From: an uncultured Bacteroidota bacterium
GTDB taxonomy: Bacteria; Bacteroidota; Bacteroidia; Chitinophagales; Chitinophagaceae
Direction: 5' to 3'
Assembly (NCBI GenBank): GCA_903824665.1
Contig: CAIJXT010000030.1
Span: forward strand, 62,001 to 126,000
Length of the DNA: 64,000 nt
Shown here in pieces: positions 1 through 64,000 of the stretch (position 1 is the first letter of the stretch; each line of letters starts with the position of its first letter). Both the position numbers and the translations under genes were made by a program. The notes under the pieces were generated by a model. It saw only the letters and a list, made by a program, of their open reading frames with translations, was not told the origin of the DNA and made no database searches.

Positions 1-2
1 CC

Positions 3-566
3 ATTTGTTTCGAGCAGGACATACTGCCCATCTTTCAGTCAAATTGTGCAAAGAGTGGTTGCCATAATGCAGCGTCGCACGAGGACGGCTACACACTCGA
101 CAGCTACACTAATATCGTGAAAAAAGGTATTGTCCCTGGCAATCCTGCAGCCAGCAAAATATGGGAGTCGGTTACCACCGCCGATGGCGACGATTTTATG
201 CCCAGAAACGCACCAGCCCTCAACGCTACCCAATTGGATCTGATCAAAAGATGGATCATTGGTGGCGCTATAGATACAGGCGGTTGCAGCAGCGTTTCTT
301 GCGATACAACTGCGTTTACCTACAGCGGCACCATAGCACCGCTCATGCAGTCACAGTGTACCGGTTGTCACAATTCCCCTTCAGCTTCTGGCGGCAGCCT
401 CACCGATTACAATAGCGTGAAAACCGCAGCCGTCAGTGGCAAACTGGTGGCCGTTATCACACACCAGACAGGCTATAGCGCTATGCCCCAGGGCGGTGCC
501 AAACTGCTCGATTGTCAGATCACGCAGATCAAAAAATGGATCGCCGCCGGCACCCCCAACAACTGA
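3..566 (+). CDS. Cytochrome c-type domain protein, C-terminal part (5' end outside window)
   Basis: The reading frame is open from the window edge, so this is the C-terminal part of a larger protein; the track's GTG at 117 is internal. Two haem-binding-type motifs are visible: a spaced 'CAKSGCH' (C-x4-CH) near the edge and a canonical 'CTGCH' about 100 residues later. Each is followed by a similar block ('SYTNIVKKG', 'DYNSVKTAA') and a 'QIKKWIAAG'-like helix, so the part seen is a tandem duplication of one cytochrome-like domain. This resembles the planctomycete-type cytochrome domains common in Bacteroidota exported proteins. The likely location is periplasm or cell surface. The electron-transfer partner and the true start are not visible. 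Confidence 0.75.
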   Translation: MCFEQDILPIFQSNCAKSGCHNAASHEDGYTLDSYTNIVKKGIVPGNPAASKIWESVTTADGDDFMPRNAPALNATQLDLIKRWIIGGAIDTGGCSSVSCDTTAFTYSGTIAPLMQSQCTGCHNSPSASGGSLTDYNSVKTAAVSGKLVAVITHQTGYSAMPQGGAKLLDCQITQIKKWIAAGTPNN

Positions 567-572
567 TTATTG

Positions 573-619
573 AAGGAAGCAGCAGATTATTTACAAGCTA
601 TACCATCCACTGCTTCCTT
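573..619. terminator. Hairpin between convergent cytochrome and creD genes
   Basis: A perfect 10-bp inverted repeat (AAGGAAGCAG / CTGCTTCCTT) with a 27-nt loop lies just after the cytochrome stop codon and before the end of creD. It has no strong T-run on either side, so it is a weak bidirectional terminator candidate. Confidence 0.4.
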
Positions 620-656
620 TCTGTGACCATACGTGCCCACGTCAGATCTTACCCCA

Positions 657-2024
657 CTATTCAGTAGCCGGTACCATAGCTTCGCCGGCTGTGTCATTTC
701 CTGTGTTTCCCGTTTGGCGCGATACAGCGTACCAATCTACCTTCCGTGAAAAATACATGATCACCGCCATAATGCCGAATAGCCCTATACTGCCAAACAG
801 CAATGCATAGTCTTCAGACTGAATGATGAGGAAAATGTAAGTATACAATGCAGTCAGCGCAATCGTGAATCCGGCAACGATACGGGTGTTTTTAAACAGA
901 CCTCCTACATAGGTGGCCACCAGTGTTATCGTTGCTACTGCTGCAATACCATATGCAGCATTGAATCCCGTATACTCCGACAGTGATAGCAGCAGCGTAT
1001 AGAATATGATGAGCGCTATCCCCACCAGCAGGTACTGCACCGGGTGTATTCGTAGTTTATGTATCCCCTCCAGAAAGTAGAAGAACGCAAATGTCAGTGC
1101 CACAAACAGCATGGCGTATTTTACCGACCGGTGTGTCTTCGAGTATCCGTCTACTGCTTGTATCAGCCGCACCCCAAATGCCGCTTTCTCCAGATCCTGC
1201 GTACCCTCTTTCCAATACTGAGGGTATGCCCGCGATAGCGGCAGTACCTTCCATCGGGCACTAAATTTATCATCCCCGATCTCAGATGATACCGGCAGGA
1301 ACTTACCATCAAATGCCGGATCCTTCCAGGCCGCCGAAATTTGTGTCTCAGTTATTTTCCCCACAGGCGTATAGTACAGTTGTCCCGATCCGCGCAGACT
1401 CAGCTTTATTGCAAAGGTCACTTGTCCTGCGGCATCCACCTCTACCGGGCTGCTTATACCGCTTTTCAATGCCGTGTTTTCGGGCACACCTGCTTCCAGC
1501 ATTTGCGTCTTGCCATTCCATTCCAATACCACATGGTCGTTTATACCCCGCTCATCACTTACGCTCATCAGCAGCCGGGCATCTTTCCATACCACCGTCT
1601 CCGGATCTATTTGTAGCGCTTCCAGCGGCAGCATATTGAACTTCCCGCTTAGCCGCGACTCAGACTGGTACAGCATTACACTGTACAGGCTCCGTTTCTT
1701 TTCTTTGGGTGTTATGTTGATTTGTATGTTTAGTTCGTCAGGTAGTATATAGGCGGCTTTGGTCACTGTGGCTACTTTGTTATCTGCAAGGGTTATTTGC
1801 TGTTTGTAAGGCAGCATCAGCACCGGCCCGGTTACTACCTGGTTGCCGGCCCATTTGTCGGTCACTTCCTTTACTACATCTGCCTGCCTGGCTTGCCGCT
1901 CAGATACCAGGTCCGATACCAGTGTGCCCGGTATCAGCATTACAAGGATCAGCACACCCACTACTATGCCCTTGATAAGCATGTTGTTGCCACCATTGAA
2001 GTTGGTCTTTACTGTTAGTTGCAT
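657..2024 (-). CDS. creD: CreD-family inner membrane protein
   Basis: 455 aa, the usual length for CreD (cell envelope integrity protein, PF06123). There is one N-terminal membrane segment (about residues 16-37), a long periplasmic region containing 'NQVVTGPVLMLPY' typical of the family, and a cluster of hydrophobic segments in the last 140 residues. CreD is known from colicin tolerance and from CreBC control in enterobacteria; its molecular activity is not known. A later start at the Met of 'MLIKG' would remove 14 residues. The gene lies 60 bp downstream of a winged-helix regulator, and a putative operator sits in that gap, so control by that regulator is likely. Confidence 0.88.
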   Translation of the reverse strand: MQLTVKTNFNGGNNMLIKGIVVGVLILVMLIPGTLVSDLVSERQARQADVVKEVTDKWAGNQVVTGPVLMLPYKQQITLADNKVATVTKAAYILPDELNIQINITPKEKKRSLYSVMLYQSESRLSGKFNMLPLEALQIDPETVVWKDARLLMSVSDERGINDHVVLEWNGKTQMLEAGVPENTALKSGISSPVEVDAAGQVTFAIKLSLRGSGQLYYTPVGKITETQISAAWKDPAFDGKFLPVSSEIGDDKFSARWKVLPLSRAYPQYWKEGTQDLEKAAFGVRLIQAVDGYSKTHRSVKYAMLFVALTFAFFYFLEGIHKLRIHPVQYLLVGIALIIFYTLLLSLSEYTGFNAAYGIAAVATITLVATYVGGLFKNTRIVAGFTIALTALYTYIFLIIQSEDYALLFGSIGLFGIMAVIMYFSRKVDWYAVSRQTGNTGNDTAGEAMVPATE

Positions 2025-2050
2025 ATATGTTGGTTTTAAGATTAAAAAGT

Positions 2051-2067
2051 ACTTTTAAATTCAAAGT
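2051..2067. promoter_or_regulatory. Operator candidate upstream of creD (ACTTT-N7-AAAGT)
   Basis: The inverted repeat ACTTT-N7-AAAGT lies 27 bp before the creD start and is preceded by AAAAGT. The same arrangement, AAAAGTACTTT-N6-CAAAGT, occurs again at 3034-3056 before the first gene of the cluster. The shared core makes it a good candidate site for the winged-helix protein encoded between the two copies. Confidence 0.55.
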
Positions 2068-2084
2068 GAATAGAGCAAAAAAAA

Positions 2085-2393
2085 TCAATTCAGCTTCTTT
2101 ATAATTTTTTCAAGCGCATCCAGATGGCTCCTGAATGCCTTTTCACCTGCCCGTGTTATAACGTAGGTTGTATTGGTTTTACGCCCAATAAACCCTTTCC
2201 GTACGCTGATAAACTGATTCTCTTCCAGTGTCTTCAGGTGGGTCGCAAGGTTCCCATCCGTAACGTCTATCAGTCCCTTCAGATCATTGAAGTTTACTTC
2301 CTCACCCACCATCAGCGCACTCATGATGCCAATGCGGATTCTGCTGTCAAAGACTTTATTCAGTTGTTCTATCGGGTTGCTCATCAGTTCCAT
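2085..2393 (-). CDS. Winged-helix transcriptional regulator (HTH_34/MarR-like)
   Basis: 102 aa. The single domain reads as a winged helix: helix-turn-helix around 'FNDLKGLIDVTDGNLATHL', then recognition helix 'LKTLEENQFI' and a wing at 'GRKTNTTYVIT'. This matches the small PF13601 (HTH_34) regulators that accompany CreD genes in Bacteroidota. No ligand or metal motif is seen. Its ATG overlaps the stop of the upstream membrane-protein gene as TAATG, so the two are translationally coupled. Two matching inverted repeats, one before its operon and one before creD, suggest autoregulation plus control of creD. Confidence 0.88.
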   Translation of the reverse strand: MELMSNPIEQLNKVFDSRIRIGIMSALMVGEEVNFNDLKGLIDVTDGNLATHLKTLEENQFISVRKGFIGRKTNTTYVITRAGEKAFRSHLDALEKIIKKLN

Positions 2394-3031
2394 TATTTAT
2401 CATACTTACTCCACATCATTACCCCATAGAATATATGCAACACACCAAAACCAATTGCCCAGAAAATCAAACCATACCCCGGAAAGAACATTGCTGTGCA
2501 GCCCAGCGCCACATCCAGCATACCCAGGTAGCGGATATCAGAATAGGTATGCCTGCCTGCACTGATCAGCGCCAGACCATAAAAAACCAGACATGCCGGC
2601 GCCACAAACATGCCGCAACCATAGTAGATAAACAACAAACTGAAAACCCCTCCCGCAAACACCGGATAGAACAGCTGCCCGAACATCAGCCGCGATGCAT
2701 TGTTCCACATCTTCTGTCCCAGGCGGCTCGCTTTACGATACGTAAAGTATAGACCGCCAGCCATGGCTATTACAGCTACCGCTATGCCCAGCAGCACAAA
2801 GTTCATCGTATAATGATCGAAGTGCTCAGCCGATGCATAGATCGTTGAGCCTATACCCTGATACTGTGGCAACTGCAGCCAGCGGTAGGCTATAAACGCC
2901 CCCACCAGTGCGGTAGTGCCTGCCCATATACCGCTCCAGCCACTGAGCGATATAAACCGTGCCGAACGGTCCATGATACTGCGTATCTCTTTCAGGGCTT
3001 CAATTGTTTCGTCATGCTGGTCTTGAGACAT
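2393..3031 (-). CDS. Integral membrane protein of unknown function, co-transcribed with the regulator
   Basis: 212 aa from the preferred ATG ('MSQDQ'); the track's longer start would run through the operator-like repeat. A charged N-terminal helix ('HDETIEALKEIRSIMDRS') is followed by about six hydrophobic segments in two groups (about residues 30-110 and 125-210). I do not recognise a named family beyond membrane proteins that sit next to HTH_34 regulators and CreD in this phylum. The stop codon overlaps the regulator's start by one base. The arrangement suggests an anti-regulator or sensor role, but this is inference from context only. Confidence 0.8.
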   Translation of the reverse strand: MSQDQHDETIEALKEIRSIMDRSARFISLSGWSGIWAGTTALVGAFIAYRWLQLPQYQGIGSTIYASAEHFDHYTMNFVLLGIAVAVIAMAGGLYFTYRKASRLGQKMWNNASRLMFGQLFYPVFAGGVFSLLFIYYGCGMFVAPACLVFYGLALISAGRHTYSDIRYLGMLDVALGCTAMFFPGYGLIFWAIGFGVLHIFYGVMMWSKYDK

Positions 3032-3038
3032 ACAAAAG

Positions 3039-3057
3039 TACTTTGTAACACAAAGTA
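3039..3057. promoter_or_regulatory. Operator candidate (TACTTTGT-AAC-ACAAAGTA)
   Basis: A perfect 8-bp inverted repeat with a 3-bp centre, ending 8 bp before the start of the membrane protein/regulator operon. It contains the same ACTTT-N7-AAAGT core as the creD site. Its minus-strand edge also carries TACTTTTG, a match to the Bacteroidota -7 element, only 1 nt from the proposed ATG. Confidence 0.6.
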
Positions 3058-3328
3058 ACACACATTTTTTTGTTCAGCCAAAATATTTTCTAAACACTCA
3101 GATTTTTTTCTCACCCCATCACCTGCTTTGTATAATAAATACCGCATTGTTTCGTTATATAGTTCTTATTGTTTTTCGGGCATTTGGCAATGTTGGTCAC
3201 AGATCACCAACACGCCATCTTCCCGGAGCTACCCTCCCTTCACTTGCCACTATTTATTGCCAATTTTTCATCACTTACCAAAAACGAAACACACACGATA
3301 GAGTTCTACATTACCAGTTTTCAGTCGT

Positions 3329-3628
3329 ATGTACCTCATCAGGTTGCGCGCAGCACTGTATAGTTTTCGGGATTACAGTTTTATAATGGTCTTTTTGTCT
3401 GTAGTCGCCTGCTGGTGCTATGCACACCACTATTCGCTACCTCTGTTATTGCTCGCAAAAGCGCTCTCCAGCATAGCCTTGTGGTACAATCTCTTACAGT
3501 ATCGCTCGGCGCGTTTATTCTTCTGTTACAATCTCCACCTTTCCAGATCTTTTCTATTCATCACCTGGTTGCTTGCCGACCTCGTTACTTGCTTTATTTT
3601 ATTATGGTCAACGGACGTTATATTTTGA
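3329..3628 (+). CDS. Small membrane protein preceding the ABC ATPase
   Basis: 99 aa with about three hydrophobic segments (residues 18-40, 40-60, 72-95) rich in Leu, Phe, Tyr and Cys. The 3' end overlaps the start of the ABC ATPase by 25 bp in a different frame, which supports a real coupled gene and argues against the track's extended ATPase start at 3415. No family recognised. It could be a membrane partner of the ATPase, although it is too short to be a normal ABC permease. Confidence 0.6.
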   Translation: MYLIRLRAALYSFRDYSFIMVFLSVVACWCYAHHYSLPLLLLAKALSSIALWYNLLQYRSARLFFCYNLHLSRSFLFITWLLADLVTCFILLWSTDVIF

Positions 3629-4260
3629 ATGCCGACCAGTTGTTGGTGCGCAATTCCGGCTCCGCTCTGGCCTCGGGCAGTCTTTCTTTCGGCGCTCCTT
3701 TGCGAATGGCTAAGGGCAGCGTAGCAGGCATTTCAGGCGCAGAAGGCTCTGGCAAATCAGCCCTGTTACAGTGTATATTTGGCACCTGCTCCTTGCCCGG
3801 TTGCGAGGTGTCTGTAAACGGGGTCAGGCTTACTCACGCCTACACCGTTTTCGGCCTGGTCAATTACTTGCCGCAGGTGAGTTTTATGCCGGCACAGTTT
3901 ACCGTCCGCAAGGTGTTGGCATTGTATGCTGTTCCCGAAGATCAGGTATTCGATATCTTTCCCGAATTGGCCAATGAAGCCGGACGCCTCATTTGCGATT
4001 TGTCCGGCGGTATGGAGCGCCTCCTGTCTGTACTCGTCATCTTACTTGCAGGTACGCGCTTCTCCCTGCTCGACGCGCCATTCACCGGCATTGTGCCTAT
4101 GTACCTTCCTCGCCTGTATCTTCAGATTCAATCTGCCAGACAGGCCAAAGGCATTCTCCTTACAGCTTGCCACACCGCCGATCTGTTACCCGTTTGCGAT
4201 TCAATATACCGCCTTCAGGACGGTCACTGCGACCTCATCCACCACGCTACCAGCCCCTGA
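3604..4260 (+). CDS. ABC-type ATPase domain protein with altered Walker B
   Basis: 218 aa from the ATG at 3604. Motifs in order: Walker A 'GAEGSGKS', Q-loop 'YLPQ', signature 'LSGGM', Walker B 'FSLLDAPF' and H-loop 'TACHT'. The catalytic glutamate that normally follows the Walker B aspartate (LLDEP) is alanine here, so ATP hydrolysis may be slow or lost while binding could persist. The 25-bp overlap with the small membrane protein upstream suggests they act together. No larger permease gene is adjacent. Substrate unknown. Confidence 0.8.
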   Translation: MVNGRYILNADQLLVRNSGSALASGSLSFGAPLRMAKGSVAGISGAEGSGKSALLQCIFGTCSLPGCEVSVNGVRLTHAYTVFGLVNYLPQVSFMPAQFTVRKVLALYAVPEDQVFDIFPELANEAGRLICDLSGGMERLLSVLVILLAGTRFSLLDAPFTGIVPMYLPRLYLQIQSARQAKGILLTACHTADLLPVCDSIYRLQDGHCDLIHHATSP

Positions 4261-4280
4261 ACCCTATCCAATAAAAAAAA

Positions 4281-4305
4281 TGCGGCATACCCTGTGTGTG
4301 CCGCA
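4281..4305. terminator. Bidirectional terminator between ABC ATPase and POT transporter
   Basis: The perfect 7-bp stem TGCGGCA / TGCCGCA is flanked on the minus-strand exit by eight T residues and on the plus side by a weaker T-rich stretch. It can serve both convergent genes, more strongly the minus-strand transporter. Confidence 0.75.
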
Positions 4306-4331
4306 CTTCTTATTGATATCATCAGGCATCA

Positions 4332-5834
4332 TCAATGCACATCATGCATCAGCTTCCGCACCAGCGGAGAGATAATGATCAGTGCCGCACCCGCTATCAG
4401 TGCATAGATCGCCAGGTTTTTGTAACCATCAGTATAGGCCATCAGCTTCTGCATCTGTGTGGCATTTTCGCCCACGTCCGACATCGCAGCACCCAGTATA
4501 CCCGCCGCATACTGTCCATAGGCGCTCGCCAGAAACCACATACCCATCATCATGCCATGCAGCGGCTTGGGTGCCAGCGTCGTCATCAGCGACAATCCTA
4601 TCGGCGACAGGCACAGCTCACCCAGCGTACTGATCAGATACGCAAACGTAAACAGGTTAAGCGATGTCTTGCCCGCAGCATCTGCAAAGAACCGTGTATA
4701 ATAATACAGGTAGAACGATGCACTCACAAACAGAAACCCGATTCCGAATTTGATAACCGTATTCGGCTCTATCTTTTTCTTGGCCAGCCACAGCCACAGC
4801 AGCCCTGCCAGCGGGCTCAGTATCACCACAAATACCGAGTTTGAGGAATTGTTCACCGCATTCGGATCCATCTTGATACCCGCTACAGTATCATGCAGAT
4901 TGTTCAGCGCGAAAAGGCTCAACGATCCGCCGGCCTGCTCAAAGAACGCCCAGAAGAAGATACTGAAAACGATGAAGACCATTGCCGCTACCATCTTTTG
5001 TTTGGCAGCTTTATCGTTAAGCTTTGCAATTTCATACACAATGTAGAGCAGTGCCAGTGGTCCTACCGTATACATAAAGTAGTCCGTATACTGGCTGTTC
5101 TTTACCATCAGGTAGATGAGTGGTATCACCAACAGCGATCCCGCATATACCATGATGTCGTTCCTCCGTATCTTGGCTTCTGGCAGTTTGCCCAGCATGG
5201 GTGGCAACCCTATTGGCCCCAGTGTGCGCTTTGTGAAAATGAATATCGACAACCCGACGATCATTCCTATACCCGCCAGCGCAAAAGCAGCATTCCATGA
5301 ATAGTCTTTCGCCACTACTATGCACAGATAACCGCCCAGCAGCGCACCTATATTAATGCCCGAGTAAAACAACCCAAACCCAGCATCACGCCGTGGGTCA
5401 CCGTCCCTGTACAGGTTACCCACCATCGTTGAGATATTGGGTTTGAAGAAACCGGTACCTATAATTGTAAAACTGATACCGATATAGTACAGCTCCTTGG
5501 GCGAAAATGCCAGCGTAAAACTACCCACGATCATCAGCAACCCACCCCAGAATATAGATTTCCTGAACCCCAGTATCTTATCTGCAAACAGTCCGCCCAC
5601 AAAGGTCATAGCATAGATAAACGCCTGTATACCGCCATATTTCAGTTGTGCGTCACCCTCAGGCAGCAGCAGCTCCGTCACCATGAATACGGTAAGCATG
5701 CCACGCATACCATAAAAGGCAAACCGTTCCCACATCTCCGAGAAAAACAGGTACCACAATTGTTTCGGATACTTCCCCTTGAAGTCCTGTATCTGCTCCA
5801 GCGTCACGTCCTGGGATGCCACTTTACTTTCCAT
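4332..5834 (-). CDS. Proton-dependent oligopeptide transporter (POT/PTR2, MFS)
   Basis: 500 aa, typical POT length, with about 12-14 hydrophobic segments. The family ExxER motif in TM1 is seen as 'EMWER', followed by a PTR2-type signature around 'GFGLFYSGINIGALLGGY' and a 'FFKPNIS' motif. POT proteins use the proton gradient to import di- and tripeptides through the inner membrane. A second POT gene lies immediately upstream on the same strand, but a strong hairpin separates them, so each is probably transcribed alone. Which peptides it prefers cannot be read from the sequence. Confidence 0.93.
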   Translation of the reverse strand: MESKVASQDVTLEQIQDFKGKYPKQLWYLFFSEMWERFAFYGMRGMLTVFMVTELLLPEGDAQLKYGGIQAFIYAMTFVGGLFADKILGFRKSIFWGGLLMIVGSFTLAFSPKELYYIGISFTIIGTGFFKPNISTMVGNLYRDGDPRRDAGFGLFYSGINIGALLGGYLCIVVAKDYSWNAAFALAGIGMIVGLSIFIFTKRTLGPIGLPPMLGKLPEAKIRRNDIMVYAGSLLVIPLIYLMVKNSQYTDYFMYTVGPLALLYIVYEIAKLNDKAAKQKMVAAMVFIVFSIFFWAFFEQAGGSLSLFALNNLHDTVAGIKMDPNAVNNSSNSVFVVILSPLAGLLWLWLAKKKIEPNTVIKFGIGFLFVSASFYLYYYTRFFADAAGKTSLNLFTFAYLISTLGELCLSPIGLSLMTTLAPKPLHGMMMGMWFLASAYGQYAAGILGAAMSDVGENATQMQKLMAYTDGYKNLAIYALIAGAALIIISPLVRKLMHDVH

Positions 5835-5960
5835 TACTTACCGGTTTAGGTGTTACTCTTTGTTGGTTATAGTGCCAAAGTAAGGCATATTTTTTATTCT
5901 GCATTGGCAGGCGCAGTTTCTATCCACATTTCCCCCTGCTTTTTCCCCCTCTGCACAAAA

Positions 5961-5988
5961 AAAGAGCAGGGCGCTGGCCCTGCTCTTT
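5961..5988 (-). terminator. Terminator after the second POT gene
   Basis: A 12-bp perfect stem (AAAGAGCAGGGC / GCCCTGCTCTTT) with a 4-nt loop. The minus-strand exit continues in T residues. It separates the two POT transporters. Confidence 0.85.
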
Positions 5989-6009
5989 CAAAAGTCAATT
6001 TGTATTCTA

Positions 6010-7746
6010 CTACTTGATGCCATGCATCATCTTCAGCAGTTTCTTCGAGAGGAAGAACAGTATCACCGATGCCACACCAGACATCACAATGAACAGTACG
6101 AAGAAATCAAAGATGTTCGTCATTTTGTATCCCGCAAAGCTGGTCACCTTGCCTGCTTCTGGGTAGTAAGAGCTCAGTGTACCCGCAAATTTGTTCGCAG
6201 TGGCGTTCGCCAGAAACCATGTACCCATCAGCAGCGATGCAAAACGCGCAGGCGCCAGCTTATTCACCAGCGACAATCCTATCGGCGACAGGCACAACTC
6301 ACCCACCGTATGCAGGAAGTAAAGTGCTATCAGCCACATCATGCTCACCTTCACAGCGCCTACGTCCATCACACCAAATGCGATCACCACATAGCCCAGC
6401 GACAGAAACATCAGACCCATCGCCTGCTTGTAAGGCGATGCAGGCTCCATATTCACCTTGCCCAGCTTGCCCCACAGTTCTGCAAACAGTGGTGCCAGTA
6501 TTACTATGAATATAGCGTTCACACTATTAAAGGCGCCCGCAGATATTTCTTTCAGGTCAAATACCTCACCCGATGCAAACCCACTCACGATCTTGTACAG
6601 CAGGTAGGCACCTACTGCAGCAAACAGTATTTTCAGTTCCTTGGGTATACGCATGATGCGGTAAAGTGTATAGTACAGAATACCAGCCAGTGCCGATATC
6701 ACCAGGAATACAGTACCCATGCTCGTATGAATGTTCACCACACGGTTCATCTGCTCATCAGCAAAGAAGGTAAGCGATGCGCCAGCCTGTTCAAAGCACG
6801 CCCAGAAGAAGATCACGAAGAACGCTGCGATAAAGATTACGATGATACGCTCACGCTCTATCTTGGTCAGCGAGGTGTCTGTAAGTATCAGCCCCGGTGC
6901 ACCTATCGATATACTGAATATGCAGCTGCCTATCCAGTCCAGATCCACTACAAAATGAAAAACAGCTATCAATGCCACAATGATCACACCCCATATCATC
7001 ATGCTTGTCTGCGATATTTTACCGCCCTCAGCCTTTGCTTCACCACCTGCGGCTACCCTGGCTGTTTCTTCCAGTGCATCACGTTTTTTGTTGGCTATTG
7101 CGCCCACTTTTTCTCCGGTAGGGCTCACAAGGTATTTTTTCATCAGCTCAAACGACACAATACCGATCAGCATACCTACGCATGCAGCCATAAAGCCCCA
7201 TTTGAAGTCTGCCGGATTGCCCGTATCACCCAGTACGCTACATACTATAGGCGAGAAGAAGGCACCCAGATTGATACCCATGTAGAACAGCGTGAAAGCC
7301 GCGTCCAGACGGGTGTCGCCCTTAGGGTACAGCTGACCCACCAGCGTAGAGATATTGGGTTTAAAGAAGCCATTGCCTATGATCAGTGCCGAGAGGCCGC
7401 CCAGCATCAGCATTTTCGCAAGGTCAGCGTTTTGGTAGTTCGATGCGCTGAAGAACATCAGCAGTTGCCCTAACGCCATAAGCAGCCCGCCAAAGAATAT
7501 CGACTTACGGTTGCCCCAGTAGCGGTCAGCTATATAACCGCCTATCAGTGGTGTCAGATACACCAGGCCGGTATAGCTACCGTAAATGTTCGATGCATCC
7601 GCTTTTTCGGTCATCAGTGCCTTCGTCAGGTACAGCACCAGAATGGCGCGCATACCATAATAACTGAAGCGTTCCCACATCTCTGTGAAGAAGAGGACGA
7701 AAAGTCCTTCCGGGTGCTTCGAACTGTTTTTTGCTTGATCGCTCAT
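6010..7746 (-). CDS. Proton-dependent oligopeptide transporter (POT/PTR2, MFS), second copy
   Basis: 578 aa. It has the same motifs as its neighbour: 'EMWERFSYYGMR' (ExxER), 'GNGFFKPNIS', and 'TLFYMGINLGAFF' for the PTR2 signature. It is about 78 residues longer, mostly from a hydrophilic central loop of roughly 45 residues containing 'EETARVAAGGEAKAEGG' between the two MFS halves plus an additional helix pair. Expected role: proton-coupled di/tripeptide uptake in the inner membrane. The two copies look like an old tandem duplication that may have diverged in substrate range. Confidence 0.93.
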   Translation of the reverse strand: MSDQAKNSSKHPEGLFVLFFTEMWERFSYYGMRAILVLYLTKALMTEKADASNIYGSYTGLVYLTPLIGGYIADRYWGNRKSIFFGGLLMALGQLLMFFSASNYQNADLAKMLMLGGLSALIIGNGFFKPNISTLVGQLYPKGDTRLDAAFTLFYMGINLGAFFSPIVCSVLGDTGNPADFKWGFMAACVGMLIGIVSFELMKKYLVSPTGEKVGAIANKKRDALEETARVAAGGEAKAEGGKISQTSMMIWGVIIVALIAVFHFVVDLDWIGSCIFSISIGAPGLILTDTSLTKIERERIIVIFIAAFFVIFFWACFEQAGASLTFFADEQMNRVVNIHTSMGTVFLVISALAGILYYTLYRIMRIPKELKILFAAVGAYLLYKIVSGFASGEVFDLKEISAGAFNSVNAIFIVILAPLFAELWGKLGKVNMEPASPYKQAMGLMFLSLGYVVIAFGVMDVGAVKVSMMWLIALYFLHTVGELCLSPIGLSLVNKLAPARFASLLMGTWFLANATANKFAGTLSSYYPEAGKVTSFAGYKMTNIFDFFVLFIVMSGVASVILFFLSKKLLKMMHGIK

Positions 7747-7835
7747 ACTATTGGTAGTTTTTTTATTTTACCGGACTGCCAATATAAATAAAATAATTAG
7801 CGTGCTGCCTCCATTTTTTTAGTTTTTTTGCACTT

Positions 7836-9122
7836 ATGTCAGCAAAAAAGCAAAATATCCTCCTTTTAGGGGCAGGCGGCAGAGAGTGTACACTGGCCTG
7901 GAAACTCAAAAACAGCCCCCTTTGTGGAAATTTATATATCTCACCGGGCAATGCTGGTACCAGTGCTTATGGCACCAATCTGTCTGTAGCCGTACTCGAT
8001 TTCGAAGGAATTAGAAAAATTTGCACCGATCACCAGATCGATATTTTGCTGCCCGGTCCCGAAGACCCGCTTGTTGCCGGTATCTACGATTTTATCAAGG
8101 CCGATCCACTCTTGCAGCATATCATCGTTGCCGGTCCTTCCAAAGAAGGTGCGCAGCTCGAAGGCAGCAAGGCATTTTCCAAAAAATTCATGGAGCGGCA
8201 CAATATCCCTACAGCTGCTTACCGCGAATTCACTGCCGACAACTACGACCAGGGTATTGAATACCTCAAAACCTGTCCGTCGCCCATAGTCCTCAAGGCC
8301 GATGGCCTCGCTGCCGGCAAGGGTGTAGTAATTGCTCAGAACACAGCCGAAGCACTCGATGCCTTCCGGTCTATGCTCCGGGATCGTCAGTTTGGCGATG
8401 CAGGCAGCAAAGTAGTCATTGAGCAGTTTCTCGATGGTATCGAACTGTCTGTTTTTGTACTTACAGATGGTACTGGCTATGTCATTCTACCCGCAGCCAA
8501 AGATTACAAGCGGATAGGCGAGGGCGATACCGGCCTCAATACCGGCGGCATGGGTGCCATTTCTCCAGTGCCCTTTGCCGATGAGGTCTTTATGCGCAAA
8601 GTCACAGACCGCATTATCAATCCTACTGTCAATGGATTAAAGGCCGAAAACATCACCTACCAGGGCTTCATCTTCTTCGGACTTATCAAGGTAGGCAACG
8701 AACCATACGTGATCGAATACAATTGCCGCATGGGCGATCCCGAAACCGAAGTAGTAATGCCCCGGCTCGATAACGACCTTATCGACCTGATGCTCAGCAT
8801 GCATGCCGGCACACTCAGCCAGGTTACCGTACACCACAGTCAGCAGGCAGCTGGTGCTGTCATGCTCGTCTCTGGCGGCTATCCCGGCGACTATGCCAAA
8901 GGAAAGGTGATAACAGGTATCGAAAACGTAAATGGCAGTATGGTGTTCCATGCCGGCACTACCGTCCGTGGTACCGACACAGTCACTAGTGGTGGCAGGG
9001 TCATTGCCATCACCTCCTATGGCGACGATATCAAACAAGCCCTCGCAGCTAGCTACACCAATGCCGCCCGCATCCACTACGAAGGCCGTTACTACCGCAC
9101 AGACATCGGCTGGGAGTTCTAA
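7836..9122 (+). CDS. purD: Phosphoribosylamine--glycine ligase (GARS)
   Basis: 428 aa, normal length. It joins 5-phosphoribosylamine and glycine using ATP in de novo purine synthesis. Visible features: N-terminal 'LLLGAGGRE' (followed by Cys-Thr instead of the common His-Ala), 'LLPGPEDPLVAGI', the ATP-grasp segment 'VLKADGLAAGKGV', 'GGMGAISPVP' and 'YNCRMGDPETE', which holds metal/ATP ligands. ATG start is preceded by an A/T-rich short leader. No other pur genes are in the window. Divergent from the POT gene, with about 90 bp shared upstream region. Confidence 0.96.
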   Translation: MSAKKQNILLLGAGGRECTLAWKLKNSPLCGNLYISPGNAGTSAYGTNLSVAVLDFEGIRKICTDHQIDILLPGPEDPLVAGIYDFIKADPLLQHIIVAGPSKEGAQLEGSKAFSKKFMERHNIPTAAYREFTADNYDQGIEYLKTCPSPIVLKADGLAAGKGVVIAQNTAEALDAFRSMLRDRQFGDAGSKVVIEQFLDGIELSVFVLTDGTGYVILPAAKDYKRIGEGDTGLNTGGMGAISPVPFADEVFMRKVTDRIINPTVNGLKAENITYQGFIFFGLIKVGNEPYVIEYNCRMGDPETEVVMPRLDNDLIDLMLSMHAGTLSQVTVHHSQQAAGAVMLVSGGYPGDYAKGKVITGIENVNGSMVFHAGTTVRGTDTVTSGGRVIAITSYGDDIKQALAASYTNAARIHYEGRYYRTDIGWEF

Positions 9123-9232
9123 CCCTCTCAACCCAATCAAAGCACTCAGTCGACAAGGAAAACTCCCCTTTTATCTGCTTACAGGCTGACCCGGCATAGC
9201 CGAAAGGCAGGCATAGATTGCAAAAGCGCGGG

Positions 9233-9333
9233 TACTCGTTCTTTGTCATTTTGAGCCAGCGCATAGCCCTGTGCGTAGCCGCGCCGCGAAAAATCTTGCG
9301 CCACACCGGGCCTCAGCACAGGGGTATTGGCAA
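9233..9333. repeat. 101-bp intergenic direct repeat, copy 1 (REP-like)
   Basis: This segment (beginning TACTCGTT, then TTGTCATTTTGAGCC) is repeated at 9834-9934 with one visible mismatch in 101 positions. It has the 'GTCATT...GCGAAAAATCTT' layout of dispersed REP-like repeats common in Bacteroidota intergenic DNA. The matching minus-strand peptides in the ORF track are artefacts of this repeat. Confidence 0.9.
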
Positions 9334-9651
9334 GGATTGTGTGTAGTCCGCTAAACGTAGCGAACAAGAAAATATGCGTTGGGCATTACTCTCCAACTAC
9401 ATCCACTTCGGTGCCCGGTCTCCCGACCGGCGACAACTACCTAAATTCAACCAGTAACAACAAAACCCTGCTGATAAAAGAAACAAAGCCCAGCCCCTGA
9501 TGGCACCTTTTGCTGTCGTAGATGTGGATCCGGTAGCACCAAAACCATACCGACGACCAACCCTGCACAACCGCCCATAAGCAATACCGCATAGGCAGCA
9601 AACCAGTGCTATGCCGCCCCATAGCGCCGAAGGACAACAGCGTAGAGCTAA

Positions 9652-9682
9652 CCCTTTGCCCGCGGAGCGATTGGGCAAAGGG
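9652..9682. repeat. Inverted repeat inside the repeat-flanked segment
   Basis: Perfect 10-bp arms CCCTTTGCCC / GGGCAAAGGG with an 11-nt loop, lying between the two 101-bp direct repeats. It could form a stable hairpin on either strand. It is not next to a gene end, so a terminator role is unlikely. Confidence 0.75.
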
Positions 9683-9697
9683 CGGCGTTTTCTTTTG

Positions 9698-9732
9698 GTA
9701 CTTTTTCTTTTCGCTGTAGAAAAGAAAAGTAC
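9698..9732. repeat. Second inverted repeat (GTACTTTT... / ...AAAAGTAC)
   Basis: GTACTTTTTCTTTT pairs with AAAAGAAAAGTAC, with one bulged T and a short loop. It begins 15 bp after the CCCTTTGCCC hairpin. Together the two hairpins form a structured core between the direct repeats. Confidence 0.7.
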
Positions 9733-9833
9733 GAGCGGATGGGCAGAACACACTCGGTTAAACACCAGTTGTCCGCGTCTGTAACGTCTGTAAAATCTCG
9801 ATCCTCCGGATGCTCTGAAGCGCCAGGCAGTAT

Positions 9834-9934
9834 TACTCGTTGTTTGTCATTTTGAGCCAGCGCATAGCCCTGTGCGTAGCCGCGCCGCGAAAAATCTTGC
9901 GCCACACCGGGCCTCAGCACAGGGGTATTGGCAA
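9834..9934. repeat. 101-bp intergenic direct repeat, copy 2 (REP-like)
   Basis: Second copy of the element at 9233-9333, same orientation, 500 bp apart. The stretch 9123-9955 contains no believable gene: it holds the two copies, the two hairpins and a small CCGGTC-TCCC-GACCGG hairpin at 9415-9430. Confidence 0.9.
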
Positions 9935-9955
9935 CGGTTGCGTGAATATGTGCAC

Positions 9956-10231
9956 TCATTCGCCCTCCCCCGCTCCCTGCGGATGCTCCGCCAGATACTT
10001 CGCCACAAAAGAGCAATAAACGATCATCTCCAGATTTTGCTCCTTTACATAGTCCAGCACCTGCCGCACAAACTCCCCTCCAAGGCCCGTGCCCCGTGCC
10101 GCCGCGGGCACCAGCGTGTGCATCAGCACCATACTGCCCTTAAGCCAGCGATAGTCCAGCGTTATATACTCACCATCGGGCAGTTGTGCCTCAAACCTGA
10201 ACAGCTTCTTGTTATTCGTAACTGTGATCAT
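9956..10231 (-). CDS. Short GNAT-like N-acetyltransferase (PF14542 type)
   Basis: 91 aa, the length of the compact YjdJ-like acetyltransferases. The acetyl-CoA loop is seen as 'ARGTGLGGEFVRQVLDY', with a Leu-Val-Pro beta strand just before it ('MHTLVPAAARG') and the family's closing 'YCSFVAKYLAEHP'. Such proteins transfer acetyl groups from acetyl-CoA to unknown small acceptors. It stands alone between a repeat region and the terminator of the YceI gene. TAACTTTG, a -7-like sequence, ends only 4 nt before the ATG. Confidence 0.88.
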   Translation of the reverse strand: MITVTNNKKLFRFEAQLPDGEYITLDYRWLKGSMVLMHTLVPAAARGTGLGGEFVRQVLDYVKEQNLEMIVYCSFVAKYLAEHPQGAGEGE

Positions 10232-10264
10232 ATGCCAAAGTTAGTACCTCAATACAAAAAAAGA

Positions 10265-10286
10265 GCGGCACAGAAACCTGTGCCGC
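10265..10286 (-). terminator. Terminator after the YceI gene
   Basis: A 9-bp perfect stem (GCGGCACAG / CTGTGCCGC) with a 4-nt loop AAAC, followed on the minus strand by a T-run (CTTTTTTT). Confidence 0.85.
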
Positions 10287-10322
10287 CCATTATTAATCAT
10301 CACCCTCAACTCCCAAAACAGC

Positions 10323-10916
10323 TTATTTAGCCTTGCCAAATTCCAGGCGCAGCATTATCGTTACCTCGTCACCTACCACAGCGCCACCGGCTTCTGTCAT
10401 TGCGCTCCACTTCAGGCCATATGCCTTGCGGCTGATCTTTGTATTTCCTTTGAAACCTGCTTTTGTATTGCCATATGGATCTTTTACAGTGCCACCATAA
10501 GTAACATCAAACTTTACTTTCTTGGTTACATCACGCAGTGTCAGGTCACCTTCCAGTGTGTAGTTGTTACCCTTTCCTTTCTTGAAAGAAGTACTTTTGA
10601 AAGTCATTTTTGGATATTTCTCTGCATTGAAGAAGTCATCACTCTTCAGGTGTCCATCTCTTTTTTCGTTGTCTGTGTTCACACTCGCTACGTCTACCGT
10701 AAAGTTCACCTGTGCGTTGCTGAAGTCAGCAGTTGGTGCATCTATCGATCCGTCAAATTTGTTGAACTGACCTTCCATCTCAGATACCATCAGGTGGCTT
10801 ACAGAGAATTTTACATTAGAGTGGCTGGCATCTACGTTCCATTTGCTCGCCTGTGCCGATACTGTTGCAGCGCTCAGCAGCAGAGCAGCCATAATCATTG
10901 TGCTTGTCTTTTTCAT
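10323..10916 (-). CDS. YceI-family periplasmic protein
   Basis: 197 aa. A clear signal peptide ends near 'VSAQA' (residue 23), and the mature part starts 'SKWNVDASHSNVKFSVSHL', the classic YceI opening. YceI proteins are small lipocalin-like beta barrels that bind isoprenoid or amide lipids in the periplasm. The central 'GHLKSDDFFNAEKYPKMTF' block and 'DLTLRDVTK' are family hallmarks. A TATATTTG element at 10955-10962 (minus strand) could be its -7 promoter element, giving a leader of about 35 nt. Single-gene unit. Confidence 0.93.
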   Translation of the reverse strand: MKKTSTMIMAALLLSAATVSAQASKWNVDASHSNVKFSVSHLMVSEMEGQFNKFDGSIDAPTADFSNAQVNFTVDVASVNTDNEKRDGHLKSDDFFNAEKYPKMTFKSTSFKKGKGNNYTLEGDLTLRDVTKKVKFDVTYGGTVKDPYGNTKAGFKGNTKISRKAYGLKWSAMTEAGGAVVGDEVTIMLRLEFGKAK

Positions 10917-11126
10917 TGTTCTTAGTTTTTGGTTTGTTTTGGTTGTTTACGATGCAAATATATGTACATACACGCATTATTGCTATTAATTTCTTTTATA
11001 CCGCTATAGAAGTACATACATCTACCTACCCCACACCGTTCATATATAAAACCGAAGCTCTTTTACAGCTGGGTGGCAACCACCCCTACCCATACACCGT
11101 ACTCACACATTGAGGGTCATTGCGAA

Positions 11127-11160
11127 GGCTTGCGCATAGCCCCTTGTGTGGCCGCAAGCC
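11127..11160. repeat. REP-like palindrome, diverged member
   Basis: GGCTTGCG / CGCAAGCC arms with an 18-nt loop, framed by GTCATTGCG upstream and GGCAATCTCGC downstream. The inner GCGCATAGCCC is also present in both 101-bp repeats at 9.2 and 9.8 kb, so this looks like a diverged member of the same family. The surrounding non-coding stretch 10917-11446 also holds an imperfect 26-nt repeat (CGAAGC..TTTTACAGCT.GGTG near 11053 and 11211) and nothing gene-like. Confidence 0.65.
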
Positions 11161-11446
11161 TGTGGCAATCTCGCAAAAACACATAGACGCACAAGGATGC
11201 AGTATTAAAGACGAAGCACTTTTTACAGCTAGGTGTTTATCCTTCGGCCCCGGAAAAGCGCTCAGTCGACCTCACCCTTTCCTTCGGAGAATAACCCCGG
11301 AGAGGTCCCTCCTCAAAAAAACCATATAATCCTACCCTGTTTGGCAAGGTTTTTGTGGCAATATGCTAACACCGTTTTGTCGCAAGAGCTCTCGGGGTAG
11401 TCAGCACAATTTACTAGGTCAGGCATTAGTGGCAGCACCACATCGG

Positions 11447-11547
11447 TGCGCAAAAGTGCGCAAAAAGTGCGCAATTTTACAGAGTCAAAGTGTTGAAAAT
11501 CAATAGTTTGCGTTTTTTTGATATTTTTTTGCGCACACTGCGCAATT
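11447..11547. repeat. TGCGCA-iterated intergenic element, copy 1
   Basis: The element begins with three TGCGCA palindromes separated by AAAAG/AAAAAG and ends with two more (TTGCGCACACTGCGCAATT). A second copy at 42031-42129 has an identical first 33 nt and nearly the same end but a diverged middle. It lies 70 bp before the transglutaminase gene. Function unknown. Confidence 0.75.
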
Positions 11548-11617
11548 CTTGGTTTTGCCTGCCACATGTACATTATTTAAAATATTCCTGTATTTTTATC
11601 AATACAAAATCTAGCGT

Positions 11618-13174
11618 ATGAAACAGATCTGGCTTACTGTCATTTTTATAGTTGTTGCCGCAATGGTGCAGGCACAGCAAAAAGATTTTGAGTCCTTCGC
11701 GCTCCGGCAGGACAGCCTGCTCAAAGTGGCATACGAGCAGAAAGACCCTGCCGGTGCCGAAACGCTTTGCAACGATTTGTATGTTGCTTACAATAAGCTT
11801 TCCGCCACAGAGCAGACCGCCGCCTGGGACTTTGTTACCGGAGCGTATTACAATACCGCATGTGTTTACGCTATTGCAGGCAATATAGAAAAGGCGCTAT
11901 CGTGGCTCGAAAAATCAAAATATTACGACTACGACCATGTCTCGGTTGATGCAGATCTCGTGTCATTACACAAAGAGCCGCGTTTCAAAAAATTCCTGGC
12001 AATAGCTAAAAGCAAAAAGGTCAGTTACCTGACTGTTTTGCAACAGGCGAAAAAATACAATATTAACGAACAGAACGACCTTCCCGAATTCACCTACCAG
12101 GACAAAGACTTTCCCAAACTCGCTGCCTTGCGAAAAAAATACAATCTCGACTCCATTGCAGGCTACGGCAATGATGTTTCCCGGATGATCAATTTGATGC
12201 GTTGGGTGCACAACCTCATCCCTCACAATGGCTCCAAAGGCAATCCCGACACCAAAAATGCTCTCAGCCTCATCAAAGAATGCCGCCGCGATGGCAAAAC
12301 CCTCAACTGCCGTGGGCTCGCCATTGTCCTCAATGAGGTCTACCTTGCCGCAGGCTTCCAGTCCAGGTTCGTCACCTGCCTGCCCAAAGACCCCAACGAC
12401 AACGATTGCCACGTCATAACTACTATTTATTCCCAAACCCTCCGCAAATGGGTGTGGATGGATCCCACTTTCATGGCATATGTCATGAATGAGCGTGGCG
12501 ACCTCCTCAGTATCGAAGAGGTGCGCGAAAGGCTCATCAGCAAAAAGCCACTGATACTCAATCCCGATGCCATGCACAACAACCGCACCAGCCAGACCAA
12601 AGCCGACTACCTCGAAAACTACATGGCCAAAAACCTGTACAGGCTGCAGTGCCCTGTCGATAGCCGGTACGACCTCGAAACGCCTGAAAGAGATAAAGTG
12701 CGTGCATACATAGACCTCGTTCCCGGTGGCAGTGTGCAGGAGCCCTACACGTCTGCCCGCAAAGACGGTATGAACACTATCCGCTATTATTTCACCGCCA
12801 ATCCCCGCTTGTTTTGGCAGGTACCTCCAGGCCAGTCGCCAGCAGATTTCGATGCTGCCATAACCTCGTTCAGAAAGAACTATAACAATACCAACGACGA
12901 AGCGATCCGCCAATGTTTTTCAGACCAATGGAATTACCTTGGCAGCAAAATATGGCCCGACGGACAAACAGAAACATTGAGATTGAAAAATGGAGAAATG
13001 CGTTCATTTAAACGGCTCGGCGCCGCGGCTGAAGATGGCGTGATGATTTACAAAGTGGTGTTCGAAAAATCCACCCACGCCATGGGCATGACACTCGATG
13101 GTAAAGGCAAACTCCTGACTTTTCGTTTCGATACCACCTCGCCCGAGATTGAGCAGATGATGGCAGGCAAGTAG
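11618..13174 (+). CDS. Exported transglutaminase-like (cysteine protease fold) protein
   Basis: 518 aa with a signal peptide ending near 'VQAQQK'. Residues 20-125 look like TPR-type helices ('ACVYAIAGNIEKALSWLEKS'). The transglutaminase core spans about 190-320: Cys in 'LNCRGLA', His in 'DCHVITTIY' and Asp in 'WMDPTF' form the expected triad. The last 100 residues resemble a small cystatin-like DUF3887-type domain. The family covers protein cross-linkers and, more often in bacteria, peptidases; substrate not predictable. Probably periplasmic. Single gene, downstream of a repeat-rich region. Confidence 0.87.
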   Translation: MKQIWLTVIFIVVAAMVQAQQKDFESFALRQDSLLKVAYEQKDPAGAETLCNDLYVAYNKLSATEQTAAWDFVTGAYYNTACVYAIAGNIEKALSWLEKSKYYDYDHVSVDADLVSLHKEPRFKKFLAIAKSKKVSYLTVLQQAKKYNINEQNDLPEFTYQDKDFPKLAALRKKYNLDSIAGYGNDVSRMINLMRWVHNLIPHNGSKGNPDTKNALSLIKECRRDGKTLNCRGLAIVLNEVYLAAGFQSRFVTCLPKDPNDNDCHVITTIYSQTLRKWVWMDPTFMAYVMNERGDLLSIEEVRERLISKKPLILNPDAMHNNRTSQTKADYLENYMAKNLYRLQCPVDSRYDLETPERDKVRAYIDLVPGGSVQEPYTSARKDGMNTIRYYFTANPRLFWQVPPGQSPADFDAAITSFRKNYNNTNDEAIRQCFSDQWNYLGSKIWPDGQTETLRLKNGEMRSFKRLGAAAEDGVMIYKVVFEKSTHAMGMTLDGKGKLLTFRFDTTSPEIEQMMAGK

Positions 13175-13258
13175 CAGAGCGTTATACCCGTTTGTACACC
13201 GGGGCCGTGTATTGCTATTACCTATCTGCCAATAGCATCCTTACTCCCTGTGGTTTCG

Positions 13259-13288
13259 TTGCTATTATGCCAATCCCCCCTACCTTTG
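13259..13288 (+). promoter_or_regulatory. Promoter of the DAHP synthase gene
   Basis: TTG (13259-13261), a 19-nt spacer and TACCTTTG (13281-13288) match the Bacteroidota -33/-7 consensus. The -7 element ends only 4 nt before the ATG, so the transcript would be leaderless or nearly so. Confidence 0.6.
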
Positions 13289-13292
13289 TGCC

Positions 13293-14393
13293 ATGCAATT
13301 TTTCAAAACAGCAAGGCCTTACATCATCGCTGGTCCATGCAGTGCCGAAACCCGTGAGCAGGTATTAGACGTGGCAGCGGCACTTGCAGGTATGAATGTG
13401 CAGCTGATGAGGGCAGGTGTCTGGAAACCACGCACCCGCCCGGGCTCTTTCGAAGGCAATGGTAAAGCAGCGCTGGAGTGGTTGCAGGAGGCAAAACAAC
13501 AATTCAATATTCCGGTTACTATCGAGGTCGCCGACCCGGCCCACATAGAGCTCGCACTGCAATATGGTATAGATGTACTCTGGATCGGTGCCAGAACCGT
13601 TGTCAACCCCTTCCAGGTACAGCGCCTCGCCGATGCTTTGCGGGGGGTCAATATTCCGGTGATGGTCAAAAACCCCGTCAATCCCGATGTAAACCTCTGG
13701 CAGGGTGCTATTGAGCGGTTTGCACAGGTGGGTATCACCAACGTGGCAGCAGTGCACAGGGGGTTCTCCGGCTACACCGCCGCAGCTGGTTACCGCAATC
13801 AGCCCAACTGGCCGGTGCCTATCGAACTGAAGCGCCGCATGCCCGAACTCAGTATTTTCTGCGATCCCAGCCACATTACCGGCAACCGCGAAAAGATAGC
13901 CGAGGTGGCGCAGAAGGCGCTCGATATGCACTTCGATGGGCTTATGATCGAAACCCATCCGCAACCCGACGCCGCCTGGAGCGATGCCGCACAGCAGGTT
14001 ACACCTGTACAGCTCAACCACATACTCCATGGGCTTATAGTGCGCGATGAGCACACCCACGACATGAGTGGCCTAGAGCAGCTCGAATACCTGCGCCAGC
14101 TTATGGACAGCATGGACGCAGAGATCGTTGACCTTCTGGCACGCCGCATGGAGCTCAGCGCCCAGATCGGTGCCGTAAAGAAAGACTGCAACATGACCGT
14201 TTACCAGCCGGTACGCTGGCGCGAGATTGTTGATACCCGTGGCAGCAGGGCAGGGCAGCAGGGCCTCACGCCCGAGTTTGTGGTGGAGCTCTATGAAAAG
14301 ATACACCACGAGAGTATCCGTATTCAGTTGGCGCTCATGGCAGCAGCACCCGAAACACCAACTACCGCTACTGGCCCTGCCATCGATCAGTAG
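13293..14393 (+). CDS. Bifunctional DAHP synthase (type I-beta)/chorismate mutase
   Basis: 366 aa. Residues 1-255 form a DAHP synthase: 'IIAGPCSAE' at the start, 'GVWKPRTRPGSFEG', 'VMVKNP', 'AAVHRGFS' and metal/substrate segments 'CDPSHITG' and 'IETHP'. Residues about 260-350 are an AroQ-type chorismate mutase ('LEQLEYLRQLMDSMDAEIVDLLARRM', 'VKKD'). The enzyme condenses PEP and erythrose 4-phosphate and isomerises chorismate to prephenate. A C-terminal mutase fusion is known in Bacteroidota (for example Prevotella and Porphyromonas), where the mutase domain mediates feedback by prephenate. The last 16 residues are Pro/Thr/Ala-rich. Confidence 0.94.
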   Translation: MQFFKTARPYIIAGPCSAETREQVLDVAAALAGMNVQLMRAGVWKPRTRPGSFEGNGKAALEWLQEAKQQFNIPVTIEVADPAHIELALQYGIDVLWIGARTVVNPFQVQRLADALRGVNIPVMVKNPVNPDVNLWQGAIERFAQVGITNVAAVHRGFSGYTAAAGYRNQPNWPVPIELKRRMPELSIFCDPSHITGNREKIAEVAQKALDMHFDGLMIETHPQPDAAWSDAAQQVTPVQLNHILHGLIVRDEHTHDMSGLEQLEYLRQLMDSMDAEIVDLLARRMELSAQIGAVKKDCNMTVYQPVRWREIVDTRGSRAGQQGLTPEFVVELYEKIHHESIRIQLALMAAAPETPTTATGPAIDQ

Positions 14394-14469
14394 CTGTCGT
14401 TTATGCTCAGTGCCTCTTGCTGCATCTTGGAAATAATACCCTAAATTTACCCCGGCAAATGCTCTCATA

Positions 14470-15261
14470 TTGGCGCTAAAACAACACCTCGACGACAAAG
14501 TACGCTTCGATCAGCAGGTCGATAATTCATTATCATACGTTCTGCCCTTCATCGAAAAAACCAAACCCATCGTACCCGGCACTTCCATTTTCGAAGTAGG
14601 TACCGCAGAGGGTGGGGTATTGCTCCCCTTTATCAATCGCGGTTGCAGCTGTGTTGGTGTAGACCTCGCCCCGGAGCGTATAGAGCTCGCCAAAGGTTTT
14701 CTCAGCAAAGAGCTTGCGGCCGGCAAGGTGCAGTTGTTGTGCCAGAACATCTATGATGCTGACTTTCTGGCCCGTTTCCGCGGTCAGTTCGATGTCATCA
14801 TTCTTAAAGATGTAATAGAGCACGTACCAGATCAGGAGCAGTTTGTCCCCTACCTCAAGAACTTTCTCAAGCCCGGTGGGCAGATATTCTTCGGCTTTCC
14901 ACCTTGGTATATGCCCTTCGGAGGCCATCAGCAGGTGTGCCGCAAAAAGTGGGCTAGTGTGTTGCCCTACTACCACATATTGCCAAGGCCATTATACAAA
15001 GCTATACTCAACCTGGCAGGCGAGCACGAAGTGGTGATCAAAGAGTTGATGGAGATCAAGGACACCCAGATTACCATAGAGCGGTTTGAGCGTATTGTCA
15101 GTGCCAGTGGCTTGAAGGTGTTGTACAAAGAGCATTACCTCATCAATCCCATATACAAGTACAAGTTCGGACTGCAGCCACGCCGGCAGACACCACTGCT
15201 GTCATGGATCCCATTCTTCCGCAACTTCGTTACCACCTGTGTGTATTACACCGTAGGGTAA
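14470..15261 (+). CDS. Class I SAM-dependent methyltransferase
   Basis: 263 aa from a TTG start; no in-frame ATG occurs before the conserved part. SAM-binding motif I is 'FEVGTAEGG', motif II ends with the acidic 'VGVDLAPERI', and motif IV is 'VIILKDVIEHVP', followed by 'LKPGGQIFFGFPPW'. This is a Methyltransf_11/23-type enzyme. The C-terminal 100 residues ('IERFERIVSASGLKVLYKEHYLINP') are typical of methyltransferases acting on lipids or sugars, but the substrate is not identifiable. It follows the DAHP synthase gene by about 75 bp and is convergent with aroE. Confidence 0.85.
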   Translation: MALKQHLDDKVRFDQQVDNSLSYVLPFIEKTKPIVPGTSIFEVGTAEGGVLLPFINRGCSCVGVDLAPERIELAKGFLSKELAAGKVQLLCQNIYDADFLARFRGQFDVIILKDVIEHVPDQEQFVPYLKNFLKPGGQIFFGFPPWYMPFGGHQQVCRKKWASVLPYYHILPRPLYKAILNLAGEHEVVIKELMEIKDTQITIERFERIVSASGLKVLYKEHYLINPIYKYKFGLQPRRQTPLLSWIPFFRNFVTTCVYYTVG

Positions 15262-15273
15262 CCTAGGTGGCTT

Positions 15274-16029
15274 TTAGCTGTTGGGTATATACAACCCTTC
15301 CGACTGCTTGGCCCATATGCTCCAGCTGGCTTCTGCCTGCAGCACCAGCATTTCAAAGCCATTCTTCACCACGGCACCGCGCTCCTTGCCCATCTGCAAA
15401 AACTTGGTTTCCTCAGGGTTGTAGATCAGGTCATAAAGCAAATGTTGGCTACCTATGCTGTCATAGGGTATTTCGGGGCATCGGTCTATATCGGGGTACA
15501 TACCCAGCGGGGTGGTATTGATGATCAGCTTGTGTACCTCTACCACCTGCGGGTACAAGTGGTCATACGTGAGTGCTTCTGGTGCGTTACTCGCCGAGAC
15601 TTTGTGAAACGGAATACCCAGTTGGGCCAGCACATAGGCCACAGCCTTCGACGATCCTCCGGTCCCAAGTATCAGCGCCAGTGTGTGTTTCGATGTTAGC
15701 AGCGGTATCAGGCTTTGCTCAAAACCGGCCACATCGGTATTGTAGCCTTTCAGCCGCCCGTCCTTTATCGATATGCAGTTTACCGCCCCTACAGCGGCCG
15801 CAGTGACATCCAGTTCATGTAGGTGGGGTATTACTGCCTCTTTGAAGGGAAGTGTTACATTCAATCCCGCAAGCTCTGGGTGGGCAGCCAGCAGAGCAGG
15901 TAGTTCAGATATGTCAGACAATGGGTAAGTTTCATAGGTTGCAGCCAGTGCCATACCTGCGAATTTCTTCCTGAAGTATGCCGGTGAAAACGAATGTGCT
16001 AGTGGGTAACCTATTATTCCGTAGTGCAA
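15274..16029 (-). CDS. aroE: Shikimate dehydrogenase
   Basis: About 251 aa from the TTG start chosen here; the ORF extends to an ATG at 16110, but the extra 27 residues precede the normal family beginning '(M)HYGIIGYPLAHSFSP'. Reduces 3-dehydroshikimate to shikimate with NADPH. Seen: 'SFSPAYF' substrate site, 'GLNVTLPFKE' with the catalytic lysine, 'GAVNCI', NADP loop 'LILGTGGSSKAV', 'INTTPLGMYP', and 'DLIYNPEETKFL' near the end. It is convergent to the methyltransferase and lies 900 bp from the DAHP synthase fusion, so two shikimate steps sit close together though on opposite strands. Confidence 0.92.
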   Translation of the reverse strand: MHYGIIGYPLAHSFSPAYFRKKFAGMALAATYETYPLSDISELPALLAAHPELAGLNVTLPFKEAVIPHLHELDVTAAAVGAVNCISIKDGRLKGYNTDVAGFEQSLIPLLTSKHTLALILGTGGSSKAVAYVLAQLGIPFHKVSASNAPEALTYDHLYPQVVEVHKLIINTTPLGMYPDIDRCPEIPYDSIGSQHLLYDLIYNPEETKFLQMGKERGAVVKNGFEMLVLQAEASWSIWAKQSEGLYIPNS

Positions 16030-16212
16030 AGCTATGCTGTGATTAAGTGGCCGGCTGAAAAATGTTGTCGCCACAATTGATGGCATACAAAATTGCAAAA
16101 TAACAGGCAATAATATGCAGAAACTTTGCTCCCGGCAGCTGGCTGGTCAGTACTGTGTGGATAAGCTGGTAGAAATGCGTTGGCCGCAGCGTGGAGTAAT
16201 AGACTTTATGGA

Positions 16213-16806
16213 TCACTTTCGCTTGCAGAAGTCTGCAGATACATAGACTTTTTTACCTGCCTTGTTGTAATAGTAGCACCCGCCATACGGGCCGGTATAG
16301 TACTCCCTCGGCTTGGGTTTTGGCGGCAGTGGCAGCGGATTACCTCCCTTGTATACCGGCGCTCGGTATTTTCGTGCGTTCGAGTATTCAATGCCGGTCT
16401 TCGTCATTTCAGAGCAATTCCATAGTTTTTCATACCGTTCCAGTGGTGTCACCGTCAGCCACACATCCAGGCTGGGGTCTATGCCCGGCACGGTCACTTG
16501 TTGTGGCGAGTTTACCAGGTATTTCGGGTCAGCATATCCAAAGTAGACAATGTCATTGAAGTTGCCCGAATCATAGCAGGTTACACAGATATGATATAGT
16601 GGCAGATCGCCGGGTTGCTTACCCATTGCATCGCCGATGTAGGGGATAATTTTTACCCGTGTTGGCGCATGCAAAATGCAGTTTACGTCATAGTCCCGGT
16701 CCATACTGGTACGCATGATCAGGTTGTCCGTATTCACATACCTGTACTCCTGACCGCTGACAATGCCCGCAGCTATAATCAATATCAACGTCAGCCACTT
16801 AACCAT
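16213..16806 (-). CDS. Exported SH3-like protein with C-terminal GGCYYY motif domain
   Basis: 197 aa, signal peptide to about residue 18 ('IVSGQEY'). The N-terminal mature half ('VNTDNLIMRTSMDRDYDV', 'PTRVKIIPY') looks like a bacterial SH3 (SH3b) fold. A Pro-rich linker 'PLPLPPKPKP' leads to a C-terminal 'YTGPYGGCYYYNKAGKKVYV..FC' block, a small repeat often seen at the ends of Bacteroidota envelope proteins. Cysteines in that block may form a disulfide. Role unknown; probably cell envelope binding. No operon partner. Confidence 0.7.
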   Translation of the reverse strand: MVKWLTLILIIAAGIVSGQEYRYVNTDNLIMRTSMDRDYDVNCILHAPTRVKIIPYIGDAMGKQPGDLPLYHICVTCYDSGNFNDIVYFGYADPKYLVNSPQQVTVPGIDPSLDVWLTVTPLERYEKLWNCSEMTKTGIEYSNARKYRAPVYKGGNPLPLPPKPKPREYYTGPYGGCYYYNKAGKKVYVSADFCKRK

Positions 16807-16867
16807 AGTCGTTCATTAACCCCAATTTAGGAAGAAAAATAATCCGGTAAGTTATATTTTTGAAGAA

Positions 16868-17536
16868 ATGGACCTGAAACAAAAGCTGCGGATCATCGAA
16901 TCTGAACCGTTGTACGTAATCAACGCACCCAATAATCTGGATGTGCTGCTACCCGGCCTCACCATTATCAGTCGTTTGCCGCCCCCGGTTTTTGTGCGCC
17001 AGATAATGGTATTCGCGGTCGATGGCACTGAGTTGGCTCACCTCCTGAAACGCGTTGAACACTATATTGGCCACCAGACCCTTTTCTGGATCTGTTATCC
17101 CAAGAAGACCGGTGCCATTCAGTCAGACCTTGTGCTGATGAAAACCTGGGACATTGTATTCGGCTCGGGCTACCGCGGTCAGACATCAATTTCAATAGAT
17201 GCCGACTGGACGGGTATGCGTTTTACAAATGCACCTAAACCCCGGCCAACAAAAGCTGATGTTCCCTTAGGGGAGCGGGCAACAGAAGGCATAGACTACA
17301 TCAACCGGACAGCGACACTACCTGCAGATGCAACAGCACTGCTGAGCACCGTCGAGGGGCTCACAGATTACTTCCATGCCCTCTCGTTTTCGCACAAGAG
17401 GGAGTATTTAGAGGCTATAGCTGACGCGAAAAAGCCGGAAACACGTATACGCAGAATAGAGAAGATGGTAGATATGCTGACCGCATTACGGGCCAGCAAA
17501 CCACCACGCAAGAAACAAGCCGGCAGAAAGAAGTGA
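16868..17536 (+). CDS. YdeI/OmpD-associated family protein with N-terminal DUF3052-like part
   Basis: 222 aa. The C-terminal 60 residues ('FSHKREYLEAIADAKKPETRIRRIEKMVDML') match the YdeI/OmdA signature (PF13376). The N-terminal 110 residues ('IINAPNN' type opening, 'FWICYPKKTGAIQSDL') resemble the DUF3052-like module often joined to it. A Lys/Arg-rich tail 'PPRKKQAGRKK' ends the protein. Function in the family is poorly known (linked to resistance to cationic peptides in enterobacteria). TATTTTTG at 16855-16862 is a -7-like element 5 nt before the ATG. Confidence 0.8.
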   Translation: MDLKQKLRIIESEPLYVINAPNNLDVLLPGLTIISRLPPPVFVRQIMVFAVDGTELAHLLKRVEHYIGHQTLFWICYPKKTGAIQSDLVLMKTWDIVFGSGYRGQTSISIDADWTGMRFTNAPKPRPTKADVPLGERATEGIDYINRTATLPADATALLSTVEGLTDYFHALSFSHKREYLEAIADAKKPETRIRRIEKMVDMLTALRASKPPRKKQAGRKK

Positions 17537-17566
17537 ACAGAAAGGTGCCGAACCTCTATGGCATAT

Positions 17567-17600
17567 AACAAAGCCGGCAACAGACGTTACCGGCTTTGTT
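17567..17600. terminator. Terminator between the YdeI-like gene and tsf
   Basis: Perfect 11-bp stem AACAAAGCCGG / CCGGCTTTGTT with a 12-nt loop between two convergent genes. Confidence 0.75.
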
Positions 17601-17622
17601 CAATATTACCTCGAATTACTGA

Positions 17623-18465
17623 TTAAGAACCTACAGCTATACGCGTGAATGACAGAACTGTCAGGCCGCCGCTTACGCTCTTCAGGTATTCGCCTACTGT
17701 CTTGCTGTTATCTTTTACGAAAGCCTGTGGCAACAGTGTGTTGTCTTTGAAGAATTTGTTCAGCTTGCCGGCAGCGATTTTCTCAGCCATATCTGCAGCC
17801 TTGCCTTCAGCAATAATTTGCTCTATGGCGATCGCTTTTTCGCGGGCTACCATTTCTGGCGACACCTGGTCAGCATCTACAGCCAGTGGGCTCATTGCAG
17901 CGATCTGCATAGCCACGTCACGTCCTGCAGTGATGATACCCTCATTTGCAGCCTGATTCATACCTACCAATACACCTATGCGGTAACCAGAGTGAATGTA
18001 AGGAACAACTGCTGCAGCTGATACCTGCTCAAAACGCGAAACGTCGATTTTCTCGCCGATTTTAGCTACCATTTCCATCAGTTTTTCGCCTACTGTTGCA
18101 TTGCCCATAGCAGCTGCTTTCAGTTCGTCTACTGTAGTGGCTTTTGTAGCAAGTGCGATGTCCGCAACAGCCTGTGCAAACTCAATGAATTCACCATTCT
18201 TAGCTACGAAGTCTGTTTCAGAGCTCAGGTTGATCACAATGCCATAGGTATTGTCAGCATTCGCTTTCGCGATCACAACACCTTCTTTCGCGTCACGGTC
18301 GCTACGGTTAGCAGCTACCTTCTGACCTTTCTTGCGCAGATAGTCAATAGCGCTTTCGAAGTCACCATTGCTTTCTATCAGTGCTTTGCGGCAATCCATC
18401 ATGCCTGCTCCTGTCTGCTGGCGCAGCTTATTTACATCTGCCGCCGATATTGTTACTGTGCTCAT
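17623..18465 (-). CDS. tsf: Translation elongation factor Ts
   Basis: 280 aa, normal length. The nucleotide exchange factor for EF-Tu. The N-terminal UBA-like part reads 'AADVNKLRQQTGAGMMDCRKAL', followed by 'IDYLRKKGQKVAA', and the core has the 'SSETDFVAKN' signature. It is the last gene of the rplM-rpsI-rpsB-tsf cluster but is separated from rpsB by 216 bp that contain a strong hairpin and a promoter-like pair, so it is probably transcribed both with and independently of the cluster. Confidence 0.97.
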   Translation of the reverse strand: MSTVTISAADVNKLRQQTGAGMMDCRKALIESNGDFESAIDYLRKKGQKVAANRSDRDAKEGVVIAKANADNTYGIVINLSSETDFVAKNGEFIEFAQAVADIALATKATTVDELKAAAMGNATVGEKLMEMVAKIGEKIDVSRFEQVSAAAVVPYIHSGYRIGVLVGMNQAANEGIITAGRDVAMQIAAMSPLAVDADQVSPEMVAREKAIAIEQIIAEGKAADMAEKIAAGKLNKFFKDNTLLPQAFVKDNSKTVGEYLKSVSGGLTVLSFTRIAVGS

Positions 18466-18505
18466 TGTATCTGTTTATTTTTATTGTTTATTTTGAATGA
18501 GGGTG

Positions 18506-18551
18506 CAAAGGTCGTATTTTATTATTAAAGCCCCAAATATGGGGCTTTAAT
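18506..18551 (-). promoter_or_regulatory. Hairpin and promoter between rpsB and tsf
   Basis: A perfect 12-bp stem (ATTAAAGCCCCA / TGGGGCTTTAAT, 18524-18551) lies after rpsB. On the minus strand, TTTG inside its loop side (18537-18534), a 20-nt spacer and GACCTTTG (18513-18506) give a near-consensus promoter for tsf. The -33 element is inside the hairpin. The 130 bp between rpsB and the hairpin hold nothing else. Confidence 0.5.
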
Positions 18552-18681
18552 ATCTTATGTCTCATTGTTAAGTTATCAGCGTGCATTCCGGAAATCGGTC
18601 TGTATTGCTTTGTTTGTGTCTTTCTGTAGGTACAGCTACTGTTGGTTTGCTGTTTACGCTCAGGCACATCTATGCAACAGA

Positions 18682-19722
18682 TTATCGTGCTCCGCCCGGG
18701 CGAGGACCTGCGCCACCGCCTGGTCTGCTGCCGCCGCCACCGGGTCTGCTGCCACCGGCACCACCACCTGGCCTGCCGCTGCCACCACCGGGACCACGAC
18801 CCGGACCACCTGGTCCGCGTCCAGCACCGCCTGGCCTGCCTGCGCCCGCTCCTGCACCTGGGCCACGACCCGGTGCACCTGCGCCAGCACCTGCTCCGGC
18901 ACCTGCGCTACGTCCGCGTCCGCGTCCGCCGCGACGACCACCTTCGCCGTCTTCTTCATTGATTTCCAGACCACGGTTTCTGCTGTCGGTATCGTCGTCA
19001 GAAGACTCATCTTCTGTTTCTTTCACCTGAGCGCGCTCCTGAAGACCTTCAAGAATTACTGATGTAAGATATTGTGTAATGATCGCGATAGACTTAGTTG
19101 CGTCATCATTTGCAGGGATAGCAAAGTCAACCTTGGTAGGGTCACTGTTGGTATCAACCATAGCAAATGTAGTAATACCCAGACGCTTGGCTTCTGCCAG
19201 TGCAATGTGCTCGTGGCTGATGTCTACCATGAAGATAGCAGCAGGTACACGACCCATCTGAGATATACCACCCAGTACTTTTTCCATTTTTTCTTTGCTG
19301 CGGGTCAGTGTCAGGCGTTCTTTTTTAGTAACGCTGTCCATTGTACCGTCATTCAGCATTTTTTCAATGCTCAGCATTTTCTTCACGCTCTTGCGGATCG
19401 TGCTGAAGTTGGTAAGCATACCACCAAGCCAGCGTTCTGTAACGAAAGGCATGTTGGCGCGGGCTGCAGCTTCTGCTACTATTTCTTTTGCCTGCTTTTT
19501 AGTTGCAACAAACATAATTTTCTTGCCGCTTTTTGCTATCTGCTTCAACGCTGCCGATGCTTCATCAAGACCTTCAATGGTTTTGTTCAGGTCGATGATG
19601 TGTATGCCGTTTTTTTCAGCAAAGATGTAAGGCAACATCTTTGGGTTCCATTTTTTCTTCAGGTGACCGAAGTGTACGCCAGCCTCGAGCAGCTGCTGAT
19701 GTAATGTTTTATTATCTTCCAT
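18682..19722 (-). CDS. rpsB: 30S ribosomal protein S2 with long Gly/Arg/Ala-rich C-terminal tail
   Basis: 346 aa, about 100 longer than usual S2. The S2 core is intact: '[19 protein letters not shown]', '[15 protein letters not shown]', '[17 protein letters not shown]' and '[10 protein letters not shown]' at about residue 230. Then comes an acidic stretch ('[10 protein letters not shown]', 'NEEDGEGG') and about 85 residues made almost only of Gly, Arg, Ala and Pro (RGG and GAGA type). The tail looks disordered and RNA-binding. The reading frame is uninterrupted and the DNA of the tail is very G/C-rich. S2 sits on the 30S platform near the mRNA exit. Confidence 0.96.
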
Positions 19723-19764
19723 TTGAATAATTTCTTGATTGTTAAAAATATTTTTTCTGGTAGC

Positions 19765-19788
19765 GGAGGCGCAGCAAAAAGCGCCTCC
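19765..19788 (-). promoter_or_regulatory. Hairpin between rpsI and rpsB
   Basis: Perfect 8-bp stem GGAGGCGC / GCGCCTCC with an 8-nt loop in the 78-bp gap between rpsI and rpsB. No clear T-run follows directly, so it may be a processing or translational-control element for S2 instead of a terminator. Confidence 0.4.
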
Positions 19789-19800
19789 ACGGCATACCGG

Positions 19801-20190
19801 TTAACGTTTAGAGAACTGGAAGCTACGACGTGCTTTACGCTTACCGAATTTCTTACGTTCCACAGAGCGGCTGTCGCGGGTCATCAGGCCATCTTTCTTC
19901 AGTATCGGGCGGTATTCAGGGTTTACTTCGCACAGTACGCGTGCTATACCCATCTTTATCGCTTCTGCCTGACCTTTAGGGCCGCCACCTTGTACATTGA
20001 TAACAATGTCGAATGAGCTGAGTGTATCTGTAACTTTCAGCGGCAATTCTACCTGGTTCTGCAGGTACATGATCGGGAAGTACGCTTTGTATTCCTTTTC
20101 ATTTACCACTATGCTGCCGGCACCCTTGTTCAGGTAAACACGGGCTACGGCTTCCTTACGGCGGCCAACGGCGTTTTTCTGTTTTTCCAT
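19801..20190 (-). CDS. rpsI: 30S ribosomal protein S9
   Basis: 129 aa, full length. It starts 'MEKQKNAVGRRKEAVARVYL', has the central 'VQGGGPKGQAEAIKMGIARVL' signature and ends with the basic tail 'KARRSFQFSKR', which reaches the P-site tRNA. Second gene of the rplM cluster, 53 bp after rplM. Confidence 0.98.
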   Translation of the reverse strand: MEKQKNAVGRRKEAVARVYLNKGAGSIVVNEKEYKAYFPIMYLQNQVELPLKVTDTLSSFDIVINVQGGGPKGQAEAIKMGIARVLCEVNPEYRPILKKDGLMTRDSRSVERKKFGKRKARRSFQFSKR

Positions 20191-20243
20191 TTTATTTATT
20201 AATGGTTTGAAATGTTTTGAATGAATAGTTGTTGTCTAACGGA

Positions 20244-20687
20244 TTAAATTGCCATTGTCTTAGGGCTCTGCGCCTGGTGTGGGTGCGTTGCCTCTTCGTA
20301 CACAAACAATTTTTTGAACATTGCACGGCCCATACGGTTCTTTGGCAGCATGCCTTTTACAGCGCGCTCTATTGCCAGGTTGGGGCGACGGGCAATAAGG
20401 TTCTTAGCCGATTCGATTTTCTGGCCACCCGGATACATGGAGTAAGTCTGGTATTCCTTGTCTTCCATTTTGTTGCCGGTAAGAACGATCTTCGCGGAAT
20501 TGATAACAATCACATAATCACCACAATCGAAGTGTGGTGTATAATATGCCTTGTTTTTGCCACGGAGTACCGATGCGATCCTTGAGCTCATACGGCCAAG
20601 TGTCTGGTTGGTGGCGTCAACTACATGCCATTCGCGTTTTACGATGGTTTCGTTGGCCGACTGTGTCTTAAAACTTAAGTGTCTCAT
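20244..20687 (-). CDS. rplM: 50S ribosomal protein L13
   Basis: 147 aa, normal. 'REWHVVDATNQTLGRMSSRIASVLRGK', 'DYVIVINSAKIVLTGNK' and 'AVKGMLPKNRMGR' are the L13 hallmarks. First gene of the cluster. It has its own promoter and a hairpin-bearing leader of about 60 nt upstream, consistent with an autoregulatory ribosomal-protein leader. Confidence 0.98.
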   Translation of the reverse strand: MRHLSFKTQSANETIVKREWHVVDATNQTLGRMSSRIASVLRGKNKAYYTPHFDCGDYVIVINSAKIVLTGNKMEDKEYQTYSMYPGGQKIESAKNLIARRPNLAIERAVKGMLPKNRMGRAMFKKLFVYEEATHPHQAQSPKTMAI

Positions 20688-20712
20688 TACTTTAAAAATG
20701 TTTTTTTAAACT

Positions 20713-20731
20713 CCTGCCCGCAAAGAGCAGG
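20713..20731 (-). promoter_or_regulatory. Hairpin in the rplM 5' leader
   Basis: On the minus strand CCTGCTC-TTTGC-GGGCAGG forms a 7-bp stem (one G-T pair) within the short leader. It lies about 15 nt after the predicted transcription start and 26 nt before the L13 ATG. L13 leaders are known in Bacteroidia as ribosomal-protein regulatory RNAs; assignment to that class is inference. Confidence 0.45.
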
Positions 20732-20754
20732 TAATTGTATTAAAATTGGGAGTG

Positions 20755-20785
20755 CAAAAGTAGGGCAGGGTAGCGAAAGTGCCAA
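20755..20785 (-). promoter_or_regulatory. Promoter of the rplM-rpsI-rpsB operon
   Basis: Minus strand: TTG (20785-20783), a 20-nt spacer, then TACTTTTG (20762-20755), a full match to the Bacteroidota TAnnTTTG element. Confidence 0.75.
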
Positions 20786-20789
20786 GAAA

Positions 20790-21657
20790 TTTATTAAGAA
20801 AATTTATGGTGACGTTGTAAGTAATTGATTATCAATGAAAATAAAGAAAAAATAATTCTGCCCGTCAATTCCCGCTATGCAGAGATTCACTACAAAGTGG
20901 CCGTTTTAAGCAGGTAGTGCTGTACCCGGTTGCACCCTTTGTCTTTTCAGGGAACGAATACTTTTTTTGCTCAGTTTTATTTTGCAATACAAGATCTGTT
21001 CATTGGTATTGAATGTCAATTGGTTACACTATTTTTTCGGTTGCATTTTTGCGCAATAATTGCGCAACTGCTTCCCACCCAGTAGGCAAAAATGTGCCTC
21101 GTCCCGGATGCGCCGTCCCGAAATAGATTTACACCTGGTTAAAAAAGTGTATCCATTGGCTTTATAATCCTGAAACTTTTTTACAACTACTGCGAGTCTG
21201 GCAACGACTCATCTTGATTTTTCAACACAAAAGTCGGACCCTCGCTGGAATAGTACAAAAAACATTACAGTGATAATACGCTGGAGGCTATATGATATCC
21301 CTCAGAGTGTTTATGATAAAAAATGAAAGAGGCCACAGGAATGGGTTGTAGCCAATTTTCTCGCGTTTCTGAAACAGCGTTTTCTGTAAAAAAGTTAGCA
21401 AACAATTATCGCGACCCATGTGAATTCCAAATATTCACCGCCAAAACAATATTCAAATGTGATATTACGGCATGTTTCATTTGATTCCTTTCCCTCCGAA
21501 CACTTACCTGTTTGTTAAGAAAAATCAAAGGAATACTTTGTTTATTCGCATTGTTGTAATAAATTCACCCCCAAATACTGTGTCATCCTGCCTATGCGGG
21601 ACGGCATGCAGTGTATTTGCGCGACCAAAAAAGTTTATTTCAGATAAATAAAAGAGT
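20790..21657. other. Long non-coding region between rplM and the SusC gene
   Basis: 870 bp without a believable gene on either strand; it is A/T-rich. It contains the palindrome TTGCGCAA-TAA-TTGCGCAA (21049-21067), related in sequence to the TGCGCA elements at 11.4 and 42.0 kb, and near 20826 the sequence TTGATTATCAAT that also occurs (as its complement) inside the 42-kb element. It must also hold the SusC promoter, which I could not pin down. Confidence 0.6.
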
Positions 21658-24600
21658 ATGAAAAGAGTTTGTTTCTTATTTGTATTACTGTTAACGATCA
21701 GCTTGAATGTATTTGCCCAGGAGGAATCGAAAGAAGCCCCGCAAACACATACTGTTTCGGGTAAGGTGCTTGACGAATATGGAAAAGGCATGCCGGGCGT
21801 TACAGTATCTGTAAAGGGAGCCCGCGAAACTGCTGTCACCGATGTCAACGGTGACTTTATGTTCGAAGCTCCCGATGGCGCAAACCTGATTATCATACAG
21901 GCAATAGGATACTCCAGTCAGTACATTGATGATGAAGGTCAATCAATTACTATTACCATGGTACCCATGTCAAAGCAGCTCGATGGCAACATCACCACAG
22001 CAATGGGGTTAAAGCGTGAAAAACGTGAAGTCGGATATGCCAGTACAATGGTAGGATACGAAGATCTGAACGTGGGAAGCAACACCAGCCTGCTTTCTGG
22101 CTTGCAAGGAAAAGTTGCAGGTGCTAATATCACCAGCGCTACAAACGGTCCGGGTGGTTCTACCCGTGTAGTACTCCGCGGCGAAAAATCTTTCCTCAAA
22201 AACAATAATGCACTGGTTGTGGTTGATGGTGTGATCACGAATAATTATGATCGTACAATCAGCAATCTGAATGGCGCCAATCCTGCTTTTTCGCAGCTCA
22301 ATCAGATCGATTTTGGCAACAGCGCCAACGACCTCAATCCTGATGACATTGAATCAGTTACCATATTGTCGTCTACTGCAGCAACCGCCATGTACGGTGC
22401 TATGGGCGCCAATGGTGCAATGATGTACACAACTAAAAAAGGTAAACTGAACCCCGGTAGCAAACCCGGCAAAATGGATATCTCTTTCAAAAGCACTTAT
22501 ACGCAGTCAGATGTGATGAAGTATCCTGAAGTGCAGACCAAATATGGTCAGGGTAATATCTATGGAGGTGTAGCAGACGACCGCAGCGAGTACAGAAGCT
22601 GGGGTTATGAAATGGATGGCGGATTGCGCCCATGGGGACAAGTGATCAACGGTAAGCAGCTGGTAAAACCATATTCAAACCAGCCAAACAATATCAAAAA
22701 CTTCTTTAACCACGGTAAGAACATCAGCAACAACCTGTCAATCTCAGGCGGTACCGATAAGTCTACCTACATGCTGTCGCTCAATACCGTAAACACTTCC
22801 GGAGTAGTACCCAACACCTTCTACAACAGATATGGCATACGGTTCAATGGCAGCACCCAGCTCAGCCGCAACCTCTACTCAGCCATCAATGTAAATTACA
22901 TCAACACTTACTCAAGGGTAGAAACCAGCGGAAACGGTCCGGGTTCGGTAATGAACAGTGTTTTCCAGACACCACGCGATATTCCTACATGGGAACTTGC
23001 CGACCTTGACAACAAGTTTTACTCCATGTCTTACTACGATTCTGCAGGTACTGAGCGTTATGGCAATTACAATGCATCTTACAAGAATCCGTATTGGGTC
23101 GCAAAACATTACGACAACCGCAACAAGACAGATCGTGTTTTAGGCGACTGGAAACTGGGCTGGAAAAAGAACGACTGGCATATCTTCAACCGTTTTGGTG
23201 CAGATGTAGCTGCCGACAGGTCTACTTATAACACTCCACAATTTACTGCCATTGCCAACGACCCATCTTACAATGGTTTCAATCATTTGTCGTCTGGCGG
23301 ATACACACAGTCAAACTATAACGGTCTGCGCCTTTACAATGATTTTATTGTTACCTACAATCATCAGCTCTCCCGCAATTTTGGTATGAATGTAATAGCG
23401 GGTCACAACCTTACTATGCAGCGTGACGAAACACTGGCAGGTATCATAGATCCGGCAAACGGTGGGCTGGTATTACCCAACTACTACAATCTGCAAAACA
23501 ATGCAGGACCAGTAGTTGGTTACAACAACGTAGTTAATCGTCGTACTGTGGGTACATTCGGAAGCGTTGCCTTCAACTACCAGCGCGAACTGTTTCTGGA
23601 GCTGACTGGCCGCAACGACTGGTCTTCAACCCTTATCCGCCGCCGTCAGTCTTATTTCTACCCAGCTGCCAATGCAGGTTGGATATTTACAGACCGCCTC
23701 AATAATACCGCGTTCAAGAACCACGTTATGAACTACGGAAAACTCCGTATGTCTGCGGGTGGTGCAGGTAGCGATGGTGTAGCTTATGCTAACAATAATG
23801 CAGGCTACTACCAGACGCCAATTCGTACTGCTTACGGATCAGTAGGTACACCGTTCAATGGCGTAAATGCATATCAGGTTATGAATGCGTTTGGCGACAA
23901 CAATATGCGCCCTGAGCGCACACGCGAGTTCGAAGTAGGTGCAGATATGGCATTCCTCCGCGATAAGATCAATGCATCTGTTACGTACTACCGCTCATTT
24001 ACTACTGATGTAATTGCCGCAGTGCCACTTCCTGCTTCATCTGGCTACAGTTACAACTACGTCAATGTAGGCGATGTATCTAACAATGGTATTGAATTGT
24101 CTTTCCGTGGTACACCAATATCTACCCGTTATGGTCTTAAGTGGGAACTGTTTGGTACCTACACTCAAAACAAAAACACTGTAGAGCGCCTCAACACCGG
24201 TGCGCAGAATATAGTACTTGGAGGTTTTGATGGTATGCAGATCGTAGCTGCACAGGGCCGTCCGCTGGGTTCGTTCTATGCTGCAGACATCGAATACTGG
24301 AAAGACCCTAAGGGCGAATGGCATGCAGTAGTTGATCAGGCAACTGGTTTACCAAAGGCTACCAAAGATCCTGTTTACAAAGGTTCATTCCAGCCCAAGT
24401 TTATGGCATCATGGGGTACCGATCTGAGCTACAAAGGACTTCGTTTGCATGCATTGTTCTTCACAAAGCAGGGTGGCAAATACTACAGCCAGAACAAAAT
24501 GAATATGGATGAAAATGGTACATCAGAGGCTACAACACTTAATGGTCGTAACCCCTATGTATGGCAGAACTCAGTATACCTGGTTCCTAATACGAACATA

Positions 24601-24939
24601 TACCTGCCTAACACAACCCGTTTCTCTCCTTACGACTACTATACTTCTGTACAGCCACAGCAACTGGCTGCTCAGGCAATACTCAATGCCAGCTACGTAA
24701 GGTTGCAGGAGCTGTCGCTTTCGTACAAAATACCTCAGAAGTATTACGAGCGTAGCCCGTTTGGTGGTCTTGAAGCAGGTGTATTTGGTAATAACCTGAT
24801 CCTTTGGACAGCTTCAAGCAACAAGTATGATGATCCGGAAGCTACATCAGCCGGCGCAATGGGAAATGGACAAGGATTTAACTATACCGCACGCCCCTCT
24901 CTGAGGAACTATGGTGTATACGTAAAGGTTAATTTCTAA
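21658..24939 (+). CDS. SusC/RagA-family TonB-linked outer membrane receptor
   Basis: 1093 aa. A signal peptide ends near 'NVFAQE'. Residues about 30-115 are the carboxypeptidase-regulatory-like domain ('HTVSGKVLDEYGKGMPGVTVSVKG', 'TDVNGDF'), then a plug domain with 'GLQGKVAGANI' and 'VLRGEKSF...ALVVVDGV', then a TonB-type beta-barrel ending in the terminal aromatic 'VKVNF'. Together with the SusD-like lipoprotein it would form a pedal-bin importer for oligosaccharides, peptides or similar. No glycoside hydrolase, sulfatase or regulator is adjacent, so the substrate is unknown. First of a three-gene operon; 23 bp to the SusD gene. Confidence 0.95.
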   Translation: MKRVCFLFVLLLTISLNVFAQEESKEAPQTHTVSGKVLDEYGKGMPGVTVSVKGARETAVTDVNGDFMFEAPDGANLIIIQAIGYSSQYIDDEGQSITITMVPMSKQLDGNITTAMGLKREKREVGYASTMVGYEDLNVGSNTSLLSGLQGKVAGANITSATNGPGGSTRVVLRGEKSFLKNNNALVVVDGVITNNYDRTISNLNGANPAFSQLNQIDFGNSANDLNPDDIESVTILSSTAATAMYGAMGANGAMMYTTKKGKLNPGSKPGKMDISFKSTYTQSDVMKYPEVQTKYGQGNIYGGVADDRSEYRSWGYEMDGGLRPWGQVINGKQLVKPYSNQPNNIKNFFNHGKNISNNLSISGGTDKSTYMLSLNTVNTSGVVPNTFYNRYGIRFNGSTQLSRNLYSAINVNYINTYSRVETSGNGPGSVMNSVFQTPRDIPTWELADLDNKFYSMSYYDSAGTERYGNYNASYKNPYWVAKHYDNRNKTDRVLGDWKLGWKKNDWHIFNRFGADVAADRSTYNTPQFTAIANDPSYNGFNHLSSGGYTQSNYNGLRLYNDFIVTYNHQLSRNFGMNVIAGHNLTMQRDETLAGIIDPANGGLVLPNYYNLQNNAGPVVGYNNVVNRRTVGTFGSVAFNYQRELFLELTGRNDWSSTLIRRRQSYFYPAANAGWIFTDRLNNTAFKNHVMNYGKLRMSAGGAGSDGVAYANNNAGYYQTPIRTAYGSVGTPFNGVNAYQVMNAFGDNNMRPERTREFEVGADMAFLRDKINASVTYYRSFTTDVIAAVPLPASSGYSYNYVNVGDVSNNGIELSFRGTPISTRYGLKWELFGTYTQNKNTVERLNTGAQNIVLGGFDGMQIVAAQGRPLGSFYAADIEYWKDPKGEWHAVVDQATGLPKATKDPVYKGSFQPKFMASWGTDLSYKGLRLHALFFTKQGGKYYSQNKMNMDENGTSEATTLNGRNPYVWQNSVYLVPNTNIYLPNTTRFSPYDYYTSVQPQQLAAQAILNASYVRLQELSLSYKIPQKYYERSPFGGLEAGVFGNNLILWTASSNKYDDPEATSAGAMGNGQGFNYTARPSLRNYGVYVKVNF

Positions 24940-24962
24940 AGCTTACTTTTAAATAACTTGAT

Positions 24963-26492
24963 ATGTCAATAAATAAGAAAATCATTGTTGCAGCAGTTGC
25001 CGGGCTTACACTTGGTGCCACATCCTGCCGCAAATACCTTGATGTAAATGAAAACCCGAATATTGCACATGAGGTTACTGTAACAACCATGCTGCCTGCC
25101 GCACAACTGTACGTAGGATCAGCGATTGGCACAGACCTGCAGGTGAATGGATCTATATGGTCACAGTTCTGGACGCAGACCCCAATCGGGAAAGAATATA
25201 TTCCCTTTGAGCAATGCGCACCAACAGCAGCATCGTATGACGCTGGTTGGAAGAATCTCTATGCCGGAGCCAGCAACTTTTATCAGGTTGAGAAATTGTC
25301 TGTAGCGCAGCACAAAGCCCAATATCAGGCTATCGCTTTGCTCATGCAGGCTTATACGTTCCAGGCGCTTACAGATGCGTGGGGCGATGTACCATTTAAA
25401 AATGCACTGAAAGGCCAATACCCCGACGGCCACATGGTCAATCCAAGCTACGATTCCCAGAAGGTTGTGTACAAGGGTATTATCGGTTATATCGACTCTG
25501 CAAAGAAACTCATCAATTTCAATGATCCTTCCCACCCTGGCGCCGATGATCTGGTATATGGTGGTGATATGCGCAAATGGATGAAGTTTGCCAATACACT
25601 GAAGTTGCGTGCGCTGCTCCGTATGGCTCAGGTAGATCCGGTTTATGCACAGACCTCACTGGATACATTGATGATGGGTGCACCCCAGTTTATAGGAGAA
25701 GGTGATGATGCTCGCATTGTATATGGTGCAGGTATGACCAACGGTAATCCATTGTATTCAGAGCTCAACTCAATAGAACTGGGTGGTATTCAGCAATTGG
25801 CAGGAAGTAAGTCCTGCATAGACAGTATCAATACCAACAACGATTACCGTGGTGCAGTTAATTATCGTTTGCTACCTACAGTAGGCCTGGTAGGCATCAC
25901 ACAAAGTGCTTATGATATTACGCTGCCAAACGGATCTTACTCTATACCAAACGTATATACAGGTGCCGATATCAGCAGTGCATCGTCTGCTACTGCACCG
26001 GTTATGTTGCTGAGCAGCTGGGAGAGTTTCTTCCTGCAGGCAGAGGCTGTAGCTAGTGGCATGGCAGTAGGTAACGATGTTCAGCTTTTTTATAACGGCA
26101 TCCACGCCAGCTTCAATTACCATAGTAACAATCTGCTGAGCGAAATAGGTGTGACAGGTCAGGATGCATACGACATTTATGTAAATGGCGATGTGCCCAA
26201 TTCAATCCCTGCAGCATATTGGTCTATGTACCCAACAGGTGGTACGGCTTCTGACAAAGTAAGGCACATCCTCACACAGAAGTGGTTTTCAATGTGCGGC
26301 ACTCAGGGTTTTGAAGCATGGAACGAATGGCGTCGTACAGGTTATCCTGACTTCCTTGTAGCTCCACGCAACAGCCGCATTGGCACTACGGTTCCTTCAA
26401 GGTTCCTTTACCCTGCGTCTGAGGCAGCTACAAACTCTAATTTCCCTGGACTCATGCCGGTTATTACCCGTGTATGGTGGGATGTACTTTAA
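24963..26492 (+). CDS. SusD/RagB-like outer membrane lipoprotein
   Basis: 509 aa. The lipobox 'LGATSC' puts the lipid cysteine at about residue 22, followed by 'RKYLDVNENPN', the standard opening of the SusD-like_2 group (PF12771). TPR-like helices carry 'LTDAWGDVPFKNAL' and 'ANTLKLRALLRMA', and the end has 'KWFSMCGTQGFEAWNEWRRTGYP', all strong family signs. It is the surface lid that captures ligand for its SusC partner. The SusD-like_2 group often goes with non-starch or peptide ligands, but this cannot be settled here. Confidence 0.95.
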   Translation: MSINKKIIVAAVAGLTLGATSCRKYLDVNENPNIAHEVTVTTMLPAAQLYVGSAIGTDLQVNGSIWSQFWTQTPIGKEYIPFEQCAPTAASYDAGWKNLYAGASNFYQVEKLSVAQHKAQYQAIALLMQAYTFQALTDAWGDVPFKNALKGQYPDGHMVNPSYDSQKVVYKGIIGYIDSAKKLINFNDPSHPGADDLVYGGDMRKWMKFANTLKLRALLRMAQVDPVYAQTSLDTLMMGAPQFIGEGDDARIVYGAGMTNGNPLYSELNSIELGGIQQLAGSKSCIDSINTNNDYRGAVNYRLLPTVGLVGITQSAYDITLPNGSYSIPNVYTGADISSASSATAPVMLLSSWESFFLQAEAVASGMAVGNDVQLFYNGIHASFNYHSNNLLSEIGVTGQDAYDIYVNGDVPNSIPAAYWSMYPTGGTASDKVRHILTQKWFSMCGTQGFEAWNEWRRTGYPDFLVAPRNSRIGTTVPSRFLYPASEAATNSNFPGLMPVITRVWWDVL

Positions 26493-26515
26493 AACTGAAT
26501 AAAAACAAAACCAGG

Positions 26516-27163
26516 ATGAAGAAATTATTAGTATTGTCAGTTTGTGCAGCATTTGCTATTACAGGCTGCAAAAAGAAAGAAGCAACGATTTCCACGCTGC
26601 ACAACTATTCAGCGCCAACTATAATATTGCCAGACGGTGTTTATTACAGCATTCCTGTAGGTGGTTTGTTGCCAGACATAATGGCTACTGCTTACGATTC
26701 GTTCTATAATGAAGATGCTACAGTAATACTCGATCAGAGCAAACTGGACAATACCGTTCCCGGCGCGTACACAGTAACGGCTACAGCTAAGAACAAGTAT
26801 GGTATGGCGTCTTCACGTACTATTTACGTGGCAGTTACAGATGTTCCTGCACTGCCGAACCTCGCTGGTAAATACCTGCGCATTGAGACCGACGACACGG
26901 TAACACTCACAAGGCTTGCCAACGGTTTTTATCGCACGTCAGATGTAGGTGCCAATGGTATTCTGGATACTACATACGTGGTGCCTGCCTACTTTGTTCA
27001 AACCTCTGATGTTGCTTTGTCTATGCCTGTACAGTCTTCAGCGTTTGGCGACCTGTATGGTACTGATGGGTTCATCAATATGTCTGGCACTGATACTACG
27101 TACGAGTATGTGGTGCGCAACAATGCTTTTGCTCCCGTGGTTCGTATTTTCAAGAAGATCTGA
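26516..27163 (+). CDS. Ig-like (DUF5011/5012-type) lipoprotein of the Sus operon
   Basis: 215 aa from the ATG at 26516 ('MKKLLVLSV'); the track start at 26474 lies inside the SusD gene. Lipobox 'AITGC' at about residue 18. Residues 30-110 look like a bacterial Ig-like domain ('TVILDQSKLDNTVPGAYTVTATAKNKYGMASSRTIYV'). The remainder resembles the C-terminal part of the BT_2262-like accessory lipoproteins found after SusD genes. Probably a surface accessory ligand-binding protein. A strong terminator follows. Confidence 0.8.
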   Translation: MKKLLVLSVCAAFAITGCKKKEATISTLHNYSAPTIILPDGVYYSIPVGGLLPDIMATAYDSFYNEDATVILDQSKLDNTVPGAYTVTATAKNKYGMASSRTIYVAVTDVPALPNLAGKYLRIETDDTVTLTRLANGFYRTSDVGANGILDTTYVVPAYFVQTSDVALSMPVQSSAFGDLYGTDGFINMSGTDTTYEYVVRNNAFAPVVRIFKKI

Positions 27164-27188
27164 TTATAACTCCGGTTTACGATACATG

Positions 27189-27221
27189 CTCCCTGCTACC
27201 AGTTAGCAGGGAGTTTTTTTT
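27189..27221 (+). terminator. Terminator of the SusC-SusD-lipoprotein operon
   Basis: 10-bp perfect stem CTCCCTGCTA / TAGCAGGGAG, 5-nt loop, followed by eight T residues. Confidence 0.95.
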
Positions 27222-27292
27222 GCCCATACCACCTACTTGTAGCATTAGGCAGCTTTCCGCAACCCGATATGCGGCAATTGCGGGCAAAGAAA

Positions 27293-27320
27293 AAACCGCA
27301 CCCTGATGCAGGTGCGGTTT
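27293..27320 (-). terminator. Terminator after nusG
   Basis: 10-bp perfect stem AAACCGCACC / GGTGCGGTTT with an 8-nt loop; the minus-strand exit is T-rich (TTTCTTTG). It lies 25 bp after the nusG stop. Confidence 0.85.
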
Positions 27321-27344
27321 CTAAAGTATAATGGTTTGCCGTTC

Positions 27345-27935
27345 TTAGGAGATCTTCTCTACCTGCATATAGTTCAGCTCTACCGGAGTGGCGCGGCCAA
27401 ATATCTTTACGACAACTTTCAGTTTCTTCTTTTCCTGATTGATTTCTTCTACTGTACCATTGAAATCGTTGAACGGTCCGTCAACAATCTTCACAGTCTC
27501 ACCGATGATGTATGGTTCTGCATAGCTGATGCCCTGCTCGCTCACCTCATCCATCTTACCAAACATCTTATTCACCTCTGCCTTGCGCAGCGCTGTAGGA
27601 TGCTCTTTGCCCAGAAAGTGGATAACACCGGTTACATTCTTTACAGCATGTATAATGTCGTCAGTCAGTTTACCGTCGTTGGCTTCCAGAAGTATGTAAC
27701 CGGGGAACAGTGTTTTTTCACGGAGCACTTTTTTTCCGCTTACCACCTTGAATACCTTTTCAATAGGGCAAAGGATCTGAACTACCGAATTGCTCCAGTT
27801 GTTGATCTTTACTTCCTTATCCAGATACTCTTTTACTTTCCGCTCTTTGCCACTTACTACGCGTATCACGTACCACTTGGTATCCGGTGCGGGTTTAACG
27901 TCCGGGGTTATTACAATTTCGCTCATAGCTTCCAT
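27345..27935 (-). CDS. nusG: Transcription termination/antitermination factor NusG
   Basis: 196 aa (193 if the second Met, 'MSEIV', is used). The NGN domain has 'KWYVIRVVSGKERKVKEYL' and 'KTLFPGYILLEA'. The KOW domain near the C-terminus has 'GETVKIVDGPFNDFNGTVEEI'. NusG binds RNA polymerase and couples it to Rho or to ribosomes. It follows secE with a 2-bp gap. Unlike the common order, no rplK-rplA follows: a terminator and the Sus operon come next. Confidence 0.97.
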   Translation of the reverse strand: MEAMSEIVITPDVKPAPDTKWYVIRVVSGKERKVKEYLDKEVKINNWSNSVVQILCPIEKVFKVVSGKKVLREKTLFPGYILLEANDGKLTDDIIHAVKNVTGVIHFLGKEHPTALRKAEVNKMFGKMDEVSEQGISYAEPYIIGETVKIVDGPFNDFNGTVEEINQEKKKLKVVVKIFGRATPVELNYMQVEKIS

Positions 27936-27937
27936 CG

Positions 27938-28135
27938 TTAATTACCTAACATTTTATAGATGAATGTCAGCACATTTTCAGATGCAAAATCCATACCGAA
28001 GATAACGGTAGTAACAAGACCCAGGGCTACCAGCACTATGATTGTAGTCTGCTGTAGTTCTTCCCACGATGGCCAGGTCACTTTATGCAGCAACTCGTCA
28101 TAAGCTTCCTGCACATAATTTCCTACTTTGCTCAT
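27938..28135 (-). CDS. secE: Preprotein translocase subunit SecE
   Basis: 65 aa, the short single-span SecE form. The cytosolic amphipathic helix 'EAYDELLHKVTWPSWEEL' contains the invariant W-P pair, followed by one membrane segment 'TTIIVLVALGLVTTVIFGM'. It clamps SecY in the translocon. It lies between tRNA-Trp and nusG, which is the usual neighbourhood. Confidence 0.96.
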   Translation of the reverse strand: MSKVGNYVQEAYDELLHKVTWPSWEELQQTTIIVLVALGLVTTVIFGMDFASENVLTFIYKMLGN

Positions 28136-28239
28136 TTGCTCAAGTTAAAAAAGTCAAAAATATATAACCAAAAGGTTAAAAGTACACCACAGCAACCGGC
28201 CTGAACCTGTTGTCTGGTTGTGCTTTCAACCGATTGTTG

Positions 28240-28310
28240 CACGGGCACGCGGATTCGAACCACGATCGAAGGTTTTGGAGACCTCTATTCTACCATTGAA
28301 CTATGCCCGT
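28240..28310 (-). tRNA. trnW: tRNA-Trp (CCA anticodon)
   Basis: Minus strand. The acceptor stem ACGGGCA / TGCCCGT is followed by discriminator G. The anticodon stem-loop is GAGGT-CTCCAAA-ACCTT, anticodon CCA. The T-arm contains GGTTCGAATCC. The 3' CCA is not encoded. It lies 105 bp upstream of secE on the same strand. Confidence 0.95.
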
Positions 28311-28350
28311 ATAAATCACCCATCGCAGAAACCTGCAGTGGATTAAAACC

Positions 28351-28401
28351 AAAAAGTCAAAAGAAATACCTTTTGACTTTTTTAGACACAGTGCAAAGGT
28401 A
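28351..28401 (-). promoter_or_regulatory. Hairpin and -7-like element upstream of tRNA-Trp
   Basis: A perfect 13-bp stem (AAAAAGTCAAAAG / CTTTTGACTTTTT, 28351-28382) with a 6-nt loop lies between tRNA-Trp and VanZ. TACCTTTG (minus strand, 28401-28394) sits just upstream of it, without a clear -33 element. The hairpin may end VanZ transcription or attenuate the trnW-secE-nusG transcript. Confidence 0.5.
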
Positions 28402-28478
28402 AGTAAATATTTTCATTTTCCGATTCATTTATTGAGGGTATACAGGGTATTTGTAGCAAAAATCTGTTTCGCCATCGC

Positions 28479-28910
28479 TCAACGCCCTGACGCGCTGTTT
28501 ATTTTTGCCTTTTCGCTTTTCACTTTGCCGGCAAAGTAGCTTGCAGAGCAGAATACAATGGTACCCAGTACGCCGCCTACCGTATCTGCAACTGCATCCA
28601 TAAGCTCCATACTTCTGCCCAGCATCGTCAGCTGGCCCTGCATCACCTCTATAAAGCTACCCAGCAAAAGGTAAACGATAAACAAAAGCACAAGTGACCG
28701 GAACGTATAATCAGGATAGGCACAAAGCCATAAAAAGGAAAAACCACCAAACAGCACAAAGTGCGTCCACTTATCTATTAGTGGAATGGCTACTCTCGGT
28801 AATTCTCGGGAGGGATAGAAGCACCCTACGAAAATAAGCAAGGTCCATACAATAGCGATGAACCTTGCTTGTTTTCTATACGGGGATTCCGTTAAAAATA
28901 TTGATTTCAT
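28479..28910 (-). CDS. VanZ-family membrane protein
   Basis: 143 aa with four hydrophobic segments. VanZ-like hallmarks are 'FYPSRELPRV', 'IDKWTHFVLFGGFSFLW' and 'FIEVMQ' followed by 'MDAVADTVGGVLGT'. The family includes the teicoplanin-resistance protein VanZ, but most members, like this one, have no known role. The start codon directly abuts the gcvH stop (no gap), so the two are one transcription unit. Confidence 0.9.
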   Translation of the reverse strand: MKSIFLTESPYRKQARFIAIVWTLLIFVGCFYPSRELPRVAIPLIDKWTHFVLFGGFSFLWLCAYPDYTFRSLVLLFIVYLLLGSFIEVMQGQLTMLGRSMELMDAVADTVGGVLGTIVFCSASYFAGKVKSEKAKINSASGR

Positions 28911-29291
28911 TTATTCACCCACCAGTTGCTTGTAGGCAGCTGCGTCTAGCAGTGCGGCTACATCTGCCGGATTGTCAACGGTCATTTTCACCATCCATCC
29001 TGCAGTATAGGGGTCTTTGTTTACATTTTCAGGGTTACCTTCCAGATCAGCATTCACTTCAGTGATCGTGCCGCTAACAGGCAGGTAAAGATCCGATACC
29101 GTTTTTACAGCCTCTACAGTGCCGAAAATTTCGTTTGCACCCAGTGGTTTGCCCACACTGTTGATGTCTACAAATACAATATCGCCCAGTTCTTTCTGCG
29201 CGAAATCGGTAATGCCTACCGTAGCTGTGTCTCCGTCAATGCTGATCCATTCGTGATCCTTCGTGTAACGTAATGTGCCTGGAAATTCCAT
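28911..29291 (-). CDS. gcvH: Glycine cleavage system H protein
   Basis: 126 aa from the ATG at 29291 ('MEFPGTLRY'); the track's longer N-terminus is not family-like. The lipoyl carrier lysine is in '[15 protein letters not shown]'. Other marks are 'YTKDHEWI', '[18 protein letters not shown]' and '[11 protein letters not shown]'. It shuttles the aminomethyl group between the P, T and L proteins; none of those genes is in the window. Co-transcribed with VanZ, divergent from aminopeptidase P. Confidence 0.96.
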
Positions 29292-29481
29292 TTGAAATGA
29301 TTTTGCGATAAAAATAGGTAAAAATATTAAAAGCACGTACCCCCGTGAAATCATTAATGAAAACATACGATCCCGTGCAGGGTGAGAAATCAGGTGATTG
29401 GGAGGAACACATTCTTTCGTTACTTTTAGAACTCCAAATAGATGCTTAACTTCACCCGGACTTTAATTTAACCTGTATATA

Positions 29482-30771
29482 ATGAAATATTCACCAATAC
29501 CATCCAAGCTATTTGAGCAAAACCGCCAGCGGTTTATTAAAAAGATGAAACCGAATTCGGTAGCTATCTTCCCGGCCAGCCCGGTATTTCCCAAGAGTGG
29601 CGATGGCCAGTATGGGTACAAGCCCGATGCCGACGTGATGTGGCTTTCCGGTGTCATTCAGGAAAAAACAATAGTTGTGCTGTATCCCGACAATCCGGAC
29701 AAAAACATGCGCGAGGTGCTGGTGCTGCTTCGCCCAAACGAATTGCTCGAAAAATGGGTAGGACATAAATTGCGCAAAGACGAAGGCACTGCCATATCGG
29801 GTATCCGTAATGTACAATGGCTCGATGGCTTTGACACCATGCTGCAGGTGATGATGAACAGCGCCGACTTTGTATATGTAAATACCAACGAGCACAACAG
29901 ACTCGATACAGAACTGCCCCGTACAGACCTTTCTTTCGTACACGAGCTCCGCAACAAGTATCCGGCACACAGCTTTGAGCGTGCCGCTAAGATCATGAAA
30001 GAGCTGCGCGCCATAAAAACCAAAGAAGAAGTAGATGTAACCAAAGAAGCAATTGCCATCACGGCCAAAACCTTCGATAGGGTACTCCGGTTTGTTCAGC
30101 CCGGTGTCATGGAGTACGAGATTGAGGCAGAGATCACGCACGAATTCCTGCGCAACAGGGCTACCGGCCATGCCTATGGCTGCATTATAGCCTCTGGCGA
30201 CAGGGCACGCACACTACATTACGAAGACAACAATCAGGAGTGCAAAGACGGCGAGTTGCTGCTGATGGATTTTGGAGCAGAGTACGGCAACTACAATGCC
30301 GACCTTACCCGCACTATCCCCGTCAATGGCAAATTCACCAAGCGGCAGAAGGAAGTGTACAATGCATGCCTGGCGGTACACAATCATGGCAAAAGCATAC
30401 TGAAACCCGGTATACTGTTCCCCGACTACGTAAAAAGCATCAATGCTGAGATGGAGAAACAACTGCTGAAGATAGGCCTGATCACCAAGGCTGATGTCAA
30501 AAATCAGGACCCCGACAATCCAGCCTTCCGCAAGTACTTCTATCACGGGGTGTCACACCACCTGGGCCTTGTTGTGCACGATGTAGGATCGTATACTGAT
30601 GCGGTTAAGGAAGGTATGCTGTTCACCATAGAGCCCGGCATTTATGTGGAAGAAGAGCAGATGGGCATCCGTATCGAAAACAACATCTGGATCACAAAAT
30701 CAGGAAACATAGACCTCTTCAAAGGCATACCTATTACAACCGACGAGATCGAAGCGGCCATGAAGCGCTGA
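29482..30771 (+). CDS. pepP: Xaa-Pro aminopeptidase (aminopeptidase P, M24B)
   Basis: 429 aa. Residues 1-140 form the aminopeptidase P N-terminal domain ('NRQRFIKKM', 'DVMWLSGV', 'LDGFDTM'). The pita-bread metallopeptidase domain follows with the metal ligands in 'DFGAEYGNYNADLTRT' (two Asp), 'GVSHHLGLVVHDVG' (His), 'TIEPGIY' (Glu) and 'GIRIENN' (Glu). It removes the N-terminal residue before proline, probably with Mn. TACTTTTA at 29421-29428 is a near -7 element. A strong terminator follows. Confidence 0.95.
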   Translation: MKYSPIPSKLFEQNRQRFIKKMKPNSVAIFPASPVFPKSGDGQYGYKPDADVMWLSGVIQEKTIVVLYPDNPDKNMREVLVLLRPNELLEKWVGHKLRKDEGTAISGIRNVQWLDGFDTMLQVMMNSADFVYVNTNEHNRLDTELPRTDLSFVHELRNKYPAHSFERAAKIMKELRAIKTKEEVDVTKEAIAITAKTFDRVLRFVQPGVMEYEIEAEITHEFLRNRATGHAYGCIIASGDRARTLHYEDNNQECKDGELLLMDFGAEYGNYNADLTRTIPVNGKFTKRQKEVYNACLAVHNHGKSILKPGILFPDYVKSINAEMEKQLLKIGLITKADVKNQDPDNPAFRKYFYHGVSHHLGLVVHDVGSYTDAVKEGMLFTIEPGIYVEEEQMGIRIENNIWITKSGNIDLFKGIPITTDEIEAAMKR

Positions 30772-30811
30772 TAAGGTCCGGTTCCGGATATTGCTTTTAT
30801 CCCAACTCAGT

Positions 30812-30845
30812 ACTACCCCCTGCCGGCTATCTGTCAGGGGGTAGT
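30812..30845 (+). terminator. Terminator after pepP
   Basis: 11-bp perfect stem ACTACCCCCTG / CAGGGGGTAGT with a 12-nt loop and a T-run (TTTTT) at the exit. Confidence 0.9.
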
Positions 30846-30988
30846 TTTTAAAACTATTCCGGGGCAACATCCCACTCAGAACCAGCTCAATGTTCCTCCC
30901 CGTTTTCACCGGTTACCTATTACTATTTATCGGCAATGATAGGTAGGTTTTCACCCAAATAGTGTACGTTTGCAGCCACGAAAAGGAT

Positions 30989-33235
30989 ATGCGGTTAAAA
31001 ATATTAATTGTGTTAATGTTTGTGCTTTGTGGTTTCAGGGCGGTTCATGCCCAGACCACAGGCCGGTACATGCAATCACGTATCCTCATATTGCTCGACA
31101 AGTCTTCCAGTATGATCAATACCTGGGATGGTGGTCGTCAGAAGTCTAAGGTTGCCAACGAGATCGTACTCAGGCTAATGGATAGTATACACAATGTGAA
31201 CCGCGATGTAGAGTTTTCTCTGCGTGTTTTCGGGCATATGTACACCGTCGATGAGAATAATTGCAAAGACACCCGCAATGAGCTGCCTTTTCGCAAAGAC
31301 AACCGCTTGCAGATGGAGTATCGCCTCGATGATATTCAGCCGCTGGGTGTAACTTCCATTGCTTATGCACTACAGGAAGCTGCCGAACTCGATCTGACAG
31401 ATGTTACCCAAAACGCATACAGTATCATCCTCATCACCGATGGTGGCGAAAGCTGCGGCGGCGATATCTGTGCCGTTATGCGCAAGCTCACCCTGAGCAA
31501 GGTGTTCTTTAGACCCTATATCGTAAACCTCGAAGCAGCTCCCCAGATCAAGGCGACCTATGCATGTATGGGCGACTACCTCGAGGTCACCCGCCAGGGC
31601 GACATACCCTCTGCTGTCAGCACAATAGTGAAAGCCTTCAGACCGGTGATCAATATTACCCCCACAGAGTATACTAAGGTCAAAGATGTTGCAGCAAAAG
31701 CGCCTACGGTGCTCAATGTAACGATACCTGTGGTGAAGCTGACAGATACGGTAAAGCCCGCTCCTGCACCCATACCCGAGCCTCCCAAACCAGAGCCACC
31801 TAGGACAATAGTTACCGGCGCTACCATTTCGCGTATACCAGTGGCACAGGCTGTTCGTATCGATATCAGGCTGCCCCGCCCTGCTGCGCCACTAGCTGTA
31901 GAACTGCCATCTTACGAACCGGTCATCAACGAGCAGGAGCCCGAAAAAGAACCAGAGAAAATCCCGGTCATACCCATACCCCGCACACCAGCCGCCGCTG
32001 TGCGCCTCATCCCCGTGCGCGCACCTGTGCCTGCCAGAGTGGCCATGGCAACACCTCCGGTATTTGTGTTCCAGCCTGTTTTTGTCGAGGAGCCCTGGGT
32101 AAAGCCCGCTGCCGAGAGCTTTGCTGTTCTTGCACCATCAGCTGTACGCTCGGTCGCTGTGCAGAAGCCCTCAGTACCTCGGCCACTCACCGTTATTACA
32201 GCACCTTATGTGCCGCTCATTATCGATGAGATACCCCCACGCCCAGCACCCGACCAGATAACACGCCTCACGCCCAATGGTCCTAAAAAATACCCTATTC
32301 TTTTTGTCTACGACAGTAACGAAGATGGTTCTATATTGCGTATCCGCAGGGTACCACCCATGCCGCCACTCAAGTTCGACCCGGATCCACCGCCACCACC
32401 TAAAGTGGTAGCCAAGCCCGCTCCCAAACCAGCACCGGGGGCAAAGGCACCTGCAGCCAAGCCCGTAGCATTTACCATCGAAACAGAAGATGCCGCCGAA
32501 ACTACTGTAGAGGTGTACTTCACCAATGGCGAGGGAAAGTTTTTCGCCACTACGCCACAGGTACAGTTGCTCAACCCCAATACAGGTGCCATGGTAAAAA
32601 GATTCTACCGCACTGTTGATGCCAATGGCAATCCCGACCCACAGATGGGCATCCCGCCCGGTATTTACAATCTTGCTTTCACCGAAAGTCGCAGCCAGGT
32701 AGGATACACTGCCGTTATCGAGGCCAACAAAAAGAACAAGATCACCGTTACCGTCAATAAGGCCAGTCTATCTTTCGAGTATTCCGGTAACATAACCAGA
32801 CCCGTCACCGAATTTAAGGCACTGGTTACAGAGCGCAACAAGCCCACAGGTGGCAGAATAGTAGATCAGAAATGTACAGACAGGCTCGAATACGAACCCG
32901 GAAACTACCACGTTATCATCAACACCTTCCCTCAGGATGTGCGTAATATCGATCTCGATTTCGATGAAAAAGTGATAGCGCTTTTACAGCCGGGATTCGC
33001 AAAATTCGTCAGCGAGCCGGAGATGGCCAGTGTTACATTGTATCAGCGCCTGGGCGAAAAGTTTCAGTCTTTTCACACCATGAGCCTTAAAGACCCTGCT
33101 GCACAGCACCTGCGTATACAGCCCGGCGAATATCAGGCACACTACCACAAAGGCCCGGGTGGTACATATGCCTCAGAAAAGGTGGTTACATTCATTGTCA
33201 AAGCCAATGAAGAAACCGAAGTAGTGCTCAACTAA
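30989..33235 (+). CDS. Exported VWA-domain protein with long Pro-rich middle
   Basis: 748 aa from the ATG at 30989; the track's GTG overlaps a likely -7 element (TACGTTTG, 30965-30972). Signal peptide to 'VHAQT'. Residues about 25-215 form a von Willebrand A domain with the MIDAS motif 'LLDKSSSM' and 'LITDGGESCGG'. Then about 250 residues of Pro/Ala/Val-rich sequence ('PAPAPIPEPPKPEPP', 'PPPPPKVVAKPAPKPAP') that is likely extended. The last 250 residues hold beta-rich repeats ('GIYNLAFTESRSQ', 'PGNYHVIINTFPQDVRN', 'PGEYQAHYHKGPGG'). Function unknown; a surface adhesion or envelope-spanning role is possible. Confidence 0.8.
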   Translation: MRLKILIVLMFVLCGFRAVHAQTTGRYMQSRILILLDKSSSMINTWDGGRQKSKVANEIVLRLMDSIHNVNRDVEFSLRVFGHMYTVDENNCKDTRNELPFRKDNRLQMEYRLDDIQPLGVTSIAYALQEAAELDLTDVTQNAYSIILITDGGESCGGDICAVMRKLTLSKVFFRPYIVNLEAAPQIKATYACMGDYLEVTRQGDIPSAVSTIVKAFRPVINITPTEYTKVKDVAAKAPTVLNVTIPVVKLTDTVKPAPAPIPEPPKPEPPRTIVTGATISRIPVAQAVRIDIRLPRPAAPLAVELPSYEPVINEQEPEKEPEKIPVIPIPRTPAAAVRLIPVRAPVPARVAMATPPVFVFQPVFVEEPWVKPAAESFAVLAPSAVRSVAVQKPSVPRPLTVITAPYVPLIIDEIPPRPAPDQITRLTPNGPKKYPILFVYDSNEDGSILRIRRVPPMPPLKFDPDPPPPPKVVAKPAPKPAPGAKAPAAKPVAFTIETEDAAETTVEVYFTNGEGKFFATTPQVQLLNPNTGAMVKRFYRTVDANGNPDPQMGIPPGIYNLAFTESRSQVGYTAVIEANKKNKITVTVNKASLSFEYSGNITRPVTEFKALVTERNKPTGGRIVDQKCTDRLEYEPGNYHVIINTFPQDVRNIDLDFDEKVIALLQPGFAKFVSEPEMASVTLYQRLGEKFQSFHTMSLKDPAAQHLRIQPGEYQAHYHKGPGGTYASEKVVTFIVKANEETEVVLN

Positions 33236-33248
33236 TTGTTGCTCATCA

Positions 33249-34748
33249 TCAGGCCTGCACCCATGGCTGCAGTGCATCCGCTATTTTACGGTCATTACCC
33301 AGTCTGGGCACCTTGTTCTGGCCGCCCAGCTTGCCTATCGATTTCATGTATTCTATGAAGGCGTTTTTCTGCATCACGCTTATCTTCAGCGGTTGCAGTA
33401 TGCCGCCCGCCATCAGGTCTTCGTAATAGATGTTTTTCGTGCGCAGATAGTTGTTCACAGTTGTCGCAAATGCAGTCATATCAGCCGGCATCGTTTCAAA
33501 CTCTACAAACCACTCGTGGTAGGGCAGGCCTGCAGCCACCTGTATGGCCGGCGCTATAGTAAACTCTGTTATCTGCACACCATGGTCTTTAGACGCGTTC
33601 ATCATGGCATACTCTACTTCTTCCCCTATCACGTGTTCGCCAAAGGCAGATATAAAATGTTTGATGCGGCCGGTAACAACCAGTCGGTATGGGTCTGTAC
33701 TCACAAACCGCACAGTGTCCCCTATGCTATATCCCCACAGGCCTGCATCTGTACTTACGATCAGTGCATAATTTTCTCCCACCTTCACCTGCCCCAGCGA
33801 CAGTCGTGTCGGGTTTTCATGGTGTATTTCACCGGCCGGTATGAATTCGTAAAAAATGCCGGCATTGGTATTCAGCAGCAAGCCCTCGCCACCTATCACA
33901 TCCTGAAAAGCAAAGAAACCTTCCGATGCCGGAAATGTTTCTATCATATCCACCGCGCCGCCCAGGCTATCCAGCAGCCGTGCTTTGTAGGGCTCAAAGT
34001 TCACACCGCCATGCACTATTACCTGTAGCTTTGGGAACAGCTCTTTTATTTTTTTGCCCTCATTGCGTGCCGATAGCCATTCAAAGTACATCTGCATCCA
34101 CGGCGGTATGCCGCTTATCAGCGTCATGTTTTCATTCATCGTTTCCTGCACTATCTTGTCCAGCTTCACCTCCCAGTCTTCTATACAGTTGGTCTCGTAC
34201 GATGGTAGCTGGTTGCCGCGCAGATAGCGGGGTATAAAGTGATTCACTATACCGCTCAGCCTGCCCGTAGGCACACCGCCCACACGCTCCAGTTCGGGCG
34301 AGCCCGAGAGGAATATCATTTTGCCATCAGCAAACGAAGTATTGCCGCTTTCGGCCATGTAGCACAGCAGCGCATCGCGTGCACCGTTTATATGGTTGCT
34401 GATAGACTCCTTCGAGATTGGTATATACTTTACACCGCTTGTGGTACCAGATGTTTTGGCAAAGTAGATCGGGCGTCCTTTCCACAGCACATTCTGCTCT
34501 CCTTCCTTTATTTTATTTATGTAGGGTACAAATGCTTCGTAATCCCTTATCGGTACGGCTTTTGCAAAATCATCGTAGGTCTTCACCTGTTGCATACCAT
34601 GCTCCTTCCCAAACAATGTACGGCTGCCGTTTTTCAAAAGATATTGCAATACTGCCTGCTGGTCTGCAACTGCGGTAGCCATGCCTTTTCGCACTCTGGA
34701 GTGTACCATGGAGGCGTAAGGCCGCGCCAGGAAAGATTTTATTTTCAT
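33249..34748 (-). CDS. GH3 auxin-responsive promoter family protein
   Basis: 499 aa. The bacterial GH3-like acyl-adenylate-forming family: 'YFAKTSGTTSGVKYIPIS' is the phosphate-binding loop, 'LISGIPPWMQMYFEW' and 'GGVNFEPY' follow, then 'FPASEGFFAFQD' and the C-terminal hinge 'DTVRFVSTDPYRLVVTGRIKHFISAFGEHV'. Plant members conjugate amino acids to hormones; bacterial substrates are unknown. Convergent with the VWA gene, 13 bp between stops. Confidence 0.92.
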   Translation of the reverse strand: MKIKSFLARPYASMVHSRVRKGMATAVADQQAVLQYLLKNGSRTLFGKEHGMQQVKTYDDFAKAVPIRDYEAFVPYINKIKEGEQNVLWKGRPIYFAKTSGTTSGVKYIPISKESISNHINGARDALLCYMAESGNTSFADGKMIFLSGSPELERVGGVPTGRLSGIVNHFIPRYLRGNQLPSYETNCIEDWEVKLDKIVQETMNENMTLISGIPPWMQMYFEWLSARNEGKKIKELFPKLQVIVHGGVNFEPYKARLLDSLGGAVDMIETFPASEGFFAFQDVIGGEGLLLNTNAGIFYEFIPAGEIHHENPTRLSLGQVKVGENYALIVSTDAGLWGYSIGDTVRFVSTDPYRLVVTGRIKHFISAFGEHVIGEEVEYAMMNASKDHGVQITEFTIAPAIQVAAGLPYHEWFVEFETMPADMTAFATTVNNYLRTKNIYYEDLMAGGILQPLKISVMQKNAFIEYMKSIGKLGGQNKVPRLGNDRKIADALQPWVQA

Positions 34749-34861
34749 CCGCTACTGTTTCGTTGTCAAAGTTAATAATTAATTTTACCGGGATTGTTAT
34801 AGTTGTGTTGGAGTGCTGGTCTTAACTACAAAAAAAAAAGCCAAGGAATAATAAATTTTTG

Positions 34862-34892
34862 TTGTTTAAAATAAAAAAGTGCTTTACCTTTG
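34862..34892 (+). promoter_or_regulatory. Promoter of rplU-rpmA
   Basis: TTG (34862-34864), a 20-nt spacer and TACCTTTG (34885-34892), a full -33/-7 match. The -7 element ends 21 nt before the L21 ATG and overlaps the track's TTG start, confirming the ATG at 34914. Confidence 0.75.
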
Positions 34893-34913
34893 CCTAAATA
34901 TTTTTGGTATATC

Positions 34914-35213
34914 ATGTTTGCAATAGTAAATATAGCAGGTCAGCAATTCAAAGTAAAGCAGAATGACGAATTGTTTGTGCACCGCCTGGGTGGCAACGCC
35001 GGCGATAAGGTAGAGTTTTCAGACGTGCTCATGGTGAGCAACAATGGCGGTATAACAGTAGGCGGAAACGCTACTAAAATACAGGCAGAAATCCTTGATC
35101 ATCTTAAAGGCGATAAAGTGATTATCTTCAAGAAAAAACGCAGAAAGGGTTACCAGAAAATGAATGGTTTCCGTCAAAGCCTTACTAAGATCAAAATCAA
35201 CGAAATCGCTTAA
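34914..35213 (+). CDS. rplU: 50S ribosomal protein L21
   Basis: 99 aa from the ATG at 34914 ('MFAIVNIAGQQFKVKQ'). The signature 'KKRRKGYQKMNGFRQSLTKIKI' is at the C-terminus. Followed by rpmA after 37 bp, the standard pair. Confidence 0.97.
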   Translation: MFAIVNIAGQQFKVKQNDELFVHRLGGNAGDKVEFSDVLMVSNNGGITVGGNATKIQAEILDHLKGDKVIIFKKKRRKGYQKMNGFRQSLTKIKINEIA

Positions 35214-35250
35214 TTTAAACCGTAATAGTAATTACATTAACTAATAAATA

Positions 35251-35505
35251 ATGGCACATAAAAAAGGGGAAGGCAGTGTAAGGAACGGCCGCGACTCACA
35301 AAGTAAAAGATTAGGTGTTAAGATCTTCGGCGGACAGCCGGCTATCTCAGGGAATATTATCCTCCGCCAGCGTGGCACGGTATATCATCCCGGCACTAAC
35401 GTAGGACTTGGAAAGGACTTTACAATATTCGCACTTACAGACGGTATCGTAGAATTTCGCAAGACAAGGACAAAAACATTAGTATCAATAAACGCAGTTA
35501 ACTAA
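35251..35505 (+). CDS. rpmA: 50S ribosomal protein L27
   Basis: 84 aa. It begins '[24 protein letters not shown]' directly, without the cleavable leader seen in Firmicutes, so the flexible N-terminus that reaches the peptidyl transferase centre is exposed from the start. Note 'GEGSVRNG' where most species have 'GGGSTRNG'. A terminator starts 2 bp after the stop. Confidence 0.97.
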
Positions 35506-35506
35506 G

Positions 35507-35541
35507 AAAATCGCCGAGGACTAACCCCCTACGGCGATTTT
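35507..35541 (+). terminator. Terminator after rpmA
   Basis: 10-bp perfect stem AAAATCGCCG / CGGCGATTTT with a 15-nt loop, directly after the L27 stop. Confidence 0.85.
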
Positions 35542-35581
35542 GCCATATAACGATTTTTGTTTAACCCTTAAATTCACAGTT

Positions 35582-35854
35582 ATGGCAACAGCAAAGAAGG
35601 CGGCCCCTGCTAAAAAAGCAGCACCCGCAAAGAAAGCGGCTCCTGCAAAGAAAGCAGCACCCGCCAAAAAAGCAGCTCCTGCAAAGAAAGCAGCACCTGC
35701 TAAAAAAGCAGCTCCTGCAAAAAAAGCAGCACCTGCTAAAAAGGCGGCTCCTGCTAAGAAAGCAGCAGCAGCTCCAAAAAAAGCAGCAGCTCCTAAAAAG
35801 GTTGCAGCTAAAAAGAATGCTGGCCCTAAAAAGGCAGCCGCTAAAAAGAAGTAA
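35582..35854 (+). CDS. Histone H1-like basic protein made of AAPAKK repeats
   Basis: 90 aa from the ATG at 35582. After 'MATAKK' come nine exact copies of the hexapeptide AAPAKK (nucleotides about 35600-35761, an 18-bp tandem unit), then a looser 'AAAAPKK', 'AAAPKK', 'AAKK' tail. Composition is only Ala, Lys, Pro plus a few Val, Gly and Asn. This matches histone H1 C-terminal-domain-like nucleoid proteins of bacteria, expected to bind DNA or rRNA non-specifically. The tandem unit suggests easy length change by slippage. Own terminator downstream. Confidence 0.88.
   Translation: MATAKKAAPAKKAAPAKKAAPAKKAAPAKKAAPAKKAAPAKKAAPAKKAAPAKKAAPAKKAAAAPKKAAAPKKVAAKKNAGPKKAAAKKK
35600..35761 (+). repeat. 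18-bp tandem repeat array inside the H1-like gene (9 units)
   Basis: Nine in-frame 18-nt units encoding AAPAKK with synonymous differences (GCT/GCA/GCC, AAA/AAG), so the protein repeat is exact while the DNA has drifted slightly. Confidence 0.85.
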
Positions 35855-35873
35855 GATTTATTTTAGCGATCTT

Positions 35874-35905
35874 AAAAAGAGGCTGTTTAGTTACAGCCTC
35901 TTTTT
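35874..35905 (+). terminator. Terminator after the H1-like gene
   Basis: Stem AAAAAGAGGCTGT / ACAGCCTCTTTTT with a 6-nt loop and a T-run. It marks the end of core-like DNA before the accessory island. Confidence 0.9.
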
Positions 35906-35950
35906 TTATGCCCCTACCGCATGATACGCGAAATGCGCCCCTTTTTTGAC

Positions 35951-36007
35951 GGGCCGTAAGGATCAACTTTCGAGTTTCTTTTTGTGGAGGATTTGAAGGC
36001 GATCGAG
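35951..36007 (+). repeat. Imperfect direct repeat, left copy, flanking hicBA
   Basis: GGGCCGTAAGGATCAACTTTCGA followed by TTTTTGTGGAGGATTTGAAGGCGAT recurs at 36603-36656 with few changes (GGGCTGTAAGG, TTTTGTGGCGGATTTGAAGGCGAT). The two copies enclose the HicBA genes. Confidence 0.8.
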
Positions 36008-36081
36008 CTCTTTTGTCCTGTGCGGAAAGCGTGAATCTTTACTTTTTCAGATTATTAGTCTTATTTTTGTAGTAATACAAT

Positions 36082-36309
36082 ATGGAACTTATGGAACAGC
36101 GGATATTGGAAAATGTAGTATGGAAAGAAGGGAAATATTATGTGGCACAGTGTCTTAATATTGATATCTCCAGTTTTGGTGAATCTCGGGAAGAAGCGTT
36201 AACAAACCTTGACGAGGCAATAAATCTATATCTGGAAGACGATGAACATCAGGACATTCAAATCGTAGAGAATCCTGAAATTGTTCATCTTTCTGTAAAA
36301 TATGCCTAA
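36082..36309 (+). CDS. hicB: HicB-family antitoxin
   Basis: 75 aa. Partial RNase-H-like HicB fold: 'VVWKEGKYYVAQCLNIDISSFGESREEALTNLDEAINLYLE' is the standard pattern of these short antitoxins. No DNA-binding domain is seen, so autoregulation would need another part. The gene overlaps hicA by 8 bp, with the antitoxin first, the reverse of the E. coli order but common for this subgroup. It would neutralise the downstream mRNA interferase. Confidence 0.88.
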   Translation: MELMEQRILENVVWKEGKYYVAQCLNIDISSFGESREEALTNLDEAINLYLEDDEHQDIQIVENPEIVHLSVKYA

Positions 36310-36514
36310 ATTATTTTCATCTTTTTACGTGCTCAAAATTCTTGAAGCACATGGCTTTATTTTTGTTTCTCAGAAAGGTAGTCATATTAAGGTCCGAAAA
36401 GAGGGAAATCCGACTTTGACAGTGATTGTACCCGCTGGCCGAAAAGAGATACCTCAGGGAACCATGCGTTCCATACTTCGCCAAAGCCAGCTTACTCTTA
36501 TTGATTTCGAGTAA
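36302..36514 (+). CDS. hicA: HicA-family mRNA interferase toxin
   Basis: 70 aa, double-stranded RNA-binding-like fold. The catalytic histidine lies in 'QKGSHIKVRK', the HicA signature, preceded by 'ILEAHGFIFVS' and followed by 'TVIVPAGRKEIPQGTMRSILRQ'. All key positions look intact, so the toxin is probably active. Part of a type II toxin-antitoxin pair at the left side of the accessory island. Confidence 0.88.
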   Translation: MPKLFSSFYVLKILEAHGFIFVSQKGSHIKVRKEGNPTLTVIVPAGRKEIPQGTMRSILRQSQLTLIDFE

Positions 36515-36973
36515 AGCATTCAAACAAACAACAATCTACACGACCAAACGGGACTTTTCGAACGACAAAACCCGCGTTAGGGGTGGGTTATACATTTTCT
36601 GCGGGCTGTAAGGGACAACTTTCGAACTATTTTGTGGCGGATTTGAAGGCGATTGACGACTTATAAAAAAGAGATACATTTATTGCCCCATCAGAAAACC
36701 TAAAAAACTGAAGATAAATCAGGCTAGAGATATTGCTGGAAAACTTCTCAATGGGAAAGTTGGTATCCAGTCTCCCTGAATGAAAATGGTGTTGTATTAT
36801 TTCGTTGATACTGTAATTCATCGTTCTCACTATACTGGGAGTTCTTTATAATCATCGATTATTCTTCCAACTTTGATCAGCTATAAGTAGTGTTCCGCTG
36901 GATAAATAGAAAAAATCCGCTTAATTTAGTTATTTTGCTAACAAATGCCATAATCATTCCGGCTTTTAATAAA
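36515..36973. other. Non-coding stretch between hicA and the DNA methyltransferase
   Basis: A/T-rich DNA that contains the right copy of the flanking repeat (36603-36656). The longest minus-strand ORF (36627-36830, 67 aa) shows no recognisable domain. I see no transposase or integrase remnant that I can support. Confidence 0.5.
36603..36656 (+). repeat. Imperfect direct repeat, right copy, flanking hicBA
   Basis: Second copy of the element at 35951-36007, same orientation, 650 bp apart. Confidence 0.8.
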
Positions 36974-38050
36974 ATGATTAAAGACTATTCTGTAATTGAC
37001 CTCTTTTGCGGCGTCGGAGGCCTAACGCATGGCCTTGTCAAAGAAGGTTTTACTGTTTCGGCCGGTATTGATTTTGATAACTCTTGTAGATATGCTTTTG
37101 AAACAAACAATAATTCGAAGTTTGTCTATAAAGATGTCACCGAATTGACAACAAAAGAACTAAATTCTCTGTACGCTAAAGGAACAAAAAAAATACTGGT
37201 TGGGTGTGCTCCTTGCCAGCCATTTTCGATTTTTAATCATAAAAGTGAAAAGAGCTTAGAGAAACGTAATGCAGATACAAAATGGCGACTTCTATACTCA
37301 TTTGCTAAATTAATCAAGGAAACCCAACCAGAGATAATTTCCATGGAAAACGTACCTCGGTTAGTTACGTTTGATGAAGGTAAAGTTTTTAAACACTTTG
37401 TTTCAACTCTGGAAAAAAATGGCTACACAGTTTCATGGAATATTGTGAACGCCCAGGACTATGGAATTCCACAAAGGAGAAAAAGGTTGATTTTATTTGG
37501 ATCTAAACACGGCAAAATTGAACTAATCGATAGTTTTATTAAAGATAAAAAGTATGCAACTGTTCGAGACGCAATAGGACACTTACCTAAAGTCGAAGAT
37601 GGAGTGATACCTCAGGATGATCCTTTACATAGGGCTCGAAAATTAACTGACATAAATAAGAGAAGAATTCAAGCTACTAAAGAAGGTGGTTTTTGGCGTG
37701 ATTGGGATAAAAGTCTGTGGCTAGATTGTCACAAAAAAAAGACTGGAAAGAACTTTAATAGTGTTTATGGAAGAATGACTTGGAATGAGGTAGCACCAAC
37801 AATTACAACGTATTGTATAGGATTAAATAATGGACGATTTGGGCATCCCGAGCAGGATCGCGCAATCACTTTAAGAGAGGCTGCTTTGCTACAAAGTTTT
37901 CCACAACAATATAAGTTTATAGACCCCGATGCCCCTTTCAGTGGACAGACAATTGCGCGCCATATTGGTAACGCAGTGCCGGTGACTTTAGGTGTAGTGA
38001 TAGCGAAGAGTATAAAAAAACATCTAAAAAGCATTGGCAAAAACAAATAG
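36974..38050 (+). CDS. DNA (cytosine-5)-methyltransferase
   Basis: 358 aa from the ATG at 36974 ('MIKDYSVIDLFCGVGG'); the track's GTG start adds 28 unlikely residues. C5-methyltransferase motifs in order: I 'DLFCGVGGLTHGL', IV with the catalytic cysteine 'GCAPCQPFS', VI 'SMENVPRLV', VIII 'QRRKRLILFGS', IX 'REAALLQSFP' and X 'IARHIGNAVP'. The target-recognition region (about 235-290) does not tell the site. It opens an overlapping operon with GHKL ATPase, receiver, protease-like and Vsr genes, so it is likely the self-marking part or the parent of a methylation-linked defence module. Codon use is A/T-rich compared with flanking genes. Confidence 0.94.
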   Translation: MIKDYSVIDLFCGVGGLTHGLVKEGFTVSAGIDFDNSCRYAFETNNNSKFVYKDVTELTTKELNSLYAKGTKKILVGCAPCQPFSIFNHKSEKSLEKRNADTKWRLLYSFAKLIKETQPEIISMENVPRLVTFDEGKVFKHFVSTLEKNGYTVSWNIVNAQDYGIPQRRKRLILFGSKHGKIELIDSFIKDKKYATVRDAIGHLPKVEDGVIPQDDPLHRARKLTDINKRRIQATKEGGFWRDWDKSLWLDCHKKKTGKNFNSVYGRMTWNEVAPTITTYCIGLNNGRFGHPEQDRAITLREAALLQSFPQQYKFIDPDAPFSGQTIARHIGNAVPVTLGVVIAKSIKKHLKSIGKNK

Positions 38051-40181
38051 AACAAAAGAAAATGATTCTTTACGCTGGCGCTTCGACGTCAACGCGTTTC
38101 GCCTATTAGGTCGAGAGTTAATTACAGATAGGATTACTGCTGTTTACGAACTTGTAAAGAATTGTTATGATGCCAATGCAACAGAAGTGACTATTGACTT
38201 TGTCAACGTTAATTCCGACCTTCCAACCAAGCAAATTATTATCTCTGACAATGGCCAGGGGATGACTTTTGATGATATCAAAAACAAATGGATGGTAGTC
38301 GGTACAAACAACAAACGACTAGCACTGTATTCACCAGTTCCCTTTAAAAGACGCTATGTTGGTGAAAAGGGTATAGGTAGGTTCGCTGTTGACAAATTAG
38401 GATCAAAATTATTGATAAAAACAAAAACTAGGGGAACAACACAGGAACTATTTGTTCGCATCGATTGGGATGAGTATCAAAAGCAATCAGTAACATCAAA
38501 GGCAGAACAGCTGTCATTGTTCACAGAGGTTGAAAATAAATTCTATTACGAGATTGCCGAAAAGAGTATCCACGGTACAGCGTTACAGATTAGTAATGTT
38601 AGCGAACTATGGACGGAGGATGATTTAGAAAGGCTATATAAAGAGCTGTCAAAATTAATTTCGCCATTTTATCCTATCAACCCCCCATTTGAAATATTTC
38701 TTAACTCAAATGAATATCCTGAATACAAGGCTAAACGTGTAAAGCCCGATCCAGTAAAGTTCTATTCGCATCATGCAGAGATAGGGTACGATTTAGAAAC
38801 TAAGAAACAACAATCTTTGAGATTTGATTCAAAGCAAGGTAAGATTGTCACAGATTGGATAGACATGAAGGCCTTTGGCCCTGTGGCGCTAAAAATATTC
38901 TATTTTGATGATGCAGCAAAAAAAAGATATAATCTAGCGTATAAAAATGACGACACTCGTATTGATGGGATGAAAATATACCGTGATGGAGTTATTGCGA
39001 CTCCGTTTGCTGAGTACCATTCTAGCTTAGATCATAAACGAGATATTTTAGGTATTGATAAACGCAGATATGGCTCAGCATTTGATAAAGTGAGCACTCG
39101 GGAAATTATTGGAGTGCTTGACATAAAACAGGAACTTAATCCAAAAATTATTGATGCGACTAATCGGCAAGATTTCATTGACAATACGGAATACCGACAA
39201 CTCAAAGAGTTTATAATTGAGCAAATAGATGTTTTTGGGAAATTAAAAATATTCAAACGTGAGTCTAAAAAAACTGTTGTTCAAAAGGAACTTCAGAAAG
39301 CCGAGAGAGAGGTCGATAATTTTTCAACAGCAATTGACGAAATAGAGCGCGAACTTGTAAAAGAAAAGCCCCAATTAAAAGATACTCTCCAACCGCTAAA
39401 AGAGCAGGTAAAAACATTAAAGTCTACTATTAGTCAAAGTCTAAGCGAGCAAAAAAAATATCAACGTGACGTCATTCGCAAGGAGAATATCTATCTGAGT
39501 TTGATGTCACTACAGGATTATGCATCAAACATTTCGCATGCGATAAGGACATCATTGGGTAAGATTAAACGAATGGCTGAATTTTTCAACCTGCGTTTTC
39601 CTAATCCCAAGTTGGATAAATACTTTGTAGAATATGCACGACTTATTAATGAAGAAATGGACACCTTGATAAAGGTGACAGATTTCATGCTAAGTTATGC
39701 AAGTTCAGAAACTGAATTTGATGATTTCAGTATCAAGGATATGCTTTCTGAATTGCTTTTTCACGCCTACCTTCAAACCTTTGAAGATGAAAACATTCTT
39801 GTTGAAGTCGATTTTAAGGACGATTTTATCATTAATGGCAACAAAAAATTTTTACAAGACATTTTCCAAAATCTAATATCAAATTCTATTAAGGCATTGA
39901 AAGGTAGAGAAAACAAAAAAATTAGATGTTCAGCGTTTTTAGATGATGATAACTTTACCTTGTACTTTTCAGACAATGGCACAGGGATAAAAATTGGTGA
40001 TGAAAAATGGATTTTTGGTTTATATAACACTCGCACTGCTGAGCAAGGGGGATCTGGAATTGGACTATATATTGTTGAGAAGAGAATTGAAGCATTGAAA
40101 GGGACCATAGAAGTTATTGAAAACCAACTTGGGCCGACTGGCGCTACTTTCAAAATAAAGTTACCTTTTAATAAAAAATAA
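38034..40181 (+). CDS. Double-GHKL ATPase: N-terminal Hsp90/MORC-like plus C-terminal histidine-kinase-like
   Basis: 715 aa from a TTG that overlaps the methyltransferase stop by 17 bp. The N-terminal ATPase has N-box 'ELVKNCYDANAT', G1 'DNGQGM' and lid 'GEKGIGRFAVDKLG', as in Hsp90/MutL/MORC proteins. A coiled coil (about residues 415-485, 'ELQKAEREVDNFSTAIDEIEREL') leads to an H-box-like helix with His502 ('ISHAIRTSLGKIK') and a second ATPase with 'FQNLISNSIKAL', 'DNGTGI' (Asp647) and 'GSGIGLYIV'. There is no membrane segment, so it is a cytosolic sensor. With the receiver gene next to it, it may phosphorylate that protein. GHKL ATPases next to methyltransferase and Vsr genes are known from restriction-type loci. 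Confidence 0.88.
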   Translation: MAKTNRTKENDSLRWRFDVNAFRLLGRELITDRITAVYELVKNCYDANATEVTIDFVNVNSDLPTKQIIISDNGQGMTFDDIKNKWMVVGTNNKRLALYSPVPFKRRYVGEKGIGRFAVDKLGSKLLIKTKTRGTTQELFVRIDWDEYQKQSVTSKAEQLSLFTEVENKFYYEIAEKSIHGTALQISNVSELWTEDDLERLYKELSKLISPFYPINPPFEIFLNSNEYPEYKAKRVKPDPVKFYSHHAEIGYDLETKKQQSLRFDSKQGKIVTDWIDMKAFGPVALKIFYFDDAAKKRYNLAYKNDDTRIDGMKIYRDGVIATPFAEYHSSLDHKRDILGIDKRRYGSAFDKVSTREIIGVLDIKQELNPKIIDATNRQDFIDNTEYRQLKEFIIEQIDVFGKLKIFKRESKKTVVQKELQKAEREVDNFSTAIDEIERELVKEKPQLKDTLQPLKEQVKTLKSTISQSLSEQKKYQRDVIRKENIYLSLMSLQDYASNISHAIRTSLGKIKRMAEFFNLRFPNPKLDKYFVEYARLINEEMDTLIKVTDFMLSYASSETEFDDFSIKDMLSELLFHAYLQTFEDENILVEVDFKDDFIINGNKKFLQDIFQNLISNSIKALKGRENKKIRCSAFLDDDNFTLYFSDNGTGIKIGDEKWIFGLYNTRTAEQGGSGIGLYIVEKRIEALKGTIEVIENQLGPTGATFKIKLPFNKK

Positions 40182-40804
40182 TGGCAAATAGTCTATTTAA
40201 AATTGTTGTAATCCACGATGGGCTGACCTCGAATGATGATCCGCTGCTAGTAGAATTAAGGTTAAATTTTGGAGAAGATTCTGTTGAACGGTTTGAGAAT
40301 TCCAATCAAGGTCTCCAGTACGTTTTAGATCATTTGGCACAGAAAATGGTGGTCCTGTTGGACATCAACTTCAGCCATGGTGAACTTTCTGGGGTACAAG
40401 TTTTTGAGGACATTAAGAAACGTACAGCACTTGTTCAGGTGATTATGATTACAGCTAGGTTACTTAGTGAAATTGGACACGAAGATTTAATTAGAATGAT
40501 CAACCACGATGCATTCGCAATTGAAAATGTCTTCAGCTCGCAGAAAATTGTTGGGCTTGTTTCCGCAGCGTTGCATAAAATGGAAGTGAGGGTAGATAGT
40601 GCGCTTGAGCAGTGGATTTCATCTCATTCAGATGAGGAACAAAATCAACCGTATTTAACAACTAGAAATGGGAAAGTTTATACTTTAAAACAAATATTGG
40701 AAGAAATTCGTCAACAAACTCCATATGGTCGGGATATGGAGAAAAAAATACTATTACTCGCCATAGATTTATTGACACGAGGGAAAAAGAAAATTGATGA
40801 TTAA
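40181..40804 (+). CDS. Receiver-domain protein with C-terminal helical extension, no DNA-binding domain
   Basis: 207 aa; start overlaps the ATPase stop as TAATG. Residues 5-130 look like a response-regulator receiver: 'KIVVIHDG' (acidic site near Asp13), phospho-acceptor Asp61 in 'VVLLDINF', and 'VIMITA' with the Thr position. The usual final Lys-Pro is not obvious, so the domain is somewhat diverged. The C-terminal 60 residues ('LKQILEEIRQQTPYGRDMEKKILLLAIDLLTRG') form a short helical module instead of a helix-turn-helix. It would therefore act by protein contact, most simply on the protease-like protein encoded next. Confidence 0.8.
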   Translation: MANSLFKIVVIHDGLTSNDDPLLVELRLNFGEDSVERFENSNQGLQYVLDHLAQKMVVLLDINFSHGELSGVQVFEDIKKRTALVQVIMITARLLSEIGHEDLIRMINHDAFAIENVFSSQKIVGLVSAALHKMEVRVDSALEQWISSHSDEEQNQPYLTTRNGKVYTLKQILEEIRQQTPYGRDMEKKILLLAIDLLTRGKKKIDD

Positions 40805-41429
40805 CATTGATATAGCATTTGATAATGGCGATGTAGGACTAGGTGATTACTTTGAGCAAAGCAAGATCGACCTGGTTTCGTTTGTACATGCAACCCGTAA
40901 TGACCATCTTATAAATGAGATTCCTGGGCCTAGATGCAATCAAGCATATATAGATTTGAGGGTACCTGCAATTAATGGTGGCAATTTTTTGTTCGTATGC
41001 TACTCTCATGGAAAGGAGGATTCTTTAACAGCTAACGGCGACTTTTACATAAAAAAGGACGTCAACTGTGAACTTTTTATTAACTCCTTTTTTTATTCTA
41101 TGAGCTGCCTTACAGCAAAGGAATTAGGTGTCAGCCTGCTCGGTAAAGGTTGTCATGTTTTTATCGGATTTAAAGAAGAAGCGGGTGCTTTTCTTGGTGC
41201 CTATCAGTCAATGTCCATTGCCTGTGACAATTTTGCAATAAAAAAATTTGTTGAAGGGTATTCCATAGGAGAGTCTGTGGCTTTAATGAAACAAAATTAT
41301 ACTCGGCAAATCGACGTTCTCGAAAATGATGGCGAGCCTATGCTTGCTGCCGAGTTACGTGCAAATCGTGACGCGTTATGGTTTGACGGCGATAGAAATC
41401 TGACTATTGATCAATTTGCTATTAATTAA
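40797..41429 (+). CDS. Caspase/CHAT-like (clan CD) protease candidate
   Basis: 210 aa from the ATG at 40797, overlapping the receiver gene by 8 bp. It has the clan CD layout: strand then His71 in 'FLFVCYSHGKE', strand then Cys104 in 'FYSMSCLTAKELG', then 'LLGKGCHVFIGF', which parallels the 'll..Ga..viG' segment of CHAT and gingipain-like domains. No signal peptide or membrane span, so it should act in the cytosol. In bacterial defence loci such proteases cleave partner proteins or kill the host cell. Here it is the likely effector; substrate unknown. The assignment rests on motif reading only. Confidence 0.65.
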   Translation: MINIDIAFDNGDVGLGDYFEQSKIDLVSFVHATRNDHLINEIPGPRCNQAYIDLRVPAINGGNFLFVCYSHGKEDSLTANGDFYIKKDVNCELFINSFFYSMSCLTAKELGVSLLGKGCHVFIGFKEEAGAFLGAYQSMSIACDNFAIKKFVEGYSIGESVALMKQNYTRQIDVLENDGEPMLAAELRANRDALWFDGDRNLTIDQFAIN

Positions 41430-41431
41430 CG

Positions 41432-41779
41432 GTGGATACATTTTCAGATACTAAGCGAAGTGAAATAATGGCTAAAATGAAGAGTGTTGACACGAAGCCT
41501 GAAATCTTAGTACGCTTATGTCTTTTTTCACTTGGTTTTCGCTATAGAAAGAATGAATTGAATCTTGCTGGCAAGCCTGACATAGTATTGCCAAAATATA
41601 GAACGGCGATTTTCGTTAACGGTTGTTTCTAGCAAAGGCATGAAGAGTGTAAAAATTCTGCATTGCCAAAGTCTAATGATTTGTACAGGGCAGAAAAAAT
41701 ATCTGAAATTATCGAGCGTGATGTCACGAATATGCTATTGCTAAAGACAAGGGTGGATGTGGCTTTTGTCGTTTTGTGA
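41432..41779 (+). pseudogene. vsr: Decayed very-short-patch repair endonuclease (Vsr)
   Basis: GTG start 2 bp after the protease-like gene. 'SDTKRSEIMAKMKSVDTKPEILVR' and 'GKPDIVLPKYRTAIFVNGCF' are clear Vsr sequence. The next codon is TAG where Vsr has a conserved Trp (TGG), so translation stops at 66 residues. The same frame continues with recognisable Vsr sequence ('RHEECKNSALPKSNDLYRAEKISEIIERD') to a TGA at 41777. The family's FvHGCFWHgH histidines are also changed (VNGCF, QRH), and the normal ending (WEC...) is missing. The catalytic Asp (KPD) remains. Vsr normally nicks T:G mismatches made by deaminated 5-methylcytosine, a fitting partner for the methyltransferase. Confidence 0.85.
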
Positions 41780-41785
41780 TTTTTC

Positions 41786-41822
41786 TGCGGTGCGATCGGG
41801 ATTCGAACCGTCTTTCTCCCCC
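41786..41822 (-). other. tRNA 3'-end fragment, candidate attachment site relic
   Basis: On the minus strand GGGGGAGAAAGACGGTTCG followed by AATCCCGATCGCACCGC reads as the T-arm (GGTTCGAATCC) and acceptor 3' strand of a tRNA. No matching 5' half exists within 150 bp upstream of it, so this is not a complete tRNA. Its place right at the broken end of vsr suits an integration footprint. Confidence 0.45.
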
Positions 41823-42030
41823 ATTTTTCTTTATATAATCAACAAGTTACCAGCAGCATTCCCCCACAAACAAAAACTTTGGTCTGATTTTTGTGGCATA
41901 TAAAGTAAGGGTATTCAGCAGCACGGCTGGCAGTACCCGGCCAACCGGAAAGTGCCTCAAAATAGTATTTGTTGCAGCGCATACACCCGGCCGGCGACAC
42001 GCCCAGATCAGCAACATTTTTCAGGCAGCC

Positions 42031-42129
42031 TGCGCAAAAGTGCGCAAAAAGTGCGCAATTTTATTTCGCTAATCAATTGATAATCAAGTAAGTAATGTTT
42101 TTCAATTTTTTCTTGCGCACTGCGCAATT
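42031..42129. repeat. TGCGCA-iterated intergenic element, copy 2
   Basis: Begins with the same 33 nt as 11447-11479 (three TGCGCA palindromes) and ends TTGCGCACTGCGCAATT. The middle contains TTGATAATCAAG instead of the copy-1 sequence. The 450 bp between vsr and the DUF1801 gene (41780-42231) hold only this element, the tRNA fragment and A/C-rich filler. Confidence 0.75.
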
Positions 42130-42231
42130 TCTGACCTTCGCACCCAAAAACAACGAAAACAACCACCGATGAAAACCCCCAACCCCAATTCCTAATCCCC
42201 AATTCCCAACAACCCAACAACCCAATTCCCC

Positions 42232-42624
42232 CTACAGCCACCCATTCTTTTCATACTGGTCATAACCAATCCGCATCGCTTCAGCCACCTGCTCCAGTAC
42301 ATCCTTATCTACCTTCTTTATATGAAAACACGACTTACCCTTCAGACTCTTCAGCAGTTCCGCACTGATCAGAGGCCGCACCTCTTCGGTGTTGGTATAG
42401 ATCGGCATGTAGTAGAAACCCACATAACCGCTTTGCAGTATCAGCCCCGTAAACGCAAATTCGTCACGCCATTTGTTGGCAGCAAATACCTTTTTGTTAG
42501 CCCATTGGTCATACCTGCCCTGTATGTCTATCTGCGGCCTGATCACCCCTTTTTCATAGGGCTTCATCACTTTTTTCAGTGCGTCAAAGATTTCGAGCAG
42601 TTGCTCCTGATTCAGTTTTGCCAT
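42232..42624 (-). CDS. DUF1801-like small cytosolic protein
   Basis: 130 aa from the ATG at 42624 ('MAKLNQEQL'). 'YVGFYYMPIYTN', 'ELLKSLKGKSCFHIKKVD' and the end 'IGYDQYEKNGWL' match the YdhG/DUF1801 group, small alpha-beta proteins of unknown role. The track's longer start is inside the divergent clpP upstream region. No operon partner. Divergent from clpP. Confidence 0.78.
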   Translation of the reverse strand: MAKLNQEQLLEIFDALKKVMKPYEKGVIRPQIDIQGRYDQWANKKVFAANKWRDEFAFTGLILQSGYVGFYYMPIYTNTEEVRPLISAELLKSLKGKSCFHIKKVDKDVLEQVAEAMRIGYDQYEKNGWL

Positions 42625-42748
42625 GTTATTGCGTGGTTTTAATGCCAATACTTCCCTAAAATTACCCCTTATTCCGTTTATTTATGCCTTTCTGGCACTA
42701 TCTTTAACTTGGTTTCAATTTTGCTATACTCATTTAAAATCTGAACAA

Positions 42749-43447
42749 ATGAACCAAAACGAATTTCGCAAATATGCGATCAAGCATCACGGTATCAGCA
42801 GCCTTACCGTAGACAGCTATACATCATCTATCAGGGTGCCACAGGGGCTTACACCATACATCATCGAGGAGCGCCCAATGAATGTGGCCTCTATGGACGT
42901 TTTCTCGCGCCTTATGATGGATCGTATCATCTTCCTCGGCGAGGGCATCAACGACTACGTAGCCAATATTGTTACAGCGCAGCTTCTGTTTCTCGAAAGC
43001 ACAGACCGCACACGCGATATACAGATGTACCTCAACAGTCCGGGCGGTAGTGTATATGCAGGATTGGGTATATACGATACCATGCAGATCATCAACCCCG
43101 ATGTGTCTACTATATGCACCGGTATCGCAGCCTCTATGGCAGCTGTGCTCATGTGTGCCGGCAGCAAGGGCAAGCGTACCGCGCTGAAACATAGCCGCGT
43201 TATGATTCACCAGCCTATGGGTGGTGCAGAAGGCCAGGCCAGCGACATCGAGATCACAGCCCGCGAGATTGGCAAGCTGAAAAAAGAGCTTTACGAGATC
43301 ATAGCACACCACTCTGGCCAAAAGGTATCTAAAGTGGAAAAAGACAGCGATCGTGATTACTGGATGACAGCTGCCGAAGCCAAAGATTATGGTATGGTAG
43401 ACGAGGTGTTGGAGCGCAATCCGCGTAAATCAGAGGCTGGCGCATAA
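42749..43447 (+). CDS. clpP: ATP-dependent Clp protease proteolytic subunit
   Basis: 232 aa from the ATG at 42749; the upstream extension in the track is not ClpP-like. Catalytic triad: Ser in 'CTGIAASMAAVL', His in 'VMIHQPMGG', Asp in 'EKDSDRDYWMTAAEA'. The substrate-site 'LNSPGGSVYAGLGIYD' is intact. The N-terminus is about 30 residues longer than in E. coli and may be processed. It forms the tetradecameric chamber used by ClpX/ClpC, neither of which is in the window. Confidence 0.96.
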   Translation: MNQNEFRKYAIKHHGISSLTVDSYTSSIRVPQGLTPYIIEERPMNVASMDVFSRLMMDRIIFLGEGINDYVANIVTAQLLFLESTDRTRDIQMYLNSPGGSVYAGLGIYDTMQIINPDVSTICTGIAASMAAVLMCAGSKGKRTALKHSRVMIHQPMGGAEGQASDIEITAREIGKLKKELYEIIAHHSGQKVSKVEKDSDRDYWMTAAEAKDYGMVDEVLERNPRKSEAGA

Positions 43448-43482
43448 CACGTTTTGCCACTGCACAAACAAATAGAAATATA

Positions 43483-43512
43483 GCAAAGTCCGGGTGTATA
43501 CCCGGGCTTTGC
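43483..43512. terminator. Hairpin after clpP
   Basis: 13-bp stem GCAAAGTCCGGGT / ACCCGGGCTTTGC (one G-T pair) with a 4-nt loop. The plus-strand exit has no T-run, so termination may be Rho-assisted or the hairpin may protect the 3' end. Confidence 0.65.
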
Positions 43513-43543
43513 AAAATGATAATACCAACCGTAACCGAAATAG

Positions 43544-43576
43544 TTGCGTACAATTCGCCAACTATAGTTACTTTTG
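43544..43576 (+). promoter_or_regulatory. Promoter of adk-obgE
   Basis: TACTTTTG (43569-43576) is a full -7 match, 26 nt before the adk ATG. A TTG at 43544-43546 gives a 22-nt spacer, slightly long. Confidence 0.55.
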
Positions 43577-43602
43577 CACCATATTAACCAATAAATTAGT
43601 AA

Positions 43603-44187
43603 ATGTTTAATTTAGTCTTATTCGGCCCTCCGGGCAGTGGGAAAGGCACACAATCAGAGAATATTGTAAAAACCTACGACCTCAGGCACATTTCTACCGG
43701 CGACCTGTTGCGCGACGAAGTGAGCAGAAATACAGCACTCGGGGTTGAAGCAAAAAAATACATGAATCAGGGCATGCTCGTACCAGATGAAGTAGTCATC
43801 GGCATGATCAGCTCTAAAATTGATGGTTCTGCAGATGCGCGTGGCTTCGTGTTCGATGGTTTCCCCCGTACACGTACGCAGGCAGAAGCACTCGACAAAT
43901 TGCTCGAATTCAAGAATACCGAAATTCATCTCGTACTATCTCTCGAGGTGCCCGAAAACGACCTCATCGCCCGCCTCGTAAACAGGGGTGTAACATCAGG
44001 TCGCAGCGACGATACCGAAGAAGTGATTACTGCGCGCATCAAGGAATACCACCTCAAGACCGAACCAGTTGCCCGTTATTACAATGAGCACGGAAAGTTA
44101 GAGCGTATAGCAGGTCATCTGCCAGTGGCAGAAACATTCAAGACGCTGGCCAAAAACATAAACAAGTATTTGTTACCCGTAACATAG
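43603..44187 (+). CDS. adk: Adenylate kinase (short LID form)
   Basis: 194 aa. P-loop 'FGPPGSGKGTQ', AMP-binding 'HISTGDLLRDE', 'FDGFPRTRTQAEAL' and the short lid 'RGVTSGRSDDTEEVITARI'. The absence of the 30-residue zinc-type LID makes this the short form, as in eukaryotic cytosolic and many Bacteroidota enzymes. It interconverts ATP+AMP and 2 ADP. Its TAG stop overlaps the GTG of obgE by one base. Confidence 0.96.
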   Translation: MFNLVLFGPPGSGKGTQSENIVKTYDLRHISTGDLLRDEVSRNTALGVEAKKYMNQGMLVPDEVVIGMISSKIDGSADARGFVFDGFPRTRTQAEALDKLLEFKNTEIHLVLSLEVPENDLIARLVNRGVTSGRSDDTEEVITARIKEYHLKTEPVARYYNEHGKLERIAGHLPVAETFKTLAKNINKYLLPVT

Positions 44188-45191
44188 TGGAAAAAGGAAA
44201 TTTTGTTGATCATATCCGCATATACTGCCGGTCTGGTAAAGGAGGAGCAGGAAGTGTGCATTTTGAAAGAAACAAAATGGATGCAATGGCAGGACCCGAC
44301 GGTGGCAATGGCGGCCGCGGGGGGCACATAAAGCTGCGCGGCAACGCACAGCTATGGACCCTGCTCCACATGCGCTACTATAAGAATGTACTCGCCAAAG
44401 ACGGTGTGAACGGCTACAAGAATAATTGTACCGGCCACGATGGTGCCGATATCATACTGGAGGTGCCGTTGGGTACTGTGGCACGCGATATGGAATCCGG
44501 AGAGCAGGAAGTTGAAATCCTCGAAGACGGTCAGGAGGTCATCTGGCTCAAGGGAGGAAGAGGCGGATTGGGTAATGCCAATTTTGCCACCGCCACCAAC
44601 CAGACACCAGACCATGCGCAGCCCGGAGAAATGGGTACTGAGGGCTGGAAGGTACTGGAGTTGAAGATACTGGCAGATGTTGGCCTGGTGGGCTTTCCCA
44701 ATGCCGGCAAATCTACGCTGCTGTCTGTACTTACATCTGCCAAACCCAAGATCGCCGATTATGCCTTTACTACGCTTGTTCCACAATTGGGTATCGTATC
44801 CTACCGTGAGAATAAGTCGTTTTGTATGGCCGATCTGCCGGGTATTATCGAAGGTGCTGCCGAAGGCAAGGGGTTGGGCCACAGGTTCCTGAGGCATATA
44901 GAGCGCAACTCGGTATTGCTGCTGCTCATACCCGCCGACAGCGACGACCACCAGCGCGAATTTGAAGTGCTGATCAATGAACTGGAAGAGTACAACCCTG
45001 AGTTGCTGCACAAACGGATAGTTATAGGCATCAGCAAAAGTGAGATGCTGGATGATGAGTTGAAGCAGGAGATCGCAAAGACACTGCCCACAGACATACC
45101 ACACGTATTTGTATCATCATTGGCCAGTCAGGGGCTTGTGCAGCTCAAAGACGAACTTTGGCGCGCGCTCACTGCCAAAGATGGTAATTGA
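44187..45191 (+). CDS. obgE: GTPase Obg/CgtA
   Basis: 334 aa from a GTG overlapping the adk stop (TAGTG). The N-terminal Obg fold (1-158) is Gly-rich ('CRSGKGGAGSVHFER', 'GPDGGNGGRGGHI', 'KGGRGGLGNANF'). The G domain has G1 'GFPNAGKSTL', G3 'DLPGIIEGA', and G4-like 'IGISKSEM' in place of the common NKxD, followed by 'VSSLASQGL'. The lack of a clear NKxD is a mild oddity, seen in other Bacteroidota members. It acts in 50S assembly and stress signalling. No C-terminal OCT domain. Confidence 0.95.
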   Translation: MEKGNFVDHIRIYCRSGKGGAGSVHFERNKMDAMAGPDGGNGGRGGHIKLRGNAQLWTLLHMRYYKNVLAKDGVNGYKNNCTGHDGADIILEVPLGTVARDMESGEQEVEILEDGQEVIWLKGGRGGLGNANFATATNQTPDHAQPGEMGTEGWKVLELKILADVGLVGFPNAGKSTLLSVLTSAKPKIADYAFTTLVPQLGIVSYRENKSFCMADLPGIIEGAAEGKGLGHRFLRHIERNSVLLLLIPADSDDHQREFEVLINELEEYNPELLHKRIVIGISKSEMLDDELKQEIAKTLPTDIPHVFVSSLASQGLVQLKDELWRALTAKDGN

Positions 45192-45243
45192 TAGTAAACA
45201 CAATAGTTAACCAATAGCCAGCAATGCCTTTAGGCGTTTAGTT

Positions 45244-45537
45244 ATGCACCAGCTTACCCCGGCACAGATAACGCAATGGATCGAAGGCGGTCATGACTTC
45301 GTACTCATAGATGTACGCGAAGCATGGGAGCACGAGGCTTTCAGTATAGGCGGTGTACTAATGCCCATGGGCGAGATACCCTCCCGGCTCAGCGAGATTC
45401 CCCGCGACAAGGAAGTGGTATTGTATTGTGAGAAGGGTATACGCAGTGTCATAGCCATTCAGCGGCTCGAAACCCTGGGTTTTACCAATCTCATCAACCT
45501 CGCCGGTGGAATGAAGGCCTGGCGCGAAGCGCAGTAA
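45244..45537 (+). CDS. Single-domain rhodanese-like protein
   Basis: 97 aa. 'VLIDVREAWEHEAFSIGG' is the rhodanese CH2A-type start and 'VLYCEKGIRSVIAIQRL' holds the active-site Cys and loop, followed by 'GFTNLINLAGGMKAW'. These proteins carry a persulfide sulfur in the cytosol. It lies 52 bp after obgE and may be co-transcribed. Confidence 0.93.
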   Translation: MHQLTPAQITQWIEGGHDFVLIDVREAWEHEAFSIGGVLMPMGEIPSRLSEIPRDKEVVLYCEKGIRSVIAIQRLETLGFTNLINLAGGMKAWREAQ

Positions 45538-45557
45538 TCATAAGGCAGTTACCTTAA

Positions 45558-46253
45558 TTACGGTGCACTTAACTCTATGGTCTTGCCAGTGCGGTCTCCT
45601 ATCTGGTTATTTCTATAGGTTACCTCGTTCTTGCTGTTCATAGTTACTTCATAGTCCTCCAGCACAATGTCCGAATAGGCATTTACTGTTTTGCCCTTGC
45701 GGATAGCCGGCTGCATGGCAGGAGCGTTGGTCATAACTATATTGATCGTTTCAGACAATCCGTCATTTATCCTGCGTCGTACACCACCTGTCCAGGCATG
45801 TACGCCATAGTATTCATAATAGATCACCTTACCCTCATCATCTACAACAATGTTGCGGATATCTATTCTGAAGATGGCATCCTTGATCATCCATTTGGCT
45901 ATTTCGGGCTTCAGCTGGTCCAGCACATAGTGCTCCAGTGGTTGCTGATTGGCAAAGGGCTTGGGAGCTGCGGTTACCTTAGGGGTACTATATATCCGTT
46001 TGCCATTTACATAAGCAGGTTTAGGGAGTTTGGCCAGTCGTATAATACTATCCTTACCCGTTACTGGGTCCGTTACAGAAAAGGTCATAGTATCGCGTAC
46101 TTCGCTTTGTTCAAACTTGTTTCGCTTTCTTCTGAATGCGTCACCATCCTGCACAAATTTCTGGGCTATACCACTCTGGGCTATGCAAAGCAGCAGCAGT
46201 ATCCGGCACAGAACCTTACCACTGCCTGATGGATGTAACTTGAGTATGTTCAT
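45558..46253 (-). CDS. Exported protein of unknown function (TonB-C-like features)
   Basis: 231 aa with a signal peptide ending near 'SGIAQKF'. Residues 105-170 ('LEHYVLDQLKPEIAKWMIKDAIFRIDIRNIVVDDEGKVIYYEYYGV') have the helix-strand pattern of the TonB C-terminal energy-transducer fold ('F.idi..IvvD..GkV.yye'), but there is no N-terminal membrane anchor of TonB type. I cannot name a family with confidence. Probably periplasmic. It lies beside two other exported proteins on the same strand. Confidence 0.6.
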   Translation of the reverse strand: MNILKLHPSGSGKVLCRILLLLCIAQSGIAQKFVQDGDAFRRKRNKFEQSEVRDTMTFSVTDPVTGKDSIIRLAKLPKPAYVNGKRIYSTPKVTAAPKPFANQQPLEHYVLDQLKPEIAKWMIKDAIFRIDIRNIVVDDEGKVIYYEYYGVHAWTGGVRRRINDGLSETINIVMTNAPAMQPAIRKGKTVNAYSDIVLEDYEVTMNSKNEVTYRNNQIGDRTGKTIELSAP

Positions 46254-46334
46254 TGCGATGTTGTTTTATGCACATGTGTACATCATACAAGATACGGATT
46301 TGAATTATTGGGTGGTATATCTGGTGCCCAAAAC

Positions 46335-46769
46335 TTATAGAAAGCAGGTAACTATGATCGGGTCTTCTACTACATCTTTTCCATTGCAGTTCAGATGTAT
46401 GTGCTCTATCCGGATCTTGATGTTGTAGTTGCCATGGGCTTTCAAATGGTCTAGCTCAGCCGGTTTGATCAGTGCGCCCTCAGTTCTTACCGGTCCATAT
46501 ACTTCGCCGCCCTCTGGTTGAAAGGAAACAACAAAACTCGTCACCTCGCAGCTGGCCTTGGCCGACACCAGCTTGGGGTTGGCAAGCAGTGTCTTCAGTT
46601 GTATCACCGATCGTGTTTCATTGGCCAGCCTTACATTGGCCTTCGCCGGGTTTGGTTTCGGCATATACTGTGCAGTAGCATCGTAAGCCCCCATCATCGG
46701 GAGTGCAAACAACAGTATAGCTTGTATTATCTGCAGTCCGGACAATCTGATTGATGTTTTTATGCTCAT
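46335..46769 (-). CDS. Exported protein with GldM C-terminal-like domain
   Basis: 144 aa from the ATG at 46769 ('MSIKTSIRL'). Signal peptide to about residue 32 ('DATAQY'). The mature part ('SCEVTSFVVSFQPEGGEVYGPVRTEGALIKPAELDHLKAHGNYNIKIRIEHIHLN') follows the pattern of the last domain of GldM. GldM itself is a large T9SS motor protein; this is only the terminal fold as a stand-alone protein. With PorP/SprF next to it, a link to type IX secretion is possible but unproven. Confidence 0.6.
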   Translation of the reverse strand: MSIKTSIRLSGLQIIQAILLFALPMMGAYDATAQYMPKPNPAKANVRLANETRSVIQLKTLLANPKLVSAKASCEVTSFVVSFQPEGGEVYGPVRTEGALIKPAELDHLKAHGNYNIKIRIEHIHLNCNGKDVVEDPIIVTCFL

Positions 46770-46907
46770 GGTATCGTAGGTGTTTTGGAGGACACTACAC
46801 AAGTAAAGATACCACTATTGCACTTTGCATTAAAACAATGCGGGAACTGGTGACTGGGATTTAACGTTTACGAACTACTATTATAACCTTAGCCAATATC
46901 GCATAGG

Positions 46908-47891
46908 TCAAAATATCGCCGGACAATTCCATGTGCCCTTTTCAGGTTTTGTTTTGCCATCTCCGGTATATGCCACCGACAACAGCCACCTGTTCGATCC
47001 GTTTTCTGACTTTATGCCCCGTGCCAGTCCCAGACGCACACCCGCCCATTCCACGCCCACATTGGGCATCACCTTGTTCTTGTAGAGCAGCAGAGTGCCG
47101 CCGGTAAGTGCAAAGTCAGGCTTCTTTGAGTCGCCTTTTTGCTTGTTCAGCACAAACCGTGCATATCCCGACGCCTGAACATCATGCCTGAAGTGCTCGT
47201 TGAGTACAAGTATGTGTGCATGTACGCTGGTGGCACTACCCACTATCACTGAGCCGCCGGCAAAAACAGAGTTCCCGCTGGTGATATTCATCGGGTATTC
47301 CTGCTGTTGGGTAACATATAAGATATCTGTCTTGATGAATCTGGTAATGGCATACCCGCCGTACAGCGATACAGCCTTGCCTACCTGTCCACTGTAGACG
47401 GCGCCAATATCATAGTTGCGATAAGGCTTTATGTTTGCCTCAGGAGACGAAGGGCTTTGTGTAATTTCAGTAGTAACACTTTTCAAATGCAGTCCCACCG
47501 ACAAATGGTGCCTGCCAGATTTGCTCAGTGATTTATGATACGCTACTGCCAGGCCAGCCAGATTGTAGGTTCCGGTATAGTCGAAAAATGTGTTTCGATC
47601 TGTGCCATATTGGTAGGTAATACCCACACCCAGTGCATCGCGCTTCGGCAGTAGCTTTTTGAGTACCCGCATATCGGCACTCAGGTCTGCAGATTTCCAT
47701 TGTCTCGGAGCTTCTGCATCCTTATGGCCATAATAGTTGCCCACTATGCGCACATCGCCGGGTATCAGTCCGGTCATGGCCGGGTTAATATGAATTGGTG
47801 CTTTTATGACGGCTGGCAGCTCCATTACCTGGGCATTACCAGCAATACTCGCAGTAGCCAGCAAGCATACGAAGGGTAGTATGTTTCTCAA
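46908..47891 (-). CDS. PorP/SprF-family type IX secretion outer membrane protein
   Basis: 327 aa; signal peptide to about 'GNAQV'. 'IHINPAMTGLIPGDVRIVGNYY' and 'QWKSADLSADM' are the family opening, followed by beta-barrel strands ('LGVGITYQYGTDRNTFFDYTGTYNLAGLAVAYHKSL', 'HHLSVGLHLK'). PorP/SprF proteins work with the T9SS in attaching secreted proteins to the surface and, in gliding species, in SprB export. It stands apart from the porKLMN and gld genes, as extra copies usually do. Confidence 0.85.
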   Translation of the reverse strand: MRNILPFVCLLATASIAGNAQVMELPAVIKAPIHINPAMTGLIPGDVRIVGNYYGHKDAEAPRQWKSADLSADMRVLKKLLPKRDALGVGITYQYGTDRNTFFDYTGTYNLAGLAVAYHKSLSKSGRHHLSVGLHLKSVTTEITQSPSSPEANIKPYRNYDIGAVYSGQVGKAVSLYGGYAITRFIKTDILYVTQQQEYPMNITSGNSVFAGGSVIVGSATSVHAHILVLNEHFRHDVQASGYARFVLNKQKGDSKKPDFALTGGTLLLYKNKVMPNVGVEWAGVRLGLARGIKSENGSNRWLLSVAYTGDGKTKPEKGTWNCPAIF

Positions 47892-47960
47892 TTTGTTGGG
47901 TATATTTTCGCCAGCAAATATAGAAACTGCAGAAGTACTGCCAAATACAGGCGTAGGAAA

Positions 47961-48434
47961 TTAAACAGCTATACCAAACTGCCGCAGGTGGTGGGTGCTG
48001 TGTTTGTACAGCAACTGCACCTGCAGATCATAGTTCAGCACACCAAAAAAAGGATTGTTCAGTTGTTTGTCAGGTGTTGTCGTAAACACTTCAAAGAAGT
48101 GGTCTATTTCGCCCTGCAGTTCAGCTATCGCGGCTTCCTTTGTGGCGTGGCGAACGGGTGGTGGTTCGTCGGGCAGCAGCGGGTTGGGTGTATTCTCACG
48201 CATAGGTTTCTCACTTGCCAGAAAGCCCTGCATGCGCTCTATATTTTCGGCAGGTGTAATGATCTCCATTGGAGCACGGCCATTGGCTATGCGCACATAG
48301 TCGCTCATGTGCTCTATCATTTGCTGCACACTCATCACGCCCCATTTGCGTGGCGCATCGGCATCCAGCATGGCGAGTTGTTTAGTGAAATCGCTCCTCA
48401 GAAAAGCGGCTTTTTGTTGCAGGTTTTCCATCAA
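47961..48434 (-). CDS. DinB-like/DUF1569 four-helix protein
   Basis: 157 aa. His residues in 'MSVQQMIEHMSDYV' and 'LYKHSTHHLRQFG' are placed as in the metal triad of DinB/YfiT proteins; the middle has 'FFGVLNYDLQVQL'. The family includes thiol transferases (bacillithiol type), but many members have no known activity. Single-gene unit, downstream of MoxR on the same strand with a 75-bp gap. Confidence 0.82.
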   Translation of the reverse strand: MMENLQQKAAFLRSDFTKQLAMLDADAPRKWGVMSVQQMIEHMSDYVRIANGRAPMEIITPAENIERMQGFLASEKPMRENTPNPLLPDEPPPVRHATKEAAIAELQGEIDHFFEVFTTTPDKQLNNPFFGVLNYDLQVQLLYKHSTHHLRQFGIAV

Positions 48435-48510
48435 TAGTCGTAGTTAGTGTCTTATGTTATATACCCGGTTTGTTCAGTCTGCTGTTTCAATCAAAGTAGT
48501 AGCATACCGC

Positions 48511-49476
48511 TTACAGCAGTTGGCTGATCAGTGCATCCTGCGACACCCCCTCGGCCTCTGCCTTGTAGTTGCGCAGTATACGGTGGCGCAGCACAGGCAT
48601 TGCCATTGCACGAACGTCCTCAATGTCTGGCGAGTACTTGCCATGTATCAGTGCGTGACATTTAGCACCCAGCACCAGGTATTGCGATGCACGTGGCCCT
48701 GCACCATACGACAGGAACTGTCCCGCTGCTGTTGCTGCACCCTTTGTGCCGGGCCTTGTCTTTTGCACGAGCCCTACGGCATACTCCAGCACATTGTCTG
48801 GTACCGGCACACGCCTTACCAGCTCCTGAAAGCCCATGATCTCTTCTCCGCTCATCACCTTCGAGAGTTTTGGTGTGCTCGCACCCGTAGTATTCCTTAC
48901 TATGGTCACCTCTTCAGCAAAGCTCGGGTAGTCCAGCGTTACCTGAAACATAAAACGGTCCAGTTGTGCCTCGGGTAGTGGGTAGGTACCTTCCTGCTCT
49001 ATGGGGTTCTGTGTAGCCAGCACAAAGAATGGCGATGGTAATTTGTAGAGTGTACCACCCGCTGTTACATTGCGCTCCTGCATGGCTTCCAGCAGTGCCG
49101 ACTGGGTCTTGGGTGGTGTACGGTTGATCTCATCAGCCAGTATGATATTGGCAAATATGGGCCCCTTGATAAACTGAAAGGCACGTTGCTCATTCAGAAT
49201 CTCTGCACCCACTATATCGCTGGGCATCAGATCCGGGGTAAACTGTATACGTTTGAACGACAGATCCAGCACATCAGAAATGGTCTTAACCAGCAGTGTT
49301 TTGGCAAGGCCGGGCACACCTACGAGCAGGCTGTGGCCGTTGCACAGTATCGCAATGATGAGTTTTTCAACTACATCCTCCTGACCTACTATTACATTGC
49401 CTATATTTTTGCGTATCTCTTTGGTCTTTTCTTTGAGGGCATCCGCCGCTTCTTTGTCCGTTGCGTATTTGTACAT
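48511..49476 (-). CDS. MoxR-family AAA+ ATPase
   Basis: 321 aa. 'VIVGQEDVVEKLIIAILCNGHSLLVGVPGLAKT' holds Walker A, Walker B is 'NIILADEINR', sensor 1 lies in 'FVLATQNPIEQEGTYPLPEAQLDRF' and the lid has 'GPRASQYLVLGAKCHALI'. MoxR proteins act as chaperones in assembly of other complexes, usually with a VWA partner such as DUF58 or BatA genes next door. Here no such partner follows directly; the VWA protein at 31-33 kb is distant. Divergent from the MazG-like gene. Confidence 0.94.
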   Translation of the reverse strand: MYKYATDKEAADALKEKTKEIRKNIGNVIVGQEDVVEKLIIAILCNGHSLLVGVPGLAKTLLVKTISDVLDLSFKRIQFTPDLMPSDIVGAEILNEQRAFQFIKGPIFANIILADEINRTPPKTQSALLEAMQERNVTAGGTLYKLPSPFFVLATQNPIEQEGTYPLPEAQLDRFMFQVTLDYPSFAEEVTIVRNTTGASTPKLSKVMSGEEIMGFQELVRRVPVPDNVLEYAVGLVQKTRPGTKGAATAAGQFLSYGAGPRASQYLVLGAKCHALIHGKYSPDIEDVRAMAMPVLRHRILRNYKAEAEGVSQDALISQLL

Positions 49477-49596
49477 TGTTTCGTGGAACTTTATTTACAG
49501 GGCCGCGGCGACTGTTTAGATGATTTGATGGCCTGCGGCTGGTATTAAACGGGAAAGTTCCATTATTTTGTGTAATTAAACAAATCCTTATTTACA

Positions 49597-49929
49597 GTGG
49601 ACATAACAATACGCGAGGCACAGCAGCAGGTAGACGAATGGATACGCACGGTGGGTGTCCGGTATTTTGGTGAGCTCACAAACCTGGGCATACTCATGGA
49701 AGAGGTGGGCGAGTTGTCGCGGATCATGGTGCGTACCTACGGCGAGCAGTCTTTTAAGCCCGGCGACAACGGAAAGGAAATGGCCGACGAAATGGCCGAT
49801 GTGCTCTGGGTGCTCATGTGCCTTGCCAACCAGACCGGTGTAGACCTCACCGATGCACTGGCAAAAAACATGGAGAAAAAGACTATGCGCGATGCTACCC
49901 GCCACCAGGACAATGAAAAGCTGAGGTAG
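49597..49929 (+). CDS. MazG-like nucleotide pyrophosphohydrolase
   Basis: 110 aa from a GTG start. The EExxE...ExxD metal-binding layout is seen as 'LMEEVGELSRI' and 'EMADEMADVLWVLM'. These all-alpha NTP pyrophosphatases remove odd or excess nucleotides. The length fits the short YpjD/MazG-like type. It is followed by 160 bp without genes (a weak similarity to the hicBA-flanking repeat lies near 50026-50059) and then rnhB. Confidence 0.9.
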   Translation: MDITIREAQQQVDEWIRTVGVRYFGELTNLGILMEEVGELSRIMVRTYGEQSFKPGDNGKEMADEMADVLWVLMCLANQTGVDLTDALAKNMEKKTMRDATRHQDNEKLR

Positions 49930-50089
49930 ATGGTAGGTTTTATACTATGAAGAGAATTTGGATCGTTATGTGGAAGTATACATAGAAAAGTATTTTGCTA
50001 TTTCGTTTGACGCTCATTTCTTTAAACGGCCGCTTTGTGGCCAGTGATTTGAAGTCGCCATTTCTAAGAAGTTTATTGAAAGAAAGACC

Positions 50090-50674
50090 ATGCTGAAAAG
50101 TAGTTTTACAACAAATGTAATAGAGGCGGGCTGCGATGAAGCAGGCAGAGGGTGCCTTGCCGGGCCGGTATTTGCTGCTGCAGTGATACTGCCTCCAGGT
50201 TTCCATCATCCGTTGCTCAACGACAGCAAGCAGGTATCCGAAGAGCATAGATCAGCGCTAAGGGAAATAATAGAACGAGAGGCATTGGCATGGGCTGTAG
50301 CATCAATGGATCCCACCGAGATCGACCGGATCAATATTCTGAAGGCCTCGTTCAAGGCAATGCACCAAGCTATCAGTGAGCTTGTGCTCCGCCCCCAACT
50401 ATTGCTAATAGACGGCCATATTTTCCCGCCTTACTTTGGAATTACCCACCATTGCGAGGTGAAAGGTGATGGCAAATATGCCTCCATTGCCGCCGCAAGT
50501 ATACTGGCAAAAACCCACCGCGACGAATATATGTTGCGCATTCACAGTGATTACCCGGTATACGGTTGGGACAAAAACAAAGGTTATGGGACAGCGGCAC
50601 ACTTGCGTGGAATAATAGAGCATGGCATTTGCGAACATCATCGCAGGTCATTTGCCCCTTGCAAAGAACAGTAG
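50090..50674 (+). CDS. rnhB: Ribonuclease HII
   Basis: 194 aa. '[15 protein letters not shown]' holds the first Asp-Glu pair, 'LLIDGH' the next Asp and '[23 protein letters not shown]' the fourth acidic region. It ends with '[15 protein letters not shown]' and 'HRRSF', typical of RNase HII. It cuts at ribonucleotides embedded in DNA and removes RNA primers. All catalytic acids look present. Confidence 0.96.
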
Positions 50675-50714
50675 CGACCTATCCGTATGTTAAGGGAATG
50701 TTTCGCCAATATTA

Positions 50715-50772
50715 ACTTAACCCAAGCGTAAACTTGGCGTAACAATAAGATAATATTAGACCCGGACTTTTG
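50715..50772 (+). promoter_or_regulatory. Phased 11-bp repeat promoter (PhoB-like) before the TonB receptor
   Basis: TAA triplets stand at 50718, 50729, 50740 and 50751, exactly 11 bp apart, inside CTTAAC, CGTAAA, CGTAAC and GATAAT half-sites. GACTTTTG (50765-50772) follows as the -7 element, 14 bp after the last TAA. The same layout with the same 14-bp offset occurs before the beta-helix lipoprotein gene. Confidence 0.65.
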
Positions 50773-50788
50773 CATCAAAATTACATCG

Positions 50789-53566
50789 ATGCGAAGTATT
50801 GCACTTATTACATGTTTATTACTTTCTGTTTTCAACGTTTTTGCCGGCGGCAAGATCACCGGTAAAGTATCTGACGAAAAGAATGGCGAAACGATTATCG
50901 GAGCGGTAGTTGTTATAAAAGGTACAACTCAGGGTACTGTTACAGATATTGATGGCAATTTTGAATTGCCAGTTGATACCGGTACTTATACGATAGAGGT
51001 GAAATATGTGGGCTATGCCAACAAAGAGATCAGCGATGTAAAAGTAAATGCTAATAAAGAAACCATTCTTAGCATCACAATGGCTCAGGCAAAATCTACT
51101 GAGCTGGCAGAGGTAGTAGTAAAAACTTCCATGAAGAAGGAGAACATCAGCGCGATGATCGTGTACCAGAAGAATACTAACACGGTTGCGCAGGTGGTTT
51201 CTGCTGAAGCCATTCGCAAATCACCAGATAGAAACACAGGCGAGGTGCTCAAAAGAGTATCATCTGCTTCTGTGATCGACGGCAAGTATCTTGTAGTGCG
51301 TGGCCTTGCCGACAGATATAATCAGGCTACCCTGAACGGCACATTGCTTTCCAGTACAGAACCTGATCGTAAAACTTTCTCATTTGACCTGTTCCCGGCT
51401 GGAATGATCGACAATATCGTGGTCAACAAAGCTGCCACACCCGATCTTCCCGGTGAGTTTGCCGGTGGTCTTATCCAGGTGAACACACGTGATATCCCAT
51501 CAAAAAACTTTATGTCCTTTCAGGTAGGCACTGGTGCCAACATGCAGACAGTGGGCAAAGACTTTGCCTATAATAAAGGTGGCAACCTTGACTGGTTGGG
51601 TATCGACGACGGAACCCGTGCGCTACCATCTTCTGTACCCGACAAAGACGGTTTCAGGAAACTGACCACAGACCAGCGCTACGCGGTGGCCAAGACACTG
51701 AAAAACGACTGGAGCTATGAAACAAGATCCGGGTCGCCAAATGCCAATGTCCAGGCATCGGGTGGTGTGAATACCAAGATACTCAAAGGCAAAACATTTG
51801 GTGCCATAGTTGCTGTGACCTATAATAAGCAGAACAGGCGCTCAGAGTTTACACGTACTTTCTTCAATCAGGCTCAGGGAGTTGTAGAGAAAACACTGGA
51901 CTTTAAGGAAGAGTCTTATGGCCAGGAGGTTTTGTGGGGTGCACTTGCCAATATGACCCTGGAACTGAACAAGAACAGCAAAATATCATTCCGTAATATC
52001 TTCAACGTGAACGGCACAGACAATACTCTTGTGCGTACCGGTCGCAATAACGATTATGGTGGCGATGTGGCTGCCTACCAGTTGGCATTCAAGTCGGCAA
52101 AATTTGCAACTACTCAGTTGAACGGTAATCACTATCTCGAAAAATCAAAGGTAAAACTCAATTGGAATACAGGTTACACCCGCCTGCGCCAGGACCAGCC
52201 AAACCTGCGCCGTATGGAGTATCGTAAGTCTGATGACGATTCAGTATACCGCGCAGTTGTTCCCACTTACCTGCCTTCTTTGGCGTCTTCTAGTATTTTC
52301 TATTCAGACCTTACCGACAAAATTGCATTTGCAAGCGTTGATGCGGCCAAGCCTTTCGTGATGTTCGGGCAGAGCCAGACAATCAAGATCGGCTACATGG
52401 GACAAACCAAAAACCGCGAATTCAACTCGCGCCCTTTTGGAATGACTGGAGGTACACCGGAACTGCAATTGCTGCCCGCTGATCAGATTTTTGCTCAGGC
52501 CAATATCGGTACAGGTGGCTACAATTTTAGCGAGCTCAGCGATAAAGACTATGACTATACAGCATCTAGCCTCCTTAATGCTGGATTCCTGATGTTGGAC
52601 AATGCTTTCGGAGAGCGTTACAGACTGGTGTGGGGTGTTCGTTATGAAAATTTCAACCAGACACTGAATGGCTTCCGCAGCAACAAGCCCACAAATGTGG
52701 ACCGTAATGTAGGAGACTTCCTGCCTTCTATGAACTTCACGTACAAGCCTACCGAAAAAACCAACCTGCGTCTGTGTGCCTCGCAAACAGTTATCAGGCC
52801 TGAGTTCCGTGAACTTTCTCCTTTTGCTTTCTACGACTTTGAATTGCTTGCAGCAGTACAGGGTAACCCCGATCTGCAGCGCACAAAGATCACTAACCTG
52901 GATTTGCGGTATGAATTGTATCCCCGCAGTGGAGAGATGATTACTGCAGGTGTATTTTACAAACATTTCAATAATCCTATAGAGCAGTTTTACAATGAGT
53001 CTGGTATCAATACATTCTCTTTCACTTACAACAATGCGCCATCTGCAAAAAGTTATGGTGCTGAAGTGGAATTTCGCAAAAGGCTCGATGTGCTTTTCGG
53101 CGACGTGATGGCACCTTTTACAGCATTTGCAAATGCATCGTACATTTTCAACAATGTTGATTTTGATATCAAGACAAACACAGGGGAAACTGTAAAAGCT
53201 GACCGCCCAATGCAGGGACAGTCGCCTTACGTGATCAATAGTGGTCTTCAGTATGATGGTGAAAAGTCTGGAACCAGTGTTACATTGCTGTTCAACATGA
53301 TTGGACGCAGAATATTCCTGGTAGGCAACGAAACCAACCCAAGTATCTGGGAAGCACCAAGGCCATTATTCGACTTCCAGATTTCGCAGAAGATCCTTAA
53401 AGAACGTGGCGGTCTCAAGTTTACTATCACTGATCTGCTCAATCGCAAAGCCAACTTCTATCAGGATCGTAATGACAATGGCAAGTATGATATGTCCAAA
53501 GACTTTTTGCGCATTTCTAAATTGACCGGTACTACCCTTGCACTTTCTTTCGTGTACAATTTATAG
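50789..53566 (+). CDS. TonB-dependent outer membrane receptor
   Basis: 925 aa. Signal peptide to 'NVFAGG', then the carboxypeptidase-regulatory-like domain ('GKITGKVSDEKNGETIIGAVVVIKG', 'TDIDGNFELP'), a plug ('SPDRNTGEVLKRVSSASVIDGKYLVVRGL', 'NGTLLSS') and a barrel that ends 'SFVYNL'. This is the type of TonB receptor that pairs with a hypothetical lipoprotein in many Bacteroidota. It shares a phased 11-bp promoter repeat with the beta-helix lipoprotein gene downstream, which fits PhoB control and a phosphate or phosphoester ligand; that is inference. It has its own terminator. Confidence 0.94.
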   Translation: MRSIALITCLLLSVFNVFAGGKITGKVSDEKNGETIIGAVVVIKGTTQGTVTDIDGNFELPVDTGTYTIEVKYVGYANKEISDVKVNANKETILSITMAQAKSTELAEVVVKTSMKKENISAMIVYQKNTNTVAQVVSAEAIRKSPDRNTGEVLKRVSSASVIDGKYLVVRGLADRYNQATLNGTLLSSTEPDRKTFSFDLFPAGMIDNIVVNKAATPDLPGEFAGGLIQVNTRDIPSKNFMSFQVGTGANMQTVGKDFAYNKGGNLDWLGIDDGTRALPSSVPDKDGFRKLTTDQRYAVAKTLKNDWSYETRSGSPNANVQASGGVNTKILKGKTFGAIVAVTYNKQNRRSEFTRTFFNQAQGVVEKTLDFKEESYGQEVLWGALANMTLELNKNSKISFRNIFNVNGTDNTLVRTGRNNDYGGDVAAYQLAFKSAKFATTQLNGNHYLEKSKVKLNWNTGYTRLRQDQPNLRRMEYRKSDDDSVYRAVVPTYLPSLASSSIFYSDLTDKIAFASVDAAKPFVMFGQSQTIKIGYMGQTKNREFNSRPFGMTGGTPELQLLPADQIFAQANIGTGGYNFSELSDKDYDYTASSLLNAGFLMLDNAFGERYRLVWGVRYENFNQTLNGFRSNKPTNVDRNVGDFLPSMNFTYKPTEKTNLRLCASQTVIRPEFRELSPFAFYDFELLAAVQGNPDLQRTKITNLDLRYELYPRSGEMITAGVFYKHFNNPIEQFYNESGINTFSFTYNNAPSAKSYGAEVEFRKRLDVLFGDVMAPFTAFANASYIFNNVDFDIKTNTGETVKADRPMQGQSPYVINSGLQYDGEKSGTSVTLLFNMIGRRIFLVGNETNPSIWEAPRPLFDFQISQKILKERGGLKFTITDLLNRKANFYQDRNDNGKYDMSKDFLRISKLTGTTLALSFVYNL

Positions 53567-53586
53567 TACGTCATTTCACCATTGCA

Positions 53587-53622
53587 AAAGAGGTTGTATC
53601 CGTAAAAAGGTACAACCTCTTT
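53587..53622 (+). terminator. Terminator after the TonB receptor gene
   Basis: 12-bp perfect stem AAAGAGGTTGTA / TACAACCTCTTT with a 12-nt loop. It separates the receptor from the beta-helix lipoprotein gene, so the latter needs its own promoter. Confidence 0.85.
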
Positions 53623-53675
53623 CGCATTTATTTACAGGCTCAAAAAGCTAAAAATCGCGACAAAAGATAGCATTC

Positions 53676-53722
53676 AGTTAATGTGGCGGTAATATTGCGG
53701 TAACGTTGGAAGGCGAATTTTG
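53676..53722 (+). promoter_or_regulatory. Phased 11-bp repeat promoter (PhoB-like) before the beta-helix lipoprotein
   Basis: TAA triplets at 53679, 53690 and 53701 in GTTAAT, GGTAAT and GGTAAC half-sites, exactly 11 bp apart. GAATTTTG (53715-53722) follows 14 bp after the last TAA. Phase, half-site and offset equal those at 50715-50772. Confidence 0.65.
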
Positions 53723-53738
53723 TGTCAAATTTTAAAAC

Positions 53739-55103
53739 ATGAAAAAAATCATTTTCGGCCTCACAGCATTATCAATTCTGGTAGCCGTATCCTGCAAAAA
53801 GAAAGACGACAATCCAACCCCAGTAACTCCGGTTGAAGATCCAAACGGGTATGTTTTGAATGCTGATATCACAGCTGATAGGACATTGCTCGCAGGCAAG
53901 ACATACACTATGTCTAGCATGGTATATGTAAAAACCGGCGTAACACTTACAATTCAGCCAGGCGTTACCATCAAGGCTGCTAAAGGCAAGAACGCACTTG
54001 TTGTAACAAGAGGCGGAAAGATTATGGCAGTAGGCAAAGTAGATAGTCCGATTGTATTCACTTCTGCTGAGACAGCACCTACATACGGTGATTGGGGTGG
54101 TATAGTAATATTGGGTAGGGCTACAACAAACGCCTCTTTTAACAGCGTACCGGGTCAGGGCGAAATTGAAGGTGGTGTGAATAACACAGCCGGAGACGGT
54201 ATTTATGGTGGTACAGACGACAACGATAATTCTGGAAAGCTGAAGTATGTACGTATCGAGTACGGTGGCTATCCTTTCCAGCCTGATAAAGAGTTGAACT
54301 CTCTTACAATGGGTGCCGTAGGTCGTGGTACTGAGATCGACTATGTAGAGTGTGCTTATGGTTACGACGATGCGTTTGAGTGGTTTGGTGGTACTGTAAA
54401 TTGCAAACACCTTATTGCTTACAAAACACTCGATGATAACTTCGATTGTGATTTCGGTTTCCGTGGCAGCGTTCAGTTCGCTCTTTCAATTGTTGATAAA
54501 GACCAGGCAGACGTTTCAGGTAGCAACGGTTTTGAAGTAGACAATGACGGTTCAGGTTCTACAAACACACCGATCACTGCGCCTATCTTCGCTAACGTTA
54601 CAATTATCGGACCAAAAGAAACATCAACAACAACAATCAATTCAAATTTCAAACGTGCGGCTCATCTTCGCAGGAATTCAAAACACTCCATCCTGAATAG
54701 TGTACTCGTTGGTTACCCAACTGGTATCCTGATCGACGGTTCTAAGTGTGGTGCTAACATCCTTGCTGGCGATATCGAACTGAAAGGTGTTGTGGTTGCC
54801 GGTTGCACAAAAGCATTCGATACTGTAGGTACTTCTTCTACAACATTGGGTTCTCTGACTACTTTCCTGACCACTACAAATCCAACATGGAGCAACGAAT
54901 CTAAAGCAACTTCTGCAGAAGCTGGTCTTACAGCACCTTTCGCAGCAGCAGCTTCTTTCGATCCTAATCCTGCAGCTGGTTCTGTTCTTACAGCAGGTGC
55001 TGCAACAAGCACTAAGCTCGGTGGCGGTTTCTTCACTACAACTACTTACCGTGGTGCATGCGCAGTAGGTGATACTTGGTGGAAGACCTGGAGCAAATTC
55101 TAA
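53739..55103 (+). CDS. Beta-helix lipoprotein linked to the TonB receptor
   Basis: 454 aa. Lipobox 'VAVSC' followed by 'KKKDDNPTPVTPVEDP', a typical surface-lipoprotein linker. From about residue 60 on, regular short strands ('LTIQPGVTIKAAKGKNALVVTRGGKIMAVG', 'PIVFTSAE', 'DWGGIVILG') suggest a right-handed parallel beta-helix. 'AYGYDDAFEWFGGTVNCKHLIAYKTLDDNFDCDFG' is a striking acidic and aromatic block of the family. No enzymatic motif is known to me. Its regulation matches the TonB receptor upstream, so it may be a surface ligand-binding partner. Confidence 0.82.
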   Translation: MKKIIFGLTALSILVAVSCKKKDDNPTPVTPVEDPNGYVLNADITADRTLLAGKTYTMSSMVYVKTGVTLTIQPGVTIKAAKGKNALVVTRGGKIMAVGKVDSPIVFTSAETAPTYGDWGGIVILGRATTNASFNSVPGQGEIEGGVNNTAGDGIYGGTDDNDNSGKLKYVRIEYGGYPFQPDKELNSLTMGAVGRGTEIDYVECAYGYDDAFEWFGGTVNCKHLIAYKTLDDNFDCDFGFRGSVQFALSIVDKDQADVSGSNGFEVDNDGSGSTNTPITAPIFANVTIIGPKETSTTTINSNFKRAAHLRRNSKHSILNSVLVGYPTGILIDGSKCGANILAGDIELKGVVVAGCTKAFDTVGTSSTTLGSLTTFLTTTNPTWSNESKATSAEAGLTAPFAAAASFDPNPAAGSVLTAGAATSTKLGGGFFTTTTYRGACAVGDTWWKTWSKF

Positions 55104-55130
55104 TAAATTAATTACGGAGTTTTTTAGTAC

Positions 55131-55167
55131 ATCCGGGCTATGTATACTACGGTATCATAGCCCGGAT
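55131..55167 (+). terminator. Terminator after the beta-helix lipoprotein gene
   Basis: 12-bp perfect stem ATCCGGGCTATG / CATAGCCCGGAT with a 13-nt loop and TGTTTTTG at the exit. Confidence 0.9.
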
Positions 55168-55235
55168 TGTTTTTGTGCATATGTGCCGCTATCTGTAGTA
55201 TATTTGGCAATCGCCAACGGCGTATTCATTCAGGT

Positions 55236-55478
55236 ATGATAATAAACATAAAGGCATTTGGAATAGCAAGAGAAATATTTGGTAGTACTGTTGTTTCCAT
55301 CAGCCTGCCGGATACTGCTGTTGTTGCTGATCTCCTGCCTGAAATAAAGCGTTTGTATCCTGCTATGAACAAGCTGTCTTCGTTTGCAATAGCTGTCAAT
55401 GGTTGCTATGCAACTAATGAGACTGCACTTACTGCAGCAGATGAGGTGGCAGTGATACCACCTGTTAGCGGAGGATGA
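55236..55478 (+). CDS. moaD: Molybdopterin synthase sulfur carrier subunit
   Basis: 80 aa from the ATG at 55236 ('MIINIKAFGIARE'). The ubiquitin-like fold has 'VADLLPEIKRLYPAM', 'FAIAVNGCYA' and 'DEVAVIPPVSGG', with the C-terminal Gly-Gly that is thiocarboxylated. It delivers sulfur to precursor Z with MoaE, whose gene starts 7 bp later. No other molybdenum cofactor gene or molybdoenzyme is in the window. Confidence 0.92.
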   Translation: MIINIKAFGIAREIFGSTVVSISLPDTAVVADLLPEIKRLYPAMNKLSSFAIAVNGCYATNETALTAADEVAVIPPVSGG

Positions 55479-55485
55479 CAAAAGA

Positions 55486-55920
55486 ATGGGTATAAACATG
55501 GCCGACCTGAATATCAGTATTACACCAGAACCACTTGTTGCAGCACAATGCATTGAGTGGGTGATGTCGCCGCAATGTGGGGGAATAGATGTATTCATCG
55601 GTACCGTGCGCAACCATACCAGCGGCAAAACTGTAGTTCGCCTTGAGTTCGAGGCCTACGAATCAATGGCTGTCAGCGAAATGAATAAAATTGCTTTGGA
55701 TGCTGCTGCTAGGTGGGACATCCAAAAGTTGCTGATTCATCACAGAACGGGGGTATTGGCGGTTGGTGATATTCCTGTTATTATTGCTGTTGCCGCAGCA
55801 CATCGCGATGCAGCATTTGCCGCTTGCAGGTACATAATTGACACACTGAAGCAAACAGTTCCTATTTGGAAGAAGGAGGTTTTTGAAGATGGCGAGGTGT
55901 GGGTTGCAGCACACCCCTGA
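55486..55920 (+). CDS. moaE: Molybdopterin synthase catalytic subunit
   Basis: 144 aa (140 if the second Met is used). 'GGIDVFIGTVRNHTSGKTVVRLEFEAYESMA' and 'LLIHHRTGVLAVGDIPVIIAVAAAHRDAAF' are the MoaE core, with the catalytic lysine region 'TVPIWKKEVFEDG'. It inserts two sulfurs into cyclic pyranopterin monophosphate. Forms an operon with moaD. Confidence 0.95.
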   Translation: MGINMADLNISITPEPLVAAQCIEWVMSPQCGGIDVFIGTVRNHTSGKTVVRLEFEAYESMAVSEMNKIALDAAARWDIQKLLIHHRTGVLAVGDIPVIIAVAAAHRDAAFAACRYIIDTLKQTVPIWKKEVFEDGEVWVAAHP

Positions 55921-55922
55921 CA

Positions 55923-56579
55923 CTAGCGCTGCAGCTTTTCTCCAAAACAGAGATCGCCGGCATCGCCAAGGCCCGGTACTATGTATTTGTCAGCATTTAG
56001 TCCTTCATCAATAGCCGCTACCCAGATATGGGCTTCGGGGTGTTTTCTGCTGATTTCAGCCATGCCATCTGGCGACGCCACAACGGCTACTATATGTAAC
56101 TGAGAGGGAATACCATATTGTATCAGCGACGACAAAGTTTGCAACATCGATGCAGCCGTGGCCAGCATGGGATCTGCTACGATGAGTGTCCTGCCAGAAA
56201 GGTCGGGACAGGCTATATACCCCTGAGCAATTTCAAACGAATGATCATCATGATGTTTGCGGTATGCACCAATAAACGCACTGTCGGCCTCGTCGAAGTA
56301 GCTCAGTAGTCCGTTGTACAAAGGCAGTCCGGCTCTGAGAATTGTTGCCAGTACGGGCTGGTTGTTTAGCACCCTGCTGTTGGTAGGGGCTATAGGAGTT
56401 TGCGTATCCTTATTGCTATAAGTGAGTGTCTTGCTGATCTCATATGCAGCCACCTGACCTATGCGCTCTATATTTCGTCTGAACCGGTTACGGTCTGTTT
56501 GCCGGGTGATATCCCGCAGTTCGTACATCCATGCAGAGATCAGATTGTCGTGTTGACTTAGGTTTGTAACCATATCCAT
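55923..56579 (-). CDS. upp: Uracil phosphoribosyltransferase
   Basis: 218 aa. 'LATILRAGLPLYNGLL' and the PRPP loop 'TLIVADPMLATAASM' (usual DPMLATGGS, here Ala-Ala) identify the enzyme, and 'GLGDAGDLCFG' is the uracil site. Salvages uracil to UMP. TACTTTTG (minus strand, 56600-56593) could be its -7 element, 13 nt before the ATG. Convergent with moaE, 2 bp between stops. Confidence 0.95.
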   Translation of the reverse strand: MDMVTNLSQHDNLISAWMYELRDITRQTDRNRFRRNIERIGQVAAYEISKTLTYSNKDTQTPIAPTNSRVLNNQPVLATILRAGLPLYNGLLSYFDEADSAFIGAYRKHHDDHSFEIAQGYIACPDLSGRTLIVADPMLATAASMLQTLSSLIQYGIPSQLHIVAVVASPDGMAEISRKHPEAHIWVAAIDEGLNADKYIVPGLGDAGDLCFGEKLQR

Positions 56580-56720
56580 CTTATCTTTAACTCAAAAGTA
56601 CCAATGATCGCTGTTCTGCGGTTATTTGTCCCTCCCCTTTTTTAGAAATGTTTCACAACGACGGTGCATTTTAGGTAGATATTTATTTTGTAACATTGTA
56701 GCCGCATAACCATTGACTAT

Positions 56721-58691
56721 ATGAGGTATTTGTTTTTTGTGTTGTGTTGGCTCGCTTTGCCCTTTTTAGCCGGAGCGCAAGAGCATTATGTTGATTTTGC
56801 TACTAAACTGAGTAAGGCAAAAAATGATTCGGAGAAAGCATTTATTTACAAGGATGCGCTTATCCATTATTACCGCGATAATTCAGATACTTTCAAATTC
56901 TATGCCGACGAGGCAATTGCATATTTCAGAAAGAAAAATTATAGTCTTGGAGAGGGAATCATAGTGGCACAACTCGGGCTCACAGATCGTGCCGAAGGAC
57001 GTGTGCTTGTTGCGTTGAAGCGATTTCATTATGCATTGGATATTTTCAGAAAAGAGCATTACACCCGGGGCATGGCCGACTTGCTGGGTAATATTGGTGG
57101 TCTGGAAGCTGGTCGCGGAAACATCGATGTTGCTGCAAAATACATTACCGAGTCGCTGAGGATGCAAGAGGCGCTGGGAAACCGGTCTGGTTTGGTAATC
57201 GGGTACATGAATCTGGGCAGCATGTACCTGCAGCAGAACGACACGGCAAATGCGGCGCTGTTTCTCAATAAGGCTTCTTTGATCAGCAGGGAGCTGCCCC
57301 TGACAGTACAGATAATTGGCCTTTACAATATGGTTGGTGTGCTATATGCAATGAAGGGCGACAATGAAAAAGCACTGGATTGTTTTCTAAACAATCTTGA
57401 ATTGAGCAATAAGTATGAGCTGTTGCCGGCACAGGTTGAGTGCATCTCTTATATTGCCGAGTATTACCAGCAAAATGGTAATCCGGAAAAGGCATTTCAA
57501 TATTTGCGCGATGGGTTGAAACTCACTACAGAGCACAACCTCGCGGAGATGAAATCGAATATGCTTTTGACAATGGCATCACTGCTTCAGGAAAAGGACC
57601 CTGAATCGGCAGTACAATATATGAATGAAGCGCTGGAGATCGGCAAACAGATGGATAACAAATCGTTTATGGCTACTGTATATGACAATCAGGCAGCTAT
57701 CTACAAAAAACTCGGCAAATTCAAAGAAGCATTGTTTGCCACCGAGTTGAAGAACCGGATTACAGACAGCATTTTCAGCATCCGCAAAAGCAAAGAGCTG
57801 GCAAGTATATCGTCTGCTTACGAACTCGAAAAGTCGATTGAAAAAGTGAATGAGCTGCAGCGCGAAAATTCAAGGAATGAAAGGCAACGAAATGTATTGC
57901 TGGTGATCGCTATCGGTGTAATATTGCTGCTGGCAACACTTTGGAGCTTCTACCGGAAAACAATATTGTTGAATCGCCAGTTGGCTGCACATCAGGCCGA
58001 AATGAGCGAGTTGAATACCATGAAGGATAAGTTGTTTTCAATCATCGGTCACGATCTCAGGGGGCCGTTGGCCCGAATTCCCACAATTCTGGATATATAT
58101 GAGGATCCTACGACCGACGCTACAGAGAAAAAATACCTGCTCGATAGTCTTAGGGAGCATACCAGTGCATCAATGGATATGTTGGAGAAGTTATTGTTTT
58201 GGGGGCAGGCGTTGGTTAAGGGCGTGAAAATGATAGAACAGAAGGTCGCAATCAAAACAGTGGTTGCTGATAATGTAGAGTTGTACACACAGGCTGTTGC
58301 TGAAAAAAATATAGTTGTCAGGAATAATGTCAAAGACGGTTCCTATGTATTTGCAGACACAAAACATTTTGACTTTATCGTTCGCAATTTGTTACACAAC
58401 GCTATTAAATACTCACATACTGGCGGTGTAATAACGCTGGATACTGACGAAAGCAGCAGGAAAGGATATATAATTCTCGCATTCAAGGATACCGGTACCG
58501 GCATTTCGCCCGAATTGCTGAAAGGAATTTTCAATCCATCTTCCAGTACACCGGGTACCGCCAATGAAAGAGGTACCGGCATTGGTTTGATGCTCTGTAA
58601 AGAATTTGCAATACTCAATGGGGGAGACATCTGGGCAGACAGTATTCCCGGAAAAGGATCTACGTTTTATCTATCACTGCGAAATATGTAA
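56721..58691 (+). CDS. TPR-containing membrane sensor histidine kinase
   Basis: 656 aa. Signal peptide to 'AGAQEH'. About six TPR units in residues 60-345 ('GRVLVALKRFHYALDIFRKE', 'NIDVAAKYITESLRMQEALGN', 'KALDCFLNNLELSNKYELL') form a periplasmic sensor, then a coiled coil and one membrane span ('NVLLVIAIGVILLLATLWSF', about 390-412). HisKA has the phospho-His in 'FSIIGHDLRGPL', and the ATPase has 'VRNLLHNAIKYS', 'FKDTGTGI' and 'ERGTGIGLMLCKEF'. No response regulator gene is adjacent (orphan). Signal unknown. Confidence 0.93.
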   Translation: MRYLFFVLCWLALPFLAGAQEHYVDFATKLSKAKNDSEKAFIYKDALIHYYRDNSDTFKFYADEAIAYFRKKNYSLGEGIIVAQLGLTDRAEGRVLVALKRFHYALDIFRKEHYTRGMADLLGNIGGLEAGRGNIDVAAKYITESLRMQEALGNRSGLVIGYMNLGSMYLQQNDTANAALFLNKASLISRELPLTVQIIGLYNMVGVLYAMKGDNEKALDCFLNNLELSNKYELLPAQVECISYIAEYYQQNGNPEKAFQYLRDGLKLTTEHNLAEMKSNMLLTMASLLQEKDPESAVQYMNEALEIGKQMDNKSFMATVYDNQAAIYKKLGKFKEALFATELKNRITDSIFSIRKSKELASISSAYELEKSIEKVNELQRENSRNERQRNVLLVIAIGVILLLATLWSFYRKTILLNRQLAAHQAEMSELNTMKDKLFSIIGHDLRGPLARIPTILDIYEDPTTDATEKKYLLDSLREHTSASMDMLEKLLFWGQALVKGVKMIEQKVAIKTVVADNVELYTQAVAEKNIVVRNNVKDGSYVFADTKHFDFIVRNLLHNAIKYSHTGGVITLDTDESSRKGYIILAFKDTGTGISPELLKGIFNPSSSTPGTANERGTGIGLMLCKEFAILNGGDIWADSIPGKGSTFYLSLRNM

Positions 58692-58753
58692 CAAAAATGT
58701 AGGGCGGTATCTGGTCATTGTGTGTACATTTGAAAAATAAAATCTAAGTTACT

Positions 58754-59434
58754 ATGGTCCGTTCATTCGCTTTTTTCCTTTCGTTTGTTGCGCTTTCTGG
58801 GTTCTATGGTTGCAAAAAGAAGAACCAGCCTCCTGCCAATAGTGCCAGTATTATGTTTGTCAATGCATGTGCCGGCGCCACGCCGGGTATTGATGCCAAA
58901 ATCGACAATGTAAATGTCAGTGGTGCTGCCAATCTGCCATTCACCGGCAACTCAGGTTATAAATTCGTAAAGGCCAGTACACCAATCACTATTGGGTATT
59001 TTATCACCAACCTTGGTACACCCATCACCAATAAAACGGTTACACCAACAAAAGATTTGTACTATTCTTCTTTTTCAGGCGGGCTGGTTACAGCACCTAC
59101 TTCGGTTTTTGTAGCCGATGATCTCTCCGCACCTGCGACCAGCAGTGCAAAAATCAGATTTGTGAACCTGTCTGTTGATATCATGAATGTGACAGCAACA
59201 GCTCAGAATACCGTTATTGATTCTCAGGTTACCGCCATGGAGGTATCTTCTTTCATTCAGGTTCCTGCCGGTAATTACGAGCTCAAGGCAGGTGATCCTT
59301 CAAATATAAATACCGTCGTTACTACAGGAGCTACATCTCTTGCTGCTGGCAGGATCTATACACTTATGCTCACAGGTACCATCGCCGGCACTGGTGTTTC
59401 GGCGCTCAAACTCACGCTGATAACAAACAAATAG
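58754..59434 (+). CDS. DUF4397-type lipoprotein
   Basis: 226 aa. Lipobox 'SGFYGC' followed by KKK. The mature part starts 'ASIMFVNACAGATPGIDAKIDNV' and repeats a similar block later ('AKIRFVNLSVDIMNVTATA'), as in DUF4397 proteins, which are surface or periplasmic beta-sandwich pairs of unknown role. Ends 'GRIYTLMLTGTIAG', the family ending. It may be expressed separately, 60 bp after the kinase. Confidence 0.86.
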   Translation: MVRSFAFFLSFVALSGFYGCKKKNQPPANSASIMFVNACAGATPGIDAKIDNVNVSGAANLPFTGNSGYKFVKASTPITIGYFITNLGTPITNKTVTPTKDLYYSSFSGGLVTAPTSVFVADDLSAPATSSAKIRFVNLSVDIMNVTATAQNTVIDSQVTAMEVSSFIQVPAGNYELKAGDPSNINTVVTTGATSLAAGRIYTLMLTGTIAGTGVSALKLTLITNK

Positions 59435-59457
59435 TTCATTTTAATGGTCTTTTTTGG

Positions 59458-59491
59458 TTAAATTCCGGATGTATTCATGTCCGGAATTTAA
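59458..59491 (+). terminator. Hairpin after the DUF4397 gene
   Basis: Perfect 12-bp stem TTAAATTCCGGA / TCCGGAATTTAA with a 10-nt loop. There is no long T-run; terminator likely. Confidence 0.7.
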
Positions 59492-59524
59492 CTATTTGGT
59501 ATCGCCCTGGACACCAATATATAG

Positions 59525-59555
59525 TAATTTTGTAGACATCTGCAAATACAAAATT
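59525..59555. promoter_or_regulatory. Inverted repeat overlapping a -7-like element upstream of nrdJ
   Basis: AATTTTGTA / TACAAAATT, 9-bp arms with a 12-nt loop, includes TAATTTTG (59525-59532), a -7 match. It lies about 160 bp before the nrdJ ATG in a 280-bp A/T-rich gap. It could be an operator on the nrdJ promoter. No B12 riboswitch box is seen in this gap. Confidence 0.4.
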
Positions 59556-59714
59556 GTTAATGACATTAGATTAAATAATATTTTTATTGTCCGGCTTGAT
59601 ATACATGGGTTTTCCACATCATTGTTAGTTCTTTCTTCCTGTAATCAGTATTGATTTTTGATAATTTAGCTATCCTACAGAAAGTAAGTTCTTTAACTTC
59701 TAAATAATAAATTA

Positions 59715-62700
59715 ATGAGCACCAATCAACATAAAGGGCTGTCTTTCGCACGCCACTACACCCGCGACGGTGTTACTCCGTTTGACATGTTTGAGTATGA
59801 TTACCGCACATCGGTGATTCGCAATCCCAACGGGGAAAAGGTATTTGAAATGACCAATGTTGAGGTGCCAAAACACTGGTCGCAGATCGCTACAGATATC
59901 CTTGCCCAGAAGTACTTCAGAAAGGCCGGAGTACCGCAGCCCGATGGCAGCAGCGGCCGCGAGACTTCAGTAAAGCAGGTGGCCCATCGCCTTGCCCATT
60001 GCTGGCGTACATGGGGCGAGAAGTACGGCTACTTCGCGAATAAAAAAGATGCCGATATTTTTTACGACGAGCTTACGTACAGCATTATGCACCAGAGTTG
60101 TGCACCCAATTCGCCTCAGTGGTTCAATACCGGCCTGCACAATAGCTATGGTATCAATGGCAAGGCACAGGGGCATTATTATGTAGAACCCACCACCGGC
60201 AAACTCGAAAAATCGCAAAACGCCTACGAGCGCCCTCAGCCGCATGCTTGCTTCATTCTGAGTGTAGACGATGATCTGGTGAATGAGGGTGGTATCATGG
60301 ATCTGTGGGTACGTGAGGCACGCATTTTCAAATACGGATCTGGTGTCGGTACAAATTATTCCAATATCAGGGCCGAGGGCGAAAAACTGAGTGGTGGCGG
60401 TACTTCCAGCGGATTGATGAGCTTTCTGAAGATCGGCGACCGGGCCGCTGGTGCTATCAAGAGTGGCGGTACTACCCGCCGCGCTGCCAAGATGGTTTGT
60501 CTCGATCTGGACCATCCGGAGGTTGTTGATTTCATCAACTGGAAAGTAGAAGAAGAAAAGAAGGTGGCAGCGCTCATCGCAGCCGGTTATTCTTCAGACT
60601 ATGAGGGCGATGCGTACAAAACTGTATCCGGACAGAATTCCAATAACTCCCTGAGAATACCCAACGCTTTCTTTCACAGCCTTGACAACAACGGCGACTG
60701 GGAGATGACAGCGCGCAGCACCGGAAAGGTGATGAAAACGGTTCCGGCTAAGGAGCTTTGGGAGAAAATATCTTATGCAGCATGGCGCTGTGCAGATCCC
60801 GGTACACAGTACGACACTACTATTAACGAATGGCATACCTGTCCCGAGGGTGGTCCTATCAGGGCTTCCAACCCCTGCTCAGAGTACATGTTCCTCGACA
60901 ATACCGCCTGCAATCTGGCATCACTTAACCTGCGCCGCTTCTACAACGAAGAGACCGGCGTTTTTGATGTAGAAGGTTTCGAATACATGGTCAGGTTATG
61001 GACAGTAGTACTCGAGATATCAGTACTTATGGCGCAGTTCCCGTCGCCAGAAGTTGCACAGCTCAGCTACGACTACCGTACGCTGGGTTTGGGCTTTGCC
61101 AATCTCGGTTCTATGCTTATGGTGAGTGGTATTGCTTACGATAGCGAGGAGGCACGCGGTATAGCAGGCGCAATCACAGCTATTATGAACGGTGTGGCGT
61201 ACAAGACCTCTGCAGAGATGGCACGCTGCCTCGGCGCCTTCCCCAGGTTTAAAGAAAATAAAGAACACATGATGCGTGTAATGCGCAATCACCGTGCGGC
61301 TGCCTACGATGCTGCCGATGCATATGAAGGGCTTGAAATCAAACCTGTTGGTATTCATGCCAAGTATTGTCCCGATTACCTGCTCAAGGCAGCAACCAGA
61401 GCATGGGATGATGCAGTGCAGATGGGCGAGCTCTATGGCTACCGCAATGCACAGGCAACTGTTATTGCCCCCACCGGTACAATAGGCCTGGTTATGGACT
61501 GCGACACTACCGGTGTGGAACCTGACTTTGCACTGGTGAAGTTCAAGAAACTATCCGGTGGAGGTTACTTCAAGATCATCAACCAGTCTATCCCCGCAGC
61601 GCTGAAGAAGCTGGGGTATTCGCCTGAGCAGGCAGATGCCATCGTAAAATATGCAAAGGGTCATGGCACCTTTGCCGGTGCGCCGTTTATCAATCATCAG
61701 AGTCTGAGTGAGAAGGGCTTTATCGGCGAAGAGCTTAAAAAGCTGGATACAGCTGTGGAGAGCGCATTTGAGATAGGCTTTGTATTCAATGTTTACAACC
61801 TTGGCGAGGAGTGTCTGCAGCGCCTTGGCTTTACCGCCGAGCAGTATTTTGCACCCGATTTTAATCTGCTGGAGTCGCTCGGTTTCTCTGAAGAAGAAAT
61901 GGATGCGGCCAACGACTATGTGTGTGGTACTATGACCATAGAAGGTGCACCATTGCTTAAGCCCGAACACTTGTCAGTATTCGATTGTGCCAACAAATGT
62001 GGCAAGAAGGGCAAACGGTTCATTCATGCTCATGGCCATATCCGTATGATGGGTGCGGTACAGCCATTTATCAGTGGTGCCATTTCCAAGACCATCAATC
62101 TGCCCAACGAAGCCACTATTGATGAGATAAAAGATTGCTACTACCTCAGCTGGCAGTTGGGCCTCAAGGCCTGTGCATTGTACCGCGATGGATCTAAACT
62201 CAGTCAGCCACTGAGCAACAAAAGCGATAAAAAGAAGAAGGAAGAAGTAAAAGAAGACGCAGGCGACGCCAGCCAGATCATAGACATGAGCAAGCTGACG
62301 GTAAGTGAGCTCCTGGAAGAAGTAAACAAACGCGTACAGGCAAGCCCCGACACGCAGCTGAAGCGCGAGTTGAGCCGCATTGTAGAGCGCAAACAACTGC
62401 CTGCTAAACGCCGTGGCTATACCATCAAGGGAAAAGTAGGCGGTCAGGCAATCTTCCTGCGTACCGGCGAATATGGAGATGGTACATTGGGCGAGATATT
62501 TGTAGATATGGCCAAAGAAGGTGCTACCATGCGTAGCCTCCTCAACAGTTTTGCGATTGCCATTTCTGTAGGCCTGCAGTATGGTGTGCCGCTGGAGGAA
62601 TATGTAGATAAGTTTGCGTTCTCCAGGTTCGAGCCATCTGGTATGGTAGAGCACCCCAATATCAAGAGTGCGACTTCTGTACTCGATTATATTTTTAGGT

Positions 62701-63017
62701 TGCTGGCTTACGAATATCTCGACCGCGACGATCTGGTACATGTACCGGAGCCCAACCGCCGCACGCACCAGCAGGAGGTCGAGGCGCTGCAGCAGGAATT
62801 GTCGCAGGTGCGGGTCACCGCGCCACAGTCGGTACCACCTGTGCAGAAGCCCAAGGCAGCTGTGGCACCTGCACCGGTAGCTGTGAGTGCCGAAATAAAG
62901 AAACTAATGGGTACCAGTGCCGATGCGCCCGCCTGCCGCAATTGCGGCAACATTACGCTGCGCAACGGCACCTGTTACATGTGCCCCAATTGTGGTACTA
63001 CTACTGGCTGTAGCTAG
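59715..63017 (+). CDS. nrdJ: Adenosylcobalamin-dependent ribonucleotide reductase (class II)
   Basis: 1100 aa. Catalytic signatures: 'VGTNYSNIRAEGEKLSGGGTSSGL', 'ASNPCSEYMFLDNTACNLASLNL' (active-site Cys-Glu region) and 'IAPTGTIGLVMDCDTTGVEPDF'. Residues about 830-1060 are the usual TSCPD-like extension ('RRGYTIKGKVGGQAIFLRTGEYGDGTLGEIFVDMAKEGA'). The end has two zinc-type CxxC pairs ('CRNCGN', 'CYMCPNCG') and a final Cys that likely relays electrons. It makes deoxyribonucleotides with B12, independent of oxygen. No N-terminal ATP-cone is obvious. Confidence 0.95.
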   Translation: MSTNQHKGLSFARHYTRDGVTPFDMFEYDYRTSVIRNPNGEKVFEMTNVEVPKHWSQIATDILAQKYFRKAGVPQPDGSSGRETSVKQVAHRLAHCWRTWGEKYGYFANKKDADIFYDELTYSIMHQSCAPNSPQWFNTGLHNSYGINGKAQGHYYVEPTTGKLEKSQNAYERPQPHACFILSVDDDLVNEGGIMDLWVREARIFKYGSGVGTNYSNIRAEGEKLSGGGTSSGLMSFLKIGDRAAGAIKSGGTTRRAAKMVCLDLDHPEVVDFINWKVEEEKKVAALIAAGYSSDYEGDAYKTVSGQNSNNSLRIPNAFFHSLDNNGDWEMTARSTGKVMKTVPAKELWEKISYAAWRCADPGTQYDTTINEWHTCPEGGPIRASNPCSEYMFLDNTACNLASLNLRRFYNEETGVFDVEGFEYMVRLWTVVLEISVLMAQFPSPEVAQLSYDYRTLGLGFANLGSMLMVSGIAYDSEEARGIAGAITAIMNGVAYKTSAEMARCLGAFPRFKENKEHMMRVMRNHRAAAYDAADAYEGLEIKPVGIHAKYCPDYLLKAATRAWDDAVQMGELYGYRNAQATVIAPTGTIGLVMDCDTTGVEPDFALVKFKKLSGGGYFKIINQSIPAALKKLGYSPEQADAIVKYAKGHGTFAGAPFINHQSLSEKGFIGEELKKLDTAVESAFEIGFVFNVYNLGEECLQRLGFTAEQYFAPDFNLLESLGFSEEEMDAANDYVCGTMTIEGAPLLKPEHLSVFDCANKCGKKGKRFIHAHGHIRMMGAVQPFISGAISKTINLPNEATIDEIKDCYYLSWQLGLKACALYRDGSKLSQPLSNKSDKKKKEEVKEDAGDASQIIDMSKLTVSELLEEVNKRVQASPDTQLKRELSRIVERKQLPAKRRGYTIKGKVGGQAIFLRTGEYGDGTLGEIFVDMAKEGATMRSLLNSFAIAISVGLQYGVPLEEYVDKFAFSRFEPSGMVEHPNIKSATSVLDYIFRLLAYEYLDRDDLVHVPEPNRRTHQQEVEALQQELSQVRVTAPQSVPPVQKPKAAVAPAPVAVSAEIKKLMGTSADAPACRNCGNITLRNGTCYMCPNCGTTTGCS

Positions 63018-63061
63018 CAGTGTGTTTTTGAAGAAACTGAAAATTGTACAGATAAATGCGC

Positions 63062-63093
63062 TCGCCCCGCCTTGATAAAACAAGCCGGGGCGA
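63062..63093 (+). terminator. Terminator after nrdJ
   Basis: TCGCCCCG-C-CTTG / CAAG-C-CGGGGCGA stem with one mismatch and a 6-nt loop, followed by CATTTTTTT. Confidence 0.9.
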
Positions 63094-63199
63094 CATTTTT
63101 TTGGTGGGCAGGCTAAAATGCAAAAAGATATTTATGGCAATAAAGACATGCGGCAGCAATGTGTTTGAGGATATTGATATTGTAATTTCTGAATGAGTA

Positions 63200-63230
63200 T
63201 TGTTTATAGCTCTGTATTGGCCTACCTTTG
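63200..63230 (+). promoter_or_regulatory. Promoter of the DUF433 gene
   Basis: TTG (63200-63202), 20-nt spacer, TACCTTTG (63223-63230): full -33/-7 match. It starts 20 nt before the chosen ATG and rules out the track's start at 63200. Confidence 0.75.
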
Positions 63231-63250
63231 CAGCCCCAATACAGAATAGC

Positions 63251-63460
63251 ATGTGGCAGGATTTCATAGTACATAAGGAAGGGCTTTTGGGAGAAAAAGC
63301 GGTGGTGAAGGATAAAGACATAAGTGTAGACGAGGTGCTGCGCGAAATGACCCGCTGCGACACCATAGAGGATATGCTGCTGCTCTACCCCAAACTTACC
63401 AAGGATGAGGTGCTTGCCTGCATCAGCTACAGTGTCCGGCATTTCACTATAGAGCCCTAG
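63251..63460 (+). CDS. DUF433-family small protein
   Basis: 69 aa from the ATG at 63251 ('MWQDFIVHKEGLLGEKAVV'). 'KDKDISVDEVLREMTRCDTIEDMLLLYPKLTKDEVLACISYSV' follows the DUF433 winged-helix-like pattern. Such proteins are often antitoxins beside a DUF5615 or VapC-like toxin, but no toxin gene lies next to this one; bcp follows 70 bp later. It may be solitary. Confidence 0.8.
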   Translation: MWQDFIVHKEGLLGEKAVVKDKDISVDEVLREMTRCDTIEDMLLLYPKLTKDEVLACISYSVRHFTIEP

Positions 63461-63529
63461 TATCCTTTTCGAATTGGGTCCGGAACCCTCACAATTCCCG
63501 AAGATTTTTTCCATTCCTGAAATTCAACC

Positions 63530-63988
63530 ATGACATTGCAACCTGCCGACAAAGCGCCAGCCTTCAAAGCACCCGACCAGAACGGTACCGTTCATTCACT
63601 CGCAGCGTACAAAGGCAAAAAGGTAGCCCTGTATTTCTACCCGCAGGACGACACGGAAACATGTACAAAACAAGCCTGCAACCTTCGCGATAATTTCTCG
63701 CTGCTGGCAGAGCATGGTATCACCATTCTGGGAGTAAGCCCTGATGCCGAAAAGAGCCACAAAAAATTCGAACAGAAATACAGCCTGCCTTTCCCGCTGC
63801 TCGTAGACACAGATTTGAAAATAGCCAAGGCTTATGGAGTGTGGGATATGAAGAAATTTATGGGGCGAGAGTACATGGGCATTTTACGCACTACATTTCT
63901 CATTAACGAAAAAGGGAGAATCGTAAACATTATAGAACGTGTGATCTCCAAAAATCATGCACAACAGATCATAGACAACTGGATATAG
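63530..63988 (+). CDS. bcp: Thiol peroxidase Bcp (peroxiredoxin Q)
   Basis: 152 aa, full length. The peroxidatic Cys and a resolving Cys five residues later are in 'ETCTKQACNLRD' (Bcp pattern; the common TPGC is TETC here). 'ALYFYPQDDTETC', 'ILGVSPDAEKSHKKF' and 'LRTTFLINEKGRI' complete the fold. It reduces hydroperoxides with thioredoxin in the cytosol. The gene is complete; the window ends 12 bp after it. Confidence 0.96.
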   Translation: MTLQPADKAPAFKAPDQNGTVHSLAAYKGKKVALYFYPQDDTETCTKQACNLRDNFSLLAEHGITILGVSPDAEKSHKKFEQKYSLPFPLLVDTDLKIAKAYGVWDMKKFMGREYMGILRTTFLINEKGRIVNIIERVISKNHAQQIIDNWI

Positions 63989-64000
63989 ATCTTGGCGGGA

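Follow-up and report, generated by a model that had tools for sequence, protein, structure and literature searches.

We identified, in the 64,000-nucleotide stretch of Chitinophagaceae DNA analyzed here (hereafter, the window), a cassette of four tightly packed plus-strand genes (bases 36890-41429; Table 1) that code for a DNA methylase, a sensor kinase, a receiver protein and a stand-alone protein that is very probably a caspase/CHAT-like protease. On balance we favor the reading that a soluble, R-M-linked two-component system with anti-phage action has this protease as its output; its activity, interaction and toxicity are inferred. The protease ORF opens with ATG and shares 8 bases with the receiver gene, whose stop codon lies at 40802-40804. 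The methylase gene is listed from a GTG at 36890, and its true start is probably an ATG near 36974.

Table 1. Genes of the cassette and the gene that follows it (window coordinates).
Feature	Coordinates	Strand	Evidence
Cytosine-5 DNA methyltransferase	36890..38050	+	PF00145 E 2e-68; TIGR00675 above cut-off
Soluble sensor kinase, 715 aa	38034..40181	+	PF13589 2e-20, PF02518 8e-24, PF00512 1e-4
Receiver protein, 207 aa	40181..40804	+	PF00072 weak, 1.6e-4
Clan CD (caspase/CHAT-like) cysteine protease (very likely), 210 aa, dyad H71/C104	40797..41429	+	Conservation, model, PDB fold matches
Truncated Vsr endonuclease gene, 66 aa	41432..41632	+	PF03852 2e-27 over first 66 positions, then stop

The Vsr gene is likely a pseudogene, and an accessory rather than a constant part of the cassette; a longer open Vsr copy is found at the same place, after the cassette, in locus L012. 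Upstream of the methylase, two small overlapping genes (36082-36514) resemble, by eye, a HicB/HicA toxin-antitoxin pair, and HicB/HicA-like genes are also present elsewhere near clpP in a same-genus genome (L122). The upstream region also holds genes, named by eye only, for a GH3-like protein (33249-34748) and for a low-complexity, histone-H1-like protein with AAPAKK repeats (35540-35854).

A first-pass annotation, made from the sequence alone, had proposed the protease on the basis of two short motifs. YSHG (containing H71) and MSCLTA (containing C104) are indeed exactly 33 residues apart and are followed by LLGKGCHVFIGF, and the protein length, the 8-bp overlap with the receiver gene and all coordinates and motifs given there also held. 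The bare His/Cys motif is nonetheless weak evidence, since a loose version of the pattern, strand-HG-x(22-42)-strand-[SACT]C, was found in 47 of 3140 shuffled ORFs. We therefore looked to conservation, which lifts the motif above chance. In an alignment of 32 members, which are 18-42% identical to the window's protease, the only invariant columns are H71, G72, C104 and G124. A 40-row alignment, which adds relatives from genome searches and two divergent clostridial members, retains all four residues in 39/39 rows; the fortieth row (L025) was left out of this count, as it is cut by a contig end. With four invariant columns placed at random over about 205 positions, the chance of hitting both of the residues that had been named in advance would be about 3e-4. 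Loss of the His or Cys among homologues, which the first-pass annotation had set as the refutation of its claim, was thus not seen. We also considered C119, in 'GKGCHVFIG', as an alternative nucleophile and rejected it, because C119 is not conserved (the nearby invariant residue is G124). The clostridial proteases (L050, 6628-7473; L051, 3494-4339) are longer (282 aa) and have an extra C-terminal region.

Of the 39 relatives of the protease, two were reached first with the kinase as an anchor, two more by a profile and about 35 by a genome-contig scan. With the protease alone as query, a single-sequence search of 396 phylum genomes returned nothing except the window's own copy, and no relatives were found among plasmids or viral contigs; an anchor on the kinase was needed. 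The window's protease matched no family above cut-off in Pfam, NCBIfam or PADLOC. The gingipain family Peptidase_C25 gave a weak match in 3 of the 32 members (best 6e-4), and searches against PADLOC, NCBIfam and PHROGs yielded only weak single-member matches, which we regarded as chance.

The structure prediction gave a clearer picture. In an AlphaFold2 model built with the alignment (pLDDT 97.4; pTM 0.93), core strand 64-69 precedes H71-G72 and core strand 97-101 precedes C104. When the model was compared to the PDB with Foldseek, SAVED-CHAT was the top match (E 1.5e-5), followed by caspase-7, caspase-4/-11 and separase, with Craspase TPR-CHAT and raptor further down the list. Profile-based sequence searches of the PDB returned chance matches only, despite this clear result of the fold search. 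The caspase-haemoglobinase fold that defines clan CD peptidases is met by the model and its PDB matches, and the 210-aa protein is very likely a clan CD cysteine protease with an intact dyad; the dyad is shown, the fold is predicted by the model and peptidase activity is inferred. The caspase/CHAT-like assignment of the first-pass annotation therefore held. So did its statement that the protein lacks a sensing domain of its own, as one compact domain fills the whole protease and leaves no extra domain.

The two genes upstream of the protease meet the criteria for a two-component system, namely a kinase with an acceptor His and a complete ATP site, and a receiver fold with an acceptor Asp. The kinase consists of an N-terminal MORC/MutL-like GHKL ATPase (HATPase_c_3), a coiled coil, a HisKA-like H-box (H502) and a C-terminal HATPase_c domain. 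Its N-terminus resembles the BbrUII/HgiDII GHKL restriction enzymes (NCBIfam, 6e-23), and a Pfam search revealed no nuclease domain in the kinase. H502 is invariant in 39/39 kinases, N613, N617 and the G boxes are conserved in the same 39, and the ATP-site residues of both ATPase modules are invariant or nearly so, so that both sites are intact. The receiver protein combines a CheY-like domain (acceptor D61) with a C-terminal helical/hairpin domain (model pLDDT 90; receiver matches in the PDB), and neither Pfam, the model nor the PDB fold comparison revealed a recognized DNA-binding domain. D13, D61 and Thr/Ser91 are invariant in 35/35 receivers. These relay residues are intact in the window, yet the window's receiver does not have the canonical Lys, and where an acidic pair is expected it carries HD; its chemistry may therefore be atypical.

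The cassette is conserved well beyond the window, a point that was absent from the first-pass annotation, as were the constant methylase partner and the kinship of the kinase and receiver to a described R-M-linked family. In the genome-contig scan, every intact kinase of at least 37% identity that was fetched (33/33; L019-L048, L052, L053 and L064) is encoded in the order kinase-receiver-protease, with the protease of L025 cut by a contig end; L049 and L065, also at or above 37% identity, were left out because their kinases are incomplete (L049 lies at a contig end). The kinase closest to that of the window (64% identity) is from a Ferruginibacter MAG. Most hosts are Bacteroidota; two spirochaetes (L043, L044) and a Thiomicrorhabdus MAG (L041) are also represented, and the clostridial loci L050 and L051 have kinases that are just 27-28% identical. 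The receiver gene runs into the protease gene in 30 of 39 loci, and in 20 of the 39 the shared stretch is exactly 8 bases; the linkage of these two genes extends across phyla. A C5 methylase adjoins the cassette wherever the flank is available, upstream in most loci, downstream in L050 and L051, and downstream and convergent in L041. The gene order in L050 and L051 is kinase-receiver-protease-methylase (the L050 receiver was not picked up by the search).

No conserved gene was found outside these four on either side; the outer genes are mostly unrelated between loci, and therefore the conserved unit is methylase-kinase-receiver-protease, with a constant order of the signaling genes and protease. 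We rejected the idea that a conserved gene downstream encodes the protease substrate, because the downstream genes are mostly unrelated between loci, and likewise the idea that the cassette always includes a conventional restriction nuclease, because no upstream gene is conserved. L012 alone has a further GHKL gene (6023-8041) between methylase and kinase, whose C-terminus may, by eye, be a nuclease; a separate restriction enzyme may thus have been taken up into this cassette. Tree distances, compared pairwise, are correlated among kinase, receiver and protease (0.65-0.85), while those of methylase and protease are only weakly so (0.35). The methylases are also more diverse than the kinases, which would fit a swapping of target specificity while the signaling module stays.

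Within the genus, the cassette is sporadic. In ten same-genus genomes clpP, the next gene after the window's cassette, is conserved at 92-96%, and methylase, kinase, receiver and protease are all absent from the stretch fetched upstream of it (this stretch is short in L123). Among 396 evenly drawn genomes of the phylum, the protease profile matched only the window's own protein in full; the other hits were two weak fragments. In several loci, McrBC-like genes (by eye) lie behind the cassette. The distribution pattern is probably that of a sporadic defence element, with the defence role resting on context alone.

The same scan also returned kinases of about 24-28% identity that precede a receiver gene, which in many loci is followed by a different gene. 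Among those tested, the genes behind these distant receivers code for HNH nucleases (L056, L062, L067), metallo-beta-lactamase folds (L090, L093) and an HhH-GPD glycosylase (L054), and the distant loci (L054-L101) look as if one sensing module takes interchangeable effectors. In L054, the kinase matches HEF_HK and the receiver Response_reg_2, both falling slightly short of the Pfam cut-offs, and the window's own kinase and receiver show no match to PF19191 (HEF_HK) or PF19192 (Response_reg_2). From the near-threshold matches of L054, we consider the window's system to be a relative, and not a formal member, of the R-M-linked two-component-like family (PMC8011034); the cassette is likely a protease-armed relative of the HEF_HK/Response_reg_2 paraMORC two-component family.

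We propose the following mechanism, in which the steps are inferred. The methylase would mark host DNA, and the N-terminal MORC/MutL-like ATPase of the kinase would inspect DNA, with unmethylated or otherwise abnormal (phage) DNA as the trigger. The trigger would let the C-terminal kinase autophosphorylate on H502, and the phosphoryl group would pass from H502 to D61 of the receiver. The receiver would then activate the protease, through direct binding or by freeing it from an inhibitory complex, and the protease may cut host (or phage) proteins, resulting in growth stop or death of the infected cell. The DNA trigger, a direct receiver-protease contact, the sign of control, the substrate and the anti-phage outcome are all inferred; the first-pass annotation's claims that the protease is an effector and that the receiver is its direct switch are likewise inferences, supported just by genome context, residue conservation and correlated trees. 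Against the mechanism stand the lack of a substrate gene linked to the cassette, the possibly atypical receiver and the weak tracking of the protease by the methylase tree. That a methylation-linked sensor kinase acts through its phosphorelay to switch a protease nevertheless strikes us as the most economical reading. A bolder version, in which the cassette is an R-M-like immunity with proteolysis as its restriction arm, such that the MORC-like kinase reads methylation and the His-Asp relay directly unleashes the caspase-like protease as one branch of an effector-swapping family, is slightly more likely to be wrong than right.

Three other explanations were weighed. The cassette could be an addiction (post-segregational killing) module, in which loss of the methylase leaves unmethylated sites, the relay fires and the protease kills cells without the element. 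Type II R-M systems act as addiction modules, the methylase is always adjacent where a flank exists, and the element is sporadic within the genus; however, the McrBC-like genes beside several loci favor a defence setting, and we consider addiction unlikely. The two readings invoke the same biochemistry and are inseparable by sequence. The protease could instead be a regulator that sets or resets the system by cleaving kinase, receiver or methylase, the true output being control of transcription or methylation. The cassette proteins are possible substrates given that no substrate gene is linked, and the C-terminal domain of the receiver is without assignment. This reading is also unlikely, in that the receiver has no recognized DNA-binding domain and distant kinase-receiver pairs carry, in the protease position, nuclease or hydrolase genes that resemble outputs.

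Lastly, the protein might have kept the fold and serve a non-proteolytic role, such as that of a scaffold or binding partner. Pseudo-enzymes are numerous among clan CD relatives, and no named peptidase family was matched above cut-off; but only four columns are invariant and the predicted catalytic His and Cys account for two of them, a pattern that is difficult to account for if the protein has no catalytic function and that makes this alternative very unlikely.

Two-component systems of bacteria are known chiefly for regulating genes. In this cassette, a His-Asp relay is apparently wired to a caspase-like protease and a DNA methylase, an arrangement that would link the marking of self DNA to an output of the programmed-death type. 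We infer that the four-gene cassette represents a defence in which a two-component signal triggers the cutting of proteins rather than DNA cleavage or the regulation of genes. For an R-M-linked two-component family that is known from genome descriptions and lacks a known output, the cassette provides a function that can be tested, and it suggests that effectors (protease, HNH nuclease, metallo-hydrolase, glycosylase) are exchanged in this family while the sensing module stays the same. The combination is not reported in the open-access literature that we searched; most subscription papers lie outside it, and an earlier description is not excluded. As far as searched, the R-M-linked kinase/receiver family and the protease fold are known, and their combination and the stand-alone protease family are new.

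Among described systems, the HEF_HK/Response_reg_2 two-component-like systems linked to R-M (Bellieny-Rabelo 2021; PMC8011034), of the paraMORC lineage (Iyer 2008; PMC2292703), share with the cassette a soluble kinase with N-terminal HATPase_c_3 and C-terminal HATPase_c domains and an adjacent receiver gene. They are also linked to a C5 methylase and Vsr (PMC8011034), as at the window, so that the criterion of an adjacent kinase/receiver pair with a methylase is met. The difference lies in the protease, which is constant in our cassette, whereas the words protease, peptidase, CHAT and caspase are absent from the text of PMC8011034. In comparison to type II R-M systems, the methylase is present and neither the cassette nor its upstream region holds a conserved nuclease gene. 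The window's protease has its fold and His/Cys dyad in common with SAVED-CHAT, Craspase TPR-CHAT and caspase-family effectors. In SAVED-CHAT and TPR-CHAT, sensing domains (SAVED, TPR) are fused to the protease, and the response is to nucleotide signals or to CRISPR RNA targets; unlike them, the window's protease is a bare domain beside a phosphorelay. The three-gene Detocs family, in which the best-described effector is an ATP-cleaving PNP (PMC11249213), resembles the cassette in using two-component signaling as defence with a dedicated effector. PADLOC gave no match for the window's protease or receiver, although the presence of Detocs models in PADLOC was not established. The Detocs layout is not met, since our cassette has a clan CD fold in the effector slot and a C5 methylase as a constant fourth gene. 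In VapK-VapS-VapC (PMC13373217), a GHKL kinase phosphorylates a serine of a STAS protein and thereby frees a PIN nuclease toxin; the three-gene logic of GHKL kinase, phosphorylated partner and toxin is similar, but the parts of our cassette are a His-Asp relay and a protease. By analogy, Detocs and VapK-VapS-VapC provide precedents, built from other parts, for the logic that we propose.

Follow-up and report, generated by a model that had tools for sequence, protein, structure and literature searches.

The DNA analysed here, hereafter the window, is a stretch of 64,000 nucleotides from the 4.73-Mb draft genome of a Bacteroidota organism (the host), and it carries on its forward strand two adjacent genes for a TonB receptor and a predicted beta-helix lipoprotein, with a promoter box in front of each. 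The first gene (50789 to 53566) encodes a TonB-dependent receptor of 925 amino acids, which combines a carboxypeptidase-regulatory-like domain with a plug (Pfam PF13715, PF07715, PF00593, and PF14905) and resembles TIGR01782 (TonB-Xanth-Caul), with a score of 197 bits that lies under the cut-off of 310. The second gene (53739 to 55103) encodes a surface lipoprotein of 454 amino acids with a signal peptide and a lipobox (...VAVSC), for which AlphaFold2 predicts a right-handed parallel beta-helix with a strand ladder (pLDDT 84, pTM 0.86). The best structural neighbors of this model in the PDB are weak (E 6e-3 at best); they include pectate lyases, alginate lyases, and other enzymes with a parallel beta-helix, as well as tailspikes. 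No family in Pfam or NCBIfam matches the protein. Between the two genes lies an intrinsic-terminator-like hairpin on the same strand (53587 to 53622), the 14-bp stem and folding energy of which (-24.9 kcal/mol, z -7.1) support the terminator that the initial annotation had placed there. In the vicinity of the pair, at 56721 to 58691, there is also a sensor kinase with TPR repeats, which is FimS-like and does not score as PhoR.

Both promoters, again on the forward strand, contain tandem direct repeats with a period of 11 bp. The ladder preceding the receptor (50718 to 50758) is formed by the half-sites TAACCCA, TAAACTT, TAACAAT, and TAATATT at 50718, 50729, 50740, and 50751, while that preceding the lipoprotein (53668 to 53708) has TAATGTG, TAATATT, and TAACGTT at 53679, 53690, and 53701; since the degenerate half-site TAGCATT at 53668 adds one more step to the downstream promoter, both ladders have four. 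Each is followed by a -7 element, GACTTTTG (50765 to 50772) and GAATTTTG (53715 to 53722), respectively, which starts 14 bp past the beginning of the last TAA and has its TTTG 18 bp after the same point. Both elements agree with TAnnTTTG, the element of the primary sigma factor of Bacteroidota (consensus as quoted in PMC7366714), with G replacing the first T. Direct reading therefore bears out the 11-bp steps and the phased GA-nTTTTG element that had been described for this DNA; the repeats had also been called identical, which holds for their spacing and phase but not for their full sequence. Three TAA at 11 bp combined with GAnTTTTG match twice in the window and never in 100 dinucleotide shuffles of it, and the TAA triple alone occurs four times for 0.72 expected. 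A matrix was built from 60 boxes of genomes other than the host; in the null set of 305,398 positions its highest score is 6.2 bits. It gives the two ladders 56.6 and 50.6 bits, scores that are inflated because orthologous promoters belong to the training set. In relatives, the first ladder is kept upstream of the receptor gene and the second upstream of the lipoprotein gene.

Statements on the whole host genome rest on pattern searches. The loose pattern of two TAA steps plus TTTG has 17 matches as against 25 in the reversed control, as might be expected if periodic TAA were a general trait of AT-rich Bacteroidota promoters, or the product of chance, with no dedicated regulator behind it. Because this pattern is unenriched, only the phased three-step form or the matrix score was used thereafter. 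Perfect three-step boxes number five, where base composition predicts about 0.3 by our own estimate: the two window promoters, the pstSCAB operon (C12), a paralogous T9SS-tailed gene of the lipoprotein family (C15), and a Usp-like gene (C13), the last of which scores only 10.4 bits with the matrix and is probably a chance match. The operon on C12 is the only pstSCAB of the host, with a pstB above cut-off, and has three TAA plus TTTG upstream, the matrix score at pstS being 26.5 bits. The matrix also detects a paralogous receptor (26.3 bits), a paralogous lipoprotein (36.2 bits), two genes for secreted proteins on C34 (29.3 and 25.0 bits), a phytase/PhoX-like gene with PF13449 and PF05787 (26.5 bits), and its divergent MauG-like neighbor (31.0 bits). 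In this divergent arrangement (C4 of G000; L205:2746-2950) the promoters of the MauG-like di-haem peroxidase and of the phytase/PhoX-like protein are both boxed, the -7 element of the former reading TTTC instead of TTTG. Extracellular nucleases are typical low-phosphate genes; an Endonuclease_NS gene of the host (C34; L024:2089-3582) lies between two weak sites, any box of its own being no more than putative, and one relative of the same genus (L329) has a boxed gene for a secreted DNA/RNA non-specific endonuclease (PF01223). Whether pst and phosphatase genes carry the motif had been raised as a check on the initial annotation: it was found at the host pstS and at the phytase/PhoX-like and MauG-like pair, and likewise at the pst operons of many relatives, at one strict phase and strand.

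The latter result comes from counting, in relatives of the host, every TTTG with TAA located 18, 29, 40, and 51 bp upstream, with 11 other phases serving as control. For pst, regions of 4.8 kb were used, since the 1.5-kb flanks of pstC matches stop short of the pstS promoters. Among 59 such upstream regions from order-level relatives there are 44 boxes with at least two TAA, as opposed to 3-10 at the 11 other phases, and 22 with at least three TAA, as opposed to 0-1; the reverse strand yields 7 and 2, respectively. When the count is made by region, a box of at least two TAA is present in 33/59 (vs. 3-10) and one of at least three in 17/59 (vs. 0-1), the other 26 regions having no box of at least two steps inside the sequence stretch retrieved. 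The 41 receptor/lipoprotein regions contain 57 boxes with at least two TAA (1-12 at the other phases) and 41 with at least three (0-2); a box lies within 600 bp of the lipoprotein in 32 of 40 regions and in the promoter zone of the receptor in 21 of 38. Class-level loci (L249-L311) show the same contrast, with 61 boxes of at least three TAA versus 0-5 at other phases, and the three-step pattern across the genus amounts to 118 sites versus 31 in the control. Because the sampled genomes are related, box counts from them are not independent observations; comparing phases guards against this, as kinship affects all of them equally. PstS-like paralogues of the 'DETYRP' kind have no triple ladder upstream; they were dropped as pst markers and kept as a negative comparison. 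The only genome of the same genus, besides the host, with a clear pstS orthologue (G017:C95, L061; 56% identity) has no clean box at pstS. Set against the unenriched two-step pattern, the confinement of the three-step enrichment to one phase and one strand, the genus total, the bare 'DETYRP' paralogues, and the failure to see equal enrichment at other phases or at random promoters when it was looked for make a general promoter trait or chance an exceedingly improbable origin of the ladders.

From 63 distinct three-step boxes we derived a consensus of (T/G)TAACATTnnn repeats followed by the -7 element TAcTTTTGCA. The TAA and TTTG columns of this consensus were selection criteria and the others were not, and among the unselected columns conservation is found for A at -3 (83%), C at +4 (83%), and C/T at -15 (95%), as well as for C/T following TAA and then ATT.

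Boxes are present also at genes of other kinds. At four loci of the same genus (L315, L335, L339, and L340) strong boxes precede genes for secreted proteins starting with ...HYWNFN.., for which one T9SS tail was found, and in some genomes these boxes adjoin a second, divergent box. At four others (L317, L331, L332, and L338) near-perfect boxes precede genes for porin-like proteins of about 450 residues, for which neither Pfam nor NCBIfam nor the PDB sequences offer a convincing match. These proteins may perhaps constitute an unrecognised low-phosphate porin, a claim that we do not make given the lack of a convincing family match. A further case is L250:7607 (reverse-complement orientation): immediately after the receptor/lipoprotein pair comes a gene for another large outer-membrane beta-barrel (PF25183), and a third box stands before it.

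Such a spread of targets bears on the question of which regulator reads the box. Direct repeats spaced at 11 bp characterise the OmpR/PhoB family as a whole, and the ladders might thus be operators of another member of the family, for instance one dealing with envelope stress or surface polymers, which also touches pst without being specific for phosphate. Boxes at the porin-like genes of the genus and at a T9SS-sorted secreted protein of the host (C34b) would fit this alternative, as would the scores of the best regulator candidate of the host. This regulator, on C3, has the PhoB models TIGR02154 and NF053854 as its best two of 102 families, but remains under both curated cut-offs (209.6 of 296.2 bits and 203.5 of 270 bits, respectively) and is therefore named PhoB-like, not PhoB. 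Its partner kinase is the genome's best match to NF053855, with a PhoR score of 183 of 500, under the cut-off. Judging from these matches, the C3 pair is likely to represent the PhoB and PhoR of the host, and the candidate phoB promoter has a partial site with two TAA steps and without phased TTTG.

A PhoB or PhoR homologue occurs within flanks of up to 10 kb per side in 18/63 class-level loci, and in several relatives (L253, L288, and L289) the receptor/lipoprotein pair lies beside phoBR. The strongest case that gene context offers is L289 (JAEUTF010000181.1, 4889-15841), which groups phoR-phoB, the receptor, the lipoprotein, and pstS-pstC-pstA-pstB-phoU in a single cluster where three promoters are boxed, one facing phoB, one facing the receptor, and one between the lipoprotein and pstS; on the face of its sequence, this locus would make a compact model of the regulon. 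Boxed phoB promoters are found in L288, L289, L290, L294, L295, and L299. In L260, moreover, a four-step box lies upstream of a PF12850 metallophosphoesterase, a member of the Pfam family to which PlcP, induced at low phosphate in Flavobacterium johnsoniae, is reported to belong (PMC8115612). Considering the recurrence of the box at pst operons in many families, its position before phoB, receptor, and pstSCAB-phoU in L289, its presence at phytase/PhoX-like and MauG-like genes, and the two PhoB models heading the matches of the C3 regulator, control by another, phosphate-unspecific member of the family appears improbable.

The best explanation is that a PhoBR system of Bacteroidota uses the ladders as its PHO boxes, by which the receptor and the lipoprotein would be induced together with pstSCAB and would most likely form a unit for phosphorus capture or import; on the available sequences we consider this reading very probable. 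What is observed is the boxes themselves, fixed in phase and strand, located at pst and further genes of Pho type, and conserved across the class. We infer that PhoB is the binder, that activation takes place at low phosphate, and that the pair has a role in transport. At low phosphate, phosphorylated PhoB, a winged-helix regulator of the OmpR/PhoB family, would occupy successive 11-bp half-sites (T/G)TAACATTnnn in head-to-tail order. These half-sites precede the -7 TTTG by 18, 29, 40, and 51 bp and would lie on one face of the helix. With half-sites at these distances the array would span the -33 region and recruit RNA polymerase with its primary sigma factor, and the constant phase of the ladders suggests contact with the polymerase. 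The receptor and the lipoprotein would be separate transcripts divided by the terminator, and because each has its own box they would be co-induced with pstSCAB and with secreted genes of phosphatase or nuclease type. The PhoB-like regulon proposed in the initial annotation appears largely right, given the ladder at pst, phytase/PhoX-like, and MauG-like genes and in the L289 cluster, and its suggestion of co-regulation through duplicated operators gains support from the same ladder at the receptor, lipoprotein, and pstSCAB promoters, with the terminator between the genes.

What, then, would the pair do? The boxes could be genuine PHO boxes while receptor and lipoprotein serve something other than phosphorus uptake, such as polymer binding, adhesion, or enzyme secretion. 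Beta-helix folds resemble those of polysaccharide lyases and adhesins, and ElpS of Caulobacter is tied to phosphatase activity without being a proven importer (PMC2996285; PMC8115612). However, TonB receptors are transporters by family, and joint regulation with pst and phosphatases suggests that phosphorus is what is gained, so that a function outside uptake is possible but, on balance, somewhat doubtful. The pair would most likely accomplish the outer-membrane capture and import of phosphate or of a phosphorus-containing compound.

PHO boxes as such are already known, and so is the induction at low phosphate of pairs of the receptor/lipoprotein type. Phosphate regulation in Bacteroidota has so far been known through expression studies in F. 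johnsoniae and Bacteroides fragilis, and no published PHO-box sequence for the phylum was found in the open-access papers searched. The broader proposition is that (T/G)TAACATTnnn in four steps plus TAnnTTTGCA, at fixed phase, represents a class-wide Bacteroidota PHO box and marks the receptor and beta-helix lipoprotein, present together in most sampled Bacteroidia genomes, as a core outer-membrane system for phosphorus capture that is not of SusCD type; we regard the chances of this proposition as evenly balanced. If true, the phosphorus regulon could be read directly from sequence: a defined box at fixed promoter phase would list the phosphorus-scavenging genes of any Bacteroidota genome, including many without pst. 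A very widespread and uncharacterised family of surface lipoproteins, with homologues in 204/246 class-level genomes and a receptor gene directly upstream in most loci read, would now be tied to phosphate starvation.

In comparison with known systems, the box is similar to those of Escherichia coli PhoB, Bacillus subtilis PhoP, and cyanobacterial SphR in having 11-bp head-to-tail repeats immediately upstream of the -10 or -7 element at pst and phosphatase genes; dimers of the PhoB family bind 11-bp repeats head to tail (PMC4415409), and the E. coli PHO box lies just upstream of -10 (PMC1906773). In sequence, the half-site described here comes close to the SphR repeats, CTTAACCT separated by 3-bp linkers. 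The present box differs from all of these in its half-site (T/G)TAACATT, in its usual three or four steps, and in its fixed phase to the Bacteroidota TAnnTTTG element rather than to TATAAT. Among Bacteroidota, pstC expression depends on PhoB in B. fragilis (PMC3547664), and F. johnsoniae strongly induces at low phosphate PhoX (Fjoh_2478), a MauG-like protein (Fjoh_2477), and the receptor Fjoh_0545 with the lipoprotein Fjoh_0546, which are beside phoBR (PMC8115612). Like this PUSIV locus (Fjoh_0543-0546: PhoR, PhoB, TonB receptor, and lipoprotein FII), the host has a receptor with plug, CarboxypepD-like, and OMP_b-brl_3 domains followed, in the same gene order, by a beta-helix-like lipoprotein without Pfam family; unlike PUSIV, the host pair is located apart from phoBR (C30 vs. 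C3), and its two genes have separate boxed promoters. In Caulobacter crescentus, too, elpS (cc0170) adjoins the TonB receptor gene cc0171, and phosphate-starved cells produce ElpS (PMC2996285). Adjacent genes for a TonB receptor and a surface lipoprotein are thus common to both organisms, whereas cc0171 is reported as constitutive and the elpS/cc0171 pair is tied to a type II secretion cluster. The parallels with F. johnsoniae, B. fragilis, and Caulobacter are analogies drawn from family membership, domain make-up, and the order of genes.
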